DNA of 64,000 bases, taken from contig JAJDCQ010000159.1 in the NCBI GenBank assembly GCA_029260755.1, positions 1 through 64,000 of the forward strand, read 5' to 3'. The notes under the pieces are model-generated. The model searched no databases, was not told the DNA's origin, and saw nothing but the letters and a program-made list of their open reading frames with translations. This DNA is from Planctomycetota bacterium. Its GTDB lineage: Bacteria; Planctomycetota; J058; JAJDCQ01. The position numbers and the translations under genes were made by a program. Of this stretch, positions 1 through 64,000 are shown piece by piece. Numbering within the stretch: the stretch's first letter is position 1; the number at the start of each line of letters is the position of its first letter.

Positions 1-120
1 ATGGAAGCCAGGCGAATTCGGCATTCACTTCCAGCGGATCGGAGCCGGGAGAAGAGACGGAAGGACGAACGGGGAGCCGCCACGTCGGCCCCCCTGAGAT
101 TCCCCTTGACGGAGGGGCCT

Positions 121-245
121 TCCCATGGAAGACACGGAGGGCACGGAGGGGATCCGGGTCTTCGACCGCTCGGCGCGTCCTCCGTGAGTCCTCCGTGTTC
201 TCTGTGCCTCCGTGGTGACATCTGCTCGCCGAAGGCGAGCCCATC
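121..245. repeat. Dispersed palindromic repeat, CACGGAGG family, copy 1
   Basis: gacacggagggcacggagg ... tcctccgtgttctctgtgcctccgtggtgacatctgctcgccgaaggcgagcccatcgg; same ends recur at 6029-6240 and 63640-63868. Confidence 0.85.
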
Positions 246-480
246 GGCACCTGAACGAGCTTGATAGTCCCGGCTCGGTCTAGCTCGGGCTCGCTCCTGA
301 TCGGTTCCGCTGCGACGGAGCCCGCGCCGCTTTCGATGACCGGGAGTCACACCCGGGCTCCAGCGGCGCCACCGACATCACACCGAACCAAAGACTGGCC
401 CGCTACTTGAAGCCCTGACCCGGCGAGCGGCACTGAGCGTGCGATACGGCTCCTCCCATCCAAACGAGAGGAGTCGAGAC

Positions 481-1740
481 GTGAAGAGCAACCAGACAGA
501 GACCCGCCGCTTCGCCCCGTCCCGCCTGACGATGGTCGCGATCGCGGCCGTCGCCGTGACCGTCGGCTATCGTCTGCTTCCGCGATCGGCGTCGCCCGAT
601 CCCCTGCCGACCGCCGCGGCGGCCGACGCGGAGGACGACGGTCCGCGCCCGGCCCCGCCGGCCGAGCCAGCGGCCCCTTCGCCCGCCGCAACTCCGGAAG
701 GGCCGTCCGAGCCCGAAGAGGAGTGGTGGGAGCCGCTCGCAACCGGCGAGCACGCCCCGGTCGACACCGTCGTCAAGGTGATCGCCGAGCACGAGATGAC
801 GATCCGCCACAACCTCGAGCGCCCGGTCTTCGTCCGGGCCCTCTTCGAAGGCGAGCCCGTCCCCGAGATCCCGATCATCGTCAGCCACATGATGCTGAAG
901 AAGGACACGCAGATCGGCCTCTTCGAGCAGCGGGCCGACGCGCGGGGCCGCCTCGCCTTCACCGCGAAGAACGGCCGCTTCAAGATCAAGGTGCATGCCC
1001 GCCATGGCTACTACGGCGAGACCCACGCCCGCCTCGACTTCCTCGACCGCCAGCTCGTCGTCACGCTCGAGCTGAAGAAGGCCGTCACCCTCACCGGCCG
1101 GATCGTCGACGAGCGGGGCGCGCCCGTCGAGGGTCCGATCTTCCTGTCCGGCGATGGAGGGGACAGCGTTCAGCACGAGTACGCCAACGAGGACGGGACG
1201 TTCCAGATCGGTCCCTTCCAGCCGGGCACCCTCTCGCTCCACCTCGAGCACCGGTTCCACCACTTCAGGTCGATGTTCTTCCAAGAGGTCGAGGCGGGAC
1301 AGGGTCCCATCACGATCGTGGTGCCCGACGGACATCAGCGACCCGTCCGAGACATCGTTGCCGAGGTCTACACCGTCCCCGGCGTTCCGACCCACTTCGA
1401 CGCGCTCCTCCGAGGAGGCGGTAACGCTCTCAAGGTGCTGCACGACGCTCGACCCGCTCCCGCGGGAATCCCGCTGCGCTACGGAGTCACGACCGAGGGT
1501 TCCCTCCGGATCCGGGGCGTCGCCGGGCGACCGGCTCATGGCGTGACCAGGGAGTCGCAGCGGGACTGGCTGATCTTCCACGTCGACAACCACGACCTCC
1601 ACGAGGACGAAGGCGCGGTGCGCATCTTCCTGGTGCCGCTCCGAGCAGCGCTCGGCTACACCGACGAGTATCGAGCGGCCCTCCGCGAGCGCATCGAGGG
1701 AGCGCGCTCCACGCGGAAGCGTCGTCTCGGCGACGACTGA
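481..1740 (+). CDS. Membrane-anchored hypothetical protein with carboxypeptidase-regulatory-like beta domains
   Basis: ORF with GTG start after gagaggag SD-like sequence; N-terminal TM followed by Pro/Ala-rich linker; 'VTLTGRIVDERGAPVEGPIFLSGDGG' resembles CarboxypepD_reg. Confidence 0.7.
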   Translation: MKSNQTETRRFAPSRLTMVAIAAVAVTVGYRLLPRSASPDPLPTAAAADAEDDGPRPAPPAEPAAPSPAATPEGPSEPEEEWWEPLATGEHAPVDTVVKVIAEHEMTIRHNLERPVFVRALFEGEPVPEIPIIVSHMMLKKDTQIGLFEQRADARGRLAFTAKNGRFKIKVHARHGYYGETHARLDFLDRQLVVTLELKKAVTLTGRIVDERGAPVEGPIFLSGDGGDSVQHEYANEDGTFQIGPFQPGTLSLHLEHRFHHFRSMFFQEVEAGQGPITIVVPDGHQRPVRDIVAEVYTVPGVPTHFDALLRGGGNALKVLHDARPAPAGIPLRYGVTTEGSLRIRGVAGRPAHGVTRESQRDWLIFHVDNHDLHEDEGAVRIFLVPLRAALGYTDEYRAALRERIEGARSTRKRRLGDD

Positions 1741-1770
1741 CCGAACCCGACCCGCCCCACGCCAACACGA

Positions 1771-1801
1771 CGACGGCCGGCGCCCCGCGCGCCGGCCGTC
1801 G
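1771..1801. terminator. GC-rich hairpin (13-bp perfect stem), terminator-like
   Basis: cgacggccggcgc-cccgc-gcgccggccgtcg just after the 481-1740 stop; no clear T tract. Confidence 0.5.
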
Positions 1802-2096
1802 GCGCATTGGCCACCGTTCCCGGTGGCCCCGCCCCGCGCTGCGCTGCAACCGCCGCGAAGCACCGCGAGAGGCAGCGACGGGCTCGAGTCGGACCGATGA
1901 CCTGGAGTCACACCCCTGCCCTCGAACGAGCCGATGCACGGCTGGCGCCGCGCCGCCGGGAACGAGCGCAAACCCCCATCACTCCTGCCTCTGCGGACGA
2001 AAGGCGGGCCCACCGACGAGGCCACCGACGGACCTGGCACCGGAGGTGCTCTATGGCCTGTCGAACGGCGCAAGTCGCCCCAGAGAGGAGTCGGAG

Positions 2097-5000
2097 ATGA
2101 GAAACATACGTGATATCGGGACCCGGAGCGATCGCTGGTGGATTCTGAAGGCGCTCGCCGTCATCTGCATCGTCCACCTGCTGGCATCGGCCCGCGCGGC
2201 CGTGGCTCTCGGCCAAGACGAGCCCCGTCAGTTCGAAGGCGTCACCGAGGACGGGCGCGCGTTCACCGCGTCGATCGTCGGCGACAACGCCGTCGTCCAG
2301 CTCGGCGAGGGGAGAGCGCAGAGCTTCCCCATCGCTGCCGCCGGGCGAAGAGTCGTCGGCCTCGAGGTCGTCGTCCGTGACGAAGAGACGTTCAACCGGA
2401 GCCTCCAGCGGATCTTCGCCACGCCCGAGGCCGCCGTTCCGAGCCTCGTCGTGACGCCTATCTTCGAGCCGGCCTCGACCGGCTCGCGCGAACCCGAGCG
2501 GGTGCCCTCGGACGCGCCGCCGCCGGCGGGCCCGACGTCCGACGCCTTCGAGCGCCTCTTCGACGCCACCCGCGCCGAGAGCGACGAGCCGCAGGACGAC
2601 CTCGAGCTCACGATGCTGCGCGTCCGCACCGAGAGCCAGCCCGAGCTGACGGCCGGCACCGCGGTCGTCCGATTCCGCGACGAGGTCCGCTACGAGATCA
2701 CGACCGAACCCGCCGGCCGCGAGAACGACGTGGAGGTGTTCCTCCTGACCGACGACGGCTCGGAGTCGAGCCTCGGCACGGGCAACGGCAATTTCCGGTT
2801 CGCCGAGTCGCCCGACCGCGTGGGCGGCAAGCTGATCGCCCGGCTCGACGACACGAGCCGGACCGTCCGTCTCCGTCCCGAGTCGATTCGCGTCGACGCG
2901 TTCGTCGACGGGGACCGGGCGCGCGCCACGAGCGGTGAGATCGCCTCCGACGGCCGGACGACGCCCGGCGAGAAGCTGGTCGTCCAGAAGGGCGAAGCGA
3001 TTCGATTCACCGTCGCGCCGGATCGGGGCGGCGAGTCGTTCACCATCACCGATGGCACGCAGCGCACGAACGTCTCCGGACGGATGACGACCGACGACCG
3101 CGCCCTCCGCGGCGGGAGCTTCCAGGCGGCGCTCGCTCGACTGGCCGAATCGCCCGTGATCGACATCGACGTGGTCGAGCTCATGGCGATCCACCTCGAG
3201 ACCGACGACCTGACGGCCACGGCGAGCCGGGATGCGCCGCAGGAGACCCCGGCGCGGGCCACCCGAGAAGACGTCGCCCGCGCGACGCTTCGCCTCGAGA
3301 TGATCCCCGAAGGGCACTCCTTCCGCGGACGCATCGGGGTCGCGGGAACGAAGCTCGGCAGCTCGAGAACGCACGAGCAGCCCTTCGAGGGAACGGAGGC
3401 CCCGTTCGCCCCTCTCCTGAAGGCCGCCGGTCGCCTCCCCACGGCCGTTCGCATCGAGGTTCGGCCCGACCGGGGCGACGCGCTCGAGCTGTCGGTCCGG
3501 ATCACGAACAGGCAGGCCGACGGGCGGTTCGACGTCGAGGGCCCCGTCAGTCTCTTCCCGGGCGAGCGCTCCGTCACCCAGGGAGGCTCGCCGTTCCTCG
3601 GCCACCTGCCGTTCGTCCTCGCGAAGCGCGGTCCTCGTTCCGAGCAGCTCCACATCGCGGATCTCGAGGTGGTCGAGGAGTTCGAGGAAGGGCCCGGCCT
3701 CCTCGAGGCAGGCAGCGTCGCGTTTCGGCCGCTCGAGAACGAGAAGGCCGACGAGATCGTCGGGACGGTCACCCTGAAGGCGCGCGAGGATGCGCTCCCC
3801 GACGGCGTTCGAGAGCGCTCGACCCAGCTCGTCGTCTACACGCGCGGTCCCAACCGCCGACGCCTCGACGCCGTCGAGGTGGTCGTGAACCGCGTCAAGG
3901 TCGAGATCGTCGCGCTCCCGAGGACCATCTTCGCGAGCACCGACGGCGCCCTCTGGATCGAGTTCCGGGTGACGTCGGAGGCGCGGCGGCCGAAGGAGAA
4001 CCGCCACTTCGAGTTCGATGAGATCACCTGCCGGTTGTTCCAGACCGAGAACACGTCGAAGACGATTCGTCGCCAGCTCCTCAGCGCCCAGCTCGAGACG
4101 AAGGAGACCCTCCTCCGCGACCCCGAGCACCCTGGTCGCTACGTCGTCTCCCTTCCGGCCGAGATTCTCCGCGAGCTCGAGCCCGCCTCCGACAAGGACA
4201 ACCCGACGCTCTCGCGCTTCCGGATCGACGACCTCGATGTCCAGATCGAGGTCGCGTGTCGTCCGGTCGACTCGAAGGGCTCCGCCCCGGCGGATGCGCC
4301 CGAGCTCCGCGGCACGTCGAACAAGAAGACGCTCCGGTCGGCCTGGACTCACCAGATCACCTGCGTCGACCAGGGGAAGCCGAAATCCGGCAAGCTCGAG
4401 TGGATCGAAGCGATCGCGCTGGCGACGCTGACCGGCGTGACGAGCGAAGGCGATGCGACGACGGTCTCGGTCGGCAAGCGGCGCGTCGAGAACATCGCCG
4501 GCTTCCCGGGCAAGCACGACTTCGGCGCGCGCGGCTACCGAGACGTGGCCCGCTTCCTCGCGGGTCACCAACGCCCCATCGTCACTCACGAGCTCACGAA
4601 GACCGGCGGGTCGATCGGCGTCGAGGCGGCCGGCCAGGTCCACCCCGGAGTCGCGAGGAAGGCGAAGCTTCACCTGAGCACCCAGGACCACGTCCTCGCC
4701 GCCGTCTTCGGGGTCCATCACGCGTACACGCCGAGCCCGACCTCGACCTTTCCGGAATTCGAGGCGGTGAAGGGTGACTCGAACCGGACCGAAACCGCAA
4801 ACATCGAGCTCGACCTTCGGCCCGCGTTTCACTACCAGAGCAACCTCGATGACGTCGTCGGCGGCACCCGATTCCGGCCGGGCGTCTTCGCGGACGAGAT
4901 CCTGACGATGACGAACACTCTCGCGGACATCGGGCTCGCCAAGGGACACCCGATCACTCAGGGGATTGCCCTGGCCGTGAAGGCGTTCGTGCTCGGCCGC

Positions 5001-5405
5001 GAAGCGCTGGCGGCCCTCGGCGTCTTCGGCGCGAGCGACCTCGACTTCGATACGATCGACTTCCCCATGTCCTTCAACGGCGCCGCTGCCGCGATCACCG
5101 TCTCGATGGACGACCGCGCCGCGGTGAGCCTGCAGCCGCGCGGCAAGGTCATCAGCCGAGTCACGTTCCCGCAGAGCAGGAGCTTCGACCGCGGCCGGAG
5201 CTCCGACAGCCACCCCCGGGCGGAGTTCCGAACCGCCCAGTCGTTTCAGAGCGGCGAGATCTACGTCTTCACGGTGCAGACGAACGTGTCGGTCTGGGGC
5301 GCGACGCACAGCCCCAAGACCTCGAAGACGCCCGTCGTGACGGGACTCGAAGTCGAGTTCGAGGGAGACTTGAAGTGGTCGATCCAGTGGAAGGGTACCG
5401 ACTGA
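2097..5405 (+). CDS. Large secreted hypothetical protein
   Basis: ATG after agaggag; N-terminal signal/TM 'WWILKALAVICIVHLLASARAAVALG'; long uninterrupted ORF; no family recognised. Confidence 0.75.
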   Translation: MRNIRDIGTRSDRWWILKALAVICIVHLLASARAAVALGQDEPRQFEGVTEDGRAFTASIVGDNAVVQLGEGRAQSFPIAAAGRRVVGLEVVVRDEETFNRSLQRIFATPEAAVPSLVVTPIFEPASTGSREPERVPSDAPPPAGPTSDAFERLFDATRAESDEPQDDLELTMLRVRTESQPELTAGTAVVRFRDEVRYEITTEPAGRENDVEVFLLTDDGSESSLGTGNGNFRFAESPDRVGGKLIARLDDTSRTVRLRPESIRVDAFVDGDRARATSGEIASDGRTTPGEKLVVQKGEAIRFTVAPDRGGESFTITDGTQRTNVSGRMTTDDRALRGGSFQAALARLAESPVIDIDVVELMAIHLETDDLTATASRDAPQETPARATREDVARATLRLEMIPEGHSFRGRIGVAGTKLGSSRTHEQPFEGTEAPFAPLLKAAGRLPTAVRIEVRPDRGDALELSVRITNRQADGRFDVEGPVSLFPGERSVTQGGSPFLGHLPFVLAKRGPRSEQLHIADLEVVEEFEEGPGLLEAGSVAFRPLENEKADEIVGTVTLKAREDALPDGVRERSTQLVVYTRGPNRRRLDAVEVVVNRVKVEIVALPRTIFASTDGALWIEFRVTSEARRPKENRHFEFDEITCRLFQTENTSKTIRRQLLSAQLETKETLLRDPEHPGRYVVSLPAEILRELEPASDKDNPTLSRFRIDDLDVQIEVACRPVDSKGSAPADAPELRGTSNKKTLRSAWTHQITCVDQGKPKSGKLEWIEAIALATLTGVTSEGDATTVSVGKRRVENIAGFPGKHDFGARGYRDVARFLAGHQRPIVTHELTKTGGSIGVEAAGQVHPGVARKAKLHLSTQDHVLAAVFGVHHAYTPSPTSTFPEFEAVKGDSNRTETANIELDLRPAFHYQSNLDDVVGGTRFRPGVFADEILTMTNTLADIGLAKGHPITQGIALAVKAFVLGREALAALGVFGASDLDFDTIDFPMSFNGAAAAITVSMDDRAAVSLQPRGKVISRVTFPQSRSFDRGRSSDSHPRAEFRTAQSFQSGEIYVFTVQTNVSVWGATHSPKTSKTPVVTGLEVEFEGDLKWSIQWKGTD

Positions 5406-5468
5406 CCAACCCCGAGCAGATCCCCCTTGACGCCCCCCCGCCCCCGGGCAGAATCGCCCGGAACGCGA

Positions 5469-5503
5469 CCGACGGCCGGCGCCATCCTGGCGCCGGCCGT
5501 CGG
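5469..5503. terminator. GC-rich hairpin (15-bp perfect stem), terminator-like
   Basis: ccgacggccggcgcc-atcct-ggcgccggccgtcgg after the 2097-5405 stop; arm shared with the hairpin at 1771-1801. Confidence 0.5.
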
Positions 5504-5545
5504 CCATCCGCCTCACCGCACATCGACTCCAAGGAGACGACGACC

Positions 5546-6013
5546 ATGGCCGGCCGAATCGATGCGATCCTCGCCGAGAAGAAGATCGAGCTTCCCAAGG
5601 CCTCGACGCCGGCGGCGGCCTACGTCCCGTTCGTGAAGACGGGCAACCTCGTCGTCGTCGCCGGGCAGGTCACCGTCTGGAACGGGGAGTGGAAGTTCAT
5701 CGGGAAGGTCGGCGCCGACTTCACCATCGAGCAGGGCCAGGAGGCGGCCCGCCTGTGCGGGCTCAATATGATCGCCCATCTCCGGAACGCCTGCGACGGC
5801 GACCTCGACCGGGTGACCCGCGTCGTTCGCCTCGGCGGGTTCGTGAACGCTGGACCCGACTTCCACGACCACCCCAAGGTCATCAACGGGGCGAGCGAGC
5901 TGATGATGGACATCTGGGGCGACGCCGGGAAGCACGCCCGCGCCGCCGTCGGGTGCTCGTCGCTTCCGTTCAACGTGGCGGTCGAGATCGATGGGATCTT
6001 CGAGGTCGCCTGA
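5546..6013 (+). CDS. RidA/YjgF/UK114 family protein
   Basis: 'YVPFVKTGNLVVVAGQVTVWNGEWKFIGKVGADFTIEQGQEAARLCGLNMI...RVVRLGGFVNAGPDFHDHPKVINGASELMMDIWGDAGKHARAAVGCSSLPFNVAVEIDGIFEV'; ATG with aaggaga SD. Confidence 0.93.
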   Translation: MAGRIDAILAEKKIELPKASTPAAAYVPFVKTGNLVVVAGQVTVWNGEWKFIGKVGADFTIEQGQEAARLCGLNMIAHLRNACDGDLDRVTRVVRLGGFVNAGPDFHDHPKVINGASELMMDIWGDAGKHARAAVGCSSLPFNVAVEIDGIFEVA

Positions 6014-6028
6014 TCGGTCGGTCGGCGG

Positions 6029-6240
6029 GCTCGCCTTTGGCGAGCAGGATGTCACCACGGAGACACGGAGGACACGGAGAATCCACGGAGCAGATCGCGG
6101 GGGCTTCCGATGAGCCGTGCGGCCCTCGCGCTCACCGCAGTGGCGCCAACCCGGGTCGAGCTGCCCGCGTTTCTCCGTGAATCCTCCGTGTCCTCCGTGT
6201 ATCCGTGGTGACGACCATCTTCGCCGAAGGCGAAGCCAGC
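6029..6240. repeat. Dispersed palindromic repeat, CACGGAGG family, copy 2 (full inverted repeat)
   Basis: gctcgcctttggcgagcaggatgtcaccacggagacacggaggacacggag ... ctccgtgtcctccgtgtatccgtggtgacgaccatcttcgccgaaggcgaagc. Confidence 0.9.
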
Positions 6241-6246
6241 CACGGC

Positions 6247-7896
6247 CTAGCGATCCTCGTGAGGGAAGAGCACGCCTCGGGCGAGCTTCCCGGCGGGGTC
6301 GAGCGCCCGCCGGGTCGCGCGCATCTGCTCGATCCCCTCCTCGCCGTAGAGCTGCCTCAGCAGCGCCTGCTTGAGCGGGTTCCTCCCGACGCCGTGCTCG
6401 GCGAGGGGTGATCCCCCGCGGGCGACCACCTCGCGTCCGAGCTCGAGGATCGCCTCCTCGCCGCTCGTGACGTCGGCGAGGCTGCTCGGGATCACGTTGG
6501 GGTGGACGTTCCCGTCGGAGATGTGGCCCCAGATCGCCACGTCGAGGCCGCGGCTGCCGAACGCTTCGCGATAGACGTCCATCATCTCGCCGAACCGCTC
6601 GTAGGGAACGATCATGTCGGCGGCGACCTTGTGGATCCCCGCGTCGACCTCTCGCTTCGCCTTCTCGACCCGATGGTTCACCGCGACCGGCACCGCCTCG
6701 CGCACCGCGAAGAGCTGTCCCGCGCGCCGCGCGTCGCCGGGCATTGCGACGAGGGTGTCCTCGGCGACGTCGTAGCCGTCGAGAATCCGGAGGAGCGCCA
6801 CGATGGCGCTCGCCCCGAGGTCGGAGCTCGGCGGGCGGCGCCCCTCGGCGAAGGCGGCCATCGCCTCGGTCGCCGCCTCGGCGTCCATCGCGCGGGGCAC
6901 CTCGAGCGCGACCAGCAGCATCATCGCGAGGTGCTCGCCGAAGGTGATCCCCGTCTCGCGGTCCTTGCCCTCCTCGCGAAGGATCTCGATCGAGCGGCGG
7001 TCGACGTGCTCGATCGCGCGGACGTCGATCCCGCCGCCCTCGGGGTCCATCCACGTCAGGCGTGACCGGTCACGCAGGCTGCCGACCAGCTCGACGCCCG
7101 CCGCCTCGCTCCGCAGCGGCACGAGGCACCAGAGGACGGCCGGCGGCTCCTCGAGGAGGCGCAGGGTGACCTCGGTGACCACGCCGAGCGTTCCCTCCGA
7201 GCCGATGAAGAGGTCGACGAGGTCCATCCCCGGCGCGGCGTGGTAGCCGGCCGAGCACTTGGGGACCTCGGGCATGGCGTAGCCGGGCACCGACACGACA
7301 GTGACCGAGCCGTCGACCGCGACCACCTCGAAGGTGCCCTCGGGCGATGCCGTCACCGCGCCGCGCTCGAGGTCGAGCACCTCGCCGCTGGCGAGCACGA
7401 CGGTGAGCCCCTCGACCCATCGCCGCGTCGTCCCGTACTTCCACGTCGCCGCGCCGGCGGCGTTCGTCGCGACCGTCCCGCCGACGAAGGCGCCGTCGAA
7501 GGTCGGGGCCGGCGGGTAGAACCGGTCGGCCTCGACGAGGCGCTGCGCGAGGGTCACCAGGGCGACGCCCGGGCCGACCCGGACGCGGTCGCCCTCGATC
7601 GGTCCGACCGCGTCCATCCGCGACGTCTGGAGGACGGCGTCTCCGTCGGGGACGGCGCCGCCGGTGAGCGAGCTCTGCGCCCCCTGCGGCAGCACCCGCG
7701 GCTCCTCGCGGAGCACCCAGGCGACCTCGCCCTCGGTCCTCGGCAGGTAGACCCGCTCGGTCCGTCCGCCCGGGAAACGCGAGGCGTCCTCGATGTAGGT
7801 CGCCACCTCGTCCGCCCCCTCCAGCATCGAGGGCCGCTGCACCGGTCCGCGCGGCGGCCGAGCCTCGACGACGTGGGCGCCGCGCTTCGCGATCAC
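6247..7896 (-). CDS. FAD-linked oxidase (GlcD/D-lactate dehydrogenase-like)
   Basis: 'RVYLPRTEGEVAWVLREEPRVLPQGAQSSLTGGAVPDGD...GGTVATNAAGAATWKYGTTRRWVEGLTVVLASGEVLDL...GSEGTLGVVTEVTLRL...SPLAEHGVGRNPLKQALL'; GTG start overlapping the upstream larA-like stop. Confidence 0.9.
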   Translation of the reverse strand: MIAKRGAHVVEARPPRGPVQRPSMLEGADEVATYIEDASRFPGGRTERVYLPRTEGEVAWVLREEPRVLPQGAQSSLTGGAVPDGDAVLQTSRMDAVGPIEGDRVRVGPGVALVTLAQRLVEADRFYPPAPTFDGAFVGGTVATNAAGAATWKYGTTRRWVEGLTVVLASGEVLDLERGAVTASPEGTFEVVAVDGSVTVVSVPGYAMPEVPKCSAGYHAAPGMDLVDLFIGSEGTLGVVTEVTLRLLEEPPAVLWCLVPLRSEAAGVELVGSLRDRSRLTWMDPEGGGIDVRAIEHVDRRSIEILREEGKDRETGITFGEHLAMMLLVALEVPRAMDAEAATEAMAAFAEGRRPPSSDLGASAIVALLRILDGYDVAEDTLVAMPGDARRAGQLFAVREAVPVAVNHRVEKAKREVDAGIHKVAADMIVPYERFGEMMDVYREAFGSRGLDVAIWGHISDGNVHPNVIPSSLADVTSGEEAILELGREVVARGGSPLAEHGVGRNPLKQALLRQLYGEEGIEQMRATRRALDPAGKLARGVLFPHEDR

Positions 7897-9182
7897 GAGC
7901 TCACCTCCAGGACGAGATTGCCGGCGTCCGCGACGACGAGGCCGGTCGGCCGGACTCCGTCCGCGACGGCGGCGGCCGGGCGCTCGGCGAGCCACTCGGC
8001 CGCGGCCGCGCGGTCGCGGAGCGGGGTCAGCCCGATCGCCCGCAGCGTCGCCTCGGAGACGCCCGGCGTGATCGCGCCGACCGCCACGTCGCGCGCCGCA
8101 GGGTCGGTCAGCGCCCGCAGCCGGACCGCCTTGTGATCCCCGAGCCGATACCCCTCCTCGGCAACGACGCGCCGGGCCGCCTCGAGGGTGGCCGCGCGCT
8201 CGAGCAGTCGAACGAACCGATCGATGCCCACCCCGCGGAGGCAGGCGGCCTCGAGGACGATCGCCCCGCCGCGCCGCACGGCGGCCTCGACGTTCTTGAT
8301 CCCCTTGTCCGCCTGGTAGAGCGAGCGGTCGAGCGGCGGCTCGACCTGGCTCACCACGAGGTCGACCGGCGCGGTCGCGACCGCGGCCACCTCCCGGACG
8401 AGCGGGACGGCCTCGCGGAGCGCCGCGAGCGGCTCGCCGGCCGTCGCGGCCACGACCCGGCCGCCGACGATCAGCTCGTTCACCGCGAAGAGCTCCCGTC
8501 CCGCCGCGAGGGCGTCGACGATCGCGACGATCCCGGCGTGCACCGGATTGCCGTCGAGCGCGAGGGGGCGCGCGCCCGGCTCGAGGGCGGCGGCGTGATT
8601 CGCCTCGATCTCGTCGCGCGCGAGGACGCCGATCGAGAGCGTCTTGTGAGCGCCGGTCACGCCGGCGAAGTAGTGCGGCTCGAGGCTGCCGATCGCGAGG
8701 ACGAACCGCGCCGCGGCGACGTCGCGCTGGAGCCGAAACGGCCCGACCGGGGCGAGGCTCGCCGCGTCGGTCGCGTCGTGCCACGTGATCGGGGCCGCCT
8801 CGGGACCGAGGCCGGCGTCGGCGAGCGCGGCCCGGATCGGACCGAGGTGCGCCTCGCGCTCGGCCTGCTCGGCGCGATGGCTCCCGGCGGCCACCACGAT
8901 ACGAAGCGCCGGGGCTTCCCCGCCGAGCCGGGCGCGCACCGCGAGCACCGTGGCGAGGGCGAGGTCGGTCCGCGTCGGGCGATGCGGGTCGTTCACGACG
9001 ACCGTGACGGTCTCGCGCGCCGCGCTGGCCCGAGAGAGGAACGCCTCGAGCCCGGCGCTCGCGAGGGCCGCGGCGAGCACTTCGTCCTCGGGCGCGGACG
9101 CCGATCCCCGACGAACGGGACGCGGCGCCACGCGGCGAAGGTCGAAGCCGCTCAGGGTCTCCTCCCAGGACGGGCCGCTCAT
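7893..9182 (-). CDS. LarA-like lactate racemase (DUF2088 family)
   Basis: 'TVVVNDPHRPTRTDLALATVL...IVVAAGSHR...ITWHDATDAASLAPVG...FVLAIGSLEPHYFAGVTGAHKTLSIGVLARDEIEANHA'. Confidence 0.87.
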   Translation of the reverse strand: MSGPSWEETLSGFDLRRVAPRPVRRGSASAPEDEVLAAALASAGLEAFLSRASAARETVTVVVNDPHRPTRTDLALATVLAVRARLGGEAPALRIVVAAGSHRAEQAEREAHLGPIRAALADAGLGPEAAPITWHDATDAASLAPVGPFRLQRDVAAARFVLAIGSLEPHYFAGVTGAHKTLSIGVLARDEIEANHAAALEPGARPLALDGNPVHAGIVAIVDALAAGRELFAVNELIVGGRVVAATAGEPLAALREAVPLVREVAAVATAPVDLVVSQVEPPLDRSLYQADKGIKNVEAAVRRGGAIVLEAACLRGVGIDRFVRLLERAATLEAARRVVAEEGYRLGDHKAVRLRALTDPAARDVAVGAITPGVSEATLRAIGLTPLRDRAAAAEWLAERPAAAVADGVRPTGLVVADAGNLVLEVSS

Positions 9183-9309
9183 GGCGGCAACGGTAAGCCC
9201 GGCCTGGCACGAGGTCAACGTCCGCCGTGGACGATCGATGTCGCCCCGCGTTATAATCGCCGACCCCGCGGAACGATCCGATCCCCGCGAGCGACAGGAG
9301 CGATCCACC

Positions 9310-11067
9310 ATGACCGAGGAGCGCGAGACCCTCGAGGCCGACGTCCTCTTCGTCGGCGGCGGCCCGGCGTGCCTCGCCGGCGCGATCCGCCTCGCCCAGC
9401 TCGTGAAGGACAACGGGATCGAGCTCGAGGACGGGATCTTCGTCGTCGAGAAGGCCGCCGAGGTGGGGAACCACCAGCTCTCGGGCGCCATCCTCGACCC
9501 GCGCGCCCTCACCGAGCTGCTCCCGGACTGGGAGAAGCTCGACCCGCCGCCGCCGTTCGAGGCGGACGTCGCGGGCGAGCGGATGTACTACCTCACCCAG
9601 GGCGGCAAGATCCGGATGCCGCTGCCGCCGCCGATGCAGAACCACGGCAACAAGGTCACCTCGCTCAACAAGCTCACCAAATGGCTCGGCGAGATCGCCG
9701 AGAAGAACGAGATCGAGGTGCTCGCCGGCTTCCCCGCCGCCGAGATCCTCTGGGACGGCACCCGCGTCGTCGGCGTCCAGACGGGCGATCAGGGGATCGG
9801 CCACGACGGCAAGAACAAGGCGAACTTCGAGCCGGGCACCAACATCAAGGCGAAGGTGACGATCTTCGGCGAGGGGAGCCGCGGCAGCCTCACGAAGAAG
9901 CTCGTCGCCAAGCTCGGCCTCGACGCCGGCTGTAACCCCCAGATCTACTCGACCGGCGTGAAGGAGGTCTGGGAGGTCCCCGAAGGACGGATCGCGCCGG
10001 GCGACGTGATCCACACGGCCGGCTGGCCGATCGACTGGGAGACCTTCGGCGGCTCGTTCATCTACGGAATGGACAAGAACCACGTCTCGCTCGGGTTCGT
10101 CGTGAGCCTCGATGCGCCCGACCCGTTCCTCGACCCGCACCGCAAGTTCCAGGAGTGGAAGAGCCACCCGCTGGTGAAGGGGATCATCGAGGGCGGCAAG
10201 CTCGTCCGCTACGGCGCGAAGACGATCCCCGAGGGCGGCTGGTACTCGATCCCGAGGCCCTGGTTCGACGGCGGGATGCTCGTCGGCGACAGCGCCGGCT
10301 TCCTGAACATGAGCCGCCTGAAGGGCATCCACCTCGCGATGAAGAGCGGAATGCTCGCGGCCGAGACGGCGATCGAGGCGCTCGAGAAGAAGGACCCATC
10401 CGCGAAGGTCACCGAGGGCTACCAGCGCCGCCTCGACGAGAGCTGGCTCAAGAAGGAGCTCTATCGGGTCCGCAACTTCCGCCAGCCGTTCCAGCGCGGC
10501 TTCCTGACCGGCGCCTTCTTCGCCGGGCTCGGGACGGTCACCTTCGGCCTGCTCCCGTGGGGGCGCTGGACGCTCGAGTCCGACCACGAGCGGATGCGCA
10601 AGCTCCCCGACGCCGAGCGGCGGCTCGCCGCGCGCGAGCCCGACGAGAGCCAGCCCGAGATGTCGATCAAGGGCGACGGAACCCTGATCTACGACAAGCT
10701 CACCGACGTCTACAACTCGGAGACGAACCACGAGGAGGATCAGCCCTGCCACCTCGTCGTCGCCGACACCGACGTGTGCCACAACCGCTGCACCTACGAG
10801 TATGGCAACCCCTGCCAGTACTTCTGCCCGGCGAACGTCTACGAGATGCTCAAGGCGGAGGCGGAGCCGGCGGGCGGCGGGGATGAGGCGGCCGACGGGA
10901 GTGCCGCGGCGGCGACGGCCACGGCGACGAGCGCCCCCCCGCGCACCCTGAAGATCAACTTCAGCAACTGCGTCCACTGCAAGACCTGCGACATCCGGGA
11001 TCCCTACCAGATCATCACGTGGGTGACGCCGGAGGGCGGCGGGGGGCCGAACTACACCGGGCTTTGA
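9310..11067 (+). CDS. Electron transfer flavoprotein-ubiquinone oxidoreductase
   Basis: 'ADVLFVGGGPACLAGAIRLAQL...GNHQLSGAILDPRAL...WYSIPRPWFDGGMLVGDSAGFLNMSRLKGIHLAMKSGMLAAETA...CQYFCPANVYE...INFSNCVHCKTCDIRDPYQIITWVTPEGGGGPNY'. Confidence 0.97.
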   Translation: MTEERETLEADVLFVGGGPACLAGAIRLAQLVKDNGIELEDGIFVVEKAAEVGNHQLSGAILDPRALTELLPDWEKLDPPPPFEADVAGERMYYLTQGGKIRMPLPPPMQNHGNKVTSLNKLTKWLGEIAEKNEIEVLAGFPAAEILWDGTRVVGVQTGDQGIGHDGKNKANFEPGTNIKAKVTIFGEGSRGSLTKKLVAKLGLDAGCNPQIYSTGVKEVWEVPEGRIAPGDVIHTAGWPIDWETFGGSFIYGMDKNHVSLGFVVSLDAPDPFLDPHRKFQEWKSHPLVKGIIEGGKLVRYGAKTIPEGGWYSIPRPWFDGGMLVGDSAGFLNMSRLKGIHLAMKSGMLAAETAIEALEKKDPSAKVTEGYQRRLDESWLKKELYRVRNFRQPFQRGFLTGAFFAGLGTVTFGLLPWGRWTLESDHERMRKLPDAERRLAAREPDESQPEMSIKGDGTLIYDKLTDVYNSETNHEEDQPCHLVVADTDVCHNRCTYEYGNPCQYFCPANVYEMLKAEAEPAGGGDEAADGSAAAATATATSAPPRTLKINFSNCVHCKTCDIRDPYQIITWVTPEGGGGPNYTGL

Positions 11068-11126
11068 TCCGACCGGAACTCGCCGGGGGTGCGGCGGGTT
11101 CCTGAAGCGGGGACGGGCGCGGCGGG

Positions 11127-12323
11127 ATGCCGCGAGGAGCCCGTTCCATGTCCCGGCCCCTGGTCGCCTCGGTCCTCGCCCTGGTCGTTCTCGGGCTCGC
11201 GTCGCCCCTCGCCCCATCGGTCGCCGACGACGCCGAGACCCGGCCTCCGCGCAAGCGGTTCTTCACTCCGAAGGATCCGCGCCCGGCGCACGACCCCTAC
11301 CGCCTCGTCGCGATGGCGGCGCCTCCGGTCGAGGACCTCCCTCGGTCGGCGAGCTCGTGGGATGTCGACGCGCCCAGCCCGTTCGAGTGGCTGCGGGCGG
11401 AGCAGGATCAGGGCGGCCGCTGGCGCCGGACCGGCCTCGAGCGCGACGCCGTCGCGAACGCCCTGGCCCTCCTGCCCTTCTTCGCCAACGGCCAAACGCA
11501 CCGCTTCGGCAGCTACAAGAAGACGGTCCATCGTGGCCTGATCCACCTTCGTCGTCTCGTGGAGGCAGGCTCGCTGGGTCGTGCGACCGTCCTGACGCAG
11601 GCGCTCGTCGCGTTCACGCTCGCCGAGGCGTATCTCATCTCCCGTTACTTCACGTTGCGATACGCGGTCGCCCGGTCGATCCACGACCTCTGCGCAGCGC
11701 GCATGCCGGGATCCGGCTGGAGCTGGGAGCCGCGGCGGGGACCGGCGAACTCCCTCGCGACCGTGTACGCGGTTCGCGCGATCCAGATGGCAGAGCAGGC
11801 CAAGCTGCCGATTGGAAGGCCGGCCATTCGCGAGGCTCACGACTTCCTCCGCGAGGTGACCGACCCCGAGACGGGGCGGGCTGGGTATCGCCGAGCCGGC
11901 GACGCCGACTCGATCACCCTCGGCGAGCCGACCGAGGCGGCGCCCGTTCCTCTCCTCACCGCGGCCGTGACGCACGGTCGCCTGCTCTGCGGAGAGAGCC
12001 CCGAGACTCTCGCGGCGTCGGCCGCGGTCCTCGAGCGCCACCCGCCGACCGCCGATCGAGCGTGCGCGACGTACTGGCACCTCGGGTCGCGGGCCGCCCT
12101 TCAGCTCGGCGGCGCGACCTGGGAGCGGTGGCGAACGGCCATCGCCGAGGTCGTGTGGACCCTTCGAACGCCTCGAGGCGGCACCGAACCGGGCTCCTGG
12201 GCGCCGTCTGGTGTGCTCGGCGAGAGCCACGGTCGGCTCGCGACGACGGCCGAAGCCTTCCTCGCCGTCGATTCCTACTGGCGCTGGGAGCGCGCCGAGG
12301 ATGCGAAACGCAGCGAGAACTGA
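11127..12323 (+). CDS. Secreted hypothetical protein, possible alpha/alpha-toroid (prenyltransferase/squalene-oxidase-like) fold
   Basis: Signal peptide 'MSRPLVASVLALVVLGLASPLAPSVADD'; helical repeats 'ATVYAVRAIQMAEQAKLPIGRPAIREAHDFLREVTDPETGRAGYR'. Confidence 0.6.
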   Translation: MPRGARSMSRPLVASVLALVVLGLASPLAPSVADDAETRPPRKRFFTPKDPRPAHDPYRLVAMAAPPVEDLPRSASSWDVDAPSPFEWLRAEQDQGGRWRRTGLERDAVANALALLPFFANGQTHRFGSYKKTVHRGLIHLRRLVEAGSLGRATVLTQALVAFTLAEAYLISRYFTLRYAVARSIHDLCAARMPGSGWSWEPRRGPANSLATVYAVRAIQMAEQAKLPIGRPAIREAHDFLREVTDPETGRAGYRRAGDADSITLGEPTEAAPVPLLTAAVTHGRLLCGESPETLAASAAVLERHPPTADRACATYWHLGSRAALQLGGATWERWRTAIAEVVWTLRTPRGGTEPGSWAPSGVLGESHGRLATTAEAFLAVDSYWRWERAEDAKRSEN

Positions 12324-12327
12324 CCGC

Positions 12328-12864
12328 TCAGAACGGCTCGAGCGCGTCGTGCCAGCGACCGATCGCGGCCGCCTCGGGTCGCACGCGATCGGGCGCGGTG
12401 ACGAGGAGGAAGACGTAGCTCCCGCGCGGCCCGTGTCCGGTGACGGCCAGCACCGCGATCTTCTCGTTCGACCCCTGGAAGGTGCGGTACCACGTCCAGG
12501 CGCCGTGACCGCGGCCCTGGTCGAGCAGCTTCCACGACTCGGCCGGGAGACCGGCGTGCCGCCGCGCGACCGCCTCGAGCTCGTCGCCGTCCTCGAACCG
12601 GCCGAGTCGCGCGAGACACCACGCGTCGAACCCGCCGCCGGACGCCCGGACGCCGACCCAGCCGTCACGGCCGGGGTAGCGGGTCAGACGGGCGCCGGGC
12701 GGGACCGGCATCCGCGCGCGCAGCTCGTCGCTCGACCAGCCCCGCCACGCGCCGGGGCCGGGAGGAGCGACGTCCTGGGCACCCCCACGCGGCGCGGCCG
12801 CGAGAGCGACCGCGCCGACGATCAGCGCGCCGAAGACAACGACTCGAGGAGACCGCGGAAGCAT
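12328..12864 (-). CDS. Secreted hypothetical protein
   Basis: ATG followed by signal sequence 'VVVFGALIVGAVALAAAPRGGAQ'. Confidence 0.65.
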   Translation of the reverse strand: MLPRSPRVVVFGALIVGAVALAAAPRGGAQDVAPPGPGAWRGWSSDELRARMPVPPGARLTRYPGRDGWVGVRASGGGFDAWCLARLGRFEDGDELEAVARRHAGLPAESWKLLDQGRGHGAWTWYRTFQGSNEKIAVLAVTGHGPRGSYVFLLVTAPDRVRPEAAAIGRWHDALEPF

Positions 12865-12874
12865 GCGGTCCAGG

Positions 12875-13885
12875 CTACCACGCCCTCTTCGACTCCGCCG
12901 TCCCGGCCCCCGCGCCGTCGGCTCCCGCACGCCGGTGGCGGCTCAGGAACTCCCAGACGAGCGGCAGCGCATCGATGTCTCTCGAGGTCCTCCCGATGAC
13001 CCGCTCGGGCAGGTACTGCCGACCGCCGGGGACGGTGTGCCCGCCGCCGACGACCCGGTAGAGGACGACCTCGGGCCCTTCGCCCCGCCACGTCACGCGC
13101 TCGACCCGGGTGCCGTCGTCGGGGTCGGCGTCGTCGAGCTCGACCATCTCCGCCGCCTCGGCGTCGATGCCATTCCTGGCGACCCACCAGGCCGCCGTCG
13201 CCGGCGCGCTCAGAATCGCGCCGCGGCGCTTTCCGAAGACGGTCACGTGCCCGCCGTGCCAGGGAACGAGAGGGTCCTCGGTCCCGTTGATCATCATGAC
13301 GGGGATCGGCTCGGGCGTCTTGCTCTCGTGCTCCTTCGGCAGGTTGCCGATCTGGGTCGAGATCGCGGCGAGCAGGCCCGGCGCGTCGACGGCCAGGCGG
13401 AAGCTCATCATCGCCCCGTTGCTCGCGCCGGTGGAGTAGACGCGCCGCCGATCGATCGGCAGCTCGCCGGCGAGATGCTCGACCAGCGTGGAGAGGAACT
13501 TCACGTCGTCGACGCCCTCCTGAACCGTCGGCACGGCGAGGTCGCCGCGGCCGTCGTTCCAGTGACGCTCGTAGCCCTGCGGATAGGCGACGATGAATCC
13601 CTCGCGGCGGGCGAGGGCGTCCCAGCCCATCGTGCGTCGGGTCGCGCGCGCGGTGCCGCCGCCCCCGTGGAGCACGAGCACGAGCGGCACCGGCTCCTCG
13701 CTCGCGGCGCACGCGTCGGGAACGTGGAGCAGATACTCACGGTGCCGCCCGTCGACCTCGATCGCGTGAACGGCGGGCGGCGTGGCGCGGAGCACGGCCG
13801 TCCCGAGGAGGACGACGCAAGTGGCGCCGAGGATGGTCCGGACGTTCCAGAAGGGTCGCGGCGCAGGGGACTTCGAACGGGTCAT
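12875..13885 (-). CDS. Secreted PHB-depolymerase/LpqC-like alpha/beta-hydrolase esterase
   Basis: 'YLLHVPDACAASEEPVPLVLVLHGGGGTARATRRTMGWDALARREGFIVAYPQGYERHWNDGR...VYSTGASNGAMMSFRLA...MMINGTEDPLVPWHGG...VVGGGHTVPGG'. Confidence 0.9.
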   Translation of the reverse strand: MTRSKSPAPRPFWNVRTILGATCVVLLGTAVLRATPPAVHAIEVDGRHREYLLHVPDACAASEEPVPLVLVLHGGGGTARATRRTMGWDALARREGFIVAYPQGYERHWNDGRGDLAVPTVQEGVDDVKFLSTLVEHLAGELPIDRRRVYSTGASNGAMMSFRLAVDAPGLLAAISTQIGNLPKEHESKTPEPIPVMMINGTEDPLVPWHGGHVTVFGKRRGAILSAPATAAWWVARNGIDAEAAEMVELDDADPDDGTRVERVTWRGEGPEVVLYRVVGGGHTVPGGRQYLPERVIGRTSRDIDALPLVWEFLSRHRRAGADGAGAGTAESKRAW

Positions 13886-13960
13886 CGGTCGTCTCCGTGT
13901 CTCTAGCTTTCCCTCGGAGGTGACTACCGTGGCGCGCTCGCGGCGGTTTCGCCCTGCCGT

Positions 13961-13970
13961 TGATAGAATC
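13961..13970 (+). promoter_or_regulatory. Putative -10-like element (tgatagaatc) upstream of the oligoendopeptidase
   Basis: Same decamer tgatagaatc at 22088-22097 upstream of another + strand gene, followed in both by a ccggcc stretch. Confidence 0.4.
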
Positions 13971-14019
13971 CGCCGGCCAGCCACCTCGAGACCGCCTGAA
14001 GGAAACGGAGCGCAGCCCG

Positions 14020-15837
14020 ATGTCGACCACCGAGACCCTCCCCCGCTGGGACGTCTCCACCATCTACCCGTCGCTGCAGAGTGAGCCCTACGACGCGGCG
14101 CTCCACGAGCTCGACGAGCGCCTCGACACCCACGAGGCGAGGCTCGACGCCGACGGCATCGCGGGCGACGGATCCGTCCCGTCCGACGACGCGGCGGCGG
14201 CGAAGATTCTCGAGGCCTACCTCGAGCGATGCAGCTGGCTCGCGGCACGCCTCCAGACGCTTCGCTGCTACGTCTACGCGTTCACGACCACCGACAGTCG
14301 CGACACCGTCGCCAAGCGACGCGCGTCCGAGCTCGACGCCCGCTCCGTCCGCGCCGAGGCGGCGGGGACCCGCTTCCGCGGCTGGGCCGCCGGGCTGGAA
14401 GGGCGCCTCGACGCGCTCGGCGCCCTCTCGGAGACGATCGAGCGCCACCGCTTCACCCTCGAGGAGACGATCGAGGACGGCAAGCTCCGGATGTCGGAGC
14501 CCGAGGAGCTGCTCGCCGCCGACCTCGCCTCGACCGCCGCGTCGGCGTGGAGCCGCCTCCACGGGGTCGTGAGCAGTCAGATCGAGGTGCCGGTCGAGGT
14601 CACCGACGGGACGGTCGAGCGCCTCCCGATGACGAAGGTCCGCGCCCTCGCCAGCGACGGGGATCCCGAGCTCCGCCGGCGCGCCCACGAGGCCGAGCTC
14701 GAGGCGTGGCTGAAGTGGCGCGAGCCGCTCGCCGCCTCGTTCAACGGGATCAAGGGCTGGGTGAACCGCCTCAACGACCGCCGCGGCTACGCCGAGCCGA
14801 TCGATGCGAGCCTGCGGACGGCCCGCATTGACCGGGCGACCCTCGACGCCCTCCTCGAGGCGATGAAGGGCTCCCTCCCCACGTTCCGGCGCTACTTCCG
14901 GGCCAAGGCGACCCTGCTCGGCAAGCCGAAGCTCGACTGGTGGGACATCGCCGCGCCGGTCGGCGGCGGCGGACGGCACTGGAGCTTCGAGGAGGCCTCG
15001 AGCTTCATCGAGAAGTGCTTCGGCACCTTCTCCCCCCGGCTCGCCGCGTTCGCCCGCCGCGCCTTCGACGGGCGGTGGATCGACGCCGAGCCGCGCGACG
15101 GCAAGGTCGGCGGCGCGTTCTGCATGGGCATCCCCGAGGTGAAGGAGTCGCGGATCCTGGCGAACTTCGACGGCAGCTTCGACCAGCTCAGCACGATCGC
15201 CCACGAGCTCGGCCACGGCTTCCACAACGACGTCCTCGCGGACGTCGAGCCGCTCCGACGCAAGACGCCGATGACGCTCGCCGAGACGGCCAGCATCTTC
15301 TGCGAGACGATCGTCTTCCGCTCCGCCCTCGCCGAGGCGACCGACGACGCCGAGCGCCTCGGCGTCCTCGAGACCTACCTCCTCGGCGCATCCCAGGTCG
15401 TCGTCGACATCTACTCGCGCTACCTCTTCGAGACGCGCGCGTTCGAGGCGCGCCGCGGCGCCGAGCTCTCCGCCGAGGAGCTCTGCTCCCTGATGACCGG
15501 GGCGCAGCGCGACGCCTACGGCGACGGCCTCTCGACCGAGCTCCACCCCTACATGTGGGCGGTGAAGCCCCACTACTACTCGGCCGGCTTCTCGTTCTAC
15601 AACTACCCCTACGCCTTCGGACTGCTCTTCGGCCTGGGCCTCTACGCCGTCTACCGCGAGCGCGGCGAGGCGTTCATCGACGACTACGCGGCGCTGCTCG
15701 GCTCGACGGGCCTCGGCCCGGCGGCGGAGCTCGCGGCGCGGTTCGACATCGACATCCGGACGCGGGCGTTCTGGGATGCAGGGTTGGGGGAGATCGAGGG
15801 GTTGATCGGCGACTACGAGACGCTCGCCGCGGGATAG
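14020..15837 (+). CDS. M3-family oligoendopeptidase (PepF-like)
   Basis: 'STIAHELGHGFHNDVL' (HExxH), 'TPMTLAETASIFCETIVF', 'PYAFGLLFGLGLYAVYRERGEAFIDDYAALLGSTG'. Confidence 0.93.
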   Translation: MSTTETLPRWDVSTIYPSLQSEPYDAALHELDERLDTHEARLDADGIAGDGSVPSDDAAAAKILEAYLERCSWLAARLQTLRCYVYAFTTTDSRDTVAKRRASELDARSVRAEAAGTRFRGWAAGLEGRLDALGALSETIERHRFTLEETIEDGKLRMSEPEELLAADLASTAASAWSRLHGVVSSQIEVPVEVTDGTVERLPMTKVRALASDGDPELRRRAHEAELEAWLKWREPLAASFNGIKGWVNRLNDRRGYAEPIDASLRTARIDRATLDALLEAMKGSLPTFRRYFRAKATLLGKPKLDWWDIAAPVGGGGRHWSFEEASSFIEKCFGTFSPRLAAFARRAFDGRWIDAEPRDGKVGGAFCMGIPEVKESRILANFDGSFDQLSTIAHELGHGFHNDVLADVEPLRRKTPMTLAETASIFCETIVFRSALAEATDDAERLGVLETYLLGASQVVVDIYSRYLFETRAFEARRGAELSAEELCSLMTGAQRDAYGDGLSTELHPYMWAVKPHYYSAGFSFYNYPYAFGLLFGLGLYAVYRERGEAFIDDYAALLGSTGLGPAAELAARFDIDIRTRAFWDAGLGEIEGLIGDYETLAAG

Positions 15838-15881
15838 AGGCGCTGCTCTGCGGGGCCGTTGCCGAACCTCGGGCGGGGGTC

Positions 15882-16394
15882 ATTGCCGACGGGCGGGGGC
15901 CGCGGGCGGGCGGCCTGCTTCGAGGCGTTCGGGCGGGCCGAGCCGCTGTTTCCCGTTCGGAACGTTCCCGGGTAGCTGGCGCGGGGGTCAGAGCGCCGCT
16001 TGCCGCTTGGTCGGAGCGGGGTTGCCGATGCAGGCTCCCCTCCCAAGCGGCAAGCGGACGACACTGACCCCCAATGCCGACCCGCGGAGAGTCGCCCGAA
16101 CCGAGCCCCCGCGGTATGAGTTCGCGAGCCCAGACCTCGGATCGCGCCCCGGCGCAAATCCAGGCCTCGGTTGGCGCAGACGGCCCCGGGCCCGCATTGG
16201 GGGTCAGTGTCGTCTTCCTGCTGGCTTGGGAGGGAAGCTCGCCGCGTCAACCCCACTCCGACCAAGCCGCAGGAAGCGCTCTGACCCCCGCGCTGGCTAC
16301 CCAGTGGGCGTTCCGAGCCCGAAACAGCGGCTCGGCCAATCCGCGAGCTCGAAGCAGGCCGCCCGCCCGCGGCCCCCCCCCGCCCGTCGGCAAT
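15882..16394. repeat. 513-bp imperfect inverted repeat (left arm ~15882-16077, right arm ~16194-16394, ~116-bp spacer)
   Basis: attgccgacgggcggg... at the left end is the reverse complement of ...cccgcccgtcggcaat at the right end; inner ends cgacactgacccccaatgc / gcattgggggtcagtgtcg. Confidence 0.93.
15996..16057. repeat. Nested hairpin inside the left arm of the 513-bp inverted repeat
   Basis: ccgcttgccgcttgg (15996-16010) pairs with ccaagcggcaagcgg (16043-16057). Confidence 0.85.
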
Positions 16395-16450
16395 CGCCTC
16401 GCACACCGTCGGCGGCTCCCGACGAGCCCGAATCGAGGCCCGACCAAAGA

Positions 16451-16480
16451 ACGAAGCCGACCCCAAGGGGCCGGCTTCGT
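16451..16480 (-). terminator. Rho-independent-like terminator of the 16512-18809 gene
   Basis: acgaagccgacccc-aa-ggggccggcttcgt; on the minus strand the stem is followed by gttcttt. Confidence 0.65.
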
Positions 16481-16511
16481 CTGAACACGGGTTCCGAAGG
16501 CTTACTGGTCG

Positions 16512-18809
16512 TTACGGCGTCCTGATCTGGCCCGCCACGCCGAGGAAGTCGCCGCTCGGGCCGACCGGCCCGACCTGCAGGTTGTCGACCGGCAGAGCGG
16601 CCGGCGTCGGGAGGGGGATCCCGCCGAAGCCGTTCGCGACCATCGAGATGACCGCGGGCAGCATCTGGCCGACGAGCACCTGGACGCCGCGGTCCGGCAG
16701 GTCGATCAGCTCGACGAGGATGTCGGCGGCGAACTGCGGCTGGCCGGCGAGGCTCGCGAAGAGCTGACCCTGCGGGTCCATCGTGAGCCCGGCGCCGACG
16801 ACCGCCTGGAGCGCGATGCTGACGATCGTGATCCGCTGGCCGGTGGCCGGATCGGCGACCTCGATCGAGACGACGAGCTCACCGACGTCGAGCTGAAGCG
16901 CGAGCGTGTTCGCCGGACCGGGGTTCGGCTGCGGGGCGGTCGGCGTCGGCGCGGTCGCGACCGGCGTCGCTCCCGAGCTCTGGACCATGCGCAGGACGGG
17001 CGGGAGGCGCGGCTCGGCGCGGACGATCAGCGGCGCGCCCGGCGGCACGATTCCCTGGAGCTGCGGGAAGATCATGAGCAGGATCGAGCTGTCGACGCTG
17101 AAGTTCGGCAGGTTGATCCCGACCGCTCCGCCGAGGTTGTTGATCACGTTGCTGAGCGCGGCGCCCGGGTCGATCTCCAGGTCGAGGAGACCGCTCCGCC
17201 AGGCCGCGAAGAACGCGCGGTTGATGAGGTCGTCGTTGATCGCCGCGGCGAAGTCCGCCGGAGCGGCCGAGCCGACCGAAGGCGCCGCGCCGACCGTCGC
17301 CAGGCTGCCCGGCGCGTTCGCGCTCGCCGCCGTCGGGGCGGCCGCGTCCACGTTGGCCGCGAGGCTCATCGAGAGACCCGCGTCGTCGAAGGCGAGCCCG
17401 GTCGGGGCGAAGCCGAAGACGAAGTCGCGGCCGAGGATGTTCCGCTGGATCGGCTGGTTCATGGCGCCGAGGGCGGCCGTCACCTGGGCCCCGATGTCGT
17501 TCTGGAGCATCGCCCTGAGCTGGTCCTCGACCATGCCCTGAACGAGGCCGCGGAGCAGGTTGTCGATGAAGTCGGGGATGTTGTTCATGTCGAGGTTGAA
17601 GCCCTCGATCGTGACGTCGCTGTTCTGCAGGTCGAACGCGAGCTGGTTCGTCTGCGGATCGACGCCCATGACGGCGCGGCCGCTGACGGTCAGCCGGTCC
17701 ATCGTGACCTCGCCGCTGACGCTGATCCGGACGATCGCCCGGAGCTGCGCGCGGAGGTCGATGTCGAGGTCGTTCAGCGTCGCGGTGAAATCGAGCCCGC
17801 CGTTGACGGGGTCGAGGTCGACGTCGACGGTCGAGAAGTCGACGCCGGTGACGTCGGCGCGCGCCTCGATGAAGAGCACCTGGCGGTCGAGGATCGGGTT
17901 CCGCGCGGTGATCACGTCGGAGATCAGGCTCTTGCGACCGTTGACGAAGCCCTCCATCACGGGCTCCATCTTGTCGAAGGCGCTCTCCTCGATCCGGGCG
18001 ACGATCGCCTCGGGGACGAAGCCGTTCGTCGGAATGAAGTTGCCGGCCAGGACCGAGCGCGAGTTCTGGACGATGTTGCCGGCGCGGTCGATCGCCTGGA
18101 TCGTGATGATGTTGAGGCCTTCGCCCACCGTCGCCTGAACGGAGAAGTCGCCGTTGCTGTCGACGTTGACCGAGGTGCCGTTGATCGTGACGGTCGCGAC
18201 GCCGCTGCCAGCGTCGACCGCGTTGCCCGCGATCACGAGCTGAGCGCTGCTGCTGAAGGCGGCCCGCTCGGGCGAGGTGATCACGAGCACCGGCGCCGTG
18301 TCATCGGCGGCGGGCGCGGGGGCCGGGCCGGCGGGCGGCGTCGGCGGAGGCGCGGGCGGAGCCGGCACGGGCGAGGTCGTCGCGCCGGGCGCCGGGCTCG
18401 AGCTGGTCGGCGCCGGACTCGAGGTGGGCGCGCTCGGCGCCGGGCTCGAGGTCGGGGCGGGCGGGGCGGTCGGCGTGGAGGTCGGGGCCGAAGGGGCCGC
18501 GGTTCCGCCGCTCGTGCCCGTGGCCGCCGCCGTCGGTTGGCCGGACGGCGATGCGGCTGGCGCGCCCGGAGCAGCCGTCCCGCCGCTCGCCGGCGCGGCG
18601 ACGAGCGGTCCGCCCGTCGTGGCCGCCGAGCCGGAGCTGGTCGACGCGTTCGCGCCGGCCGCGGTTCCGGAGCTGGACGCCGTCGCGACGACGCCGCTGC
18701 GACTCCGGCCACTCTTGCTGCAGCCGAGGACGCCTACGGAGAGAAGGGGCGCCGCGCCGATCGCAAGCGCCGTGAAGAAGATCGAACCGTTCGTCGTGAG
18801 TCGTTTCAT
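16512..18809 (-). CDS. Lipoprotein with Pro/Ser/Ala/Thr linker, Ig-like domain and possible TULIP/BPI-like lipid-binding region
   Basis: Lipobox-like 'LLSVGVLGCSKSG'; long PTSA-rich linker; 'APVLVITSPERAAFSSSAQLVIAGNAVDAGSGVATVTINGTSVNVDSNGDFSVQATVGEGLNIITIQAIDRAGN' Ig-like. Confidence 0.75.
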   Translation of the reverse strand: MKRLTTNGSIFFTALAIGAAPLLSVGVLGCSKSGRSRSGVVATASSSGTAAGANASTSSGSAATTGGPLVAAPASGGTAAPGAPAASPSGQPTAAATGTSGGTAAPSAPTSTPTAPPAPTSSPAPSAPTSSPAPTSSSPAPGATTSPVPAPPAPPPTPPAGPAPAPAADDTAPVLVITSPERAAFSSSAQLVIAGNAVDAGSGVATVTINGTSVNVDSNGDFSVQATVGEGLNIITIQAIDRAGNIVQNSRSVLAGNFIPTNGFVPEAIVARIEESAFDKMEPVMEGFVNGRKSLISDVITARNPILDRQVLFIEARADVTGVDFSTVDVDLDPVNGGLDFTATLNDLDIDLRAQLRAIVRISVSGEVTMDRLTVSGRAVMGVDPQTNQLAFDLQNSDVTIEGFNLDMNNIPDFIDNLLRGLVQGMVEDQLRAMLQNDIGAQVTAALGAMNQPIQRNILGRDFVFGFAPTGLAFDDAGLSMSLAANVDAAAPTAASANAPGSLATVGAAPSVGSAAPADFAAAINDDLINRAFFAAWRSGLLDLEIDPGAALSNVINNLGGAVGINLPNFSVDSSILLMIFPQLQGIVPPGAPLIVRAEPRLPPVLRMVQSSGATPVATAPTPTAPQPNPGPANTLALQLDVGELVVSIEVADPATGQRITIVSIALQAVVGAGLTMDPQGQLFASLAGQPQFAADILVELIDLPDRGVQVLVGQMLPAVISMVANGFGGIPLPTPAALPVDNLQVGPVGPSGDFLGVAGQIRTP

Positions 18810-19076
18810 CGGAACCTCCAGGGTAGCCCGTGTCGCGTTGAGACAGCACAAACGACGTGCCGGAAGGGAACGGGCGCGACCCCTGGGTGAACCGACTGCT
18901 GAAAAGAGACTTACAGGCCTCGATCGCGATGACCCAGCGCGTAGCGCCGGCCCGCTTGCGAACCGCAATTTAGGAAATGAGGCTCACGACTGACACGCAT
19001 GGCTCTCGGTACATACGACCGCCCGCCGTGCTGCTGGGAGCCGGCGGGCCGGGGAACGACGACGACCTGACGCGGT

Positions 19077-19334
19077 CTAGGCGATCGCGGCGACGCGCTT
19101 CGCGAACGCAGCCATCTTCCGGCGCGCGGTGTTCGGATGCAGCGTCCGGGTCTTGGCGGCCTTGTCGATCTTGCTCTGGAGCGCCATCAGCTCGCGCTTG
19201 GCGAGGGCGGCGTCCTTCGCCTCGATCGCGTCGAGGACGCGCTTGGTGAGCGTGCGGATGGTCGACTTGCGGGCGCGGTTCCGGTCGTTGTGCACCGCCG
19301 CCTGACGGAGGCGCTTCTTCGCCTGATTAGCCAT
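19077..19334 (-). CDS. rpsT: 30S ribosomal protein S20
   Basis: 'MANQAKKRLRQAAVHNDRNRARKSTIRTLTKRVLDAIEAKDAALAKRELMALQSKIDKAAKTRTLHPNTARRKMAAFAKRVAAIA'. Confidence 0.97.
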   Translation of the reverse strand: MANQAKKRLRQAAVHNDRNRARKSTIRTLTKRVLDAIEAKDAALAKRELMALQSKIDKAAKTRTLHPNTARRKMAAFAKRVAAIA

Positions 19335-19392
19335 GGTACTTCGCTTCTCCGAGATACGAGTTGATGCGATTTCGAGTTCGAGACGGTGACGC

Positions 19393-20748
19393 CTAACTCA
19401 AGCGCTCCAGGCGCTTGACGACGTCACGGTAGTTGTAGTCGTGCTCGAGGATGCGCTCGAAGTGGCGCTTCGCCTCGTCGCGATCCCCCTGCTTCTCGCC
19501 GATCACGCCGAGGAGGTAGCTGCACTCCTTCGCGTTCTCGTCGGTGTCGTCGCCGATCTCCTTGCGGGCGCGCTCGAGCTCCTTCTTCGCGAGATCGTAC
19601 ATCTCGCGGCGATAGAAGCAATGCCCGAGGTACTTCCGCGACTGGACGCGCCGGCGGGGATCCTGGGTCGCCTTCTGGAGCTCGCTGATCGCGTCATCGA
19701 AGCGACCGCACTGGAAGAGGGTCTTCCCGAGCATGTAGCGGAGGCCGAGCTCGGTCGGCTGGGCCGTCACGCGACGTCGGTACTCCTCGGCGCAGAACTC
19801 GAGCTTCTCCGCCTGGAGCGCCTTGTACTTCTCCTTGCTCTTCGGGTCCGACTTGGCCTGCTTCTGCAGGTCCGCGAGCCTGTTGTCGAAGTCCGTGATC
19901 GTCAGGTCGCCGAGCGCGTTCCGCAGCTCGGGCATGTCCTTGATGGCGAGGGCCTCCTCGTAGGTCGCCTTGGCGGCCTCGGTGTCCTTCGCCTTCACCT
20001 GCATCTCGGCTCGCTGGCGGTAGAGCTTGATGTCCTCGGGGTTCTCGGCGATCTGCTCATTGATGAGCTCGATCATCTCGTGCGCCTGTTCCTTGGTCCG
20101 GACGCGCTGGCTCTGCTTCTCGAGGGCCGCCTGCTTGTCGCCATCCTTGATCATCCCGCGGAAGTCGCCGCCCTTGGTCCGCTCCTGGATCCGGCGCGAA
20201 CCGGCCTGGGCCGCGTTGTCGCGAATCGCGTCCTGGACTTCCTTGTCGTTCGGGACCTGCTTCAGGAGACGCTCGTAGTACTCCGATGACTTGTCGAGGT
20301 CGCCCTGCTCGCGATGGATCTGGGCGAGGGCGCGGAGCGCGTCCTTGTGGTTCTTGTCGATCGTGAGGATGTCCTCGAGGGTGTAGATCGCCGTCTCGAG
20401 GTGGCCCGCCTGCCGGGCGGCATTGCCGAGGTTGTAGAGGCGACTGGTGTTGCGCGGTTGATCCTTGAGCGCGTTCTCGCACTCCATGATGACCGCGTCG
20501 TGGTTCTTCCGGAGGCGGCTGAAGCCGACCTTGATCAACGAGCCCCAGCCCTTGGCGACCGCGGCGGAGCTCGCGGGAGCCGAGGTTCCGCCAGAGTCCT
20601 TCCAGCGCCGGACCTCGCACCCGCGCAGCTCGCGGCGGACGTCGACGTCGTTCGGATAGGCGCCGAGATGCTGGAGGAACAGCTCGACGGCGTAGTCGTA
20701 GTTCTTCTTGCGGACCGCCTCACGGGCGCGGTCGAGGATCTTGGACAT
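19393..20748 (-). CDS. TPR-repeat protein
   Basis: 'AVELFLQHLGAYPNDVDVRRELRG', 'RNTSRLYNLGNAARQAGHLETAIYTLEDILTIDKNHKDALRALAQIHREQGDLDKSSEYYERLLKQVPND'. Confidence 0.88.
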   Translation of the reverse strand: MSKILDRAREAVRKKNYDYAVELFLQHLGAYPNDVDVRRELRGCEVRRWKDSGGTSAPASSAAVAKGWGSLIKVGFSRLRKNHDAVIMECENALKDQPRNTSRLYNLGNAARQAGHLETAIYTLEDILTIDKNHKDALRALAQIHREQGDLDKSSEYYERLLKQVPNDKEVQDAIRDNAAQAGSRRIQERTKGGDFRGMIKDGDKQAALEKQSQRVRTKEQAHEMIELINEQIAENPEDIKLYRQRAEMQVKAKDTEAAKATYEEALAIKDMPELRNALGDLTITDFDNRLADLQKQAKSDPKSKEKYKALQAEKLEFCAEEYRRRVTAQPTELGLRYMLGKTLFQCGRFDDAISELQKATQDPRRRVQSRKYLGHCFYRREMYDLAKKELERARKEIGDDTDENAKECSYLLGVIGEKQGDRDEAKRHFERILEHDYNYRDVVKRLERLS

Positions 20749-21031
20749 TGCTTGGCGAGTCCCGACGAATGGGCCCGGGCGGCGGCCCCGGGAACGGAGC
20801 GCGACGCCCGGCGCCGATTGATCTCTCGGCCTCACCGTCCGGTTGGGATGATGGACCCGAGTCCGGGCGCTACTCGAACGCCCGGCGCGGACCACGCCCA
20901 CTCCCGATGGCTGGTGAGGCCCCATCAGGTCTTGAGGGATCGCAGGTTAGCAGAGGACTCCGCGAGCGTCAAGCGCTGCGCCGCGTAACCACAGCCACCC
21001 GTGGGGCGTAGCTCCAGTCGAGCTCGGTCGA

Positions 21032-21925
21032 TCAGTGGTACTCGCCGCGCGGGCGCGTCGGGCTCTCGGGCTCCTCCGCGGGCAGCTCCTCCTCGGGCGC
21101 CTCCGGCGACAGCTCGGGCGCCTCGCGCCAGCCGTCCTCGCCCCGCTCCGGCCGCCAGTCGGGCGCCTCGGGCTCGCGCCACTCCTCCCAGCTCGGGTCA
21201 CCCTGCTGCTCCCAGCCGCCCTGGTGCTCCCAGGTCGGCGCCGGATGGTGGCGAAGATCACGGTCATGGTGCTCGCTGAGAGCGACCAGGGCCAGACACC
21301 CACCGAACGCCATCATGCAGAGCAGGACCATGGCGCCGAGCAGGCCGACGATCATGATCACCGGGCTGCGCCGACGAGGCGCGACCGGCACCCGTCGAAC
21401 CGACCCGACCCGCCGGCGTGCCCGCGGGGCGACCGGCTCCGTGCTCGCCGCGTCGCCCGCCGCGACGTCGAGGGGCTCGAGGTCGTCGTCGCTCCGCTCG
21501 AGGTCATGGTCGGGCTGCGCCCGCGCGCCCCGATCGGCGACCCAGGTGGGACGGGTGACGAGGCCGCCGGAGATCGCGCACTCGGCCCACTCGCCGTTGC
21601 TCGCCTTGATCGAGAGCACGATCGGGTAGAACCACGCGAGGATCGCCAGGACGATCGGGATCGGGAGGAGCACCATCCCGACGACGGTGATCATCAGGAC
21701 GATGCTGACGAGCGCCAGCACAATGTAGATGGGGATGAGAAGCAACTGGTAGACGAGCGCCTGCGTCGCGTGATACGCGACGAAGCTCGACCGGTCCCGC
21801 TTCGCCATGTAGATCAGGAGCGGCCCGAGCAGGTTGCCGAACGGGACCACGATCTGAAGGAGGAACGAGAGATGGGCGAACATCGCCCAGTTGCGCTCCT
21901 CCGACGAAAGCCGGCCGTCTACCAT
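21032..21925 (-). CDS. DUF4870/Tic20-like membrane protein
   Basis: 'SSEERNWAMFAHLSFLLQIVVPFGNLLGPLLIYMAKRDRSSFVAYHATQALVYQLLLIPIYIVLALVSIVLMITVVGMVLLPIPIVLAILAW'. Confidence 0.85.
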   Translation of the reverse strand: MVDGRLSSEERNWAMFAHLSFLLQIVVPFGNLLGPLLIYMAKRDRSSFVAYHATQALVYQLLLIPIYIVLALVSIVLMITVVGMVLLPIPIVLAILAWFYPIVLSIKASNGEWAECAISGGLVTRPTWVADRGARAQPDHDLERSDDDLEPLDVAAGDAASTEPVAPRARRRVGSVRRVPVAPRRRSPVIMIVGLLGAMVLLCMMAFGGCLALVALSEHHDRDLRHHPAPTWEHQGGWEQQGDPSWEEWREPEAPDWRPERGEDGWREAPELSPEAPEEELPAEEPESPTRPRGEYH

Positions 21926-22087
21926 CCCGCCTCCTCGATCCTGAATCACTCTCAAGAGCCTCGAGATCCGGAGCCTAGCACGGCCCCCCGGGCCGGGCCA
22001 AGCGCGAATCGCCGCCGCTGCCCGGCGCTCGCACGAAGGGATTCGACGCCCGAGTCACGGCGAAGTCTCGCGCGCTCTCGGAGCGGC

Positions 22088-22097
22088 TGATAGAATC
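22088..22097 (+). promoter_or_regulatory. Putative -10-like element (tgatagaatc)
   Basis: Identical to 13961-13970; 30 nt upstream of the 22127 ATG. Confidence 0.4.
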
Positions 22098-22126
22098 TCC
22101 GGCCCTTTCGCGAGAGGAGCTTACGG

Positions 22127-23515
22127 ATGTCAGGTTCACGACTCGGCCTCGCCGGCGCGCTCGTCGCCATCGCCCTCGCCGCCGGCTGCGGCGGCGGCAG
22201 CGGCGGCGGAAACGGCAACTTCCCGCGCTTCGCCACGGCGGGCGGGCCCATCGTGGACCGGATGACGGTCTCGGTCCTCAACAACATCTCGGGCCAGGCG
22301 ATCGATGGCGCCGTCGTCATCGACGAGACGACCGGCGCCCAGGCGCTCACCAACGGTAACGGCCTGGCGGTCCTGAACGGCCTCGGCGCCGGGCCGACCA
22401 CGATCACGATCGGCGCGCCCGGCTTCGACCTCTTCTCGATCGTGGGGCTCGACGCGAACAGCGTCGCCGTCTCGCTCAACCGGAAGAACGTCGCGCTCAA
22501 CGTCGGTCGGGTGACCGTCACGGGGAACATCGTCGGGCTGAACGCCGGCGACGTCATCGATGTCCGCGGCAGCTTCGAGCACGAGGGGACCTTCAACTTC
22601 GACGCCGTCAACAACGTCTACGACCTCGAGGTCGACGCGAACGAGCAGTTCACGATCGGGATCAGCCGCCTCGGCGCCGGCCTCTTCGACACCGACGACG
22701 TCCTCGTCCTGCAGCTCGGGCCGGCCGCGAACAACAGCGCGATCATCGTCGACGTCGACTTCCCGATCGCCCTCCTCGCGCAGGACATCTTCGCGTTCGG
22801 AGCCGACGGCCAGGTGACGATCCCGAACGAGCTCGACAACGGCGACGTCACCGTCACGAGCTTCGGCCGCGATGTGGCCGAGGATCCGCGCCAGCTCCTC
22901 TTCGGCGACAGCCGCCTGAACACGACCGGGCTCGTCCCGACGGGCCGCAACACGACGAACGTCGGCGTCGCCGCCGGCAACCAGACCCCGTTCAACGTCC
23001 GGTTCAACGACCCCAACGGCGTCGTGTTCGAGAGCTTCCTCCTCGTGAGCGCCACGAGCACGTCGGCCGGCGCCGTGATCTCGAGCGAGCGGGTCGACGT
23101 CCTGCCCGCCGTCCTGCCGAACAACCTCGTCCTCGACGACCCCGTCCTGCCCGACCTCCCGCCGCCGAACGCGGTCGCGGTCGGCCTGACGCCGGTCGTG
23201 CAGGTCGACGCGAACGGCTTCGTCGACGCCAACGACGGCTTCTTCACCGTCGAGCTCCGCGACACGGTCAACGACGACCGCTGGACGCTCCTCGTCCAGG
23301 GCGGCGCGACGACCTTCGATCTGCCCGACCTCGCCGGCAACGGAACGCTCGCGAACCTCGGGCTGACCGTCGGCAACCCGGTCGAGATGACGATCGTCGG
23401 CCAGCGCTTCGACGCGGTCGGCAACTTCGACTTCGACGCCGTGAACTTCGGCAACCTCTTCGGCGGGCTCGCCGTCGGAGACCGGAGCGTGATCCGGTAC
23501 ACCTTCACGCCCTAG
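22127..23515 (+). CDS. Hypothetical lipoprotein
   Basis: Signal/lipobox-like 'LGLAGALVAIALAAGCGGGSGGG'; SD aggagc upstream. Confidence 0.75.
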   Translation: MSGSRLGLAGALVAIALAAGCGGGSGGGNGNFPRFATAGGPIVDRMTVSVLNNISGQAIDGAVVIDETTGAQALTNGNGLAVLNGLGAGPTTITIGAPGFDLFSIVGLDANSVAVSLNRKNVALNVGRVTVTGNIVGLNAGDVIDVRGSFEHEGTFNFDAVNNVYDLEVDANEQFTIGISRLGAGLFDTDDVLVLQLGPAANNSAIIVDVDFPIALLAQDIFAFGADGQVTIPNELDNGDVTVTSFGRDVAEDPRQLLFGDSRLNTTGLVPTGRNTTNVGVAAGNQTPFNVRFNDPNGVVFESFLLVSATSTSAGAVISSERVDVLPAVLPNNLVLDDPVLPDLPPPNAVAVGLTPVVQVDANGFVDANDGFFTVELRDTVNDDRWTLLVQGGATTFDLPDLAGNGTLANLGLTVGNPVEMTIVGQRFDAVGNFDFDAVNFGNLFGGLAVGDRSVIRYTFTP

Positions 23516-23572
23516 CCTCGATCCGCCCGCCTCTCGCAACCGAACCAGACCCTCCAGAGAAGGGAAGTCGCC

Positions 23573-25171
23573 GTGCGCCGAGCCCTCGTCTCCATCGCCG
23601 TCCTCATCACCCTCACTCTCCTCCTGACCGGGTGCCCCGACTCCGGAGCCGCCGCGAATGGCGGCGGGAACGGCGGCGATGGCGGGGGCACCGCCGGGGG
23701 TCCCGGCTACCTCATCTACGCCCGCAGCACCGACGCGACGACCCTCGACCCGGCCGAGGTCCTCTACGGCGAGGACGCGAAGGTGACCGAGAACGTCTAC
23801 GAGACGCTCGTCACGTTCGAGGACGCCGGGATCGGCCTCGTCCCGAAGCTCGCGACCGCGCTCCCGACGATCAGCGAGGACGGGAAGACCTGGACGTTCA
23901 CGCTTCGGCAGGGCGTCACCTTCCACGACGGGACGGCGTTCGACGCCGCCGCGGTCGTCTTCAGCTTCGAGCGGCTCGTGAGCGCCGACCACCCCCACGC
24001 GCCGAAGCAGCGCCCGTACGGGCCGACCTACGGGGTGATCGAGAAGGTCGAGGCGACCGGGGACCACGAGGTCGTCTTCAGCCTGAAGGAGCCCTCGGCC
24101 GTCTTCCTCCAGCAGCTCGCGATGTTCCCGGTCGGGATCGTCAGCCCGACCGCCGTGAAGGAGCGCGGCGAGGACTACCGGAAAAGTCCCTCGGGGACCG
24201 GCCCGTACAAGCTCGAGGAGTGGCGCCACCGCGAGAAGCTGAGCCTCGTCCGCTACGACGGCTACTGGGGTGAGAAGCCCGCGATCGAGCGGGTGATCTT
24301 CCAGCCCGTCTCCGACAGCCAGACCGCCCTCGAGATGCTCAAGAACGGCGAGGCGCACATCGTCGACCACGTGACCCTGGCCGACATCGAGGCGATCGAG
24401 AAGAACGAGAACCTCTACGTCGCGCGGACGCCGTCGCTCAACGTCGGCTACCTCGCCTTCAACATGAACAAGCCGCCGTACAACGACCAGAAGTTCCGCG
24501 ACGCGGTCGCCCTCGCGATCGACCGTGACGCCCTGAACAAGTTCGTCTACTACGGCCTGGCGACCCCGTCGAAGACGATCGTCCCGCCGGTGATCTGGGG
24601 CGACACGAGCGAGCTCACCCCCTACGAGCACGACCTCGAGAAGGCGAAGAAGCTGATCACCGAGGTCGACCTCGGATCGGAGCCGATCGAGCTCTGGCAC
24701 ATGACCTTCGCGCGGCCCTACATGCCCGAGCCCAACCGGGTCGCCGAGTTCGTGAAGGACGCCCTGAGCAAGATCGGCCTCGAGGTGAAGCTCCAGGGCT
24801 TCGAGAAGGCCTCCTACACGAACAAGACGAAGGACCCCGACCACCCGATGTGTCTCCTCGGATGGAACGCGGACTACGCCGATCCGGACAACTTCCTCTA
24901 CTTCCTGCTGCACGGCGAGGCGGGCGACGACCTCAACATCTCGTTCTGGCGGAACGCCGAGTTCGACACGAAGGTCAAGGCCGCGCAGAGCGAGCTCGAC
25001 CCGGCCAAGCGCAAGGCGCTCTACGCGCGCGCCGCCGAGCTCTACCGGGCGGAGAAGCCGAGCATCTCGCTCGTCCACGTCCCCCAGCTCGCCGCCGTCA
25101 GCAAGGCGGTCGAGTACGAGGTCCACCCGATCGAGTACCGCCTCTTCCCCGCCCGCTTCAAGACGAACTAG
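23573..25171 (+). CDS. ABC transporter substrate-binding lipoprotein, family 5 (oligopeptide/dipeptide)
   Basis: 'LLLTGCPDSG', 'TDATTLDPAEVLYGEDAKVTENVYETLVTFED...GKTWTFTLRQGVTFHDGTAFDAAAVVFSFERL...SPSGTGPYKLEEW'; GTG start. Confidence 0.95.
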   Translation: MRRALVSIAVLITLTLLLTGCPDSGAAANGGGNGGDGGGTAGGPGYLIYARSTDATTLDPAEVLYGEDAKVTENVYETLVTFEDAGIGLVPKLATALPTISEDGKTWTFTLRQGVTFHDGTAFDAAAVVFSFERLVSADHPHAPKQRPYGPTYGVIEKVEATGDHEVVFSLKEPSAVFLQQLAMFPVGIVSPTAVKERGEDYRKSPSGTGPYKLEEWRHREKLSLVRYDGYWGEKPAIERVIFQPVSDSQTALEMLKNGEAHIVDHVTLADIEAIEKNENLYVARTPSLNVGYLAFNMNKPPYNDQKFRDAVALAIDRDALNKFVYYGLATPSKTIVPPVIWGDTSELTPYEHDLEKAKKLITEVDLGSEPIELWHMTFARPYMPEPNRVAEFVKDALSKIGLEVKLQGFEKASYTNKTKDPDHPMCLLGWNADYADPDNFLYFLLHGEAGDDLNISFWRNAEFDTKVKAAQSELDPAKRKALYARAAELYRAEKPSISLVHVPQLAAVSKAVEYEVHPIEYRLFPARFKTN

Positions 25172-25195
25172 GCGGAGAGTCGAGAGGCCGAACCC

Positions 25196-26191
25196 GTGAC
25201 CGCCTACGTCATCCGGCGCCTCCTCGTCACGCCGTTCCTCCTCATCGCGGTCTCGTTCATCGTCTTCGGGCTGATCCGGAGCGTGCCCGGCGACCCGGCC
25301 GAGGCGCTCCTCGGCGAGAAGGGGAGCGCCGAGGTGCTCGCCGAGATCCGCAAGACCCACGGCCTCGACAAGCCGATGGTCGAGCAGTACCGGATCTACA
25401 TGACCGGCGTCGTCTTCCGGGGCGACTTCGGGCGGTCCTACGTCCACCACATCGACGTCACCGACGAGATCAAGCGCTACCTCCCCGCGACGATCGAGCT
25501 CACCTGCGCGGCGATGGCGATCTCGCTGATCTTCGGGGTCGGCCTCGGCGTCATCGCCGCGGTCAAGAAGGGGACGTGGGTCGACTACCTCTCGAGCGTC
25601 ATCGCCCTGATCGGCGTCAGCGTTCCGGTCTACTGGCTCGGGCTGCTGCTGCTGATCGCGTTCGGGAAGAAGCTCGGGGCGTCCAGCGGCAACCTGCCGG
25701 TGACGCTCTTCATCGAGCGTCCGACCGGCTTCGTCCTGATCGACACCCTCATCGCCGGCGAGGGCTTCGGCGCCGCCTGCCGCCACCTGATCCTGCCCGC
25801 GATCGCCCTCTCGACGATCCCGGTCGCGCTCATCGCCCGAATCACCCGGTCGAGCATGCTCGACGTCCTCGAGAGCGACTACGTCCGGACGGCGCGGGCG
25901 AAGGGCGTCGCCCCCTGGAAGGTGGTGATGGTCCACGCGTTCCGGAACGCGCTGATCCCGATCGTGACGCTCGCCGGCCTCGAGTTCGGCTACCTCCTCG
26001 GCGGCGCCGTCCTGACCGAGACGGTCTTCACCTGGCCGGGGATGGGGACCTGGATCGTGAAGTCGGTCCAGGACCGTGACTACCCGGCGATCCAGGCGGC
26101 CGTGATCACCCTGGCGACCACGTTCGTCCTGGTGAACCTGCTCGTCGACATCCTCTACGCGTTCATCGACCCGAGGATCCGCTATGGATGA
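25196..26191 (+). CDS. Dpp/Opp-type ABC transporter permease (DppB-like)
   Basis: 'MTAYVIRRLLVTPFLLIAVSFIVFGLIRSVPGDPAEALLGEKGS...LARITRSSMLDVLESDYVRTARAKGVAPWKVVMVHAFRNALIPIVTLAGLEFGYLLGGAVLTETVFTWPGMG' (EAA loop); GTG start codon. Confidence 0.95.
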   Translation: MTAYVIRRLLVTPFLLIAVSFIVFGLIRSVPGDPAEALLGEKGSAEVLAEIRKTHGLDKPMVEQYRIYMTGVVFRGDFGRSYVHHIDVTDEIKRYLPATIELTCAAMAISLIFGVGLGVIAAVKKGTWVDYLSSVIALIGVSVPVYWLGLLLLIAFGKKLGASSGNLPVTLFIERPTGFVLIDTLIAGEGFGAACRHLILPAIALSTIPVALIARITRSSMLDVLESDYVRTARAKGVAPWKVVMVHAFRNALIPIVTLAGLEFGYLLGGAVLTETVFTWPGMGTWIVKSVQDRDYPAIQAAVITLATTFVLVNLLVDILYAFIDPRIRYG

Positions 26192-27020
26192 CCGCAAGCT
26201 GCGGATCTTCCTCGGCCACCGGACCGCCCTGGCCGGGATCGCGATCCTCGTCCTCATCACGCTCGCCGCCGGCCTCGTCGGCCTCGTGTCGCCCTACGAC
26301 TCCGACGCGTTCGGGCAGGTCGAGGAGTCGCTCGGGCCGTCGTCGGAGGCGTGGCTCGGGAGCGACGTGTCGGGCCGGGACACCCTGACGCGGCTCCTGT
26401 TCGGAGCGCGCCTCTCGCTCTTCATCGGGATCACCGCCGTCGCGTTCTCGATGGTGATCGGCATCCCGCTGGGCGCGATCGCCGGCTACTTCGGCGGCTG
26501 GCCCGACATGGTCATCTCGCGGCTCGTCGATCTCATGCTGAGCTTCCCGAGCATCCTCCTGGCGATCTGCATCGCCGCGGCGATGGGGATCGGGCTCGAC
26601 ACCGTCATCATCGCGGTCGGCGTCGTCGGCGTGCCGCAGTTCGCGCGGCAGGTCCGGGCGAGCGTCCTCCAGATCAAGGAGCTCGAGTTCGTGATGGCGA
26701 GCCGGGCGCTGGGCGCGAGCCACTTCCGGATCCTCTCGCGCGAGATCATGCCGCACGCGATGGGACCGATCATCGTCCTCGCCACTCTCGGGATCGGCAC
26801 CTCGATCCTCACCGCCGCGGGCCTCTCGTTCCTCGGCCTCGGCGTCGAGACGGGGACGGCCGAGTGGGGCGCCCTCCTCAAGGATGGCTACACCACCCGG
26901 AGCAAGACGATCTGGGTCTCGGTCTGGAGCGGCCTCGCGATCTCGGTCACGGTGCTCGCGTTCAACCTGGTCGGCGACGGGCTCCGCGACGCCTACGACC
27001 CGCGGTCGAGGGTGACCTGA
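26184..27020 (+). CDS. Dpp/Opp-type ABC transporter permease (DppC-like)
   Basis: 'SSEAWLGSDVSGRDTLTRLLFGARLSLFIGITAVAFSMVIGIPLGAIAGYFGG...LSFLGLGVETGTAEWGALLKDG'; overlaps the dppB-like gene. Confidence 0.95.
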   Translation: MDDRKLRIFLGHRTALAGIAILVLITLAAGLVGLVSPYDSDAFGQVEESLGPSSEAWLGSDVSGRDTLTRLLFGARLSLFIGITAVAFSMVIGIPLGAIAGYFGGWPDMVISRLVDLMLSFPSILLAICIAAAMGIGLDTVIIAVGVVGVPQFARQVRASVLQIKELEFVMASRALGASHFRILSREIMPHAMGPIIVLATLGIGTSILTAAGLSFLGLGVETGTAEWGALLKDGYTTRSKTIWVSVWSGLAISVTVLAFNLVGDGLRDAYDPRSRVT

Positions 27021-27025
27021 TCGCG

Positions 27026-28513
27026 ATGCGCCGACGGTCGCGGGACGAGGCCGCGGGCGCCATCGCGGTCGGCGTCGCGGTCGGCGTCGCCCTCCTCGCG
27101 ACGGGCGCCGCCTGCGAGAAGCCTCCGCCCCCGCCCCGCCCGCCGGTCGCCACGCCGCCGCCCGCCCGGCCGCCGGCCAAGCGCGAGCCCGACGAGCTCC
27201 CCGACCACCCCTCGACCCTCGCGGTCCTCTGGCCACGCGGCGAAGACCCGGCGGCGGAGCTGGTCCACGAGCGGCTCCGGGCGATCGCCCCGACCCTCCA
27301 GCCCGTGGAGACGGTCGAGACCGAGGAGGCCGCCGCGGCGGCCGGCGTCGCCGTCGACCGGGTCGTCTTCGCCCGCCGCTACCCCCGCTCGGGCGACGCG
27401 CCGATGGAGGTCATCGCGATCCGGCGCGAGCGCGACGATGGCCTGATCGCCGCCCTCGCCGGGAGCGACCGACCGATCGAGGTCGATGTCTCGCCGCGCC
27501 TCGGGCAGCCGGGCCTCGAGGCGGTCGGCCGCGCCGGCTACGCGATCGTCGTCCGCACGCGCCTCGACGCCGAGCACCCCCTCGCCTCCTATCGCTACCA
27601 GCTCCGCCTCGCGACGGCGGTCGCCGGCGAGGAGTCGCCGGCGATCTTCGACGCCGGCGCCCATCGCCTCATCCCGCCGACGGAGGCGCACGAGCTGACC
27701 ATCACGAGCAGCGTGGTGCCCCCGATCGAGCGCCTGTTCTCGGTCCACGTCGTGGCGCGCGAGGACGAGCGCTGGGTCCACACCCACGGCCTCAACCGGA
27801 TCGGCCTGCCCGAGCTCGACCTCGTCGACGTCCCGGCCTCGCTCGCCGACGAAGCCGCCCGGACGCTCCTCACCTGCGTCGCGAGCCTCCTCTGCGACTA
27901 CGACCCGCCGCCGGGCTACCCGACCGCGCCGATCGCGCTCGCCGGCCCCGAGCTCCGGGCGTCGCTCGTCTGGTGGAAGGAGGCGGTCGAGCGGATGCCC
28001 GAAGGCGTCGTCGGCGGCGCCGACGACCGCCCCGACGCGCCGCACCGCGGGTGGCGGATGCTCCTCGTCGCCCTCGACCGGGAGGCCCGCCCGCGGCCCT
28101 GGCAGCCGCCCGTCCGCGTGCTGGAGCACATCGCGAGCGGGGGAGGAATCCGCATCTCCCGTCGCGAGATCGACCGCCGGGCCGCCCTCGCCCGCGAGCG
28201 CTGGCCCGACGCGGCCACCCTCTTCGCCCGCCACGGCGGCCAGGCGGGGTGGCGCTTCGTGGTGAAGGCGGCGTTCACGGTCGACGGCGGGCTGCCCGAG
28301 AACCGCGAGCATCTCTGGTTCGTCGCGAAGTCCCTCGACGCCGACGGGTTCGCCGGCAGCCTCATCACCGAGCCGCAGGCCATCGCCCGCTTCCACGCGG
28401 GCGACGAGGGCGCCCACCCGACCTCGATCGTCACCGACTGGTCGATCCTGGCGCCTAGCGGCAGCTACGGCCCCGCCGACGCCGGGCTCCTCCTCGCCGG
28501 GTCGAACGATTGA
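27026..28513 (+). CDS. Hypothetical lipoprotein with C-terminal DUF2314-like region
   Basis: 'ATGAACEKPPPPPRPP' lipobox and Pro-rich linker; C-terminus 'WRFVVKAAFTVDGGLPENREHLWFVAKSLDADGFAGSLITEPQAIARFHAGDEGAHPTSIVTDWSI'. Confidence 0.65.
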   Translation: MRRRSRDEAAGAIAVGVAVGVALLATGAACEKPPPPPRPPVATPPPARPPAKREPDELPDHPSTLAVLWPRGEDPAAELVHERLRAIAPTLQPVETVETEEAAAAAGVAVDRVVFARRYPRSGDAPMEVIAIRRERDDGLIAALAGSDRPIEVDVSPRLGQPGLEAVGRAGYAIVVRTRLDAEHPLASYRYQLRLATAVAGEESPAIFDAGAHRLIPPTEAHELTITSSVVPPIERLFSVHVVAREDERWVHTHGLNRIGLPELDLVDVPASLADEAARTLLTCVASLLCDYDPPPGYPTAPIALAGPELRASLVWWKEAVERMPEGVVGGADDRPDAPHRGWRMLLVALDREARPRPWQPPVRVLEHIASGGGIRISRREIDRRAALARERWPDAATLFARHGGQAGWRFVVKAAFTVDGGLPENREHLWFVAKSLDADGFAGSLITEPQAIARFHAGDEGAHPTSIVTDWSILAPSGSYGPADAGLLLAGSND

Positions 28514-29514
28514 ACGACCCCGCGCCCGAGAGAGGCCGACGAGCCCGCCGGGCGCCGATCGTCCTCGGCGTGCTCGGCGGGGCGACCCTCCTCGCGTTCC
28601 TCGGCGCCGGGCTGCTGTGGCGGGATCGAATCGAGGCGCGCCGCGCCGTCGCGGCGTGGCGGGAGGAGACGTCGCGGGTCATCGCGAGCGAGCGGATCGA
28701 CCTCGAGACGCTGGCGACGCTCCGGATCCACGACCTCCTCGGATCGATGCGCCCGCGCGACGGAGATGGCTGGCAGCGGGCGGTCGCCCGCGAGTCCGCG
28801 ATCTGGCGCCTCACCCCGCCGGGCGAGCATCTCGAAACGGCCCCCCGTCCCGAGGTGCGGGCCGAGCTTCGCGCCCTCCTCGGGACGGACGACGAACCGG
28901 TGATCCGCACCCTGGCGGGGTTCTATCTCATCGTCCTCGAGCCCGATCCGGAGTCCGTCGAGGCGCTCGTCCGGGCCGCCGAGGACGACCGGTCGAAGGT
29001 GGTCCGCCTGCAGCTCCTCCGGGCGATGAGCGTGACCGGACACGCCGAGGGCGCGAGGGTCGCCGCGGGGCTCCTCGACGACGGGGACGCCGAGGCGCGC
29101 CGCGCGGCGCTCCTGGCCCTGCGCCGATTCGGCCGGGCGTCCATCGAGCCGATCCTCGCGACCCTCGCCGCGCAGGCCGACGATCCGGCGAACCCGACCG
29201 CCCGGGCCCAGCGGATCGACGTCGCGACCGACCTGGAGATCGAGTTCCTGACCGACCCGAACGTCGAGCCGCTCCCGGGGCTCGAGGCGGCGGTGGGAGA
29301 CGCGCTCATCCCGATCGTGCGCGACCGCGGGGAGACCGACCGGACCCGCGCCTCCGCCGCGCTCGCGCTCCAGCTCTTCGACGTGAGGCGCGCGATCGAG
29401 GCGCTGAAGGCGATCCGAGACGAGCCGAACATCGCGGAGCGGCGCGAGCTCCACGACGCCGCGACAAGGGCCGTGAAGAGCCTGGAAGCCGGGGGACAGG
29501 ACCAGACTCGCTAG
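28510..29514 (+). CDS. Membrane-anchored HEAT-repeat-like protein
   Basis: TTG start overlapping the previous stop; N-terminal TM; 'RAAEDDRSKVVRLQLLRAMSVTGHAEGARVAAGLLDDGDAEARRAALLALRRFG'. Confidence 0.65.
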   Translation: MNDPAPERGRRARRAPIVLGVLGGATLLAFLGAGLLWRDRIEARRAVAAWREETSRVIASERIDLETLATLRIHDLLGSMRPRDGDGWQRAVARESAIWRLTPPGEHLETAPRPEVRAELRALLGTDDEPVIRTLAGFYLIVLEPDPESVEALVRAAEDDRSKVVRLQLLRAMSVTGHAEGARVAAGLLDDGDAEARRAALLALRRFGRASIEPILATLAAQADDPANPTARAQRIDVATDLEIEFLTDPNVEPLPGLEAAVGDALIPIVRDRGETDRTRASAALALQLFDVRRAIEALKAIRDEPNIAERRELHDAATRAVKSLEAGGQDQTR

Positions 29515-29615
29515 TGTGAATCGCAGGGGTCAGGTCCAGGATTCACACCAGAGGTGCCAGGTCACACCAGCCGCTGCGACAGTTTCGCTCCTGTAACTCC
29601 TGGGCCTGACCCCTC
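29515..29615. repeat. GGGGTCAGGTCCAGG-family palindromic repeat, copy 1
   Basis: gtgtgaatcgcaggggtcaggtccaggattcacac ... tcctgggcctgacccct. Confidence 0.85.
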
Positions 29616-29672
29616 GATGTGCGTTGCACGATGTGCGTTGCAAGCATGGCCGAGGTCCCCGGTGCAGTCGGG

Positions 29673-29811
29673 TGAGGCCACAGATTTCACAGATGGCCGC
29701 GGCGCGTTCCGAATCGCTGCCGATTTCGACCCGGAGCGCCGGCCACGTCGATGAACACTCGCCTTCGGCAGCTCGAAATCGGTGAAATCGGTGAAATCTG
29801 TGGCCTCCTCA
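29673..29811. repeat. Palindromic repeat with CCACAGATTTCAC ends
   Basis: tgaggccacagatttcacagat ... gaaatcggtgaaatcggtgaaatctgtggcctcctca; at least 17-bp perfect complementary ends. Confidence 0.88.
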
Positions 29812-29854
29812 TCTACCGGGCAACCCACGCGGGAGCTGAAGGGGGAGCGATGGG

Positions 29855-30433
29855 TCAGTCGAGGGTCCAGTCGCCGTTCTCCGCGACGCTCGAGCGAAGC
29901 GCCTCCTCGAAGACGGCGAGATCTCTCGCTTCGAACAGGCAGTAGCGGACCGTCATCACGCCCGACGAACCGTCGAGGTGCTCGACGATCGCGCCGAGCG
30001 CGATCGGGGCGGCTCTCTCGACGGGGAACTTGTAGACGCCGCACGAGATGGCCGGGAAGACGACGGATCGACACAGATCGTCGTCCGCGACCTCGAGGCT
30101 CCGGCGATGCGCCGATCCGAGCAGCTCGTCTTCCGCGCCGTCGTGGGCTCCCCAGATCGGGCCGACCGCGTGGATCACTCGGCGCGCGTCGAGCGCGCCG
30201 GCGTGCGTCGAGACCGCGTCGCCGGGCGCGCAGCCGCCGATCGCGGTGCAAGCCTCGAGGAGGCTCGGCCCGGCCGCTCGGTGAATCGCGCCGTCGACAC
30301 CGCCCCCGAAGCCGGCCTGGTTTCCGCCCGAGAGCGTCCGGTTCGCCGCCGTGACGATCGCGTCGGCGTGCTCTCTGGTGATGTCGTCGAGAACGACCTC
30401 GAGCGTCCTGCCTCGCTTCGATCGCGCCCGCAT
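29855..30433 (-). CDS. Macrodomain protein (ADP-ribose / O-acetyl-ADP-ribose hydrolase-like)
   Basis: 'DAIVTAANRTLSGGNQAGFGGGVDGAIHRAAGPSLLEAC...GDAVSTHAGALDARRVIHAVGPIWG...SVVFPAISCGVYKFPVERAAPIALGAI'. Confidence 0.93.
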   Translation of the reverse strand: MRARSKRGRTLEVVLDDITREHADAIVTAANRTLSGGNQAGFGGGVDGAIHRAAGPSLLEACTAIGGCAPGDAVSTHAGALDARRVIHAVGPIWGAHDGAEDELLGSAHRRSLEVADDDLCRSVVFPAISCGVYKFPVERAAPIALGAIVEHLDGSSGVMTVRYCLFEARDLAVFEEALRSSVAENGDWTLD

Positions 30434-30440
30434 CGACCCG

Positions 30441-32585
30441 CTATCCGTCGTCGTCGCGACGCAGATCCTTCGGGGGCATGTCGACCGTCTTCGGCGAGTC
30501 GAACGGATCGCGGAGGTCCTTCTTCGGTATCTCGATCGTCTCGGGGGCGTCGAACGGATCGGCGGTCGCCTTCTTCGCCTCCTCGGGCCGGAGATCCTTC
30601 CCCGGCATGAGGATCGTGTCGGGGGCGTCGAACGGGTCCGGGAGCGCGTCGGGGCGGAGGTCGCGGGGACGCATGTCGAGGGTGTCCTCCTCGTCGTCGC
30701 GCGGGTCGATCAGCTCGAAGCGAAGCAACCCCGATGCGCTCACGATGACGCTCGCCGCGTCGGGCCAGAACGCGGGGCTTCGGACGTCGCCGAGCAGCCG
30801 GAGGTCGATGCACTCGAGCTCGGACTGCGCCGACAGGTTCCAGATCCGGGCCGTTCCGTCGTCTCCGGTCGAGATCGCGTGGATCCCGTCGATCGCGAAC
30901 GCCACCCCGTTGATCCAGTGCTTGTGCCCCTTCAGGACCGCCCGCTGCGTCCCCTTCTCGAGGTCCCACACCCGGACCGTCCGGTCCTCGCTCCCCGAGA
31001 GCGCCCAGCGCCCGTTCGGCGAGATCGCGACGACGGTCACCTCGCGCTGGTGCCCCGTCAGCTCCCGCGGCTTCAGCTCCGCCTCGTCGAGCGCCCAGCG
31101 CTCGAGCACCCCGTCCCCCCGACCGTAGACGGCGATCCGCCCGTCGGGCGACAGGGCGAGGCAGGTCCGGGTCGCCTTCGGCTCCCCGAGGTCGACCCGT
31201 CGATCGGGCTTCCGCTCCCCGCCCTCCCCGACGCGCCAGTAACGGATCGAGGCGAACTCGCCGGCGCGCTCCTCGTGGCGGTCGTCGCCCGAGACGACCC
31301 GCTCGCCGTCGGGGAGGAAGCTCACCGCGACGACCGCCCCGCCGGGATGGTTGCACACCGCGAGCTGGCGCCGCTCCGCCACGTCCCAGACCCGCGCCGT
31401 CCCGTCGAAGGCGCCCGAGACGATCCGGCGCCCGTCGGGCGACACGGCCACGCACGCGACGGCCGACGCGTGCCCGACCATCCCGCCGAGCTCCCGGCCG
31501 GTCGCCGACTCCCACAGACGGAGCGTCCCCTCGGGACTTCCGGTGACGACGTGGTCGCCGACCGAGGTCGGCACGAGGCAGCTCGCCCGGTGCCCCTCGA
31601 CGATCTCGGCCTGCTTGGCCGTCCGCGTGTTCCAGAGGCGGACCTGGCGGTCGCGGCAGCCGCTCAGGACGCGCTCGCCGTCCTGCGCGAAGTCGACGGC
31701 CGTCACGATGCCCTCGTGCCCGTCGAAGAGCTCGAGCTCCGCGCCCCGCTCGAGATCCCAGAGGCGCAGCGTCATGTCCTCCCCGCCGGTCGCCGCCCTC
31801 TTCCCGTCGGGCGCGACGGCCACCGCGGCGATCCGGCCCTGGTGACTGCCGACCCAGCGAACGAGCCGGCCGTCGGCCAGGTCGTAGAGCCCGATCCGCC
31901 CGTCGCGCAGCCCGGCGACCGCCTGCTCGCCCGACGCCGCCACGGCGAGGCACGTGATCGGATCGGCGTGACCGGCGAGCGCCCGGATCGGATCGCCGGA
32001 CCGCGAGTCCCACACCTTGATGGTCCCGTCGAGGCTGCCGCTCACGAGCAGCTTCCCGCCGGGCACGATCGCGACCCCGGTCACCTCCGCCTCGTGGGCG
32101 TCGATCCGGAGGACCGCCTCGCCCTGGTCGAGATCCCACACCCGGACCTTGCCGTCGCGGTCGCCGGACATCGCGAAGTGGAGCCGCCGCGCGCACGTCA
32201 CCCGGGTCACCGGCGCCTCGTGGCCGGCGAGCCCGTGCCAGCCGCTCCCGCCGGAGAGGGCCCACACCCGGAGCGTTCGATCCTCGCTCGCGCTGATCGC
32301 ACGCGCGCCGTCGGGGACGACGGCGACGTCGGTGATCGGCGCGTCGTGCGCGTCGAACACCTTGAGGCACGATGCGGTCCGGAGGTCCCAGACGCGCGCG
32401 GTGCCGTCGCGCGCCCCGGAGATGGCCGAGGCGCCGTCCCGGAGGAAGCGCACCGCGGTGATCTCGTCGGCGTGGGCGAGCTCGCCCCGCCCCCAGACGT
32501 CCATCAGGCGCGTCCGGCGCAGCCCGCGCACCTCGCGCGCGACCGGCCAGTGGGCGGGGGGCGGGGACTTTCGCGTCGAGCTCAT
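30441..32585 (-). CDS. WD40 beta-propeller repeat protein with C-terminal short-motif repeats
   Basis: Many repeats e.g. 'AHADEITAVRFLRDGASAISGARDGTARVWDL', 'GHQREVTVVAISPNGRWALSGSEDRTVRVWDL'; ATG overlaps the upstream stop (ATGA). Confidence 0.95.
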   Translation of the reverse strand: MSSTRKSPPPAHWPVAREVRGLRRTRLMDVWGRGELAHADEITAVRFLRDGASAISGARDGTARVWDLRTASCLKVFDAHDAPITDVAVVPDGARAISASEDRTLRVWALSGGSGWHGLAGHEAPVTRVTCARRLHFAMSGDRDGKVRVWDLDQGEAVLRIDAHEAEVTGVAIVPGGKLLVSGSLDGTIKVWDSRSGDPIRALAGHADPITCLAVAASGEQAVAGLRDGRIGLYDLADGRLVRWVGSHQGRIAAVAVAPDGKRAATGGEDMTLRLWDLERGAELELFDGHEGIVTAVDFAQDGERVLSGCRDRQVRLWNTRTAKQAEIVEGHRASCLVPTSVGDHVVTGSPEGTLRLWESATGRELGGMVGHASAVACVAVSPDGRRIVSGAFDGTARVWDVAERRQLAVCNHPGGAVVAVSFLPDGERVVSGDDRHEERAGEFASIRYWRVGEGGERKPDRRVDLGEPKATRTCLALSPDGRIAVYGRGDGVLERWALDEAELKPRELTGHQREVTVVAISPNGRWALSGSEDRTVRVWDLEKGTQRAVLKGHKHWINGVAFAIDGIHAISTGDDGTARIWNLSAQSELECIDLRLLGDVRSPAFWPDAASVIVSASGLLRFELIDPRDDEEDTLDMRPRDLRPDALPDPFDAPDTILMPGKDLRPEEAKKATADPFDAPETIEIPKKDLRDPFDSPKTVDMPPKDLRRDDDG

Positions 32586-34120
32586 CGTTGCCGCCCGTCC
32601 TCGTCGTCGTCGTCGCCGCCGCCGTCGCCGTCGTCGCGCCCGGGCGCCGGTCGGAGATACACCCGGACGTTCCACGCCCGCCCCGCGACCGTCTCCTCGC
32701 CCAACCGCACCGCGTCGGGCTCGGTCCCCGCGAACGGCGCGACGCAGACCGCCGGGCGCTGCCCGAGATCCGGCGCGGCGCCGAGGCTCTCGACGATCCA
32801 CGCCTCGGTCCCGACCGCGACGATCGGCGCCGAGGCGACCGGCTCGGCCGCCGCGGCCCGGAGCGCCCGGGCCGCTGCGATCGCGCCGGTGAGATCCTGC
32901 TCCGGCCGCCCGGCGCGCTCGCGGTTCTGCATCTCCATCGGGACCACGATGACGATGACGAGCGCCGCCGCGCAGGTCCAGGCTGCGGCGCGCTGCCCAC
33001 GTCCCCCGAGTCGGGCGAGCGCGGCCAGCCCCGCCCCGCCGAGCACCCACAGCCCCGGCTGGAGGGCCACGAAGAAGCGGTGGTAGTGCTGCTCGCCCTC
33101 GCCGATCGCCACGCCGAGGCGCGGTCGGAAGAGGACGACGAGCGCCGCGATGAGCGCCGCTTGCCAGAGGAGCGGCCTGGCGACGGCGCCCAGCGCGGGA
33201 GCGTCGCGCCGACCGTTCGGTCCCAGGGCGAGGGCCACCCCGCCCACGATCAGACCGACCAGCGCGACCAGACCCACGGCGCCCACGACCCCGCCGCCCG
33301 CTCCGACGAGCAGCTCGGCCGACAGATCGATCAAGAACCCCGGGCCCGACGCGACCGACTCGACGCCGGTGTTCCGCCCCGCGAACCGCCAGAGGCGCGT
33401 GGCGATCGGCGCGACCGCGACCACGGACGCGACGAGCGCCCCGGCGGCGACGGCGACCGCGCGCCTGCTCCGGACGACGACGACCGCATCGAGCAGCAGC
33501 GCCGCGGCGACCAGCACGCCGAGCGGGTGGCTCCACGCGGCCAGGCCGCACCCGAGCACCGTGAGGGCTGGCCCGCGACGCGCCCCACCGGGCTCCGCCG
33601 GGTCCCCCGCGACGCGCGCCCATCCGAGGAGGGCGACCGTCGCGAACAGGACGAGCAGGCTGTAGCCCCGCGCCTGACGCGAGAGCTCCACGTGCATCGG
33701 CGAGAGCGCCGCGAGGAGGGCCGCGCCCGCTCCCGCACCGTCCCCCGCGACCGCCCGCGCCGCCAGCGCGACGACGAGCACGCCCGCGATCCCGGCGAGC
33801 ACCGCCGGCAACCTCAGCATCACGCGATACCGCGGCGACGCCGGAGCCGCGTCGGCGGAGACCATCGCCGTGCTCGCCTTCGCGGCGACCGAGAAGAGGA
33901 CGTGGTTGTTCGCCTCCTTCTGGGTCGACGGGATCTTCCAGATCGGGCGGTCGAGCACCCGCTCGGCGGTGAAGACCTCGTCGTACCAGAGCGAACGGTC
34001 GAGGCCGTGACACCGCAGCGCGACGCCGAGCGTCGCCGCGGAGAGGGCGGCCGCGACGGCCGCGGCGAACGCGAGGCGCGGTCCGGGCTCGCCCCCGCGT
34101 CCGGGCGCGGGGAGCGTCAT
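32582..34120 (-). CDS. Polytopic GT-C type glycosyltransferase-like protein (PMT/ArnT-like, GT39-like)
   Basis: 'LRCHGLDRSLWYDEVFTAERVLDRPIWKIPSTQKEANNHVLFSVAAKAS...LRLPAVLAGIAGVLVVALAARAVAG...LAALSPMHVELSRQARGYSLLVLFATVALLGW'; ATG overlaps the RT stop (ATGA). Confidence 0.88.
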   Translation of the reverse strand: MTLPAPGRGGEPGPRLAFAAAVAAALSAATLGVALRCHGLDRSLWYDEVFTAERVLDRPIWKIPSTQKEANNHVLFSVAAKASTAMVSADAAPASPRYRVMLRLPAVLAGIAGVLVVALAARAVAGDGAGAGAALLAALSPMHVELSRQARGYSLLVLFATVALLGWARVAGDPAEPGGARRGPALTVLGCGLAAWSHPLGVLVAAALLLDAVVVVRSRRAVAVAAGALVASVVAVAPIATRLWRFAGRNTGVESVASGPGFLIDLSAELLVGAGGGVVGAVGLVALVGLIVGGVALALGPNGRRDAPALGAVARPLLWQAALIAALVVLFRPRLGVAIGEGEQHYHRFFVALQPGLWVLGGAGLAALARLGGRGQRAAAWTCAAALVIVIVVPMEMQNRERAGRPEQDLTGAIAAARALRAAAAEPVASAPIVAVGTEAWIVESLGAAPDLGQRPAVCVAPFAGTEPDAVRLGEETVAGRAWNVRVYLRPAPGRDDGDGGGDDDDEDGRQR

Positions 34121-35511
34121 CCGCCCTGGAGCGCTTTCTCGAGGTCCTCGCGCAGGCGACGCCCCGCGTCGGCATCGACCATCTGGACGAACGACACCAC
34201 GCCGCGCAGGTGCGCCGCGAAGTCGCGGTGCCCGGCTCGATTCTGGCTGGCGAGGCCGTTCTTGCGGACGTTGTGGATGATCGCCCGCAGCCGCCGGCGC
34301 ACCGCCCGGCTGACCCCGACGCGCTCGTTCACGACGAGGCCGGTCACCTCCTGGCGACGCCCCTTCCGGAGCACGCGCGTCTTGTCGGGGTGCACCGCCA
34401 GCCCCTCGTCCTCGACGATCCGGCGGAGACCGCCCAGGATCTTCGGGATCGGGACGGCGCCGTCGCCCGAGAACGTGATGTCATCCGCGTAGCGAGTGAA
34501 CGCGAGCCCGCTCTTGCGGGCCAGCCCGGCGAGGCGCCGGTCGAGGCGACGGCACATGAGGTTCGTGAGCGCCGGGCTGGTGCACGCGCCCTGCGGCAGG
34601 ACGCGGTCGCCGAGCGCCACGTGGTAGAGCTTGTCGCCGACGCGGGTGGCGACGCGCGGCGGCTCGGTGCACAGGAGCGCGAGCATCGTCGCGATCGCCT
34701 CGCCGTAGCCGACCTTCCGGAAGAAGCCCTTCACCCGCTTGAACGTGAAGGTCGGGAAGAAGTCCTTCAGGTCGACGTTGATCACCACGTCGTGGCCGGC
34801 GTGGGGTCCGGCGTTGCTGACGATCGACCGCTCCCGGACGAATCCGTGGGCCTCGTCGCTCACGCCCAGCCGGTCGAGGATCTGCTCCTTCACCCAGCTC
34901 TGCGCGCGACGAAGGAGCGGGCGCGGCGAGCTGATCGCGCGCTCGCCGCCGCTCCGCTTCGGGATCGTGAACCGGATGTAGTGACAGACCGTCGCGGCCC
35001 GCCGGTGGTAGGTGAGCCATCGGAGCTTCTTGAGCTCGATCCCGATCGCCTCGGCGAGCTCCGCCGCCGTGCCGACCTGGGGCAGCCCGGCGAGGGCGAG
35101 CTTCGACGCGTCGCATCCGGTGTCGGACAGCCCGCCCGAGACGCCCTCGCCGAGGAACTCGGCGCCCGCCTGGACGCGCGCCGCCCACGCCTCGCGCCGC
35201 CGCGCCCGCTCGGCCTCGCGCTCCTTGCGCCGCTCCTCGCGGCGACGCTTGCTCTCCTCCATCCGGCGCTTGCGCTCTTCGGCGAGCGCGGCCTCGGGAT
35301 CGGAGACGGTGGCGTGCTTCGCTCGGAGCTCGGCCGCCCGCCGCTGCAGCTCGGCCTGCCGGCGGAGGAGATCGGCGAGCTCGTCGGGGAGCTCCTCGCC
35401 GTCGGGCCAGAACCCGAGCCGGATCATCTCGGAGAGGATGACCTCGTCCGCCGATGACTCGGCAATGCGCCGGTAGAGCTCGGCCTTCGTCAGCTTCTTT
35501 TCGTCGGCCAC
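34117..35511 (-). CDS. Retron-type reverse transcriptase
   Basis: 'IPKRSGGERAISSPRPLLRRAQSWVKEQIL', NAxxH 'SNAGPHAGHDVVINVDLKDFFPT', 'LPQGACTSPALTNLMCRRLDRRL', 'FTRYADDITFSG', VTG 'RRQEVTGLVVNE', 'HLRGVVSFVQMVDADAGRRL'; GTG start with aaggaag upstream. Confidence 0.95.
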   Translation of the reverse strand: MADEKKLTKAELYRRIAESSADEVILSEMIRLGFWPDGEELPDELADLLRRQAELQRRAAELRAKHATVSDPEAALAEERKRRMEESKRRREERRKEREAERARRREAWAARVQAGAEFLGEGVSGGLSDTGCDASKLALAGLPQVGTAAELAEAIGIELKKLRWLTYHRRAATVCHYIRFTIPKRSGGERAISSPRPLLRRAQSWVKEQILDRLGVSDEAHGFVRERSIVSNAGPHAGHDVVINVDLKDFFPTFTFKRVKGFFRKVGYGEAIATMLALLCTEPPRVATRVGDKLYHVALGDRVLPQGACTSPALTNLMCRRLDRRLAGLARKSGLAFTRYADDITFSGDGAVPIPKILGGLRRIVEDEGLAVHPDKTRVLRKGRRQEVTGLVVNERVGVSRAVRRRLRAIIHNVRKNGLASQNRAGHRDFAAHLRGVVSFVQMVDADAGRRLREDLEKALQGG

Positions 35512-35514
35512 CCG

Positions 35515-35570
35515 TGCTCGCTTCCTTCGGGACTCGCCTGCTGCCGATGCTCGCTTCCTTCGGGACTCGC
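35515..35570. repeat. Two tandem copies (33-bp period) of tgctcgcttccttcgggactcgc just upstream of the RT start
   Basis: Identical 23-mers at 35515-35537 and 35548-35570; related copy at 35867-35889. Confidence 0.85.
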
Positions 35571-35596
35571 TGAACACGCCATCCAGGTGAAGAGGT

Positions 35597-35849
35597 GGAG
35601 AGAGAGACGAGGCCGGCTCCGCCGAACGCCCTACGTCATGCCGAGGACCTGACCGGTCGACTGAAGCGGGAGACGGATATCCGTCCCCTGTGGACCGGGG
35701 ACCCGGTCGTACCAGCACAGGGGACGGATATCCGTCTCCCGCGTGGGAAGGCCGGGCTGGTGATGGAAGAGCGGCGTGAAAGCCACCGCGGCGTAACGCC
35801 GCGAAAAGGCTAAGGTCGCGCCGGCTTCGTCGTCCCCGTCTCTCCCTCC
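35597..35849 (-). ncRNA. Retron msr-msd ncRNA candidate
   Basis: a1 GGAGGGAGAGACGGGG (35834-35849) pairs with a2 CCTCGTCTCTCTCTCC (35597-35612), 16 bp including 2 G-U; extended by GCCGGC/GCCGGC and CCTTA/TAGGG; TTAGC branch site (G at 35810); msr hairpin CGCGGCG-TTA-CGCCGCG; perfect 27-bp msd stem; lies directly upstream of the retron RT on the same strand. Confidence 0.88.
35666..35742 (-). repeat. Perfect 27-bp inverted repeat forming the predicted msd stem
   Basis: gcgggagacggatatccgtcccctgtg (35666-35692) and cacaggggacggatatccgtctcccgc (35716-35742). Confidence 0.97.
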
Positions 35850-35866
35850 GTGTGTGCCCTGCGAGT

Positions 35867-35889
35867 CGCTCGCTTCCTGCGGGGCTCGC
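35867..35889. repeat. Third, diverged copy of the 23-mer on the other side of the ncRNA
   Basis: cgctcgcttcctgcggggctcgc vs tgctcgcttccttcgggactcgc. Confidence 0.7.
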
Positions 35890-37281
35890 TCATCGAACCG
35901 CGGGCGCCCCGGCGCTCCACGGCAACGGCTCGCGGAACAGCTCCCGGTGCCGGTACGCCCCGGCGACCAGGTCGAAGATCCCGCGTCCGCTCTGACAGAT
36001 CCGGCTCGCCGCGTTGCGCACGGCGTCCACCTCGAGCTTCACATCGCCGGCGAGCTCGCCGAGCGTCGCCCGCTTGCGGGTCCGGAGCGCCTCGAAGACG
36101 CGCTCGATCTCGTGGGTCGAGACCGCTTCCATCCGATCGATCTCGTGGTAGTCGTGCTTCGCCTCGTCGGCCCACTGCTTCCGGGTCCAGGCGGACATCC
36201 CGAGGGTGAAGCTGACGTCCGCCTGATCGACGGTGATGAAGCTCGGCATCCCGTCGGCGAGGAGATGCACCCGCGCCGCCCGGCAACCGGGCAGGAGCCG
36301 CTCGAGCAGCTTCAGCCGATCGCGCCCCCACATCTTCACCTCGCGAGGCTTCTCGCCGTGATAGACGGTCGCCGGCGACAGCTCGCGCTCGACCTTCCAC
36401 GGCTCGAAGACGACCCGCGTCCGCTCGCCGGGGGTGAGCTTCCAGAGGAGCCACCGCGGGCTCACCCGCGCCTTGTGCCCCTTGAGGAAGCCGATGATGT
36501 CGTAGAGGTCGATGGGAGTCAGCGCGACCCCGCTCGGCCCGAGCGTCATCGCGCTCTGCACCTGAAGGAGCCCCGCGAGCCACGAGTCGGGCAGGTCGAT
36601 CTTCTTCTCGTGGTGGGCCGGCGCGTCGTCGGTCGCCACCTCGAAGCCGCCCGGATCGACCTCGAACCGGGTGCGCCGGTAGGTCCGCATCCGCTGGAGC
36701 TCGCGGTGGAGCCCGAGCGAGAAGTCGACGTTCGTCGTGCCGGTCGCCATCTCGTCGACCCGCTCGAAGACCGAGTAGCGCACGCCGAGCTTGGCATAGG
36801 TCGACTCGTCCTTGCTGAAGCACTCGAAGAACAGCTCGTCGGGCGCGACGGTGATGATCGGGTCGAGGACGAGCCAGGCGTCGTAGTCGCGCTTGTAGAG
36901 GTACTGGAAGTACTGGAGCTTCGCCTTCTCGAACGGCGCCATGAGCGACTGCTTCTTCGCGAAGAGCTCGGCGAGCTCGTCGTGGACCCGGTCGAGCTGC
37001 GCCTTGACCGCGCCCTCGACGATCCCGAGCTGATCGAGGTAGATCCGGTCCTGCTCGGCGAGCCACGCCTCGTACGCCGGCCGCGACTTCGGCTGGTAGC
37101 GGAGGTCGGAGACGACGACGTCGTAGAGGGCCGCGAGCGCATCGCGGAACGTGACCGGCCGGGCGAGCTGCCCGCGGAAGAACGTCGGCTCGCGCGAGAG
37201 GTCGGGCGCGAAGCTCACATCGGTCCCGCGGAGGCTGCTCCGGATCCGGCTCGCGCCCGCGTAGGCGTGGGTCAGCTGCAT
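35890..37281 (-). CDS. Retron-associated winged-helix-like protein (possible type XIII 'WHSWIM'-like partner, no SWIM motif seen)
   Basis: 'MQLTHAYAGASRIRSSLRGTDVSFAPDLSREPTFFRGQLARPVTFRDALAALYDVVVSDLRYQPKSRPAY...'; C-terminal HTH-like 'RKRATLGELAGDVKLEVDAVRNAASRICQSGRGIFDLVAGAYRHRELF'; ATG overlaps the HEAT gene stop by 10 bp. Confidence 0.8.
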   Translation of the reverse strand: MQLTHAYAGASRIRSSLRGTDVSFAPDLSREPTFFRGQLARPVTFRDALAALYDVVVSDLRYQPKSRPAYEAWLAEQDRIYLDQLGIVEGAVKAQLDRVHDELAELFAKKQSLMAPFEKAKLQYFQYLYKRDYDAWLVLDPIITVAPDELFFECFSKDESTYAKLGVRYSVFERVDEMATGTTNVDFSLGLHRELQRMRTYRRTRFEVDPGGFEVATDDAPAHHEKKIDLPDSWLAGLLQVQSAMTLGPSGVALTPIDLYDIIGFLKGHKARVSPRWLLWKLTPGERTRVVFEPWKVERELSPATVYHGEKPREVKMWGRDRLKLLERLLPGCRAARVHLLADGMPSFITVDQADVSFTLGMSAWTRKQWADEAKHDYHEIDRMEAVSTHEIERVFEALRTRKRATLGELAGDVKLEVDAVRNAASRICQSGRGIFDLVAGAYRHRELFREPLPWSAGAPAVR

Positions 37282-39806
37282 GCCGGACCCTCCAGCGCGA
37301 GCGGGACGTCGAGCTCGGGCCAGCGGAGCTTCACCGCCGCGAGCGTCTCGAGGGCGCCCTCGAGGTCGAGCCGGCCGTGCGCGTGGACGAGCTCGCCGAG
37401 GACGTCGATGACGACCCGCGCCGAGGTCGCATCCTCGAGCGCCCGCTCCCGGAGGAACACGACGAGGCGCCGCTTCACCGCGCGATGCTGATGCTGGCGC
37501 ACCGAGAAGAGGACCCGCTTGAAGAACCCGCGCAGCCGGAGCATCGGGTCGGGCCCTGGCGCCGCGTGCGCGAGGACGAGCTCCGCCGCCCGCAGCCGCA
37601 CCCGGGGCGCCGGGTGCTCGGCGAGGCGCTCGTAGAGCTCGGCGATCGGCAGGCTCGCGAGGTTCTCGCGCACGAGCGACCAGCCGAGGTCCTGCACATC
37701 CGATCGGTTGCTGTCGCACAGCCCGACGACCCCGTCGATGCCCAGGCGGAGGAGGTCGAGCCGGTCGCGGGCGAGGTCGATCGCGAAGACGCGGGTGTCG
37801 TCCCAGTCGCTCTCGAGGAGACACAGCACCGCCGAGGGGTCGTCGCGGAAGTGCGCGATCCCGCGCTCGATCAGCCCGCGGCCCGCCGCGCGGACGCTCG
37901 CGACCTCGTCGTCGGCGAGGTCGACGATCCGGCCGAACCCGACCTCCTCGGGGTCGACCTCGAGGCGCGCGAGGACGGAGCCCATCAGCTCGCGCGCCGC
38001 CGGCGACCCGGTCGCGAGGGTGTCGAGCGCCTCGATCGCCGGCGTCCGCTGCACGAGCTCGTCCAGGAGATGCGTCCGGATGAACCGGACGAGCTCGGCG
38101 TGGACGCCCTCACTCGTCTCCTCGACGCGGAGGGCGATGAGGAGACGCCGCAGCAGCTCGCCGCGCCAGGCGCCATCGGTTCCCGCGAGGATCTCCGCGG
38201 CGAGGCGACCGACGACGGCGCGCGTCTCGGGATGCCGCGCGCACAGGAACCGCCGCACCCGCTCGGCGTCGCCGCGCCAGGCGCCCACGCTCCGCTCGAG
38301 CATCTCGTCGCCGAGGCCGCGCACCCGGGCGGCGTCGTGGCCGATGAGGCGGTCGATCAGATCGAGGTCGGGCGCGGCCGGGTCGAACCGCCGGCGGAGC
38401 TCATCGATGCCGAGCTGCGCGACCTCGCCGAGGACGCCGTCGAGCATCGCGATGAGGACCGCGTCGTCGACGCCCTCGAGGAGCCCGCGGTCGGCGTGGG
38501 CATCCCGGTAGACGTCGTAGGCGAACCTGGCGACCTCGCGCGAGCGCGCCTCGGCGAACAGCCGGACGACGGCAGCCCCGTCCGCGTTCCAGAGCTCGGG
38601 GAACGGCTCGTGGCGGCTCCGGTCGCGGCGGAGGTCGCGGCGGAGCTCGGCGTTGCGCTCGGCCCCGCCGCCGCCCGTCTCGATCCGGTGCTGCCCCATC
38701 GATCGCGTGAGGGTGATGACGAACATCCCGCTCCGACCCCGCCCGTCCTCGAGCCCGTACTGGAGCAGGATCTCGACGGCGAGCCGGGTGTACCCGGCCG
38801 GCTCGTTCCGACCGAGATCGCCGAGGGTCCGCTCGACCTCGCGGAGGGCCCACCTCCGGGTGGCGGCCGAGAAGATCGAGGTGTAGCCCGGCTTCCGGGT
38901 GAGGCTCATAGCGAGCTTGTGCCAGCCGCCGCCGGAGCGCGATCGCTCGATGATGTAGGCGAGGCGCCCGATCACCGCCGCGTCGCGCCGCCAGATCGCG
39001 CGCTTGAAGACCGACTTCACCGCGACCCAGTAGTCCTTGCGCGAGATCGTGCACCACGCGCGCCCGTCGTCGCCGCGGATGAGCGGGATCGACCGGAGCC
39101 AGTGGAGCACCGCGGCGACCGCGACGGGCGTGCCGAGCTCGTAGAGGTCATCGATGAGCTCGCCCTTCTGCGCGGTGGCGTTGCCGACGGCGATGTGGAG
39201 CGCGTCGGTCGCCGGTCCGTTCGCCGGAAGCTCGCGGAGGAGGGCGCCGACCTCGGGGTCGCGGGCCGCGATCCGGGCGAGCGCCTTGTCGGCGACCTCG
39301 CCGAGGCCGCTCGTCGTCGGACCGAGCAGGCGAAGCGCCTCGACGCCGGCGCGCCGCTTGTGCTGGTCGGGGCTGCTCGCCAGCTCGCGGAGGAGGATGG
39401 CCGCCTTGTCGTCGCCGAGCCGGCCGAGCGCGCGGGCGACGTCGTGGAGGTCGGCCCACCCGCCGGCGAGTAACTTCAGGAGCGGCTCGAACGCGCGCGG
39501 GTCGCCGATCCGTCCGGCGCGCCGGGCGCCGTGGCCCTTGCGCCGGTCGTCGCGGGCTGCGAGGTCCTCGAGCGCCCAGCCGAGGCCGGACGGCTCGTAG
39601 CCCTCGCGCGCGAGCTCCGCGCCGATCGCGTCGGCCCGGGCGAGCGCCGCCTCGAGCGAGACCGGTCCCTCGGCCGGGCGCTCGGAGCGCGTCCCGTCCT
39701 TTCGCTGCTCGACGACTCGAACCTCCCACTGATCGCCGCAAACCTCAGCGGCGATCGTGATCCTGGTCCGGGTCCTCGGCTGGTAGAAACGGCGGGTTGG
39801 GAGCAC
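37272..39806 (-). CDS. Large HEAT/ARM-repeat protein, retron-associated
   Basis: 'RAGRIGDPRAFEPLLKLLAGGWADLHDVARALGRLGDDKAAILLRELASSPDQHKRRAGVEALRLLG...'; 844-aa ORF; start codon uncertain. Confidence 0.85.
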   Translation of the reverse strand: MLPTRRFYQPRTRTRITIAAEVCGDQWEVRVVEQRKDGTRSERPAEGPVSLEAALARADAIGAELAREGYEPSGLGWALEDLAARDDRRKGHGARRAGRIGDPRAFEPLLKLLAGGWADLHDVARALGRLGDDKAAILLRELASSPDQHKRRAGVEALRLLGPTTSGLGEVADKALARIAARDPEVGALLRELPANGPATDALHIAVGNATAQKGELIDDLYELGTPVAVAAVLHWLRSIPLIRGDDGRAWCTISRKDYWVAVKSVFKRAIWRRDAAVIGRLAYIIERSRSGGGWHKLAMSLTRKPGYTSIFSAATRRWALREVERTLGDLGRNEPAGYTRLAVEILLQYGLEDGRGRSGMFVITLTRSMGQHRIETGGGGAERNAELRRDLRRDRSRHEPFPELWNADGAAVVRLFAEARSREVARFAYDVYRDAHADRGLLEGVDDAVLIAMLDGVLGEVAQLGIDELRRRFDPAAPDLDLIDRLIGHDAARVRGLGDEMLERSVGAWRGDAERVRRFLCARHPETRAVVGRLAAEILAGTDGAWRGELLRRLLIALRVEETSEGVHAELVRFIRTHLLDELVQRTPAIEALDTLATGSPAARELMGSVLARLEVDPEEVGFGRIVDLADDEVASVRAAGRGLIERGIAHFRDDPSAVLCLLESDWDDTRVFAIDLARDRLDLLRLGIDGVVGLCDSNRSDVQDLGWSLVRENLASLPIAELYERLAEHPAPRVRLRAAELVLAHAAPGPDPMLRLRGFFKRVLFSVRQHQHRAVKRRLVVFLRERALEDATSARVVIDVLGELVHAHGRLDLEGALETLAAVKLRWPELDVPLALEGPACS

Positions 39807-41460
39807 GCTGCTCCTCCCTGGCCTTCTGTCGCTGGGCCCACCGACGCTGGTAGGTCGCCCACGCCTTGAAGATCACGAACGCGAGCGCCGCGAGCATGAT
39901 CCACAGGTAGATCTTCTTCTGCGGCCGCTTGGGCCCACGCAGCTCCTCGGGCAGCCACTGCTGGCCGAGCGGCGGGCGCTGATCGCGCCGGCTCGAGCGG
40001 CGCGGCGCCGCCCCGGTCGCCACGGCGGCGCCCGCCGCGGCCGCCTTCGGGCGCACCGCCTTCGCGTCCTTCGGCGGCGGCGCGAACTCGCGCGTGACCG
40101 TCTCGGGGCGCGGTCCGTAGGCGCGCTCGATCGCGCGGACGACCGCGTCGGGGCGGGCGAGGCCGACCGAGACGGCGCCGCCGGTGAGGCGGCCGACGAC
40201 GTCGACGACGGCGCCGAGCCCGCCGGGATCGGCGGCCGCGACGTGGAGGGTGTCGCCGTCGATCCGCAGCGGCGCGAGTCGATACGCCTCGGCGACCTGG
40301 CGCGGGAGGCGATCCAGCGCCGCCTTCTGCCCGACCGGACCGGGGTCGTTCGAGCCGCCGTCGAGGTCGATCCAGGCGAGCCCGAGCTGCTCGGCGACGG
40401 CCGCGCCGACCTCGTCGCTCGCCGACAGACCGACCAGCGCGAGCGCCTCCTCGAGCGGGCCCCCGTCGCGGCTCTGGAGGGCGAGCGCGTCGGCGACCCG
40501 CGCTGCCCGCTCGGTCCGCTCGGCGCTCGCGTCCGCGTCGACGCCGCTCGCCTCGGTCGGGCCGTCGCTCCGCGCCGCGCGCGTGGCGGCCGTCTCGACA
40601 CGCGACCGGGCCGGCCCCGGCAGCGTCTCGCGGATCGCCCGGGCGAGCTCCGCGGCGTTCGCGAACCGGGCGTCGGGGCGCTCCTCGAGGCAGCGCAGGA
40701 CGAGCGGCCGGACCTCGTCGGGGAGCCGCCCCTCGCGGACGACCCGCGGCGCGGTGCCGGTGACGAGGCGGTAGATCATCGCGCCGACGCCGTAGATGTC
40801 GGCGCGCGGGTCGACCGAGCGCGCGTCCTCGCGCTGCTCGGGCGCCATGTAGTCGAGCGTCCCCACGACCGCGCCGTCGCGGGTGAGGGTGTCGGCGAGC
40901 GACTGGATCTCCTCGACGCGGGCGAGGCCGAAGTCGCAGAGCTTCGCGACGCGCGCGCGGGTGAGGAGCACGTTCGCCGGCTTCACGTCGCGGTGAACGA
41001 CCCCGGCGTCATGGGCGTGGCCGAGGGCGGCGACGACGCCGTGGACGATCTCGAGCGCGTCGGGCCAGTCGAGAGTGCCGCGCTCGCGGACGTGGCGCTC
41101 GAGGTCGGGGCCGTCGACGTGCTCCATGACCAGGGCGATGCCGTCGTCGGCATCGACCACCTCGTGCAACGCGACGATGTGGGGGTGGCGGAGCTGCGCG
41201 ACGGTGCGCGCCTCGCGGAGCATCCGTTCGGCCGCCGCGGCGCCGGTCCGGGTGAGCAGCTTGATCGCGACGGCGCCGGCGCTCGCGGAGGACCCGATCG
41301 GCCGGGCGAGGATGACGACGCCCATCCCGCCGCGGCCGAGCTCCCGCTCGGGCACGTAGCGCTCGGCGAGGTCGCCGGGAAGGGCGACCTCGACGCCGGG
41401 TCGGACCGAGCGATCGGCCTCCCCGGGATCATCGAGACTGTGGACGAAACGCTCCGTCAT
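39745..41460 (-). CDS. Ser/Thr protein kinase fused to GspE-N/MshEN-like domain and C-terminal TM
   Basis: 'YVPERELGRGGMGVVILARP...VVHRDVKPANVLLTRARVAKLCDFGLARV...GTLDYMAPEQRED'; then 'AEQLGLAWIDLDGG...LPRQVAEAYRLAPLRIDGDTLHVAAADPGGLGAVVDVVGRLTGGAVSVGLARPDAVVRAIERAYG'; C-terminal 'IYLWIMLAALAFVIFKAWATY'. Confidence 0.92.
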   Translation of the reverse strand: MTERFVHSLDDPGEADRSVRPGVEVALPGDLAERYVPERELGRGGMGVVILARPIGSSASAGAVAIKLLTRTGAAAAERMLREARTVAQLRHPHIVALHEVVDADDGIALVMEHVDGPDLERHVRERGTLDWPDALEIVHGVVAALGHAHDAGVVHRDVKPANVLLTRARVAKLCDFGLARVEEIQSLADTLTRDGAVVGTLDYMAPEQREDARSVDPRADIYGVGAMIYRLVTGTAPRVVREGRLPDEVRPLVLRCLEERPDARFANAAELARAIRETLPGPARSRVETAATRAARSDGPTEASGVDADASAERTERAARVADALALQSRDGGPLEEALALVGLSASDEVGAAVAEQLGLAWIDLDGGSNDPGPVGQKAALDRLPRQVAEAYRLAPLRIDGDTLHVAAADPGGLGAVVDVVGRLTGGAVSVGLARPDAVVRAIERAYGPRPETVTREFAPPPKDAKAVRPKAAAAGAAVATGAAPRRSSRRDQRPPLGQQWLPEELRGPKRPQKKIYLWIMLAALAFVIFKAWATYQRRWAQRQKAREEQRAPNPPFLPAEDPDQDHDRR

Positions 41461-41712
41461 CGAGGGGCTCCGAGAGCCGTCCGAGGGGCGTATCGTAGGG
41501 CCCCCCGGCGCGTGAATCAACGCGCCGGCCCGCCCCTCCGATGGGGCGGACCCGCAGGCGCAACCCTCGGCGCCCCATAGGGCGGACCCCGGTCTCGCGC
41601 CGGCCCCGAGGCTTTGACGACGCGGAGTCACTCTGCTACCCTCATCACCGAGGTTCTGGAACTATTTGGCCCGCGCTGTGGGCCCCGCAAACCACCCACC
41701 GGAAGCGACCTC

Positions 41713-42555
41713 ATGGCATTCGGATCCTTCGGTGGCTCCGACAAGAAGCCCAAGCGGCAGAGTCACTGCCTCGTCGGAGCCGTCTTCAAGTTCGGCGTCA
41801 AGCAGCTTCGCCCGCAGGACGTCTACTCGATCGGCCGCGACCCGCGCTCGCGCATTCACCTGCCGAGCGACACCGTCAGCCGGCGCCACGCGACGATCCG
41901 CTGGACCGACGAGGCCGGCGGCGGGTTCATCGTCGAGGACAACGGCAGCCGAAACGGCGTCAAGGTCAACAACGAGCAGGTCAAGAAGCAGCACTTCCTC
42001 TCGGACGAGGACCTGATCTCGATCAACCCGTTCAACCTCCGCTACCGGGTCATGGTCGGCGACCTCGACATGATCATGCTGAGCGAGACCGCCGGCAGCG
42101 AGGAGACCCGCCCGCTCGACGCCGAGAGCGCCGGGATGGCGGCGGTCGACGCCGGCCCCGACGCGACCCTCTCGGGCAAGTTCCTCGGCCAGGAGCTCGT
42201 CGAGATCTGCCAGCTCATCGTGCAGAACAAGCGCACCGGCGTCCTCGAGGTGAAGGGCCAGATGCACGGCGGTCTCCTCCAGTTCGAGCGCGGCAAGCTG
42301 ATGCGCGCCGAGGCGAGTCGGCTCTCGGGCAAGGACGCCGCCCGGGCGCTCCTGACGATCCCGTCGGGAACGTTCAACTTCAGCCGTCAGGGCGGCAAGT
42401 CGGACCTCTCCGGCGAGCCGATCGACCTGACCGAGCTCCTCGCCGAGCTCGCCCCGCCGAAGGACGAGTCGGCCGTCGCCGGCGGACGCAGCGGCTCGAC
42501 GACCGTCCTCGACGTCGGCAGCAGCGACGTCGGAAACGACACGCTCGCCGAGTAG
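41713..42555 (+). CDS. FHA domain plus DUF4388 protein
   Basis: 'VYSIGRDPRSRIHLPSDTVSRRHATIRWTDEAGGGFIVEDNGSRNGVKVNNEQV'; 'LSGKFLGQELVEICQLIVQNKRTGVLEVKGQMHGGLLQFERGKLMRAEASRLSGKDAARALLTIPSGTFNF'. Confidence 0.92.
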   Translation: MAFGSFGGSDKKPKRQSHCLVGAVFKFGVKQLRPQDVYSIGRDPRSRIHLPSDTVSRRHATIRWTDEAGGGFIVEDNGSRNGVKVNNEQVKKQHFLSDEDLISINPFNLRYRVMVGDLDMIMLSETAGSEETRPLDAESAGMAAVDAGPDATLSGKFLGQELVEICQLIVQNKRTGVLEVKGQMHGGLLQFERGKLMRAEASRLSGKDAARALLTIPSGTFNFSRQGGKSDLSGEPIDLTELLAELAPPKDESAVAGGRSGSTTVLDVGSSDVGNDTLAE

Positions 42556-42630
42556 CCCTCCCCCGCGGGCGATGATCACTCCCTGGTCACACGGTCCTGC
42601 GATCCCGGGTCCCCGAGATCGCCGGAGCCT

Positions 42631-42760
42631 CTGGTGTGAATCGAAGGGGTCAGGTCCAGGAATCACACGAGCGAATCTGTCGCAGCAGCTCGTGTGACCC
42701 GGCCCTCTGGTGTGAATCCTGGACCTGACCCCTGAAATCGGACCTGACCCCTGAAATCAC
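42631..42760. repeat. GGGGTCAGGTCCAGG-family repeat, copy 2, with tandem duplicated arm
   Basis: aggggtcaggtccaggaatcacac ... gtgtgaatcctggacctgacccctgaaatcggacctgacccctgaaatca. Confidence 0.88.
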
Positions 42761-42800
42761 GATAGCGGCGCGGTGAGCTCTCGGGGACGATCCCGTTCCG

Positions 42801-45800
42801 CTACGACGCCTGCTCGTCGCGGAGGTCCTCGTTCCGGGCGTCGGCGATGAACATGTGACCGGGCGCGTGCGCGAGGATCCGCAGGGTCGGGTCGGCGCGA
42901 CCGAGGGTCTCGAGCGCGCCGAGCGCCGCCGCCTGGCTCGTCACGCCGCACGCCCAGAAGACCGGCACCTCGCCGTCGGCGACCGGCACGGGATCGCCGT
43001 AGTCGGGGCGGGCGAGGTCGGCGATCCCCAGCGCCGCCGGGTCACCCGCGTGGATCGGGGCGCCGTGGACCCGCGCGAACGGCGCGGTCAGGGCGCGGGC
43101 GCGCTCGACGAGGTCGGCCGCGACCGGCCGCATGCTCACGACGAGCGGCCCGGCGAACGGGCCGGCCGGCGTGGTCGCGCGGTCGGTCCGGAACATCGGC
43201 ACGTTGCCGCCGAGGTCGAGGTGGCGCACGGGGACACCGCCGGCGACGAGCGCCTCCTCGAACGAGAAGCTGCACCCGAGGAGGAACGCGACGAGGTCGT
43301 CGCTCCAGAGCGCAACGATGTCGTCGACCTCGCGCACGCTCCCGTCCGCGCCGTGGACGGCGTAGCGCGGCAGGTCGGTTCGGAGGTCCGCCCCGGGCGC
43401 GAGCCGCCGCGGCTCGGCGTCGCCCGGCGCGCCGCGCTCGAGGAGCGGGCACGCCCGCGGGTTCGCCCGGCAGAACGCCTCGAAGTCATCGGCGAGGGCC
43501 GACGGCACGACGAGCAGGTTCGCCTGCACCCGACCGGCGGCGATCCCGGCGGTCGGCCCGCGGAACCGACCGCGCGCGAAGAGCGACCGGGCGAGGGCGG
43601 GGTCCATCGCCGCCCACTCCCGCGGCGTCGGCTCGTAGCCGCCGCCGCCCGGCGTCTCGACGATGAGGACATCGCCGACGCCCGCCTCGACCCGGACCTT
43701 GCCGGGGAGCTCGCTCACCCGCCCGTCGGCCCGCGCGATCGCGTTCCGCCCTCGGGCGGCCGCGCCGGCGCCGTGGGCGCCCCACGGGGCGACGCCCCGC
43801 CGCTCGCTGAGCACCGCGACCGAGAGCGGCTCCCGCATCTCGATCGCGCGCCGCACCCCGTCGCCGCCGCGGAACGTCCCGGTCCCGCCGCTGCCGCGCC
43901 GGATCGCGAACTCGCGCAGCACCACCGGGTGGCGCTGCTCGAGCACCTCGGGATCGGTGATCCGGGTGTTCGTCATGTGGGTGTGGACGGCGCTCGCCCC
44001 GTCGAAGCCGAGCCCGGCCGGCGCGCCGCCGCAGATCGTCTCGTAGTAGCCGAACGCCGCCGAGCCGAACGTGACGTTGTTCATCGTCCCCTGCGCGGCG
44101 CCGATCTTGCCGAGGGCGCCGAAGAGCGCGTCGACGATCCGCTGGCTCGTCTCGACGTTGCCGCCGACGACCGCCGCCGGCGGCCGCGGGTGGAGCAGGC
44201 TCCCCTCGGGGACGCGGATCTCGATCGGGTCGAGGCACCTGGCGTTGAGCGGGATCGGACGCTCGACGAGCGTCCGGAAGGCGTAGAGGACGGCGGCGAC
44301 GACGACGGCCCGCGGCGCGTTCAGGTTGCCCGGGAGCTGATCGTCGGTCCCCGCGAAGTCGACGACGGCGCGATCGCCATCGACGGTGACGGTGACGACG
44401 ATCGCGGCGCCCTCGTCGAGCCAGTCGGTGAAGCGGTGGGCGCCGTCGGGCAGGGCCGCGATGACGTCGCGCATCGCCGCGGCCGCGTTCGCCTGGACGT
44501 GCCCCATGTAGGCGGTGACGACCGACGCGCCCCAGTGGTCGCAGAGCTCGCCGAGGAGCTCGACGCCGAGGGTGTTCGCCGCCACCTGCGCCCGGAGGTC
44601 CGAGAGTCGCTCCCCCGGATCACGCGCCGGCCAGCGACCGGCGCCGAGGACGGCGCGGACCTCTTCCTCGCGGAAGACGCCGTCGCGGACGAGGAGGAAG
44701 TCGTGGATGACGACGCCCTCCTCGTCGATCGAGCGCGAGAACGGCGGCATCGACCCGGGCTGGATCCCGCCGATGTCGGCGTGATGCCCGCGGTTCGCGA
44801 CGAAGAAGGCCGGGCGAGCCGCCTCCCCGCTCGAGGTCGGCCCGACGAAGACGGGCGTCACGACCGTCACGTCGGGGAGATGACTTCCGCCGTGGAACGG
44901 GTCGTTCGTGACGTAGACATCGCCCGGCGCCAGGCCGCCGCCGTCCGGCCCGGTGCGCGACGCGAGGACGGCGCGGACGCTCTCGCCCATCGCGCCGAGG
45001 TGGACGGGGATGTGGGGCGCGTTCGCGACGAGGCCGCCGTCGGGATCGAACACGGCGCAGGAGAAGTCGAGGCGCTCCTTGATGTTCGTCGAGTGGCTCA
45101 CCCGCCGGAGCGCGTGCCCCATCCGCTCGGCGACGGACATGAAGAGGTTGTTGAAGACCTCGAGCAGCACCGGATCGGCCGCGGTCGCCTCGACGCGCTC
45201 GCGCGGGGCGGCGCCGCCCGCGGTCTCCGCCACGTCGACGAGGAGGAGGTCGCCGCGCCCGGTGAGGGTCGCCCGCCACCCGGGATCGACGACGACGGTC
45301 GAGACGGCCTCGACGATGAGGGCCGGCCCGATCACCCGCGCCCCGGGAGCGAGCGCCTCGCGTCGGTGCACCGGCGTCGGGTGCGCCGCGAGGCGCCGGG
45401 CGCCGCCGGCGTCGACCTCGTCGAAGAACACCTCGACGACGGCCTCGGCCGCGTCGACGCCGACCTCGTGGGCGCGCTCGGGCGCGACCGCGTCGTCGGG
45501 TTTCTCCGTCTCGCCGATCACCTCGACCCGGACGGCGACGACCTCGACCGCGTGCCCCTCCTTCGCGAAGCCGTAGATCGCGCGGTGGCGCGCCTCGAAC
45601 GCCGCGCGCGGGCCATCGCCTGGGTCCCCGTCTCCGAGGACGACGTGGATCGGCGTCTCGACGCCGACGTAGCGGAGGTCGAGACCGCGGACGGTCCGGA
45701 CCGCCGCCGGCGCGACGCCCTGCGCCGCGACGACCTCGCGGCCGGTCGCCTCGAGCGCGGCGAAGCGCGGCTCGAGGGCGGCGACGCCGGCGGGCCCGGC

Positions 45801-47318
45801 GGCGAGCTCATCGAGAACGGCCGCCGACCCCTCCCAGATGACGTCGGCGAGCCCCATCCCCAGGGCGGAGAGGACGCCCGCCATCGGGTGGAGCAGGACG
45901 GTCCGGATCCCGAGCGACCGGGCGAGGGCGCACGCGTGCTGCGCGCCGGCGCCGCCGAAGCAGCAGAGGGCATCGTCGCGGACGTCGTGACCGCGGGCGA
46001 CCGAGAGCTCCTTGATCGGCTTGGCCATCGCCTCGTTCGCGATCCGGAGGAAGCCGGCCGCGACCTCCTCGACGCCCGGGCGGCGCCCCGTCGCACGCTC
46101 CACCGCGGCGGCGATCGCCTCGAGCCGGGCGCGGCTGGCGTCGACGTCGAGCGCCCGGTCGCGACCGGGGCCGAAGCAGGCCGGGAACCAGCGCGGCTGG
46201 ATCCGTCCGAGGACCGCGTTCGCGTCGGTCACCGCCGGCGGACCGCCGCGCCGGTAGCAGGCGGGGCCCGGGTCGGCGCCGGCGCTCTCCGGGCCGACCG
46301 TGAAGCGACGCCCATCGAACGCCAGCACCGAGCCGCCGCCGGCGGCGACGGTGACGACCTCGAGCATCGGCGACTGGAGCCGCACCCCGGCGATCCGGGT
46401 CTCGTAGACCCGGTCGAGGCGCCCGTGCCAGCGGCAAACGTCGGTCGAGGTGCCGCCCATGTCGAAGCCGATGATGCTCTCGAGCCCGGCGGCGCGGCTG
46501 ACGTGCGCCGCGGCGACGACGCCGCCGGCGGGGCCGCTCAGGATCGCGTCCTTCCCGCTGAACCGATCGGCGGAGGCGAGCCCGCCGTTACTCTGCATGA
46601 AGCGAAGGTCGACGCCGTCGCCGAGCGGCCGGCGGACGCGGCCGACGTAGTCGCGCAGCGTCGGGGTGAGGTAGGCGTCCACGCAGGCCGTGTCGCCCCG
46701 GGCGACCACCTTGATCTCGCGGGCGGCCCGATGGCTCAGGCTGACGTGCTCGAACCCGACCTCACGGGCGACCCGACCGACGGCGAGCTCGTGCTCGGGC
46801 GCGGCGTAGCTGTGGAGGAAGACGACCGCGACGCTGCGCACGCCCGCGGCGCGGACCGCCTCGAGGTCGGCCCGGACCCGGGCGAGGTCCGGGACGCGCC
46901 GGACGGAACCGTCGGAGAGCACCCGCTCGTCGACCTCGACGGTGTGGTGAACGAGCGGCTCGGGCTTCTCGATCGCGAGGGCGAACAGGTCGGGACGATC
47001 CTGATAGCCGATCGCGAGGACGTCGCCGAAGCCGCGGGTGACGACGAGGCAGACCGGCTCGCCCTGCCGCTCGAGGAGCGCGTTCGTCGCGACCGTGGTC
47101 CCCATCCGGACCGTGCCGATCCGCGCGGCCGGCAGCCCGTCCTTCGCGGAGGCGAGTCCGAGGAGCTCGGCGATCGCCTGGAGCCCGGCGTCATCGTAGG
47201 CCGGATCCTCGGAGAGGAGCTTGCGAACGTGGAGGGCGCCGTCGGGGTCGCGGGCGACGACGTCGGTGAAGGTGCCGCCGCGGTCGATGAAGAAGCGCCA
47301 GCGACCGGGCTCGCTCAC
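42801..47318 (-). CDS. 5-oxoprolinase/hydantoinase (HyuA + HyuB) fused to a C-terminal DUF1445 (D-glutamate cyclase-like) domain
   Basis: HyuA '[19 protein letters not shown]...[14 protein letters not shown]'; HyuB '[44 protein letters not shown]'; DUF1445 '[51 protein letters not shown]...[15 protein letters not shown]...[10 protein letters not shown]'. Confidence 0.93.
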
Positions 47319-49075
47319 TTCATCCGGAGGCAGACGACGGTGACGTCGTCATCCTCGACGTCCTGGGCCGCGCCCTTTCGACGGAGGACCTCGGCGACGA
47401 GGCCGTCGGCGAGCTTCTGGGGCGCGACGTCGGGACGCTTTCGGTGGGCCTTCTCGATGAGCTGGACGAAGCTGTGCATCCCGCCGGAGCCGAGCGCCTT
47501 CTCGACGCCGTCGGTGAACAGGACGACGAGGTCGCCGCTCTCGAGCTTGAGCCCCTTTTCCGTGTAGGTCCCCTCGGCATCGGGCCCGACGCCGAGCGGC
47601 TGTCCGCCGAGGTCGAACGCGCTGCACTTGCCGTCGGCCTTGCGCCAGAGGATCAGGGGGCGGTGGCCGGCGCCGCTCACGACGAAGTGGCCGCGCTCGC
47701 CGTCCCAGAAGACGACGCCGACCGTCATCTGCTGGGTGCCCTCGGTGTCGGCGTGGATGAACTTGTTGACCGCCTCGAGGACGCGCTTGGGGCTCGGCCG
47801 CCACAGGGCCAGGCTGTGGAAGTAGCTCCGGGCCGAGGCGAGGACGAGGCCGGCGGCGAGGCCGCTGCCCTTCACGTCGCCGATGCAGAGGTAGAGGCAG
47901 TCGTCGTCGGGGCACTCGAGGTAGTCGTAGTAGTCGCCGCCGACCTCCTGAGCCATCTCGCTGCGACCGCCGACGACGAAGGCGTCCATCTCGGGAGGCT
48001 GCTTCGGGAGGAGATGGCGCTGGATCGAGGCGGCGAGCTTGAGCTCGTGGCGCATCTTCTCCTGGGACTTCTGGAGTCGGGCGAGGCGCGCGTTCTCGAG
48101 CGAGAGGGCTGCCTGGCTGGCGATCGCGTTCAGGAACGCGAGGTCGTCCTCGGTGAAGACGCTGACGCCGTCGGAGTCGATGTTGATGATGCCCGCGACG
48201 TCGTCCTGGACGAGGAGCGGCGCGCAGAGGGCGCTCCGGATCCGGAGCGACTCGACGCTCGAGGTCCCGCTGAAGCGGTCATCGCCCATGGCGTCGCGGC
48301 TCATGCAGGCGATCTTGTTCGTGCAGACCTCGCGGATGATCGACTTGCTCACCTCGGCCGTCTTGCCCGGGTGGCTCGCCATCCGGCGCATGCCGCCCTG
48401 GTCGTCGAGGACGAGGATCGAGCCGCGGTCGGCCGGGATCTCCTTCAGGATCTTGGCGAGCAGCTTCTTGAAGAACTGCTTCATGCTGCCGCCGATCGCG
48501 GTGGGGCCCGCGCCGACCAGCGCGGCCACGTCGAGGAGCGCCTTCATCCGACGTCCGGCCTTCGCCCGGTCCTCGATCTTCTCGATGTACTCGAGCGCGT
48601 CGCCGCCGCCGTCGGTCGGCGCGGTGCCGATGATCTTGGCGGGCTTCTCGGCGGGGACGACGACCTCGGAGATCGACTCGCCGGTCAGCTCATCGCTGGG
48701 GGCGTCGTAGAGGAGGACGAGGTCGCCGACGGTCAGGACGTCGCCGTGGCGGACGCGCAGCTTGGTCCCGAAGGGCTTGCGGTAGCGCCCGTTGAGGATC
48801 AGGTCGGCGTGCTCGTCGTTGTTCTGGACCTCGATCCGGTCGACGTCGGCGACGATCGTGGCGAGGGAGCCGGGCTTGTCGCCCGGCTCGATCGCGAGGC
48901 CGTCATCGGTCGGGAGGATGCAGGAGCGTCCGAGCGAGAGCGAGATCGCCTCGCACCGTCCGGGTCCGTTGAGCTGGATGAATCGAGCGTTTTCGCCCAC
49001 GCCGTGAGTGCCCCAACCTCTTGTGCGGTCGGCAGTCGGGAAGAGTCGCGGCGCCGCCCGCCGAGCGCCGACCAT
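47315..49075 (-). CDS. SpoIIE-type phosphatase with N-terminal FHA-like and GAF domains
   Basis: GAF '[54 protein letters not shown]'; SpoIIE '[14 protein letters not shown]...[40 protein letters not shown]...[13 protein letters not shown]'; start could be downstream. Confidence 0.9.
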
Positions 49076-49187
49076 ACCGCATCCCGGCGCGCGCCGTCAA
49101 TTCCGCTCGGATGACTTCGTGCACGAGGCAATCCCCGAACTAGAATGATGTTGACTTCACATTGGTGTACGGGGAGGTTGTGCAACC

Positions 49188-50027
49188 TTGAATCGAGAGC
49201 AGAGACGGAACTTCCCCGGAAGGAGTCCTTTCGTGAGCCGCACCTCGAAGATCATCGGCGTCGCCCTCGTGCTCGGCGCCCTCCTCGTCATCCCCCAGGC
49301 CGCGTCCGCCCAGGACCAGGTCATCGAGTGGCTCGAGCCCGAGGCGGCGCTCGCGAAGGCGGTCGAGAAGCCGCGCGCGGTCATCTTCCTCCTCGGCCCG
49401 AGCGGCAGCTCGTTCGTCGACGCAACCCTCGCCGGGGCCTTCGCTCACAAGAACCTCCTCCGCAAGGCCGACAAGGACCAGGTCGTCTTCGCGCGGTCCG
49501 ACCCCGCCTCGAACGCCTTCGCGGCGCAGCTCGCGGGTGAGGGCATCGCGTCGGCCGTCGTCGTGACCGACCTCGAGGGCGCGGCCGTCGTCCGCTTCGG
49601 CGACGACGCCGAGGTGCCGGGCCCGAACAAGATCCTCGACGCCGTCAAGAAGGCGGAGTCGCAGGGGAAGAAGAAGCTCAAGGTCATCAAGAAGATCGAC
49701 AAGGCGTTCCCGAAGGCCGAGCAGCTCCGCGAGGCGAAGAGCCACCGCGGCGCGATCGAGCTCTACAACTGGATCGTCGCCTACGAGGGCCAGCTCCTCG
49801 ACCCGCGGGTCGCCACCTCGCGCAGCCGGCTCGACGCCCTCACCGCCGTCGCGAACGAGAAGCTCGACGACGTCGACGACCTGATCCGCGACGACGACTT
49901 CGCCCGCGCCCAGAAGGCGCTCGTCGTGATCCGGAACGAGTTCCCGATCCCCGAGGTCGAGGACGCGGTCAAGCAGCGCCAGGAGAAGATCGCGCGCGAG
50001 CTCGATCGGATGCAGCGCAACAACTGA
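49188..50027 (+). CDS. Secreted hypothetical protein
   Basis: 'SKIIGVALVLGALLVIPQAASAQDQ' signal peptide. Confidence 0.7.
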   Translation: MNREQRRNFPGRSPFVSRTSKIIGVALVLGALLVIPQAASAQDQVIEWLEPEAALAKAVEKPRAVIFLLGPSGSSFVDATLAGAFAHKNLLRKADKDQVVFARSDPASNAFAAQLAGEGIASAVVVTDLEGAAVVRFGDDAEVPGPNKILDAVKKAESQGKKKLKVIKKIDKAFPKAEQLREAKSHRGAIELYNWIVAYEGQLLDPRVATSRSRLDALTAVANEKLDDVDDLIRDDDFARAQKALVVIRNEFPIPEVEDAVKQRQEKIARELDRMQRNN

Positions 50028-50060
50028 CCAACTGACCCCGCCCCACCCCCGCGGACTGCG

Positions 50061-50960
50061 TTGACCCTTCCCGGCACCGAGCGATCGCGTCGCGGCGGTC
50101 TCGCCCTCGACGCCGCCGGCTGCTCGGCGAGCGTCGAGGCGGTCATCGCCGATCAGGCCCGCGGCCTGCAGGCCGCCTACCGGGCGCGCCGGAGCGTCGC
50201 GCGGCTCGCCCGGGCCGCCGAGACGGCGCTCGCCGCCGGCGGCCGGCTGCTGATCGTCGGCGCCGGCACGAGCGGCCGACTCGCCGCCCTCGAGGCGGCC
50301 GAGTGCCCGCCGACCTTCGGAAGCCACCCGGACCGCGTCGTCGCGATCCTCGCCGGAGGCCGTCGCGCGATGGATCGGGCGATCGAGGGCGCCGAGGACG
50401 ACCGTGGCGCCGGGACGACGGCCGTCGAGCGGGCGCGAGCGCGCTCCGAGGATCTGGTCATCGGCGTGACGGCGAGCGGCGGAACACCGTTCGTCGCCGG
50501 AGCGCTGCAGGCCGCCCGGAGGCTCGGCGCCGTCACGGCGCTGCTCTGCTGTAACCGGGCGCGCGACGCCCGCTGCGCGCCGCTCTCCGACATCGTCGTC
50601 GCCGTCCCGACCGGCCCCGAGGTCGTCACCGGATCGACGCGGCTCAAGGCGGGCACGGCGCAGAAGGCGGTGCTGAACGCCGTCACGACGGCCGCGTTCG
50701 CCGCGATCGGTCAGGTGCACGGCAACCTCATGGTCGGCGTCCAGGCGACGAACGCGAAGCTCCGGGCGAGGGCGAAGCGCATCGTCGTCGAGATCGCCCA
50801 GGTCGACGAGCGCCGCGCCGCCAACGCGCTCCGGGCCGCGGACTGGGACGTCAAGGTGGCCACCGCGATGGCGGCGCTCGGGATCCGCGCCGCCGAGGCG
50901 AGGGACCGCCTCGAGGCAAGCGGCGGGCGGCTCCGGCCGGTCCTCGAGGAGCCAGCGTGA
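50061..50960 (+). CDS. murQ: N-acetylmuramic acid 6-phosphate etherase
   Basis: 'AALAAGGRLLIVGAGTSGRLAALEAAECPPTFG...AIEGAEDDRGAGTTAV...VIGVTASGGTPFVAGAL...SDIVVAVPTGPEVVTGSTRLKAGTAQKAVLNAVTTAAF...GNLMVGVQATNAKLRARA'; TTG start possible. Confidence 0.95.
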   Translation: MTLPGTERSRRGGLALDAAGCSASVEAVIADQARGLQAAYRARRSVARLARAAETALAAGGRLLIVGAGTSGRLAALEAAECPPTFGSHPDRVVAILAGGRRAMDRAIEGAEDDRGAGTTAVERARARSEDLVIGVTASGGTPFVAGALQAARRLGAVTALLCCNRARDARCAPLSDIVVAVPTGPEVVTGSTRLKAGTAQKAVLNAVTTAAFAAIGQVHGNLMVGVQATNAKLRARAKRIVVEIAQVDERRAANALRAADWDVKVATAMAALGIRAAEARDRLEASGGRLRPVLEEPA

Positions 50961-52129
50961 CCCCGATCGAGCGTCTCTCGAGGGCGGCCGCGGCGGACCG
51001 ACGCCGCTACATCGGCCTGATGAGCGGGACCTCGCTCGACGGGATCGACGCGGTCCTCGTCGAGCTCGCGGGCCGGCCGCCCGAGCTCGCGGTGCGCCTG
51101 ATCCACCACGGCGCGACCGCCTACCCGGCCGAGGTGCGCGCTCGGATCCTCGCCACGATCGAGGGGCGAACCCCGGACGTCTGCGAGCTCGACTTCGTCC
51201 TCGGCGAGCGGTTCGCGTCAGCGGCGCTCGACGCCGCCGGCGCCGCCGGCGTGGAGCTCGCCGACCTGACCGCGATCGTCAGCAGCGGCCAGACGATCTG
51301 GCACGTCGACCGGCGAGGCCAGGACGGCGTCCCCAGCACCCTCCAGGTCGGCCAGGCATCGGTGATCCGCGAGCGGACCGGGTGCGCCGTCGTCCACGAC
51401 CTCCGCACCGCCGACGTCGCCGCGGGCGGGACCGGCGCGCCGCTCGTCCCCTACGCCGACTGGGTCCTCGGAGCGCGGCCGGGGCAGCCCCGGGCGTTCC
51501 TCAACCTCGGCGGAATCGCGAACGTCACGATCGTCACCGAGCGCCTCGAGGACGTCCGCGCGTTCGACACGGGACCGGCGAACCTGCTCATCGACGCCGT
51601 CGCCCGCGAGGTGACCGGAGCGCCCGACGGCATCGACGCGGACGGCGCGCTCTCCGCGAAAGGGACGGTCGACGAGGCCCTCCTCGCCGAGCTGCTCGCG
51701 CACCCGTTCCTCGCCCTCCCGCCGCCGAAGAGCACCGGCCGCGAGACGTTCGGAGCCCCGATGGCGAGGGACCTCCTCGCCCGGCCCGGAATCGACGCGC
51801 GCGACCTCCTCGCGACGGTCGCCCGCTTCACGGCCGCGAGCATCGCCGACGCGATCCACCGGTTCGTCGACGACGAGCCGACCGAGCTGATCGCGTCTGG
51901 AGGAGGAGCCAGGAACGCGACGGTGATGGCCGCCCTCGCCGAGCTCCTCGACCCCATCCCCGTCCGCCGCTGGAGCGCCGAGGAGTGGGGCTTCCCGAGC
52001 GAAGCAAAGGAGGCGATCGCCTTCTGCATCCTCGCCGACGAGACCCTCGCCGGCCGCCCCTCGAACGTCCCCTCCGTCACCGGAGCCAACCGGCCGGTGA
52101 CGCTCGGATCGATCGTCCCACCCTCCTGA
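50957..52129 (+). CDS. anmK: Anhydro-N-acetylmuramic acid kinase
   Basis: 'YIGLMSGTSLDGIDAVLVEL...SSGQTIWH...STLQVGQASVIRERTGCAVVHDLRTADVAAGGTGAPLVPYADWVL...RAFLNLGGIANVT...FDTGPANLLIDA...ASGGGARNATVM'; GTG start codon. Confidence 0.96.
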   Translation: MTPIERLSRAAAADRRRYIGLMSGTSLDGIDAVLVELAGRPPELAVRLIHHGATAYPAEVRARILATIEGRTPDVCELDFVLGERFASAALDAAGAAGVELADLTAIVSSGQTIWHVDRRGQDGVPSTLQVGQASVIRERTGCAVVHDLRTADVAAGGTGAPLVPYADWVLGARPGQPRAFLNLGGIANVTIVTERLEDVRAFDTGPANLLIDAVAREVTGAPDGIDADGALSAKGTVDEALLAELLAHPFLALPPPKSTGRETFGAPMARDLLARPGIDARDLLATVARFTAASIADAIHRFVDDEPTELIASGGGARNATVMAALAELLDPIPVRRWSAEEWGFPSEAKEAIAFCILADETLAGRPSNVPSVTGANRPVTLGSIVPPS

Positions 52130-52170
52130 GCCGGCCGATCACTCCCATCCCGCAAGCCGCTCCACCCAAA

Positions 52171-52287
52171 TCACTTACACCCCAAGGGGTCAGGTCCAGT
52201 ATTTTTACCATTTCCCGCCCGCGCTCGGCGGCGGCAGAGGGAGAAAAGGTAAAAATACTGGACCTGACCCCTCGCGATGTAAGTGGT
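52171..52287. repeat. GGGGTCAGGTCCAG-family repeat, copy 3 (long inverted repeat)
   Basis: cacttaca..aaggggtcaggtccagtatttttacc ... ggtaaaaatactggacctgacccctcgcgatgtaagtg. Confidence 0.93.
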
Positions 52288-52382
52288 GGTTTGGCTTTCT
52301 GTTGTGGCGGGTGGTTGTTCGAGGCTGCCGGCTTGGCTCTCGTCGTTGGAAACCCGAGGAGATGCCTGGGAGGAGCTTCGGA

Positions 52383-53578
52383 TGATGCCGATGGATGCTG
52401 CGCCTGGGACGTTGAGCCGCCTCGCGGTGGAGTCGAACGCTCTCTTTCCGGCGGCTCCTCCGGGGGCGGATGCCTCCGAGACGCGGCGCCTTCTTCGGTG
52501 CCTTCGCCGGGTGGCCGAGGTCGGGGCGCGGGCGACCGGTGAGGTCGAGCTGCTCGCTCGCTCGCTCGCGGTGGTCGCGGGGGAGATTCCGGGCGTCCGC
52601 GGTCGCGTGTTTCTGATCGAGCCCGGGAGCGACGCGCTTCGCCGCGTCGCGACGGTCGCTTCCGATCCGCTCGACGCGGACGACGCGCCCCCCGAGCCCG
52701 CTCTCGTCCGCGCCGTGCTCGATGGCCCGGACGCCGTCCTGCGCGGGTCGACCCTCGCCGCTCCGATCATCCGCCGCCGCCGGGTCGCCGGGATCTTCCA
52801 CCTCGAGCAGGCCACCGGCGACCTCGACGCGAGCGCCCTCGCCCTCGTCGCCGCCGCCGCGGCCACGATCGCGAGCGCGCTGGACGCGCTGCTCGACCGC
52901 GCCCGGACGGTTTCGACGAGCCTCCCGTGCGACCTGGCCGCGACCGAGGACCGCGCGACCGGCCTCCGCGCGGCGACCTCGGGGGACGACGGCGCCACCC
53001 ACGCTTCGCTCATCGACCGGGCTGGCGGCGCGGCGGTCGTCCTCGTCGAGATGGATGCTGGCGAGGAGGCGGCGAGCTCGATCGCGACGCTGGAGGCGCG
53101 CACCGTCCTCCGCGCGCTCGTCCCGCGCGACGTCGCCCCCGGCGAGCTCCTCGCCGAGGTTCAGCGGATCGTCACGCCGGCGACGATCACGTGCGCGGTC
53201 CTCGCGCGCCTCGACGCCGAGGAGCGCACCGTCGAGCTCGCCGTGATCGGCCAGCCCGCGGTGCTCCTCCTCCGGGCGACCGGACAGGGCGAGCTCCTCC
53301 ACCTCGGCCTCGCCCGACGCCGCTCGCTCGGGGGAGACGTCACGCTGCTCGAGCCCCGGCCGATCGAGGTCTTCCGCGGCGATGCGTTCTGCCTCCTCGC
53401 CGCCTCGGCGCGGGCGACCCTCGGCGCGCGGGGGGTGTCGGGCCTCCGCCACGTCTTCGAGGCGCGCGAGCCGGTCGGGCCGACGAGCCTCCTCCGCGCG
53501 GTCGAAGCGTACGCCGGCGCCGAGGGGATCCGGCTCCCCCGTGGACTGGCCATCGCCGTGGTCGACACGCCCCTCTGA
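52383..53578 (+). CDS. GAF-like plus PP2C/SpoIIE-like regulatory protein
   Basis: 'LLARSLAVVAGEIPGVRGRVFLIEPGSDALRRVATVASDP...TLAAPIIRRRRVAGIFHLEQATGDLDASALALVAAAAATIASAL'; C-terminal 'VLARLDAEERTVELAVIGQPAVLLLRA'; start inferred inside the 52283 ORF. Confidence 0.65.
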
Positions 53579-53596
53579 GCGCCGACCGTACACACG

Positions 53597-53623
53597 CGCG
53601 CCCGCGACGAGGTCGCGGGCGCG
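53597..53623. terminator. GC-rich hairpin between convergent genes (bidirectional terminator-like)
   Basis: cgcgcccgcgac-gag-gtcgcgggcgcg, 12-bp stem. Confidence 0.5.
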
Positions 53624-53653
53624 GGTGCTTCGGACGTCGGTCGACTGGTGCGA

Positions 53654-54697
53654 CTAGCCCTTCTTCGCCCACTCCGACCGCGGGAAGCGCTCCTTGAGCT
53701 CGCGCTTGAGCTGGGCGCTCCGCGTCTTGTTCTCGTCGCCGCCGAGGGCGGCGAAGGCGGCCGACGCCTCGTAGTAGGCGCGGGGGGCGACGGTTCCGAT
53801 GTGCGGATAGAGGATCACGACCCGGAGATACGCCATCAGCGCGTCCTCCTTCTTCCCGCCCTTCGCGTGGCAGTGACCGAGCAGGGTGTAGGCCTGCGCG
53901 ACGACGGCGTCGTCCTTCGCCTTGCTGAGGATCTCGTCGAGCATCGTCTGCGCGGCGGAGGTCTGTCCCTGCTCGACCATCGCGGTGCACTGCCCGACGA
54001 CGGCGGCGCTGCGGATGTCGTCGAAGTTGCGCGAGGCCTGCGCGACCGCGCGGTATTTCTTGGCCGCGGCGCCCCAGTCCTTCTTCGCGATGTCGACCTG
54101 GGCGGCCTCCATCGAGACCTTCTGGACCCAGTAGTCGCCCATGCCCTTGTTCCGGACCTCGGAGATCGCCTTCTCGAAGCCCTTCTGCGCGCCGCCGAGG
54201 TCGCCCTCGGACAGCTTCGCGCGGGCGATCCCGACGAGCGCGTCGGCGAGGAACCGGGTCTCGCGGTGATCGCGGAGGAGCTGCTCCCAGGTCTTCACCG
54301 CCTGCTTGGTGTCGCCCTTGCTCATCTGACTGAGGGCGAGGTAGTGGGTCGCGTACTGCTTCACCCACTTGCGCTGGGTCGAGCGGAGCGCGGTTCGGAA
54401 GCTCTCGATGGCCTCGTCGAACCGGTAGCCGCGCATCGCGGCGAGGCCCTTCTCGAACGCCTTCGGCTTCTGCTCGTACTCGACCCGCTCGACGTCCTTG
54501 AGCGGGTGGCTGCTCTTCACGTTGCCCGCGTTGAAGCGGAACTTCACCTCCTTGTAGGTCTCGTCGGTGATCGAGATGTTCTTCTCGACCCGACCGTCGC
54601 GGAGGTGGATCTCGTCGGCGCGCGCCTGGCCGGCGGCCGCGAGGAGAGCGCCGCCGGTGATGGCGATCGCGAGGAAGCGATTGCTACGGAAGGACAT
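53654..54697 (-). CDS. Secreted TPR-like protein
   Basis: 'MSFRSNRFLAIAITGGALLAAAGQARADEIHLRDGRVEKNISITDETYKEVKFRFNAGNVKSSHPLKDVERVEYE...'; TPR-like helices. Confidence 0.8.
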   Translation of the reverse strand: MSFRSNRFLAIAITGGALLAAAGQARADEIHLRDGRVEKNISITDETYKEVKFRFNAGNVKSSHPLKDVERVEYEQKPKAFEKGLAAMRGYRFDEAIESFRTALRSTQRKWVKQYATHYLALSQMSKGDTKQAVKTWEQLLRDHRETRFLADALVGIARAKLSEGDLGGAQKGFEKAISEVRNKGMGDYWVQKVSMEAAQVDIAKKDWGAAAKKYRAVAQASRNFDDIRSAAVVGQCTAMVEQGQTSAAQTMLDEILSKAKDDAVVAQAYTLLGHCHAKGGKKEDALMAYLRVVILYPHIGTVAPRAYYEASAAFAALGGDENKTRSAQLKRELKERFPRSEWAKKG

Positions 54698-54850
54698 CGT
54701 TCTAGGCTCTCCTCGGATGTGTTCGGGGGATGCTCGTCGTTCAATACCCGCGAGTTGGTGGTGGAGTTCCGCCCGACCACCCATTAGACGGACAGGGCCC
54801 CGGCGCCGCAAGGCCGGCCGCGGCGCTCGGCCGGCCCGCGGCGACCCGCC

Positions 54851-57019
54851 CTAGGCCCTGGGTTTCCCGATCCCAGCGGGAACGCGATAGCCGCGGCGGG
54901 CCTCGATCGCGGCGCGCGCCTCCTCGGATCCGAGCACATCGAGGAGGGCCGCCACGGCCGGGCGGTCGCTCCGGCCGGCGGCGACGACCAGGTCGTAGCC
55001 CTCCTCGCGGAGCGGCTGGAACCCGAGCTCGCCCGCGACCGACTCGATCGCGAGGCCCCAGTCGGCGCGCCCGGCGGCGATCGCCGCCGCCACCCCCGCG
55101 TGGCTCCGGGTCTCGACCCCGTAGCCGGCGATCGTCTTGCCGAGACCGGCGGCGGTATTCTCGCCGCGCGCGGCCAGCGTCGCGATGATCCCCTCGAGGA
55201 GCTCGCGCGCGCCCGATCCGCGGTTCCGGTTGAGCAGGCGCGCGCCGGATGCGATGAGCGCCTCGACGCACGCGACGCCGATCGCCTCGGCGTCCGCGTC
55301 GACGCCGGCCGCGGCGCGGGCCCGGCCGAGCGCCTCCTCGAGCGTCGCGCGCGCGGCGAGGATGCCCTGGCGGCGAACGTAGCCCCGGATGACGACGGCG
55401 CCCGGGGCACGCTCAGCGAACGTCGCGTCCGCGGGTCCTCCGTCTTCGTCGGCGCCGTGGACGCCGGCGACGTCCGCGGCGCCCGTCGCGAGCGCCTCGA
55501 GCACCCCGCCGCTCCCGGCCGGGACGATCTTGGCCGTCACCCCGTGCCGCGCCTCGAGGAGGGCGAAGACCTCGTCGAGCGCCGGGCACGGGCTGCCGAC
55601 GAACACGAGCGGCGGGATCGCCCGGTCGCCGCGGAGCAGCGTCACCGGGAAGCGCGTTCCCCGTTCGACGTGCTTGCGACCCGCGGCCACCTCGAGGTAG
55701 CCGTCGGCGCGTGCGAAGGCCGAGACCGAGCCCGACCCCTTGAGGAGCGGAAACGCGCGCGGCGGATCGGCGTCGCCCGTTCCGGGGGCGAGGTCGACGA
55801 GGACATACTCGTGCCGGCCGGGCTCGCTCGGCATGGGCAGGGCGATCTCCGCCTCGACCCGCGCCGCCGCCTCGACCGGCTCGAGGCCGGCGAGGCGCCG
55901 CAGCACCGGCAGCCCGAAGATCCCGAACGTGATCACGGCCGAGGTCGGGAAGCCCGGCAGGATCATCACCGGCTTCCGGCCCCACGCGGCCAGGACGATC
56001 GGCTTGCCGGGCTTCACGGCGACGCCGTGGACGACCTTGCCCGGCGGCTCGAAGTCCGAGACGAGCCGGTAGGAGAGGTCGCCCGCGCCCTTCGAGGTCC
56101 CGCCGCTCAGCACGACCATGTCGTGGCGACGCGCGTCCTCCAGCGTGGCGCGGATCTGCTCCTCGTCGTCGCGCGCGATCGGGAACGCGACCGGCTCGGC
56201 CCCGTTCTCGCGGCAGAGGTCGGCGAGGATCCGCGCGTTGCTGTCGTAGATCGTCCCGGGCGCGAGCGGTTCGCCCGGCTCCCGGAGCTCGTCGCCGGTC
56301 GAGACGATCGCGACCCGCGGTCGGCGCCGCACCGCGACCCGGGCGATCCCGAGGGCGGCGAGCGTGCCGGTCTCGCGCGCCCCGAGGCGGGCTCCCCGGC
56401 GAAAGACGATCTCGCCGCGGCGGACGTCCGCCCCCGCCGTCTGGATCCGCCCGCCGGGAACGGCCGCCCTGAAGACCGCGACGGACGTGGCCGCGGCCTC
56501 GCCCTCGAGCTCGGTGTGCTCGACCATGACGACCGCGTTCGCCCCGCGCGGAATCGGCGCGCCGGTGGCGATCTCGCAGCAGGCGCCGCTGCCCACCTCG
56601 ATCCCGGTCGGGTCGCGGCCGGCCGGGATCGCGTCGGCCAGGCGCCGCAGCCGCACCGGCGCCTCCTCCCCCGCGGCGAACGTGTCGGCCGCGACCACGG
56701 CGAAGCCGTCGACGAGGCTCCGGTCGAACGGCGGGAGGTCGATCGGCGCGACGACGTCCTCGGCCAGCACGCGTCTCCACGCGTCGGCGAGCGCGACCGT
56801 CTCGTCGCCGAGCGGCGAGAGCGGGGCGAGGGCGGCCGCCCAGCGAGCGGCCGCCTCCTCCTTCGGGATGGTCGTGAGGAAGTGCATCGCCTTCTTGCCG
56901 CGCCCGGCGCCGGCGCTCGCGGCCGCCGCGGTCTCATCGCAGCAGTCCTCGCCCGCCGCGGCCCGCGCTGGCTCGTGGTCGTGGTCGTGGCCGTGGTCGT
57001 GGTCGTGAGGCCCGCCCAT
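54851..57019 (-). CDS. MoeA-like molybdopterin molybdenumtransferase with His-rich N-terminus and C-terminal periplasmic-binding-protein-like domain
   Basis: 'MGGPHDHDHGHDHDHEP'; 'LPPFDRSLVDGFAVVAADTF...VAIVSTGDELREPGEPLAPGTIYDSNARIL...VLSGGTSKGAGDLSYR...LPGFPTSAVITF'; C-terminal 'SPCPALDEVFALLEARHGVTAKIVPAGSGGVLEALATGAADVAGVHGADEDG'; ATG overlaps the upstream stop. Confidence 0.9.
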   Translation of the reverse strand: MGGPHDHDHGHDHDHEPARAAAGEDCCDETAAAASAGAGRGKKAMHFLTTIPKEEAAARWAAALAPLSPLGDETVALADAWRRVLAEDVVAPIDLPPFDRSLVDGFAVVAADTFAAGEEAPVRLRRLADAIPAGRDPTGIEVGSGACCEIATGAPIPRGANAVVMVEHTELEGEAAATSVAVFRAAVPGGRIQTAGADVRRGEIVFRRGARLGARETGTLAALGIARVAVRRRPRVAIVSTGDELREPGEPLAPGTIYDSNARILADLCRENGAEPVAFPIARDDEEQIRATLEDARRHDMVVLSGGTSKGAGDLSYRLVSDFEPPGKVVHGVAVKPGKPIVLAAWGRKPVMILPGFPTSAVITFGIFGLPVLRRLAGLEPVEAAARVEAEIALPMPSEPGRHEYVLVDLAPGTGDADPPRAFPLLKGSGSVSAFARADGYLEVAAGRKHVERGTRFPVTLLRGDRAIPPLVFVGSPCPALDEVFALLEARHGVTAKIVPAGSGGVLEALATGAADVAGVHGADEDGGPADATFAERAPGAVVIRGYVRRQGILAARATLEEALGRARAAAGVDADAEAIGVACVEALIASGARLLNRNRGSGARELLEGIIATLAARGENTAAGLGKTIAGYGVETRSHAGVAAAIAAGRADWGLAIESVAGELGFQPLREEGYDLVVAAGRSDRPAVAALLDVLGSEEARAAIEARRGYRVPAGIGKPRA

Positions 57020-58308
57020 CAGAAGAGGATCACCTCGACGCTCTCGCCCGCCTCGATCCCCTCGACGTCGCCCGGGATGATCACCATTCCGTCGGACCGG
57101 GTGAGCGTCGTCAGCACGCCCGCGCCGCCGACCCGCACCGGCTCGACGGTGCCGTCGTCGGCCAGGCGGACCCGGGCGAAGTCGACCCGACCGGGCTGGC
57201 TCGCGATCTTTCGCCCGAGCGGCGCGCGGACGGTCCGATCGGGCGCGAGGCTGCCCTCGCCGCGCCCGGCGAGGAGGCGGAGGGCCGGCCGGACGAACGC
57301 CCAGAAGCCGACGTAGGTGGCGACCGGGTTGCCCGGCAGGATGAACGCGAGCGCCTCGCCGATCCGGCCGAACCCGGCCGGGTGCGCCGGACGGATCGAG
57401 ACGCCGTGGACCCACAGCTCGCCGAGCTCGCGCACGATCAGCGGGATGAAGTCCTCCTGCCCGACGCTGACCGCCCCCGTGGTGATCACGACGTCGTGCT
57501 CGGCCGCCGCGGCCGCGATCGTGTCGCGCAGCACGTCGCGGTCGTCCCGGATGATCCCGAGGCGCGTCGGCACGCCGCCCTCTGCCCGGACGAGCGCCTC
57601 GAGGTGGTAGCCGTTGCTCTCGAAGATCGTCGTCGGACCGGCCGGCGCGTCCGAGAGCGGGTCGACCAGCTCGTTCCCGCTGCTCAGGATCGCGACGCGG
57701 GGCCGCCTGTGGCACGCGACGGTGGCGCGCCGGATCGAGGCGAGGACGGCCACGTCGGCGGCGCGGAGGTGCCGCCCCGCCGCGAGGACGACGTCGCCGA
57801 CCTTCACGTCCTCGCCGCGCCGGCCGACGTGCTTGCCGGGCGGGACGGCCTCGAGGATGCGGACGGCTCTCGCGCCGCGGCCGTGGTCGCCGTGGGCGTC
57901 GGTGTTCTCGACCATGACGACCGCGTCGGCGCCGTCGGGGAGCGGCGCGCCGGTCATGATCCGGAGCGCCTCGCCGGGCTGCAGCGCCCGCTCGGGGAGC
58001 GTGCCGGGCATCGACGTCCCGACGACGACGAGCTCGTTCGGGGCGAGCGGCGCGGCGCCGAAGGTGTCCTCGGCGTGGACGGCGAACCCGTCGACGGCGC
58101 TCCGCGCGAACGGGGGAACGTCGAGGCCGCTCGCGACGTCCTCGGCGAGGACGCGTCCGACCACGTCGCGGATCCCGACCGGCTCGGCCGGCAGCGGCGT
58201 GACGGCGCCGACGAGCCGAGCCAGCGCGGCCTCGAGATCGACGGTCTCCCCGAAGCCGCGCATGCGGACGTCGATCGGTGCGTCGCCGTCTCGAGAGGGA
58301 GCCGCCAT
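57019..58308 (-). CDS. moeA: MoeA-like molybdopterin molybdenumtransferase
   Basis: 'VPPFARSAVDGFAVHAEDTFG...IMTGAPLPDGADAVVMVENTD...VAILSSGNELVDPLSDAPAGPTTIFESNGYHLEALV...ITTGAVSVGQEDFIP...LPGNPVATYVGFWAFVRPAL'. Confidence 0.95.
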   Translation of the reverse strand: MAAPSRDGDAPIDVRMRGFGETVDLEAALARLVGAVTPLPAEPVGIRDVVGRVLAEDVASGLDVPPFARSAVDGFAVHAEDTFGAAPLAPNELVVVGTSMPGTLPERALQPGEALRIMTGAPLPDGADAVVMVENTDAHGDHGRGARAVRILEAVPPGKHVGRRGEDVKVGDVVLAAGRHLRAADVAVLASIRRATVACHRRPRVAILSSGNELVDPLSDAPAGPTTIFESNGYHLEALVRAEGGVPTRLGIIRDDRDVLRDTIAAAAAEHDVVITTGAVSVGQEDFIPLIVRELGELWVHGVSIRPAHPAGFGRIGEALAFILPGNPVATYVGFWAFVRPALRLLAGRGEGSLAPDRTVRAPLGRKIASQPGRVDFARVRLADDGTVEPVRVGGAGVLTTLTRSDGMVIIPGDVEGIEAGESVEVILF

Positions 58309-58351
58309 GGGGGCGGATCGTAGCAACCCGCCCCCGGCGACGTCCAACCCG

Positions 58352-58645
58352 TCAGACCGCGAAGAACGCGGCGTTCTCGGCGATCGAGGCGTGTCGCTCC
58401 TCGGGCACCTCGTCGAGGTGGAAGATCGCCTCGGCGGGGCAGACCGGCGCGCACGCGCTGCAGCAGATGCACGCCTCGGGGTCGATGAACATCTGCACGC
58501 CGGGGAACGCCTCGCCGCGCGCCTCGGGCGCGACCTCGCGCAGCTCCTCGACGGTCTTGGGACCCCAGATGGCCTCGACGGGGCAGGCGTTGACGCACTC
58601 GGTGTCGCAGACGTCGCGGCAGAGGTCGGTGATGACGAAGGTCAT
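58352..58645 (-). CDS. Ferredoxin with two 4Fe-4S-type motifs
   Basis: 'MTFVITDLCRDVCDTECVNACPVEAIWG...MFIDPEACICCSACAPVCPAEAIFHLDEVPEE'. Confidence 0.93.
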   Translation of the reverse strand: MTFVITDLCRDVCDTECVNACPVEAIWGPKTVEELREVAPEARGEAFPGVQMFIDPEACICCSACAPVCPAEAIFHLDEVPEERHASIAENAAFFAV

Positions 58646-58828
58646 GGCGCTTCTCCTCTCTTTCTCCCGAGCGAAGGAGCGCGCGCCATGCCGGTTCGGA
58701 CGGCGGGCCCCGACTGGCGACGAGGCCGAGACTTACGCTGACCAACCTCAGCTCGGGCCACCCATATACCGTTGCCCCGGCACCGTGTCATAGGTTACAA
58801 CGTCATTCGGGTGCCGGAGGCAGCGATC

Positions 58829-60406
<1,578 letters not shown>

Positions 60407-60597
60407 CCGCGCCACCGATCGCGGGTCGCCGCGACCCGCCCACCGTGGTTCCGGGGGGGCCCCCTCATTGCATTGTCGCACGGGAGGATCGCGTCCGGAA
60501 GATCGAGTCGCCGCGACCGGCGCCTCGCGGCGAGAGCGCGCCTCGCGGCGGAAGCGCCCGCCCGGAGAGGTCGCCTCGGCGATCCGGCCCGACAGGC

Positions 60598-61170
60598 TCA
60601 GTCGCCCGCGCGCCGCTCGAACAGGTCGCGCAGCGCCACCCGGCGCCCCACCCGGCGCCCCTCTCCTCCGTCCCCCTCGCGCTCGCGCTGGAGCATCCCG
60701 AGCCGCGCCTCGAACGGCCCGAGCGTCCAGCAGCTCTCGGGCGGGAGCTCGGTGATCGGCGCGTGCTCCTCGCCCTCGTTCAGCGGACAGATGTCACGCA
60801 TCTCGACGATCGCGCCCTCGTGCTCGTCGGTCCACCGCAGCGGCAGGCCCTGCGTCCGACAGACATACGGCCGCGCCTCGTAGACCCGGCACGCCCCCTC
60901 GGCATCGAGGAACGCGCATCGGCCGACCGGGTGCGGCGCGCCGCTCGCGAGGAGCTCGGGCGCGTGGCGTCGGATCCGCTCGGCCTCCACCTCGAAGACG
61001 GTCAGCTCATCGACGCAGCAGTCAGCGCAGCCGCGGCGACAGACGAGGCGCGCGGCGAGGCTCTCCTGGAGCGGCGCGACCGCCCGGTCCACCTCGGCGT
61101 GGAGCGCTCCGATCGGATCGACTGGCGACGGCGCGGGCGGCCGGGACGGCCGCTGGGACGGCGGGGGCAC
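60598..61170 (-). CDS. YkgJ-like CxxCxxCC Zn/Fe-chelating domain protein
   Basis: 'CRRGCADCCVDELTVFEVEAERI...GRCAFLDAEGACRVYEARPYVCRTQGLPL...CPLNEGEEH'. Confidence 0.8.
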   Translation of the reverse strand: MPPPSQRPSRPPAPSPVDPIGALHAEVDRAVAPLQESLAARLVCRRGCADCCVDELTVFEVEAERIRRHAPELLASGAPHPVGRCAFLDAEGACRVYEARPYVCRTQGLPLRWTDEHEGAIVEMRDICPLNEGEEHAPITELPPESCWTLGPFEARLGMLQREREGDGGEGRRVGRRVALRDLFERRAGD

Positions 61171-61184
61171 GGTCGGGCGCCCGC

Positions 61185-61968
61185 CTAGAAGAACGGCTGG
61201 AAGCCGTGCCCCTTCTCGCCCCAGTAGATCGCCCAGTCGGCGGCGGCGAGCTCGGGGACGACCTTCACGATCGCCCGCCTCTCGCTCGGAAGCGCCCGCT
61301 CCCACGCCTCGGCCGCCTCGGACGAGTCCTCGTCGACGCCGCCGTCGGGCTTGGCGTCGCGCGACGCCTGGAGCAGCTCGCGGTAGGCGCTCCACATCCC
61401 ATCCGCGTCGAGCTCGGCCAGGGCGGGCTCGGCGCCGCGCAGATGCGCGAGGACCGCCGCCTCGATCCGCCGCCCGTAGGCGAGGGTCGCCGTCGCGTCG
61501 TGATCCTCGGTCGCGAGGCCGCGAAGCTCCGCGTCGAGGATCTTCGAGGTCTTCACCACCTCGCCGCAGAACGCGGTCGCGATCGGCGTCGCCGCCGGGA
61601 TGACCGAGCGGTCGTAGCCGGTGAGGTGCAGGACCGTGCCGCCCGCGTAGTCCTTCAGGACGTCCTCGAGCTCGCGGTTCCAGTGCCGCGCGAACGGGTC
61701 CTCGGGCGGCAGCTTCCGCTCGGCGATCGTGCGCCGATTCGCCTCCCACTGGGTCTCGCGGAACCAGGCCGTCGCGGCGTCGTCGATGCCGATCCGGGGA
61801 GCGCCGAGGGTCTCGGCGCCGGTGAGGGTGAGCTCACCGAGGCGGTCGGCGAGGCGGTCCTGGTCGGCCTCGTCGATGTCGTCACGGCCGAGCTGGTCGC
61901 GGATCCGCGCCACCTCGTCCTCGTGACCGTCCTTCGCCCGATCGAGCAGGATCCAGTCGAGCCCCACA
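61185..61968 (-). CDS. Hypothetical protein
   Basis: GTG start 'VGLDWILLDRAKDGHEDEVARIRDQLGRDDIDEADQDRLADRLGELTLTGAETLGAPRIG...'; coding-like composition. Confidence 0.6.
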
Positions 61969-62097
61969 GCCTCTCCTCCTCGCGCCGATCGTCGACCGCA
62001 TCCTCGATCGCACCGTCGACCGCGCGCGCTTCTTCGGCAGCGGCGCCCATTCAACCCCCGTCGAAGCCGGCGGGCAAGTCGGCGGGCGTGGCCTCGA

Positions 62098-63525
62098 TCA
62101 GTCGAGGACGACGCCGCGGCCGCTGTCGGTCCGCGGCGGCCCGACGTCGCCCGAGACGCTCGGCAGGTCCTTCTTGCCGCTCAGATCGAGGAGAAGGGTC
62201 GCCGTCTCCGCGTCGAGATCGACGAACGGGTCGTCCTCCGGCGGCGGGAACGCCTCGAGCCCCTCGGCGGCGAGCCGGGCCTGCGCGATCGCGCTCACGA
62301 GCGGCTCGATGCCGCGGGTCACCTCGGCCAGGAGCGCCTTCGCCCGCGCCAGGTTCTTCCGCGGGTGCATCTCGTTGCCCCCGAGCCCGAGCGCGAACCG
62401 CGCGGGCACGGCCGAGTGCACGTTGAGGACGGGCGCGTGACCGCGGTGGACCATCGCCGCGAGCTCGACCGGACCGACGTCGTCGACCGGCGCGCAGACC
62501 GCGTCGCCCGCGTCGCCCCAGCGGACGACCACCCCGTCGGTGAGCGTCTTCACGATCGCCGGCGCGAGCGCCCTGGGCGCCCGGCGGGCGATCATCCCGG
62601 TGACGACCCACAGCCACCGCTCGGAGAACGCCGGGTTGCCGGCGACGGCCGGCGCGATCCGGCAGTCGGCGTCGGTCCGCCAGAGGACGCGTCCGCGCAC
62701 GTCGACCGTCGCGACGAAGCGCCAGGGCTCGCCACCGAGCTCGACCCGGACGCTCGCCCACTGGCCGTCATCGCTCGCCCGCACCAGCCGCGAGGTCGTC
62801 GGCACGGTGCCGGCGCGGGCGCCCTCGAACGCCTCCGCGCCGACGAACACCCGTTCGATCGCGGCGGCGCCCGGCTCGCCGTGGAGCTGAACGACGACGT
62901 CGTTCGTCGCGTCGAAGACGCGCTCGAACGGCGCCGGGGCGAGCTGCACCCGCGGCTCGACGGGCCAGCCGCTCATCGCGGCCTCCTCGGCCTTCTCGAT
63001 GAACGTCGACCGCGCCTCGCCAACGTCGCGCGGGCTCTCGAGCGTGAACGACTCGAGGAGCGCGTCGAAGAGCTGGCTCGTCGGGTACGGGCCCCGGTAG
63101 CGGACCGTCGAGACCTTCGCCCAGCCCAGCAGCATCGCGACCCAGTTGAGGATCGCCGTGCCGCCGCCGGCCGGCAGCGAGCTCGGTCGCTCCAGCGGCG
63201 GGATGACCTCGGGCTTGCTCCAGTCGATCGCGCCGCCGGAGGTGAGGAGGTGCTCGACGTTCTGGGCGTCGAGCATGCCGATCCGGAACGCCTCGCCGAA
63301 GACGGGGTGATCGAGATCCTCGGGCCGCACGTCGAGCCAGGCCTCGCGGCGCGCCGGCGGGATCCGGACCCGCGCCTCGCTCAGCTTCCCGTCGTCGGTC
63401 CACTCCGCCTCGACGACCGGGACGCCGTTGGGGTCCCGCACCACGATCGGGTGCGGCGGCGCGCCCGCGAACAGGACGGTCGATCCGTGCGCGAGGCGCT
63501 CCTCCCTGAAGTGACCGGTAGGCAC
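62098..63525 (-). CDS. Hypothetical protein
   Basis: 475-aa ORF 'MPTGHFREERLAHGSTVLFAGAPPHPIVVRDPNGVPVVEAEWTDDGKLSEARV...'; no family recognised. Confidence 0.7.
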   Translation of the reverse strand: MPTGHFREERLAHGSTVLFAGAPPHPIVVRDPNGVPVVEAEWTDDGKLSEARVRIPPARREAWLDVRPEDLDHPVFGEAFRIGMLDAQNVEHLLTSGGAIDWSKPEVIPPLERPSSLPAGGGTAILNWVAMLLGWAKVSTVRYRGPYPTSQLFDALLESFTLESPRDVGEARSTFIEKAEEAAMSGWPVEPRVQLAPAPFERVFDATNDVVVQLHGEPGAAAIERVFVGAEAFEGARAGTVPTTSRLVRASDDGQWASVRVELGGEPWRFVATVDVRGRVLWRTDADCRIAPAVAGNPAFSERWLWVVTGMIARRAPRALAPAIVKTLTDGVVVRWGDAGDAVCAPVDDVGPVELAAMVHRGHAPVLNVHSAVPARFALGLGGNEMHPRKNLARAKALLAEVTRGIEPLVSAIAQARLAAEGLEAFPPPEDDPFVDLDAETATLLLDLSGKKDLPSVSGDVGPPRTDSGRGVVLD

Positions 63526-63639
63526 GAGCTGACGCTCCCCGGGGGCCGTGTTGGCCCCTCAGACTACACCGTCGCCGCGATCGGGCGAAAGCGTCGGGAA
63601 GACCGTGGCCTATCGAGTCGCTCAGGTCGATGAAGAGAT

Positions 63640-63868
63640 GGAACCACGGAGGCACGGAGGCACGGAGCAGCTTCGGATGACGCCACGTCGCGGACCGATC
63701 CCGCCGTTCCTTCTCCTGGTTCCCGTCGCCCCGCGTGACCGAGGCCGAGAGGGAGCCACCCCTGGAGCCGGTCGGCTCGTGCGAGCCGGGATACGGCGCA
63801 CGCAGTCGCTCCTCGGTGTCTCCGTGCCTCCGTGGTGACATCTGCTCGCCGAGGGCGAGCCCATCGGA
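63640..63868. repeat. Dispersed palindromic repeat, CACGGAGG family, copy 3
   Basis: gaaccacggaggcacggaggcacggag ... ctcctcggtgtctccgtgcctccgtggtgacatctgctcgccgagggcgagcccatcgg. Confidence 0.9.
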
Positions 63869-63900
63869 TCTGAGCGAAGTCGGCAGCCCCTGCCCGCGGG

Positions 63901-64000
63901 CTAGTCCGGCGACGGGACGCCGGGGTCGCGTCGCTCGGGCTCGGCCGACTTCGGCACGTAGCCCTCGTCGCGGAGTCGCTTCTCGAGCTTCTCCTCGGCG
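63901..64000 (-). CDS. 3' end of a CDS truncated by the window edge
   Basis: Reverse strand reads ...AEEKLEKRLRDEGYVPKSAEPERRDPGVPSPD*. Confidence 0.45.
   Translation of the reverse strand, partial: AEEKLEKRLRDEGYVPKSAEPERRDPGVPSPD

What the first reader, a model, noticed from the sequence alone, without database searches (positions are those of the whole stretch)
30444..30683. WD40 protein C-terminal tail with four T-phi-x-phi-x-x-[KR]-DLR repeats
The last 80 residues contain TLDMRPRDLR, TILMPGKDLR, TIEIPKKDLR and TVDMPPKDLR, three preceded by DPFD[AS]P-x. Each Thr has a hydrophobic residue at +3, matching the general pT-x-x-[I/L/V]-type preference of FHA domains. The window encodes a Ser/Thr kinase in the same cluster and FHA proteins nearby (41713-42555; 47315-49075). 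Inference: multisite phosphorylation platform linking the kinase/FHA signalling to the retron neighbourhood.
Basis: partly seen in the sequence, partly recalled or inferred. Interest (0 to 1): 0.72.

Follow-up and report, generated by a model that had tools for sequence, protein, structure and literature searches.

The report
Threonine-repeat tail on a WD40 sensor
A bacterial protein built like the sensing half of a receptor kinase ends in a floppy tail with four copies of a threonine-centred sequence, which looks like a multi-site phosphorylation or docking tail; it sits beside an anti-phage retron but is not part of it.

Summary
Gene 32585-30441(-) encodes a 714-aa WD40 protein. Its last ~80 residues carry four T-Φ-x-[MI]-x-x-[KR]-D-L-R repeats, three preceded by DPFD[AS]P and the first by DPRD. 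The tail is predicted disordered. The repeats differ mostly at third codon positions. The propeller matches the WD40 sensor halves of kinase-TM-WD40 receptors and of a lipoprotein in a related genome; all of those stop where this tail begins. No tailed relative was found.

One further motif copy appears in the 12.3-Mb genome (HMM E = 0.012). It lies ahead of the kinase domain of a kinase-TM-WD40 receptor whose upstream neighbour is an FHA-GAF-GGDEF gene; that FHA lacks the usual phosphothreonine contacts. Other STPK-pathway proteins in this genome carry their own Thr-centred arrays, one of them a kinase-less TPR receptor next to a kinase.

Best reading: a kinase-uncoupled receptor sensor whose tail is a multisite Ser/Thr-kinase substrate or docking array (about 0.45). 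FHA recognition is unproven. The retron link fails: the neighbours form an ordinary type XIII retron, and 86 such RT loci lack adjacent WD40 and macro genes. Nearby kinases and FHA proteins mean little here (at least 150 kinases, 113 FHA domains).

The parts
30441..32585 (-). WD40 protein gene, 714 aa, begins MSSTRKSPPP; 4-bp ATGA overlap with the upstream gene
   Evidence: WD40 Pfam hits; GC3 0.95
30696..32519 (-). WD40 propeller region (residues 23-630)
   Evidence: PF00400 and others; AlphaFold2 pLDDT mostly above 80, all beta; same end point as receptor WD40 domains
30444..30683 (-). C-terminal tail (80 aa) with four Thr-centred repeats; predicted disordered
   Evidence: pLDDT below 50 for nearly all of residues 633-714 and no secondary structure after residue 635
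30654..30707 (-). Repeat 1 DPRDDEEDTLDMRPRDLR
30588..30638 (-). Repeat 2 DPFDAPDTILMPGKDLR
30510..30560 (-). Repeat 3 DPFDAPETIEIPKKDLR
30459..30509 (-). Repeat 4 DPFDSPKTVDMPPKDLR (directly abuts repeat 3)
32582..34120 (-). PMT_2-like (GT39-type) membrane protein, weak match; overlaps RT and WD40 genes by 4 bp each
   Evidence: PF13231 E 4.9e-5, below cut-off
29855..30433 (-). Macro-domain protein, 7 bp after the WD40 stop
   Evidence: (PF01661 E 7e-36)
34117..35718 (-). Type XIII retron reverse transcriptase (RT proper 34120-35511)
   Evidence: (RT_XIII E 4e-171)
35890..37281 (-). Type XIII retron SWIM protein
   Evidence: SWIM_XIII E 2.8e-158
37272..39806 (-). Type XIII retron WGR/HEAT protein (start codon uncertain)
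   Evidence: WGR_XIII E 3e-91, HEAT-ARM_XIII E 5e-52
39745..41460 (-). Ser/Thr kinase with MshEN domain and C-terminal TM helix; no copy of the tail motif
   Evidence: sequence
41614..42555 (+). FHA + DUF4388 protein with canonical GR / SxxH / N residues; divergently oriented

Best explanation
The gene encodes a kinase-uncoupled relative of the WD40 sensor half of bacterial kinase-TM-WD40 receptors. It has lost kinase and membrane anchor (or never had them) and gained an 80-residue disordered tail with four copies of DPxD...T-[ILV]-x-[MI]-x-x-[KR]-D-L-R. The propeller would bind a partner. The tail would be a multisite substrate or docking array for one of the genome's many Hanks-type Ser/Thr kinases, with Thr as phosphoacceptor in an acidic context and hydrophobic residues at +1 and +3. 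The phosphorylated sites would recruit phosphothreonine readers such as FHA proteins cooperatively. Shown here: the repeats, peptide-level constraint, predicted disorder, receptor-like propeller, and a fifth motif copy ahead of a kinase domain. Inferred: phosphorylation, which kinase, and which reader.
For: Repeats real and constrained at peptide level. Tail has pLDDT below 50 and no secondary structure, on a confident propeller. Closest own-genome propellers are the sensor halves of kinase-TM-WD40 proteins at C67:101521 and C193:44912; they and the related-genome lipoprotein end exactly where this tail begins. An HMM of the four repeats finds one further copy in 12.3 Mb (E 0.012): DEQDTVDLPARDLR about 25 residues ahead of the kinase domain of a kinase-TM-WD40 receptor, ~50 bp downstream of an FHA-GAF-GAF-GGDEF gene. 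Acidic residues at -2 to -5, which favour phosphorylation by most M. tuberculosis STPKs (Prisic et al., as cited in PMC6030727), occur ahead of all copies, though only weakly in copy 4. Parallel case: a kinase-less MshEN-like/TPR receptor with five RTVE[VIL] repeats next to a kinase, and a double kinase with about 8 TF[LM][DE] repeats.
Against: No phosphorylation data exist. The tail is absent from the closest relative and not found in the other genomes searched, so cross-species constraint cannot be shown. The nearby window kinase lacks the motif. The FHA next to the motif-bearing kinase lacks the usual pThr contacts (GR replaced by GS, SxxH by AxxH; by eye). The single extra copy is weak alone: the loosest core is expected 0.46 times per proteome. 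Thr is not clearly special: clusters of X-phi-[DE]-phi also occur for Ala and other residues. The conserved DLR lies outside any kinase or FHA recognition window known to me, which suits a docking motif equally well.
Confidence: 0.45

Rival explanations
1. The repeats are a multivalent docking array of short linear motifs read without phosphorylation, for example DPFD plus phi-x-phi-P-x-[KR]-DLR gripping a partner protein. Thr is conserved for contact reasons; the WD40 protein is a scaffold.
For: The most invariant columns are D1, P2, D4, T8 and DLR, not only Thr; the conserved footprint (17 residues) is longer than a kinase or FHA site; tail disordered; four similarly built copies suggest avidity.
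Against: The only other copy in the genome is next to a kinase domain and other kinase-pathway proteins carry Thr arrays. No partner known.
Confidence: 0.3
2. A lineage-specific, largely neutral expansion of a disordered tail by old duplications, without a specific function.
For: Absent from the closest relative and from the other genomes searched; other private short repeats, including Pro/Ala-rich ones, occur in this genome.
Against: Third-position-biased differences and invariant DPxD, T and DLR among diverged copies; a near-identical motif in an unrelated position of a receptor kinase.
Confidence: 0.17
3. The WD40 protein with its tail is an accessory or effector of the type XIII retron, linking it to kinase/FHA signalling.
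For: Same strand and closely spaced, overlapping 4 bp via the PMT-like gene, downstream of a complete WGR/HEAT-SWIM-RT set.
Against: In 86 type XIII RT loci (many truncated by contig ends) SWIM is found in 69 and the HEAT/WGR protein in 42, but the WD40 gene in only 4 (all ~7-9 kb away), macro and PMT genes in none, a kinase in 8.
Confidence: 0.04

Closest known systems
Kinase-TM-WD40 receptors (Hanks-type STPK with WD40 sensor)
   Same: Propeller 27-37% identical, shared RT-L entry motif and IDL...VGTxRGxxLxF end
   Different: Here no kinase domain, no TM helix, and an extra 80-aa tail
Phosphothreonine-FHA modules of mycobacterial STPKs (PknQ-MupFHA, PMC4238996; PknB/PknG-GarA)
   Same: Acidic-context Thr sites; kinases and FHA proteins abundant in the genome
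   Different: No phosphorylation shown; a longer conserved footprint including DLR; four tandem sites on a propeller protein
Eukaryotic multisite Thr clusters read by FHA domains (e.g. MDC1/XRCC1-type; from general knowledge)
   Same: Repeated Thr motifs in a disordered segment beside a folded scaffold
   Different: Unrelated sequence; bacterial; reader unknown
Type XIII retron (PADLOC RT_XIII/SWIM_XIII/WGR_XIII)
   Same: Genomic neighbour, full three-gene set present
   Different: WD40/PMT/macro genes are not part of it in other genomes

Membership tests
WD40 sensor of STPK-WD40 receptors | Propeller homologous to receptor sensors with the same boundaries | tested here: met
WD40 sensor of STPK-WD40 receptors | Fused kinase domain and TM helix | tested here: not met
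   Gene begins MSSTRKSPPP directly ahead of the propeller
pThr-FHA phosphorylation platform | Multiple Thr sites in disordered segment | tested here: met
pThr-FHA phosphorylation platform | Motif shared with other kinase-pathway proteins of the genome | tested here: inconclusive
   One extra copy, HMM E 0.012, next to a kinase domain
pThr-FHA phosphorylation platform | Phosphorylation by a kinase and binding by an FHA domain | not testable with these tools
   Needs experiment; the FHA next to the motif-bearing kinase looks degenerate, the window FHA at 41614-42555 is canonical
pThr-FHA phosphorylation platform | Repeats conserved in orthologues | tested here: not met
   Closest homologue has no tail; none in 197 other genomes or in the GTDB pattern scan. 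No genome of the same genus or family was available.
Type XIII retron component | Recurrent association with RT_XIII loci | tested here: not met
   WD40 in 4 of 86 and distant; macro and PMT in 0
Type XIII retron component | Neighbouring genes form a complete RT/SWIM/WGR-HEAT set | tested here: met

The most novel reading that the evidence does not exclude
In this lineage, sensor halves of receptor kinases have repeatedly been split from their kinase and given disordered Thr-motif arrays (WD40 tail here; RTVE array on a kinase-less TPR receptor at C247), creating a class of kinase-less receptor adaptors that are phosphorylated in trans and integrate several kinases.
Probability: 0.2. Interest if true: 0.65.

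Novelty: new variant of a known kind. Interest (0 to 1): 0.4.

Why it matters
Some bacteria carry hundreds of Ser/Thr kinases, yet how these pathways keep their wiring apart is hardly known. Kinase-less sensor proteins with repeated Thr motifs would be a concrete, testable adaptor layer, similar in logic to multisite phospho-scaffolds of eukaryotes. The sequence gives four defined sites and a candidate kinase to test.

Tried and rejected
Retron membership: rejected by survey of 86 RT_XIII loci. Proximity to kinase/FHA as evidence: rejected, they are very common in this genome. DNA-level tandem array: none. Other tails of this kind: none in plasmids, none confirmed in GTDB species contigs, none significant in 197 other genomes of the phylum; remaining hits were scattered partial matches. 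DPFD as a genome-wide motif: other hits unrelated. Test for Thr-specific clustering of X-phi-[DE]-phi across 682,000 aa: Thr gives 3 clustered proteins against 0.0 in shuffles, but Ala, Asp and others also exceed shuffles, so not decisive. Rfam search for a retron RNA or other RNA at 29000-42800: nothing. Paper searches for type XIII retron biology found nothing under those terms; the primary paper on mycobacterial STPK motifs is not held.

Full report
What is there. The WD40 gene runs 32585-30441 on the minus strand (714 aa, start MSSTRKSPPP); the longer 1244-aa ORF is read-through of another frame. The tail holds four repeats at 30707-30654, 30638-30588, 30560-30510 and 30509-30459. Invariant positions are D-P-x-D, Thr and D-L-R. 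Shuffled tails essentially never reproduce even one copy (2 of 200,000). Differences among copies 2-4 are mostly at third codon positions, so the peptide has been kept. The tail has normal coding composition. AlphaFold2 with five related propellers gives an all-beta propeller region with good confidence and a tail below pLDDT 50 with no structure.

What the propeller is. Its best relatives are a 35%-identical lipoprotein WD40 in a genome of the same order and, in its own genome, the sensor halves (beyond the transmembrane helix) of kinase-TM-WD40 proteins (C67:101521, C193:44912). All share the entry motif and the end motif IDL...VGTxRGxxLxF, and all stop there. The tail is therefore an add-on, and the protein is a sensor without kinase or anchor.

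Where the motif recurs. An HMM of the four repeats, run on the whole genome and 197 others of the phylum, gives one further hit of note in its own genome (C209:63165-63212, E 0.012). It lies in the N-terminal segment of a kinase-TM-WD40 receptor: MDHPPPRDEQDTVDLPARDLRQDLPP..., with the kinase domain from residue 45. Directly upstream is an FHA-GAF-GAF-GGDEF gene and above that another kinase. This FHA, read by eye, lacks the Arg and Ser that normally hold the phosphate, so it may not read pThr. Hits in other genomes are no better than chance. The loosest core is expected 0.46 times per proteome, the fuller consensus 0.0006 times (the consensus includes the hit, so the second number is optimistic).

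A wider pattern, weakly supported. In sampled sequence the same genome holds a kinase-less MshEN-like/Zn-ribbon/TM/TPR receptor with five RTVE[VIL] repeats plus a looser sixth, next to a kinase gene (C247, L116), a double kinase with about eight TF[LM][DE] repeats (C145, L107) and a kinase with three TGLTP[IV]PV repeats (C77, L119) (MshEN-like, Zn-ribbon and TM read by eye, TPR by Pfam). The C247 motif is private to that protein in the class. A residue-swap control does not prove Thr specificity.

Neighbourhood. Genes 37272-39806, 35890-37281 and 34117-35718 are a complete type XIII retron set. In 86 RT_XIII loci from diverse phyla the SWIM and HEAT proteins recur, while WD40, PMT-like and macro genes do not.

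How it most likely works. Binding at the propeller and multisite Thr phosphorylation of the tail by an STPK would let the protein gather pThr-binding partners. The acidic residues before Thr fit the reported preference of mycobacterial STPKs (PMC6030727, citing Prisic et al.); hydrophobic +3 preference of some FHA domains is from general knowledge. The DLR and DPxD elements are unexplained by kinase or FHA recognition and keep a phosphorylation-independent docking array as a serious rival.

Verdict. Observation confirmed; interpretation partly supported; retron link not supported. New variant of a known kind, moderate interest.

Noticed in passing
window 34117-39806: Complete type XIII retron (WGR/HEAT, SWIM, RT) with ~380 bp between SWIM and RT where the non-coding RNA could lie; Rfam finds nothing there.
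   Followed up: partly
L116:5523-9161 (G000:C247): Kinase-less MshEN-like/Zn-ribbon/TM/TPR receptor with five RTVE[VIL] repeats and a looser sixth, directly upstream of a Ser/Thr kinase gene.
   Followed up: partly
L107:4481-10759 (G000:C145): Protein with two tandem Ser/Thr kinase domains, an FGE-sulfatase domain and about eight TF[LM][DE]-phi repeats in its N-terminal linker.
   Followed up: partly
L075:8277-10424 (G000:C209): FHA-GAF-GAF-GGDEF protein with apparently degenerate FHA, in a cluster with two receptor kinases.
   Followed up: partly
window 29855-34120: PMT-like membrane protein, WD40 protein and macro-domain protein packed with 4-bp overlap or 7-bp gap, an arrangement not seen in the related loci examined.
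   Followed up: partly
   Followed up: no
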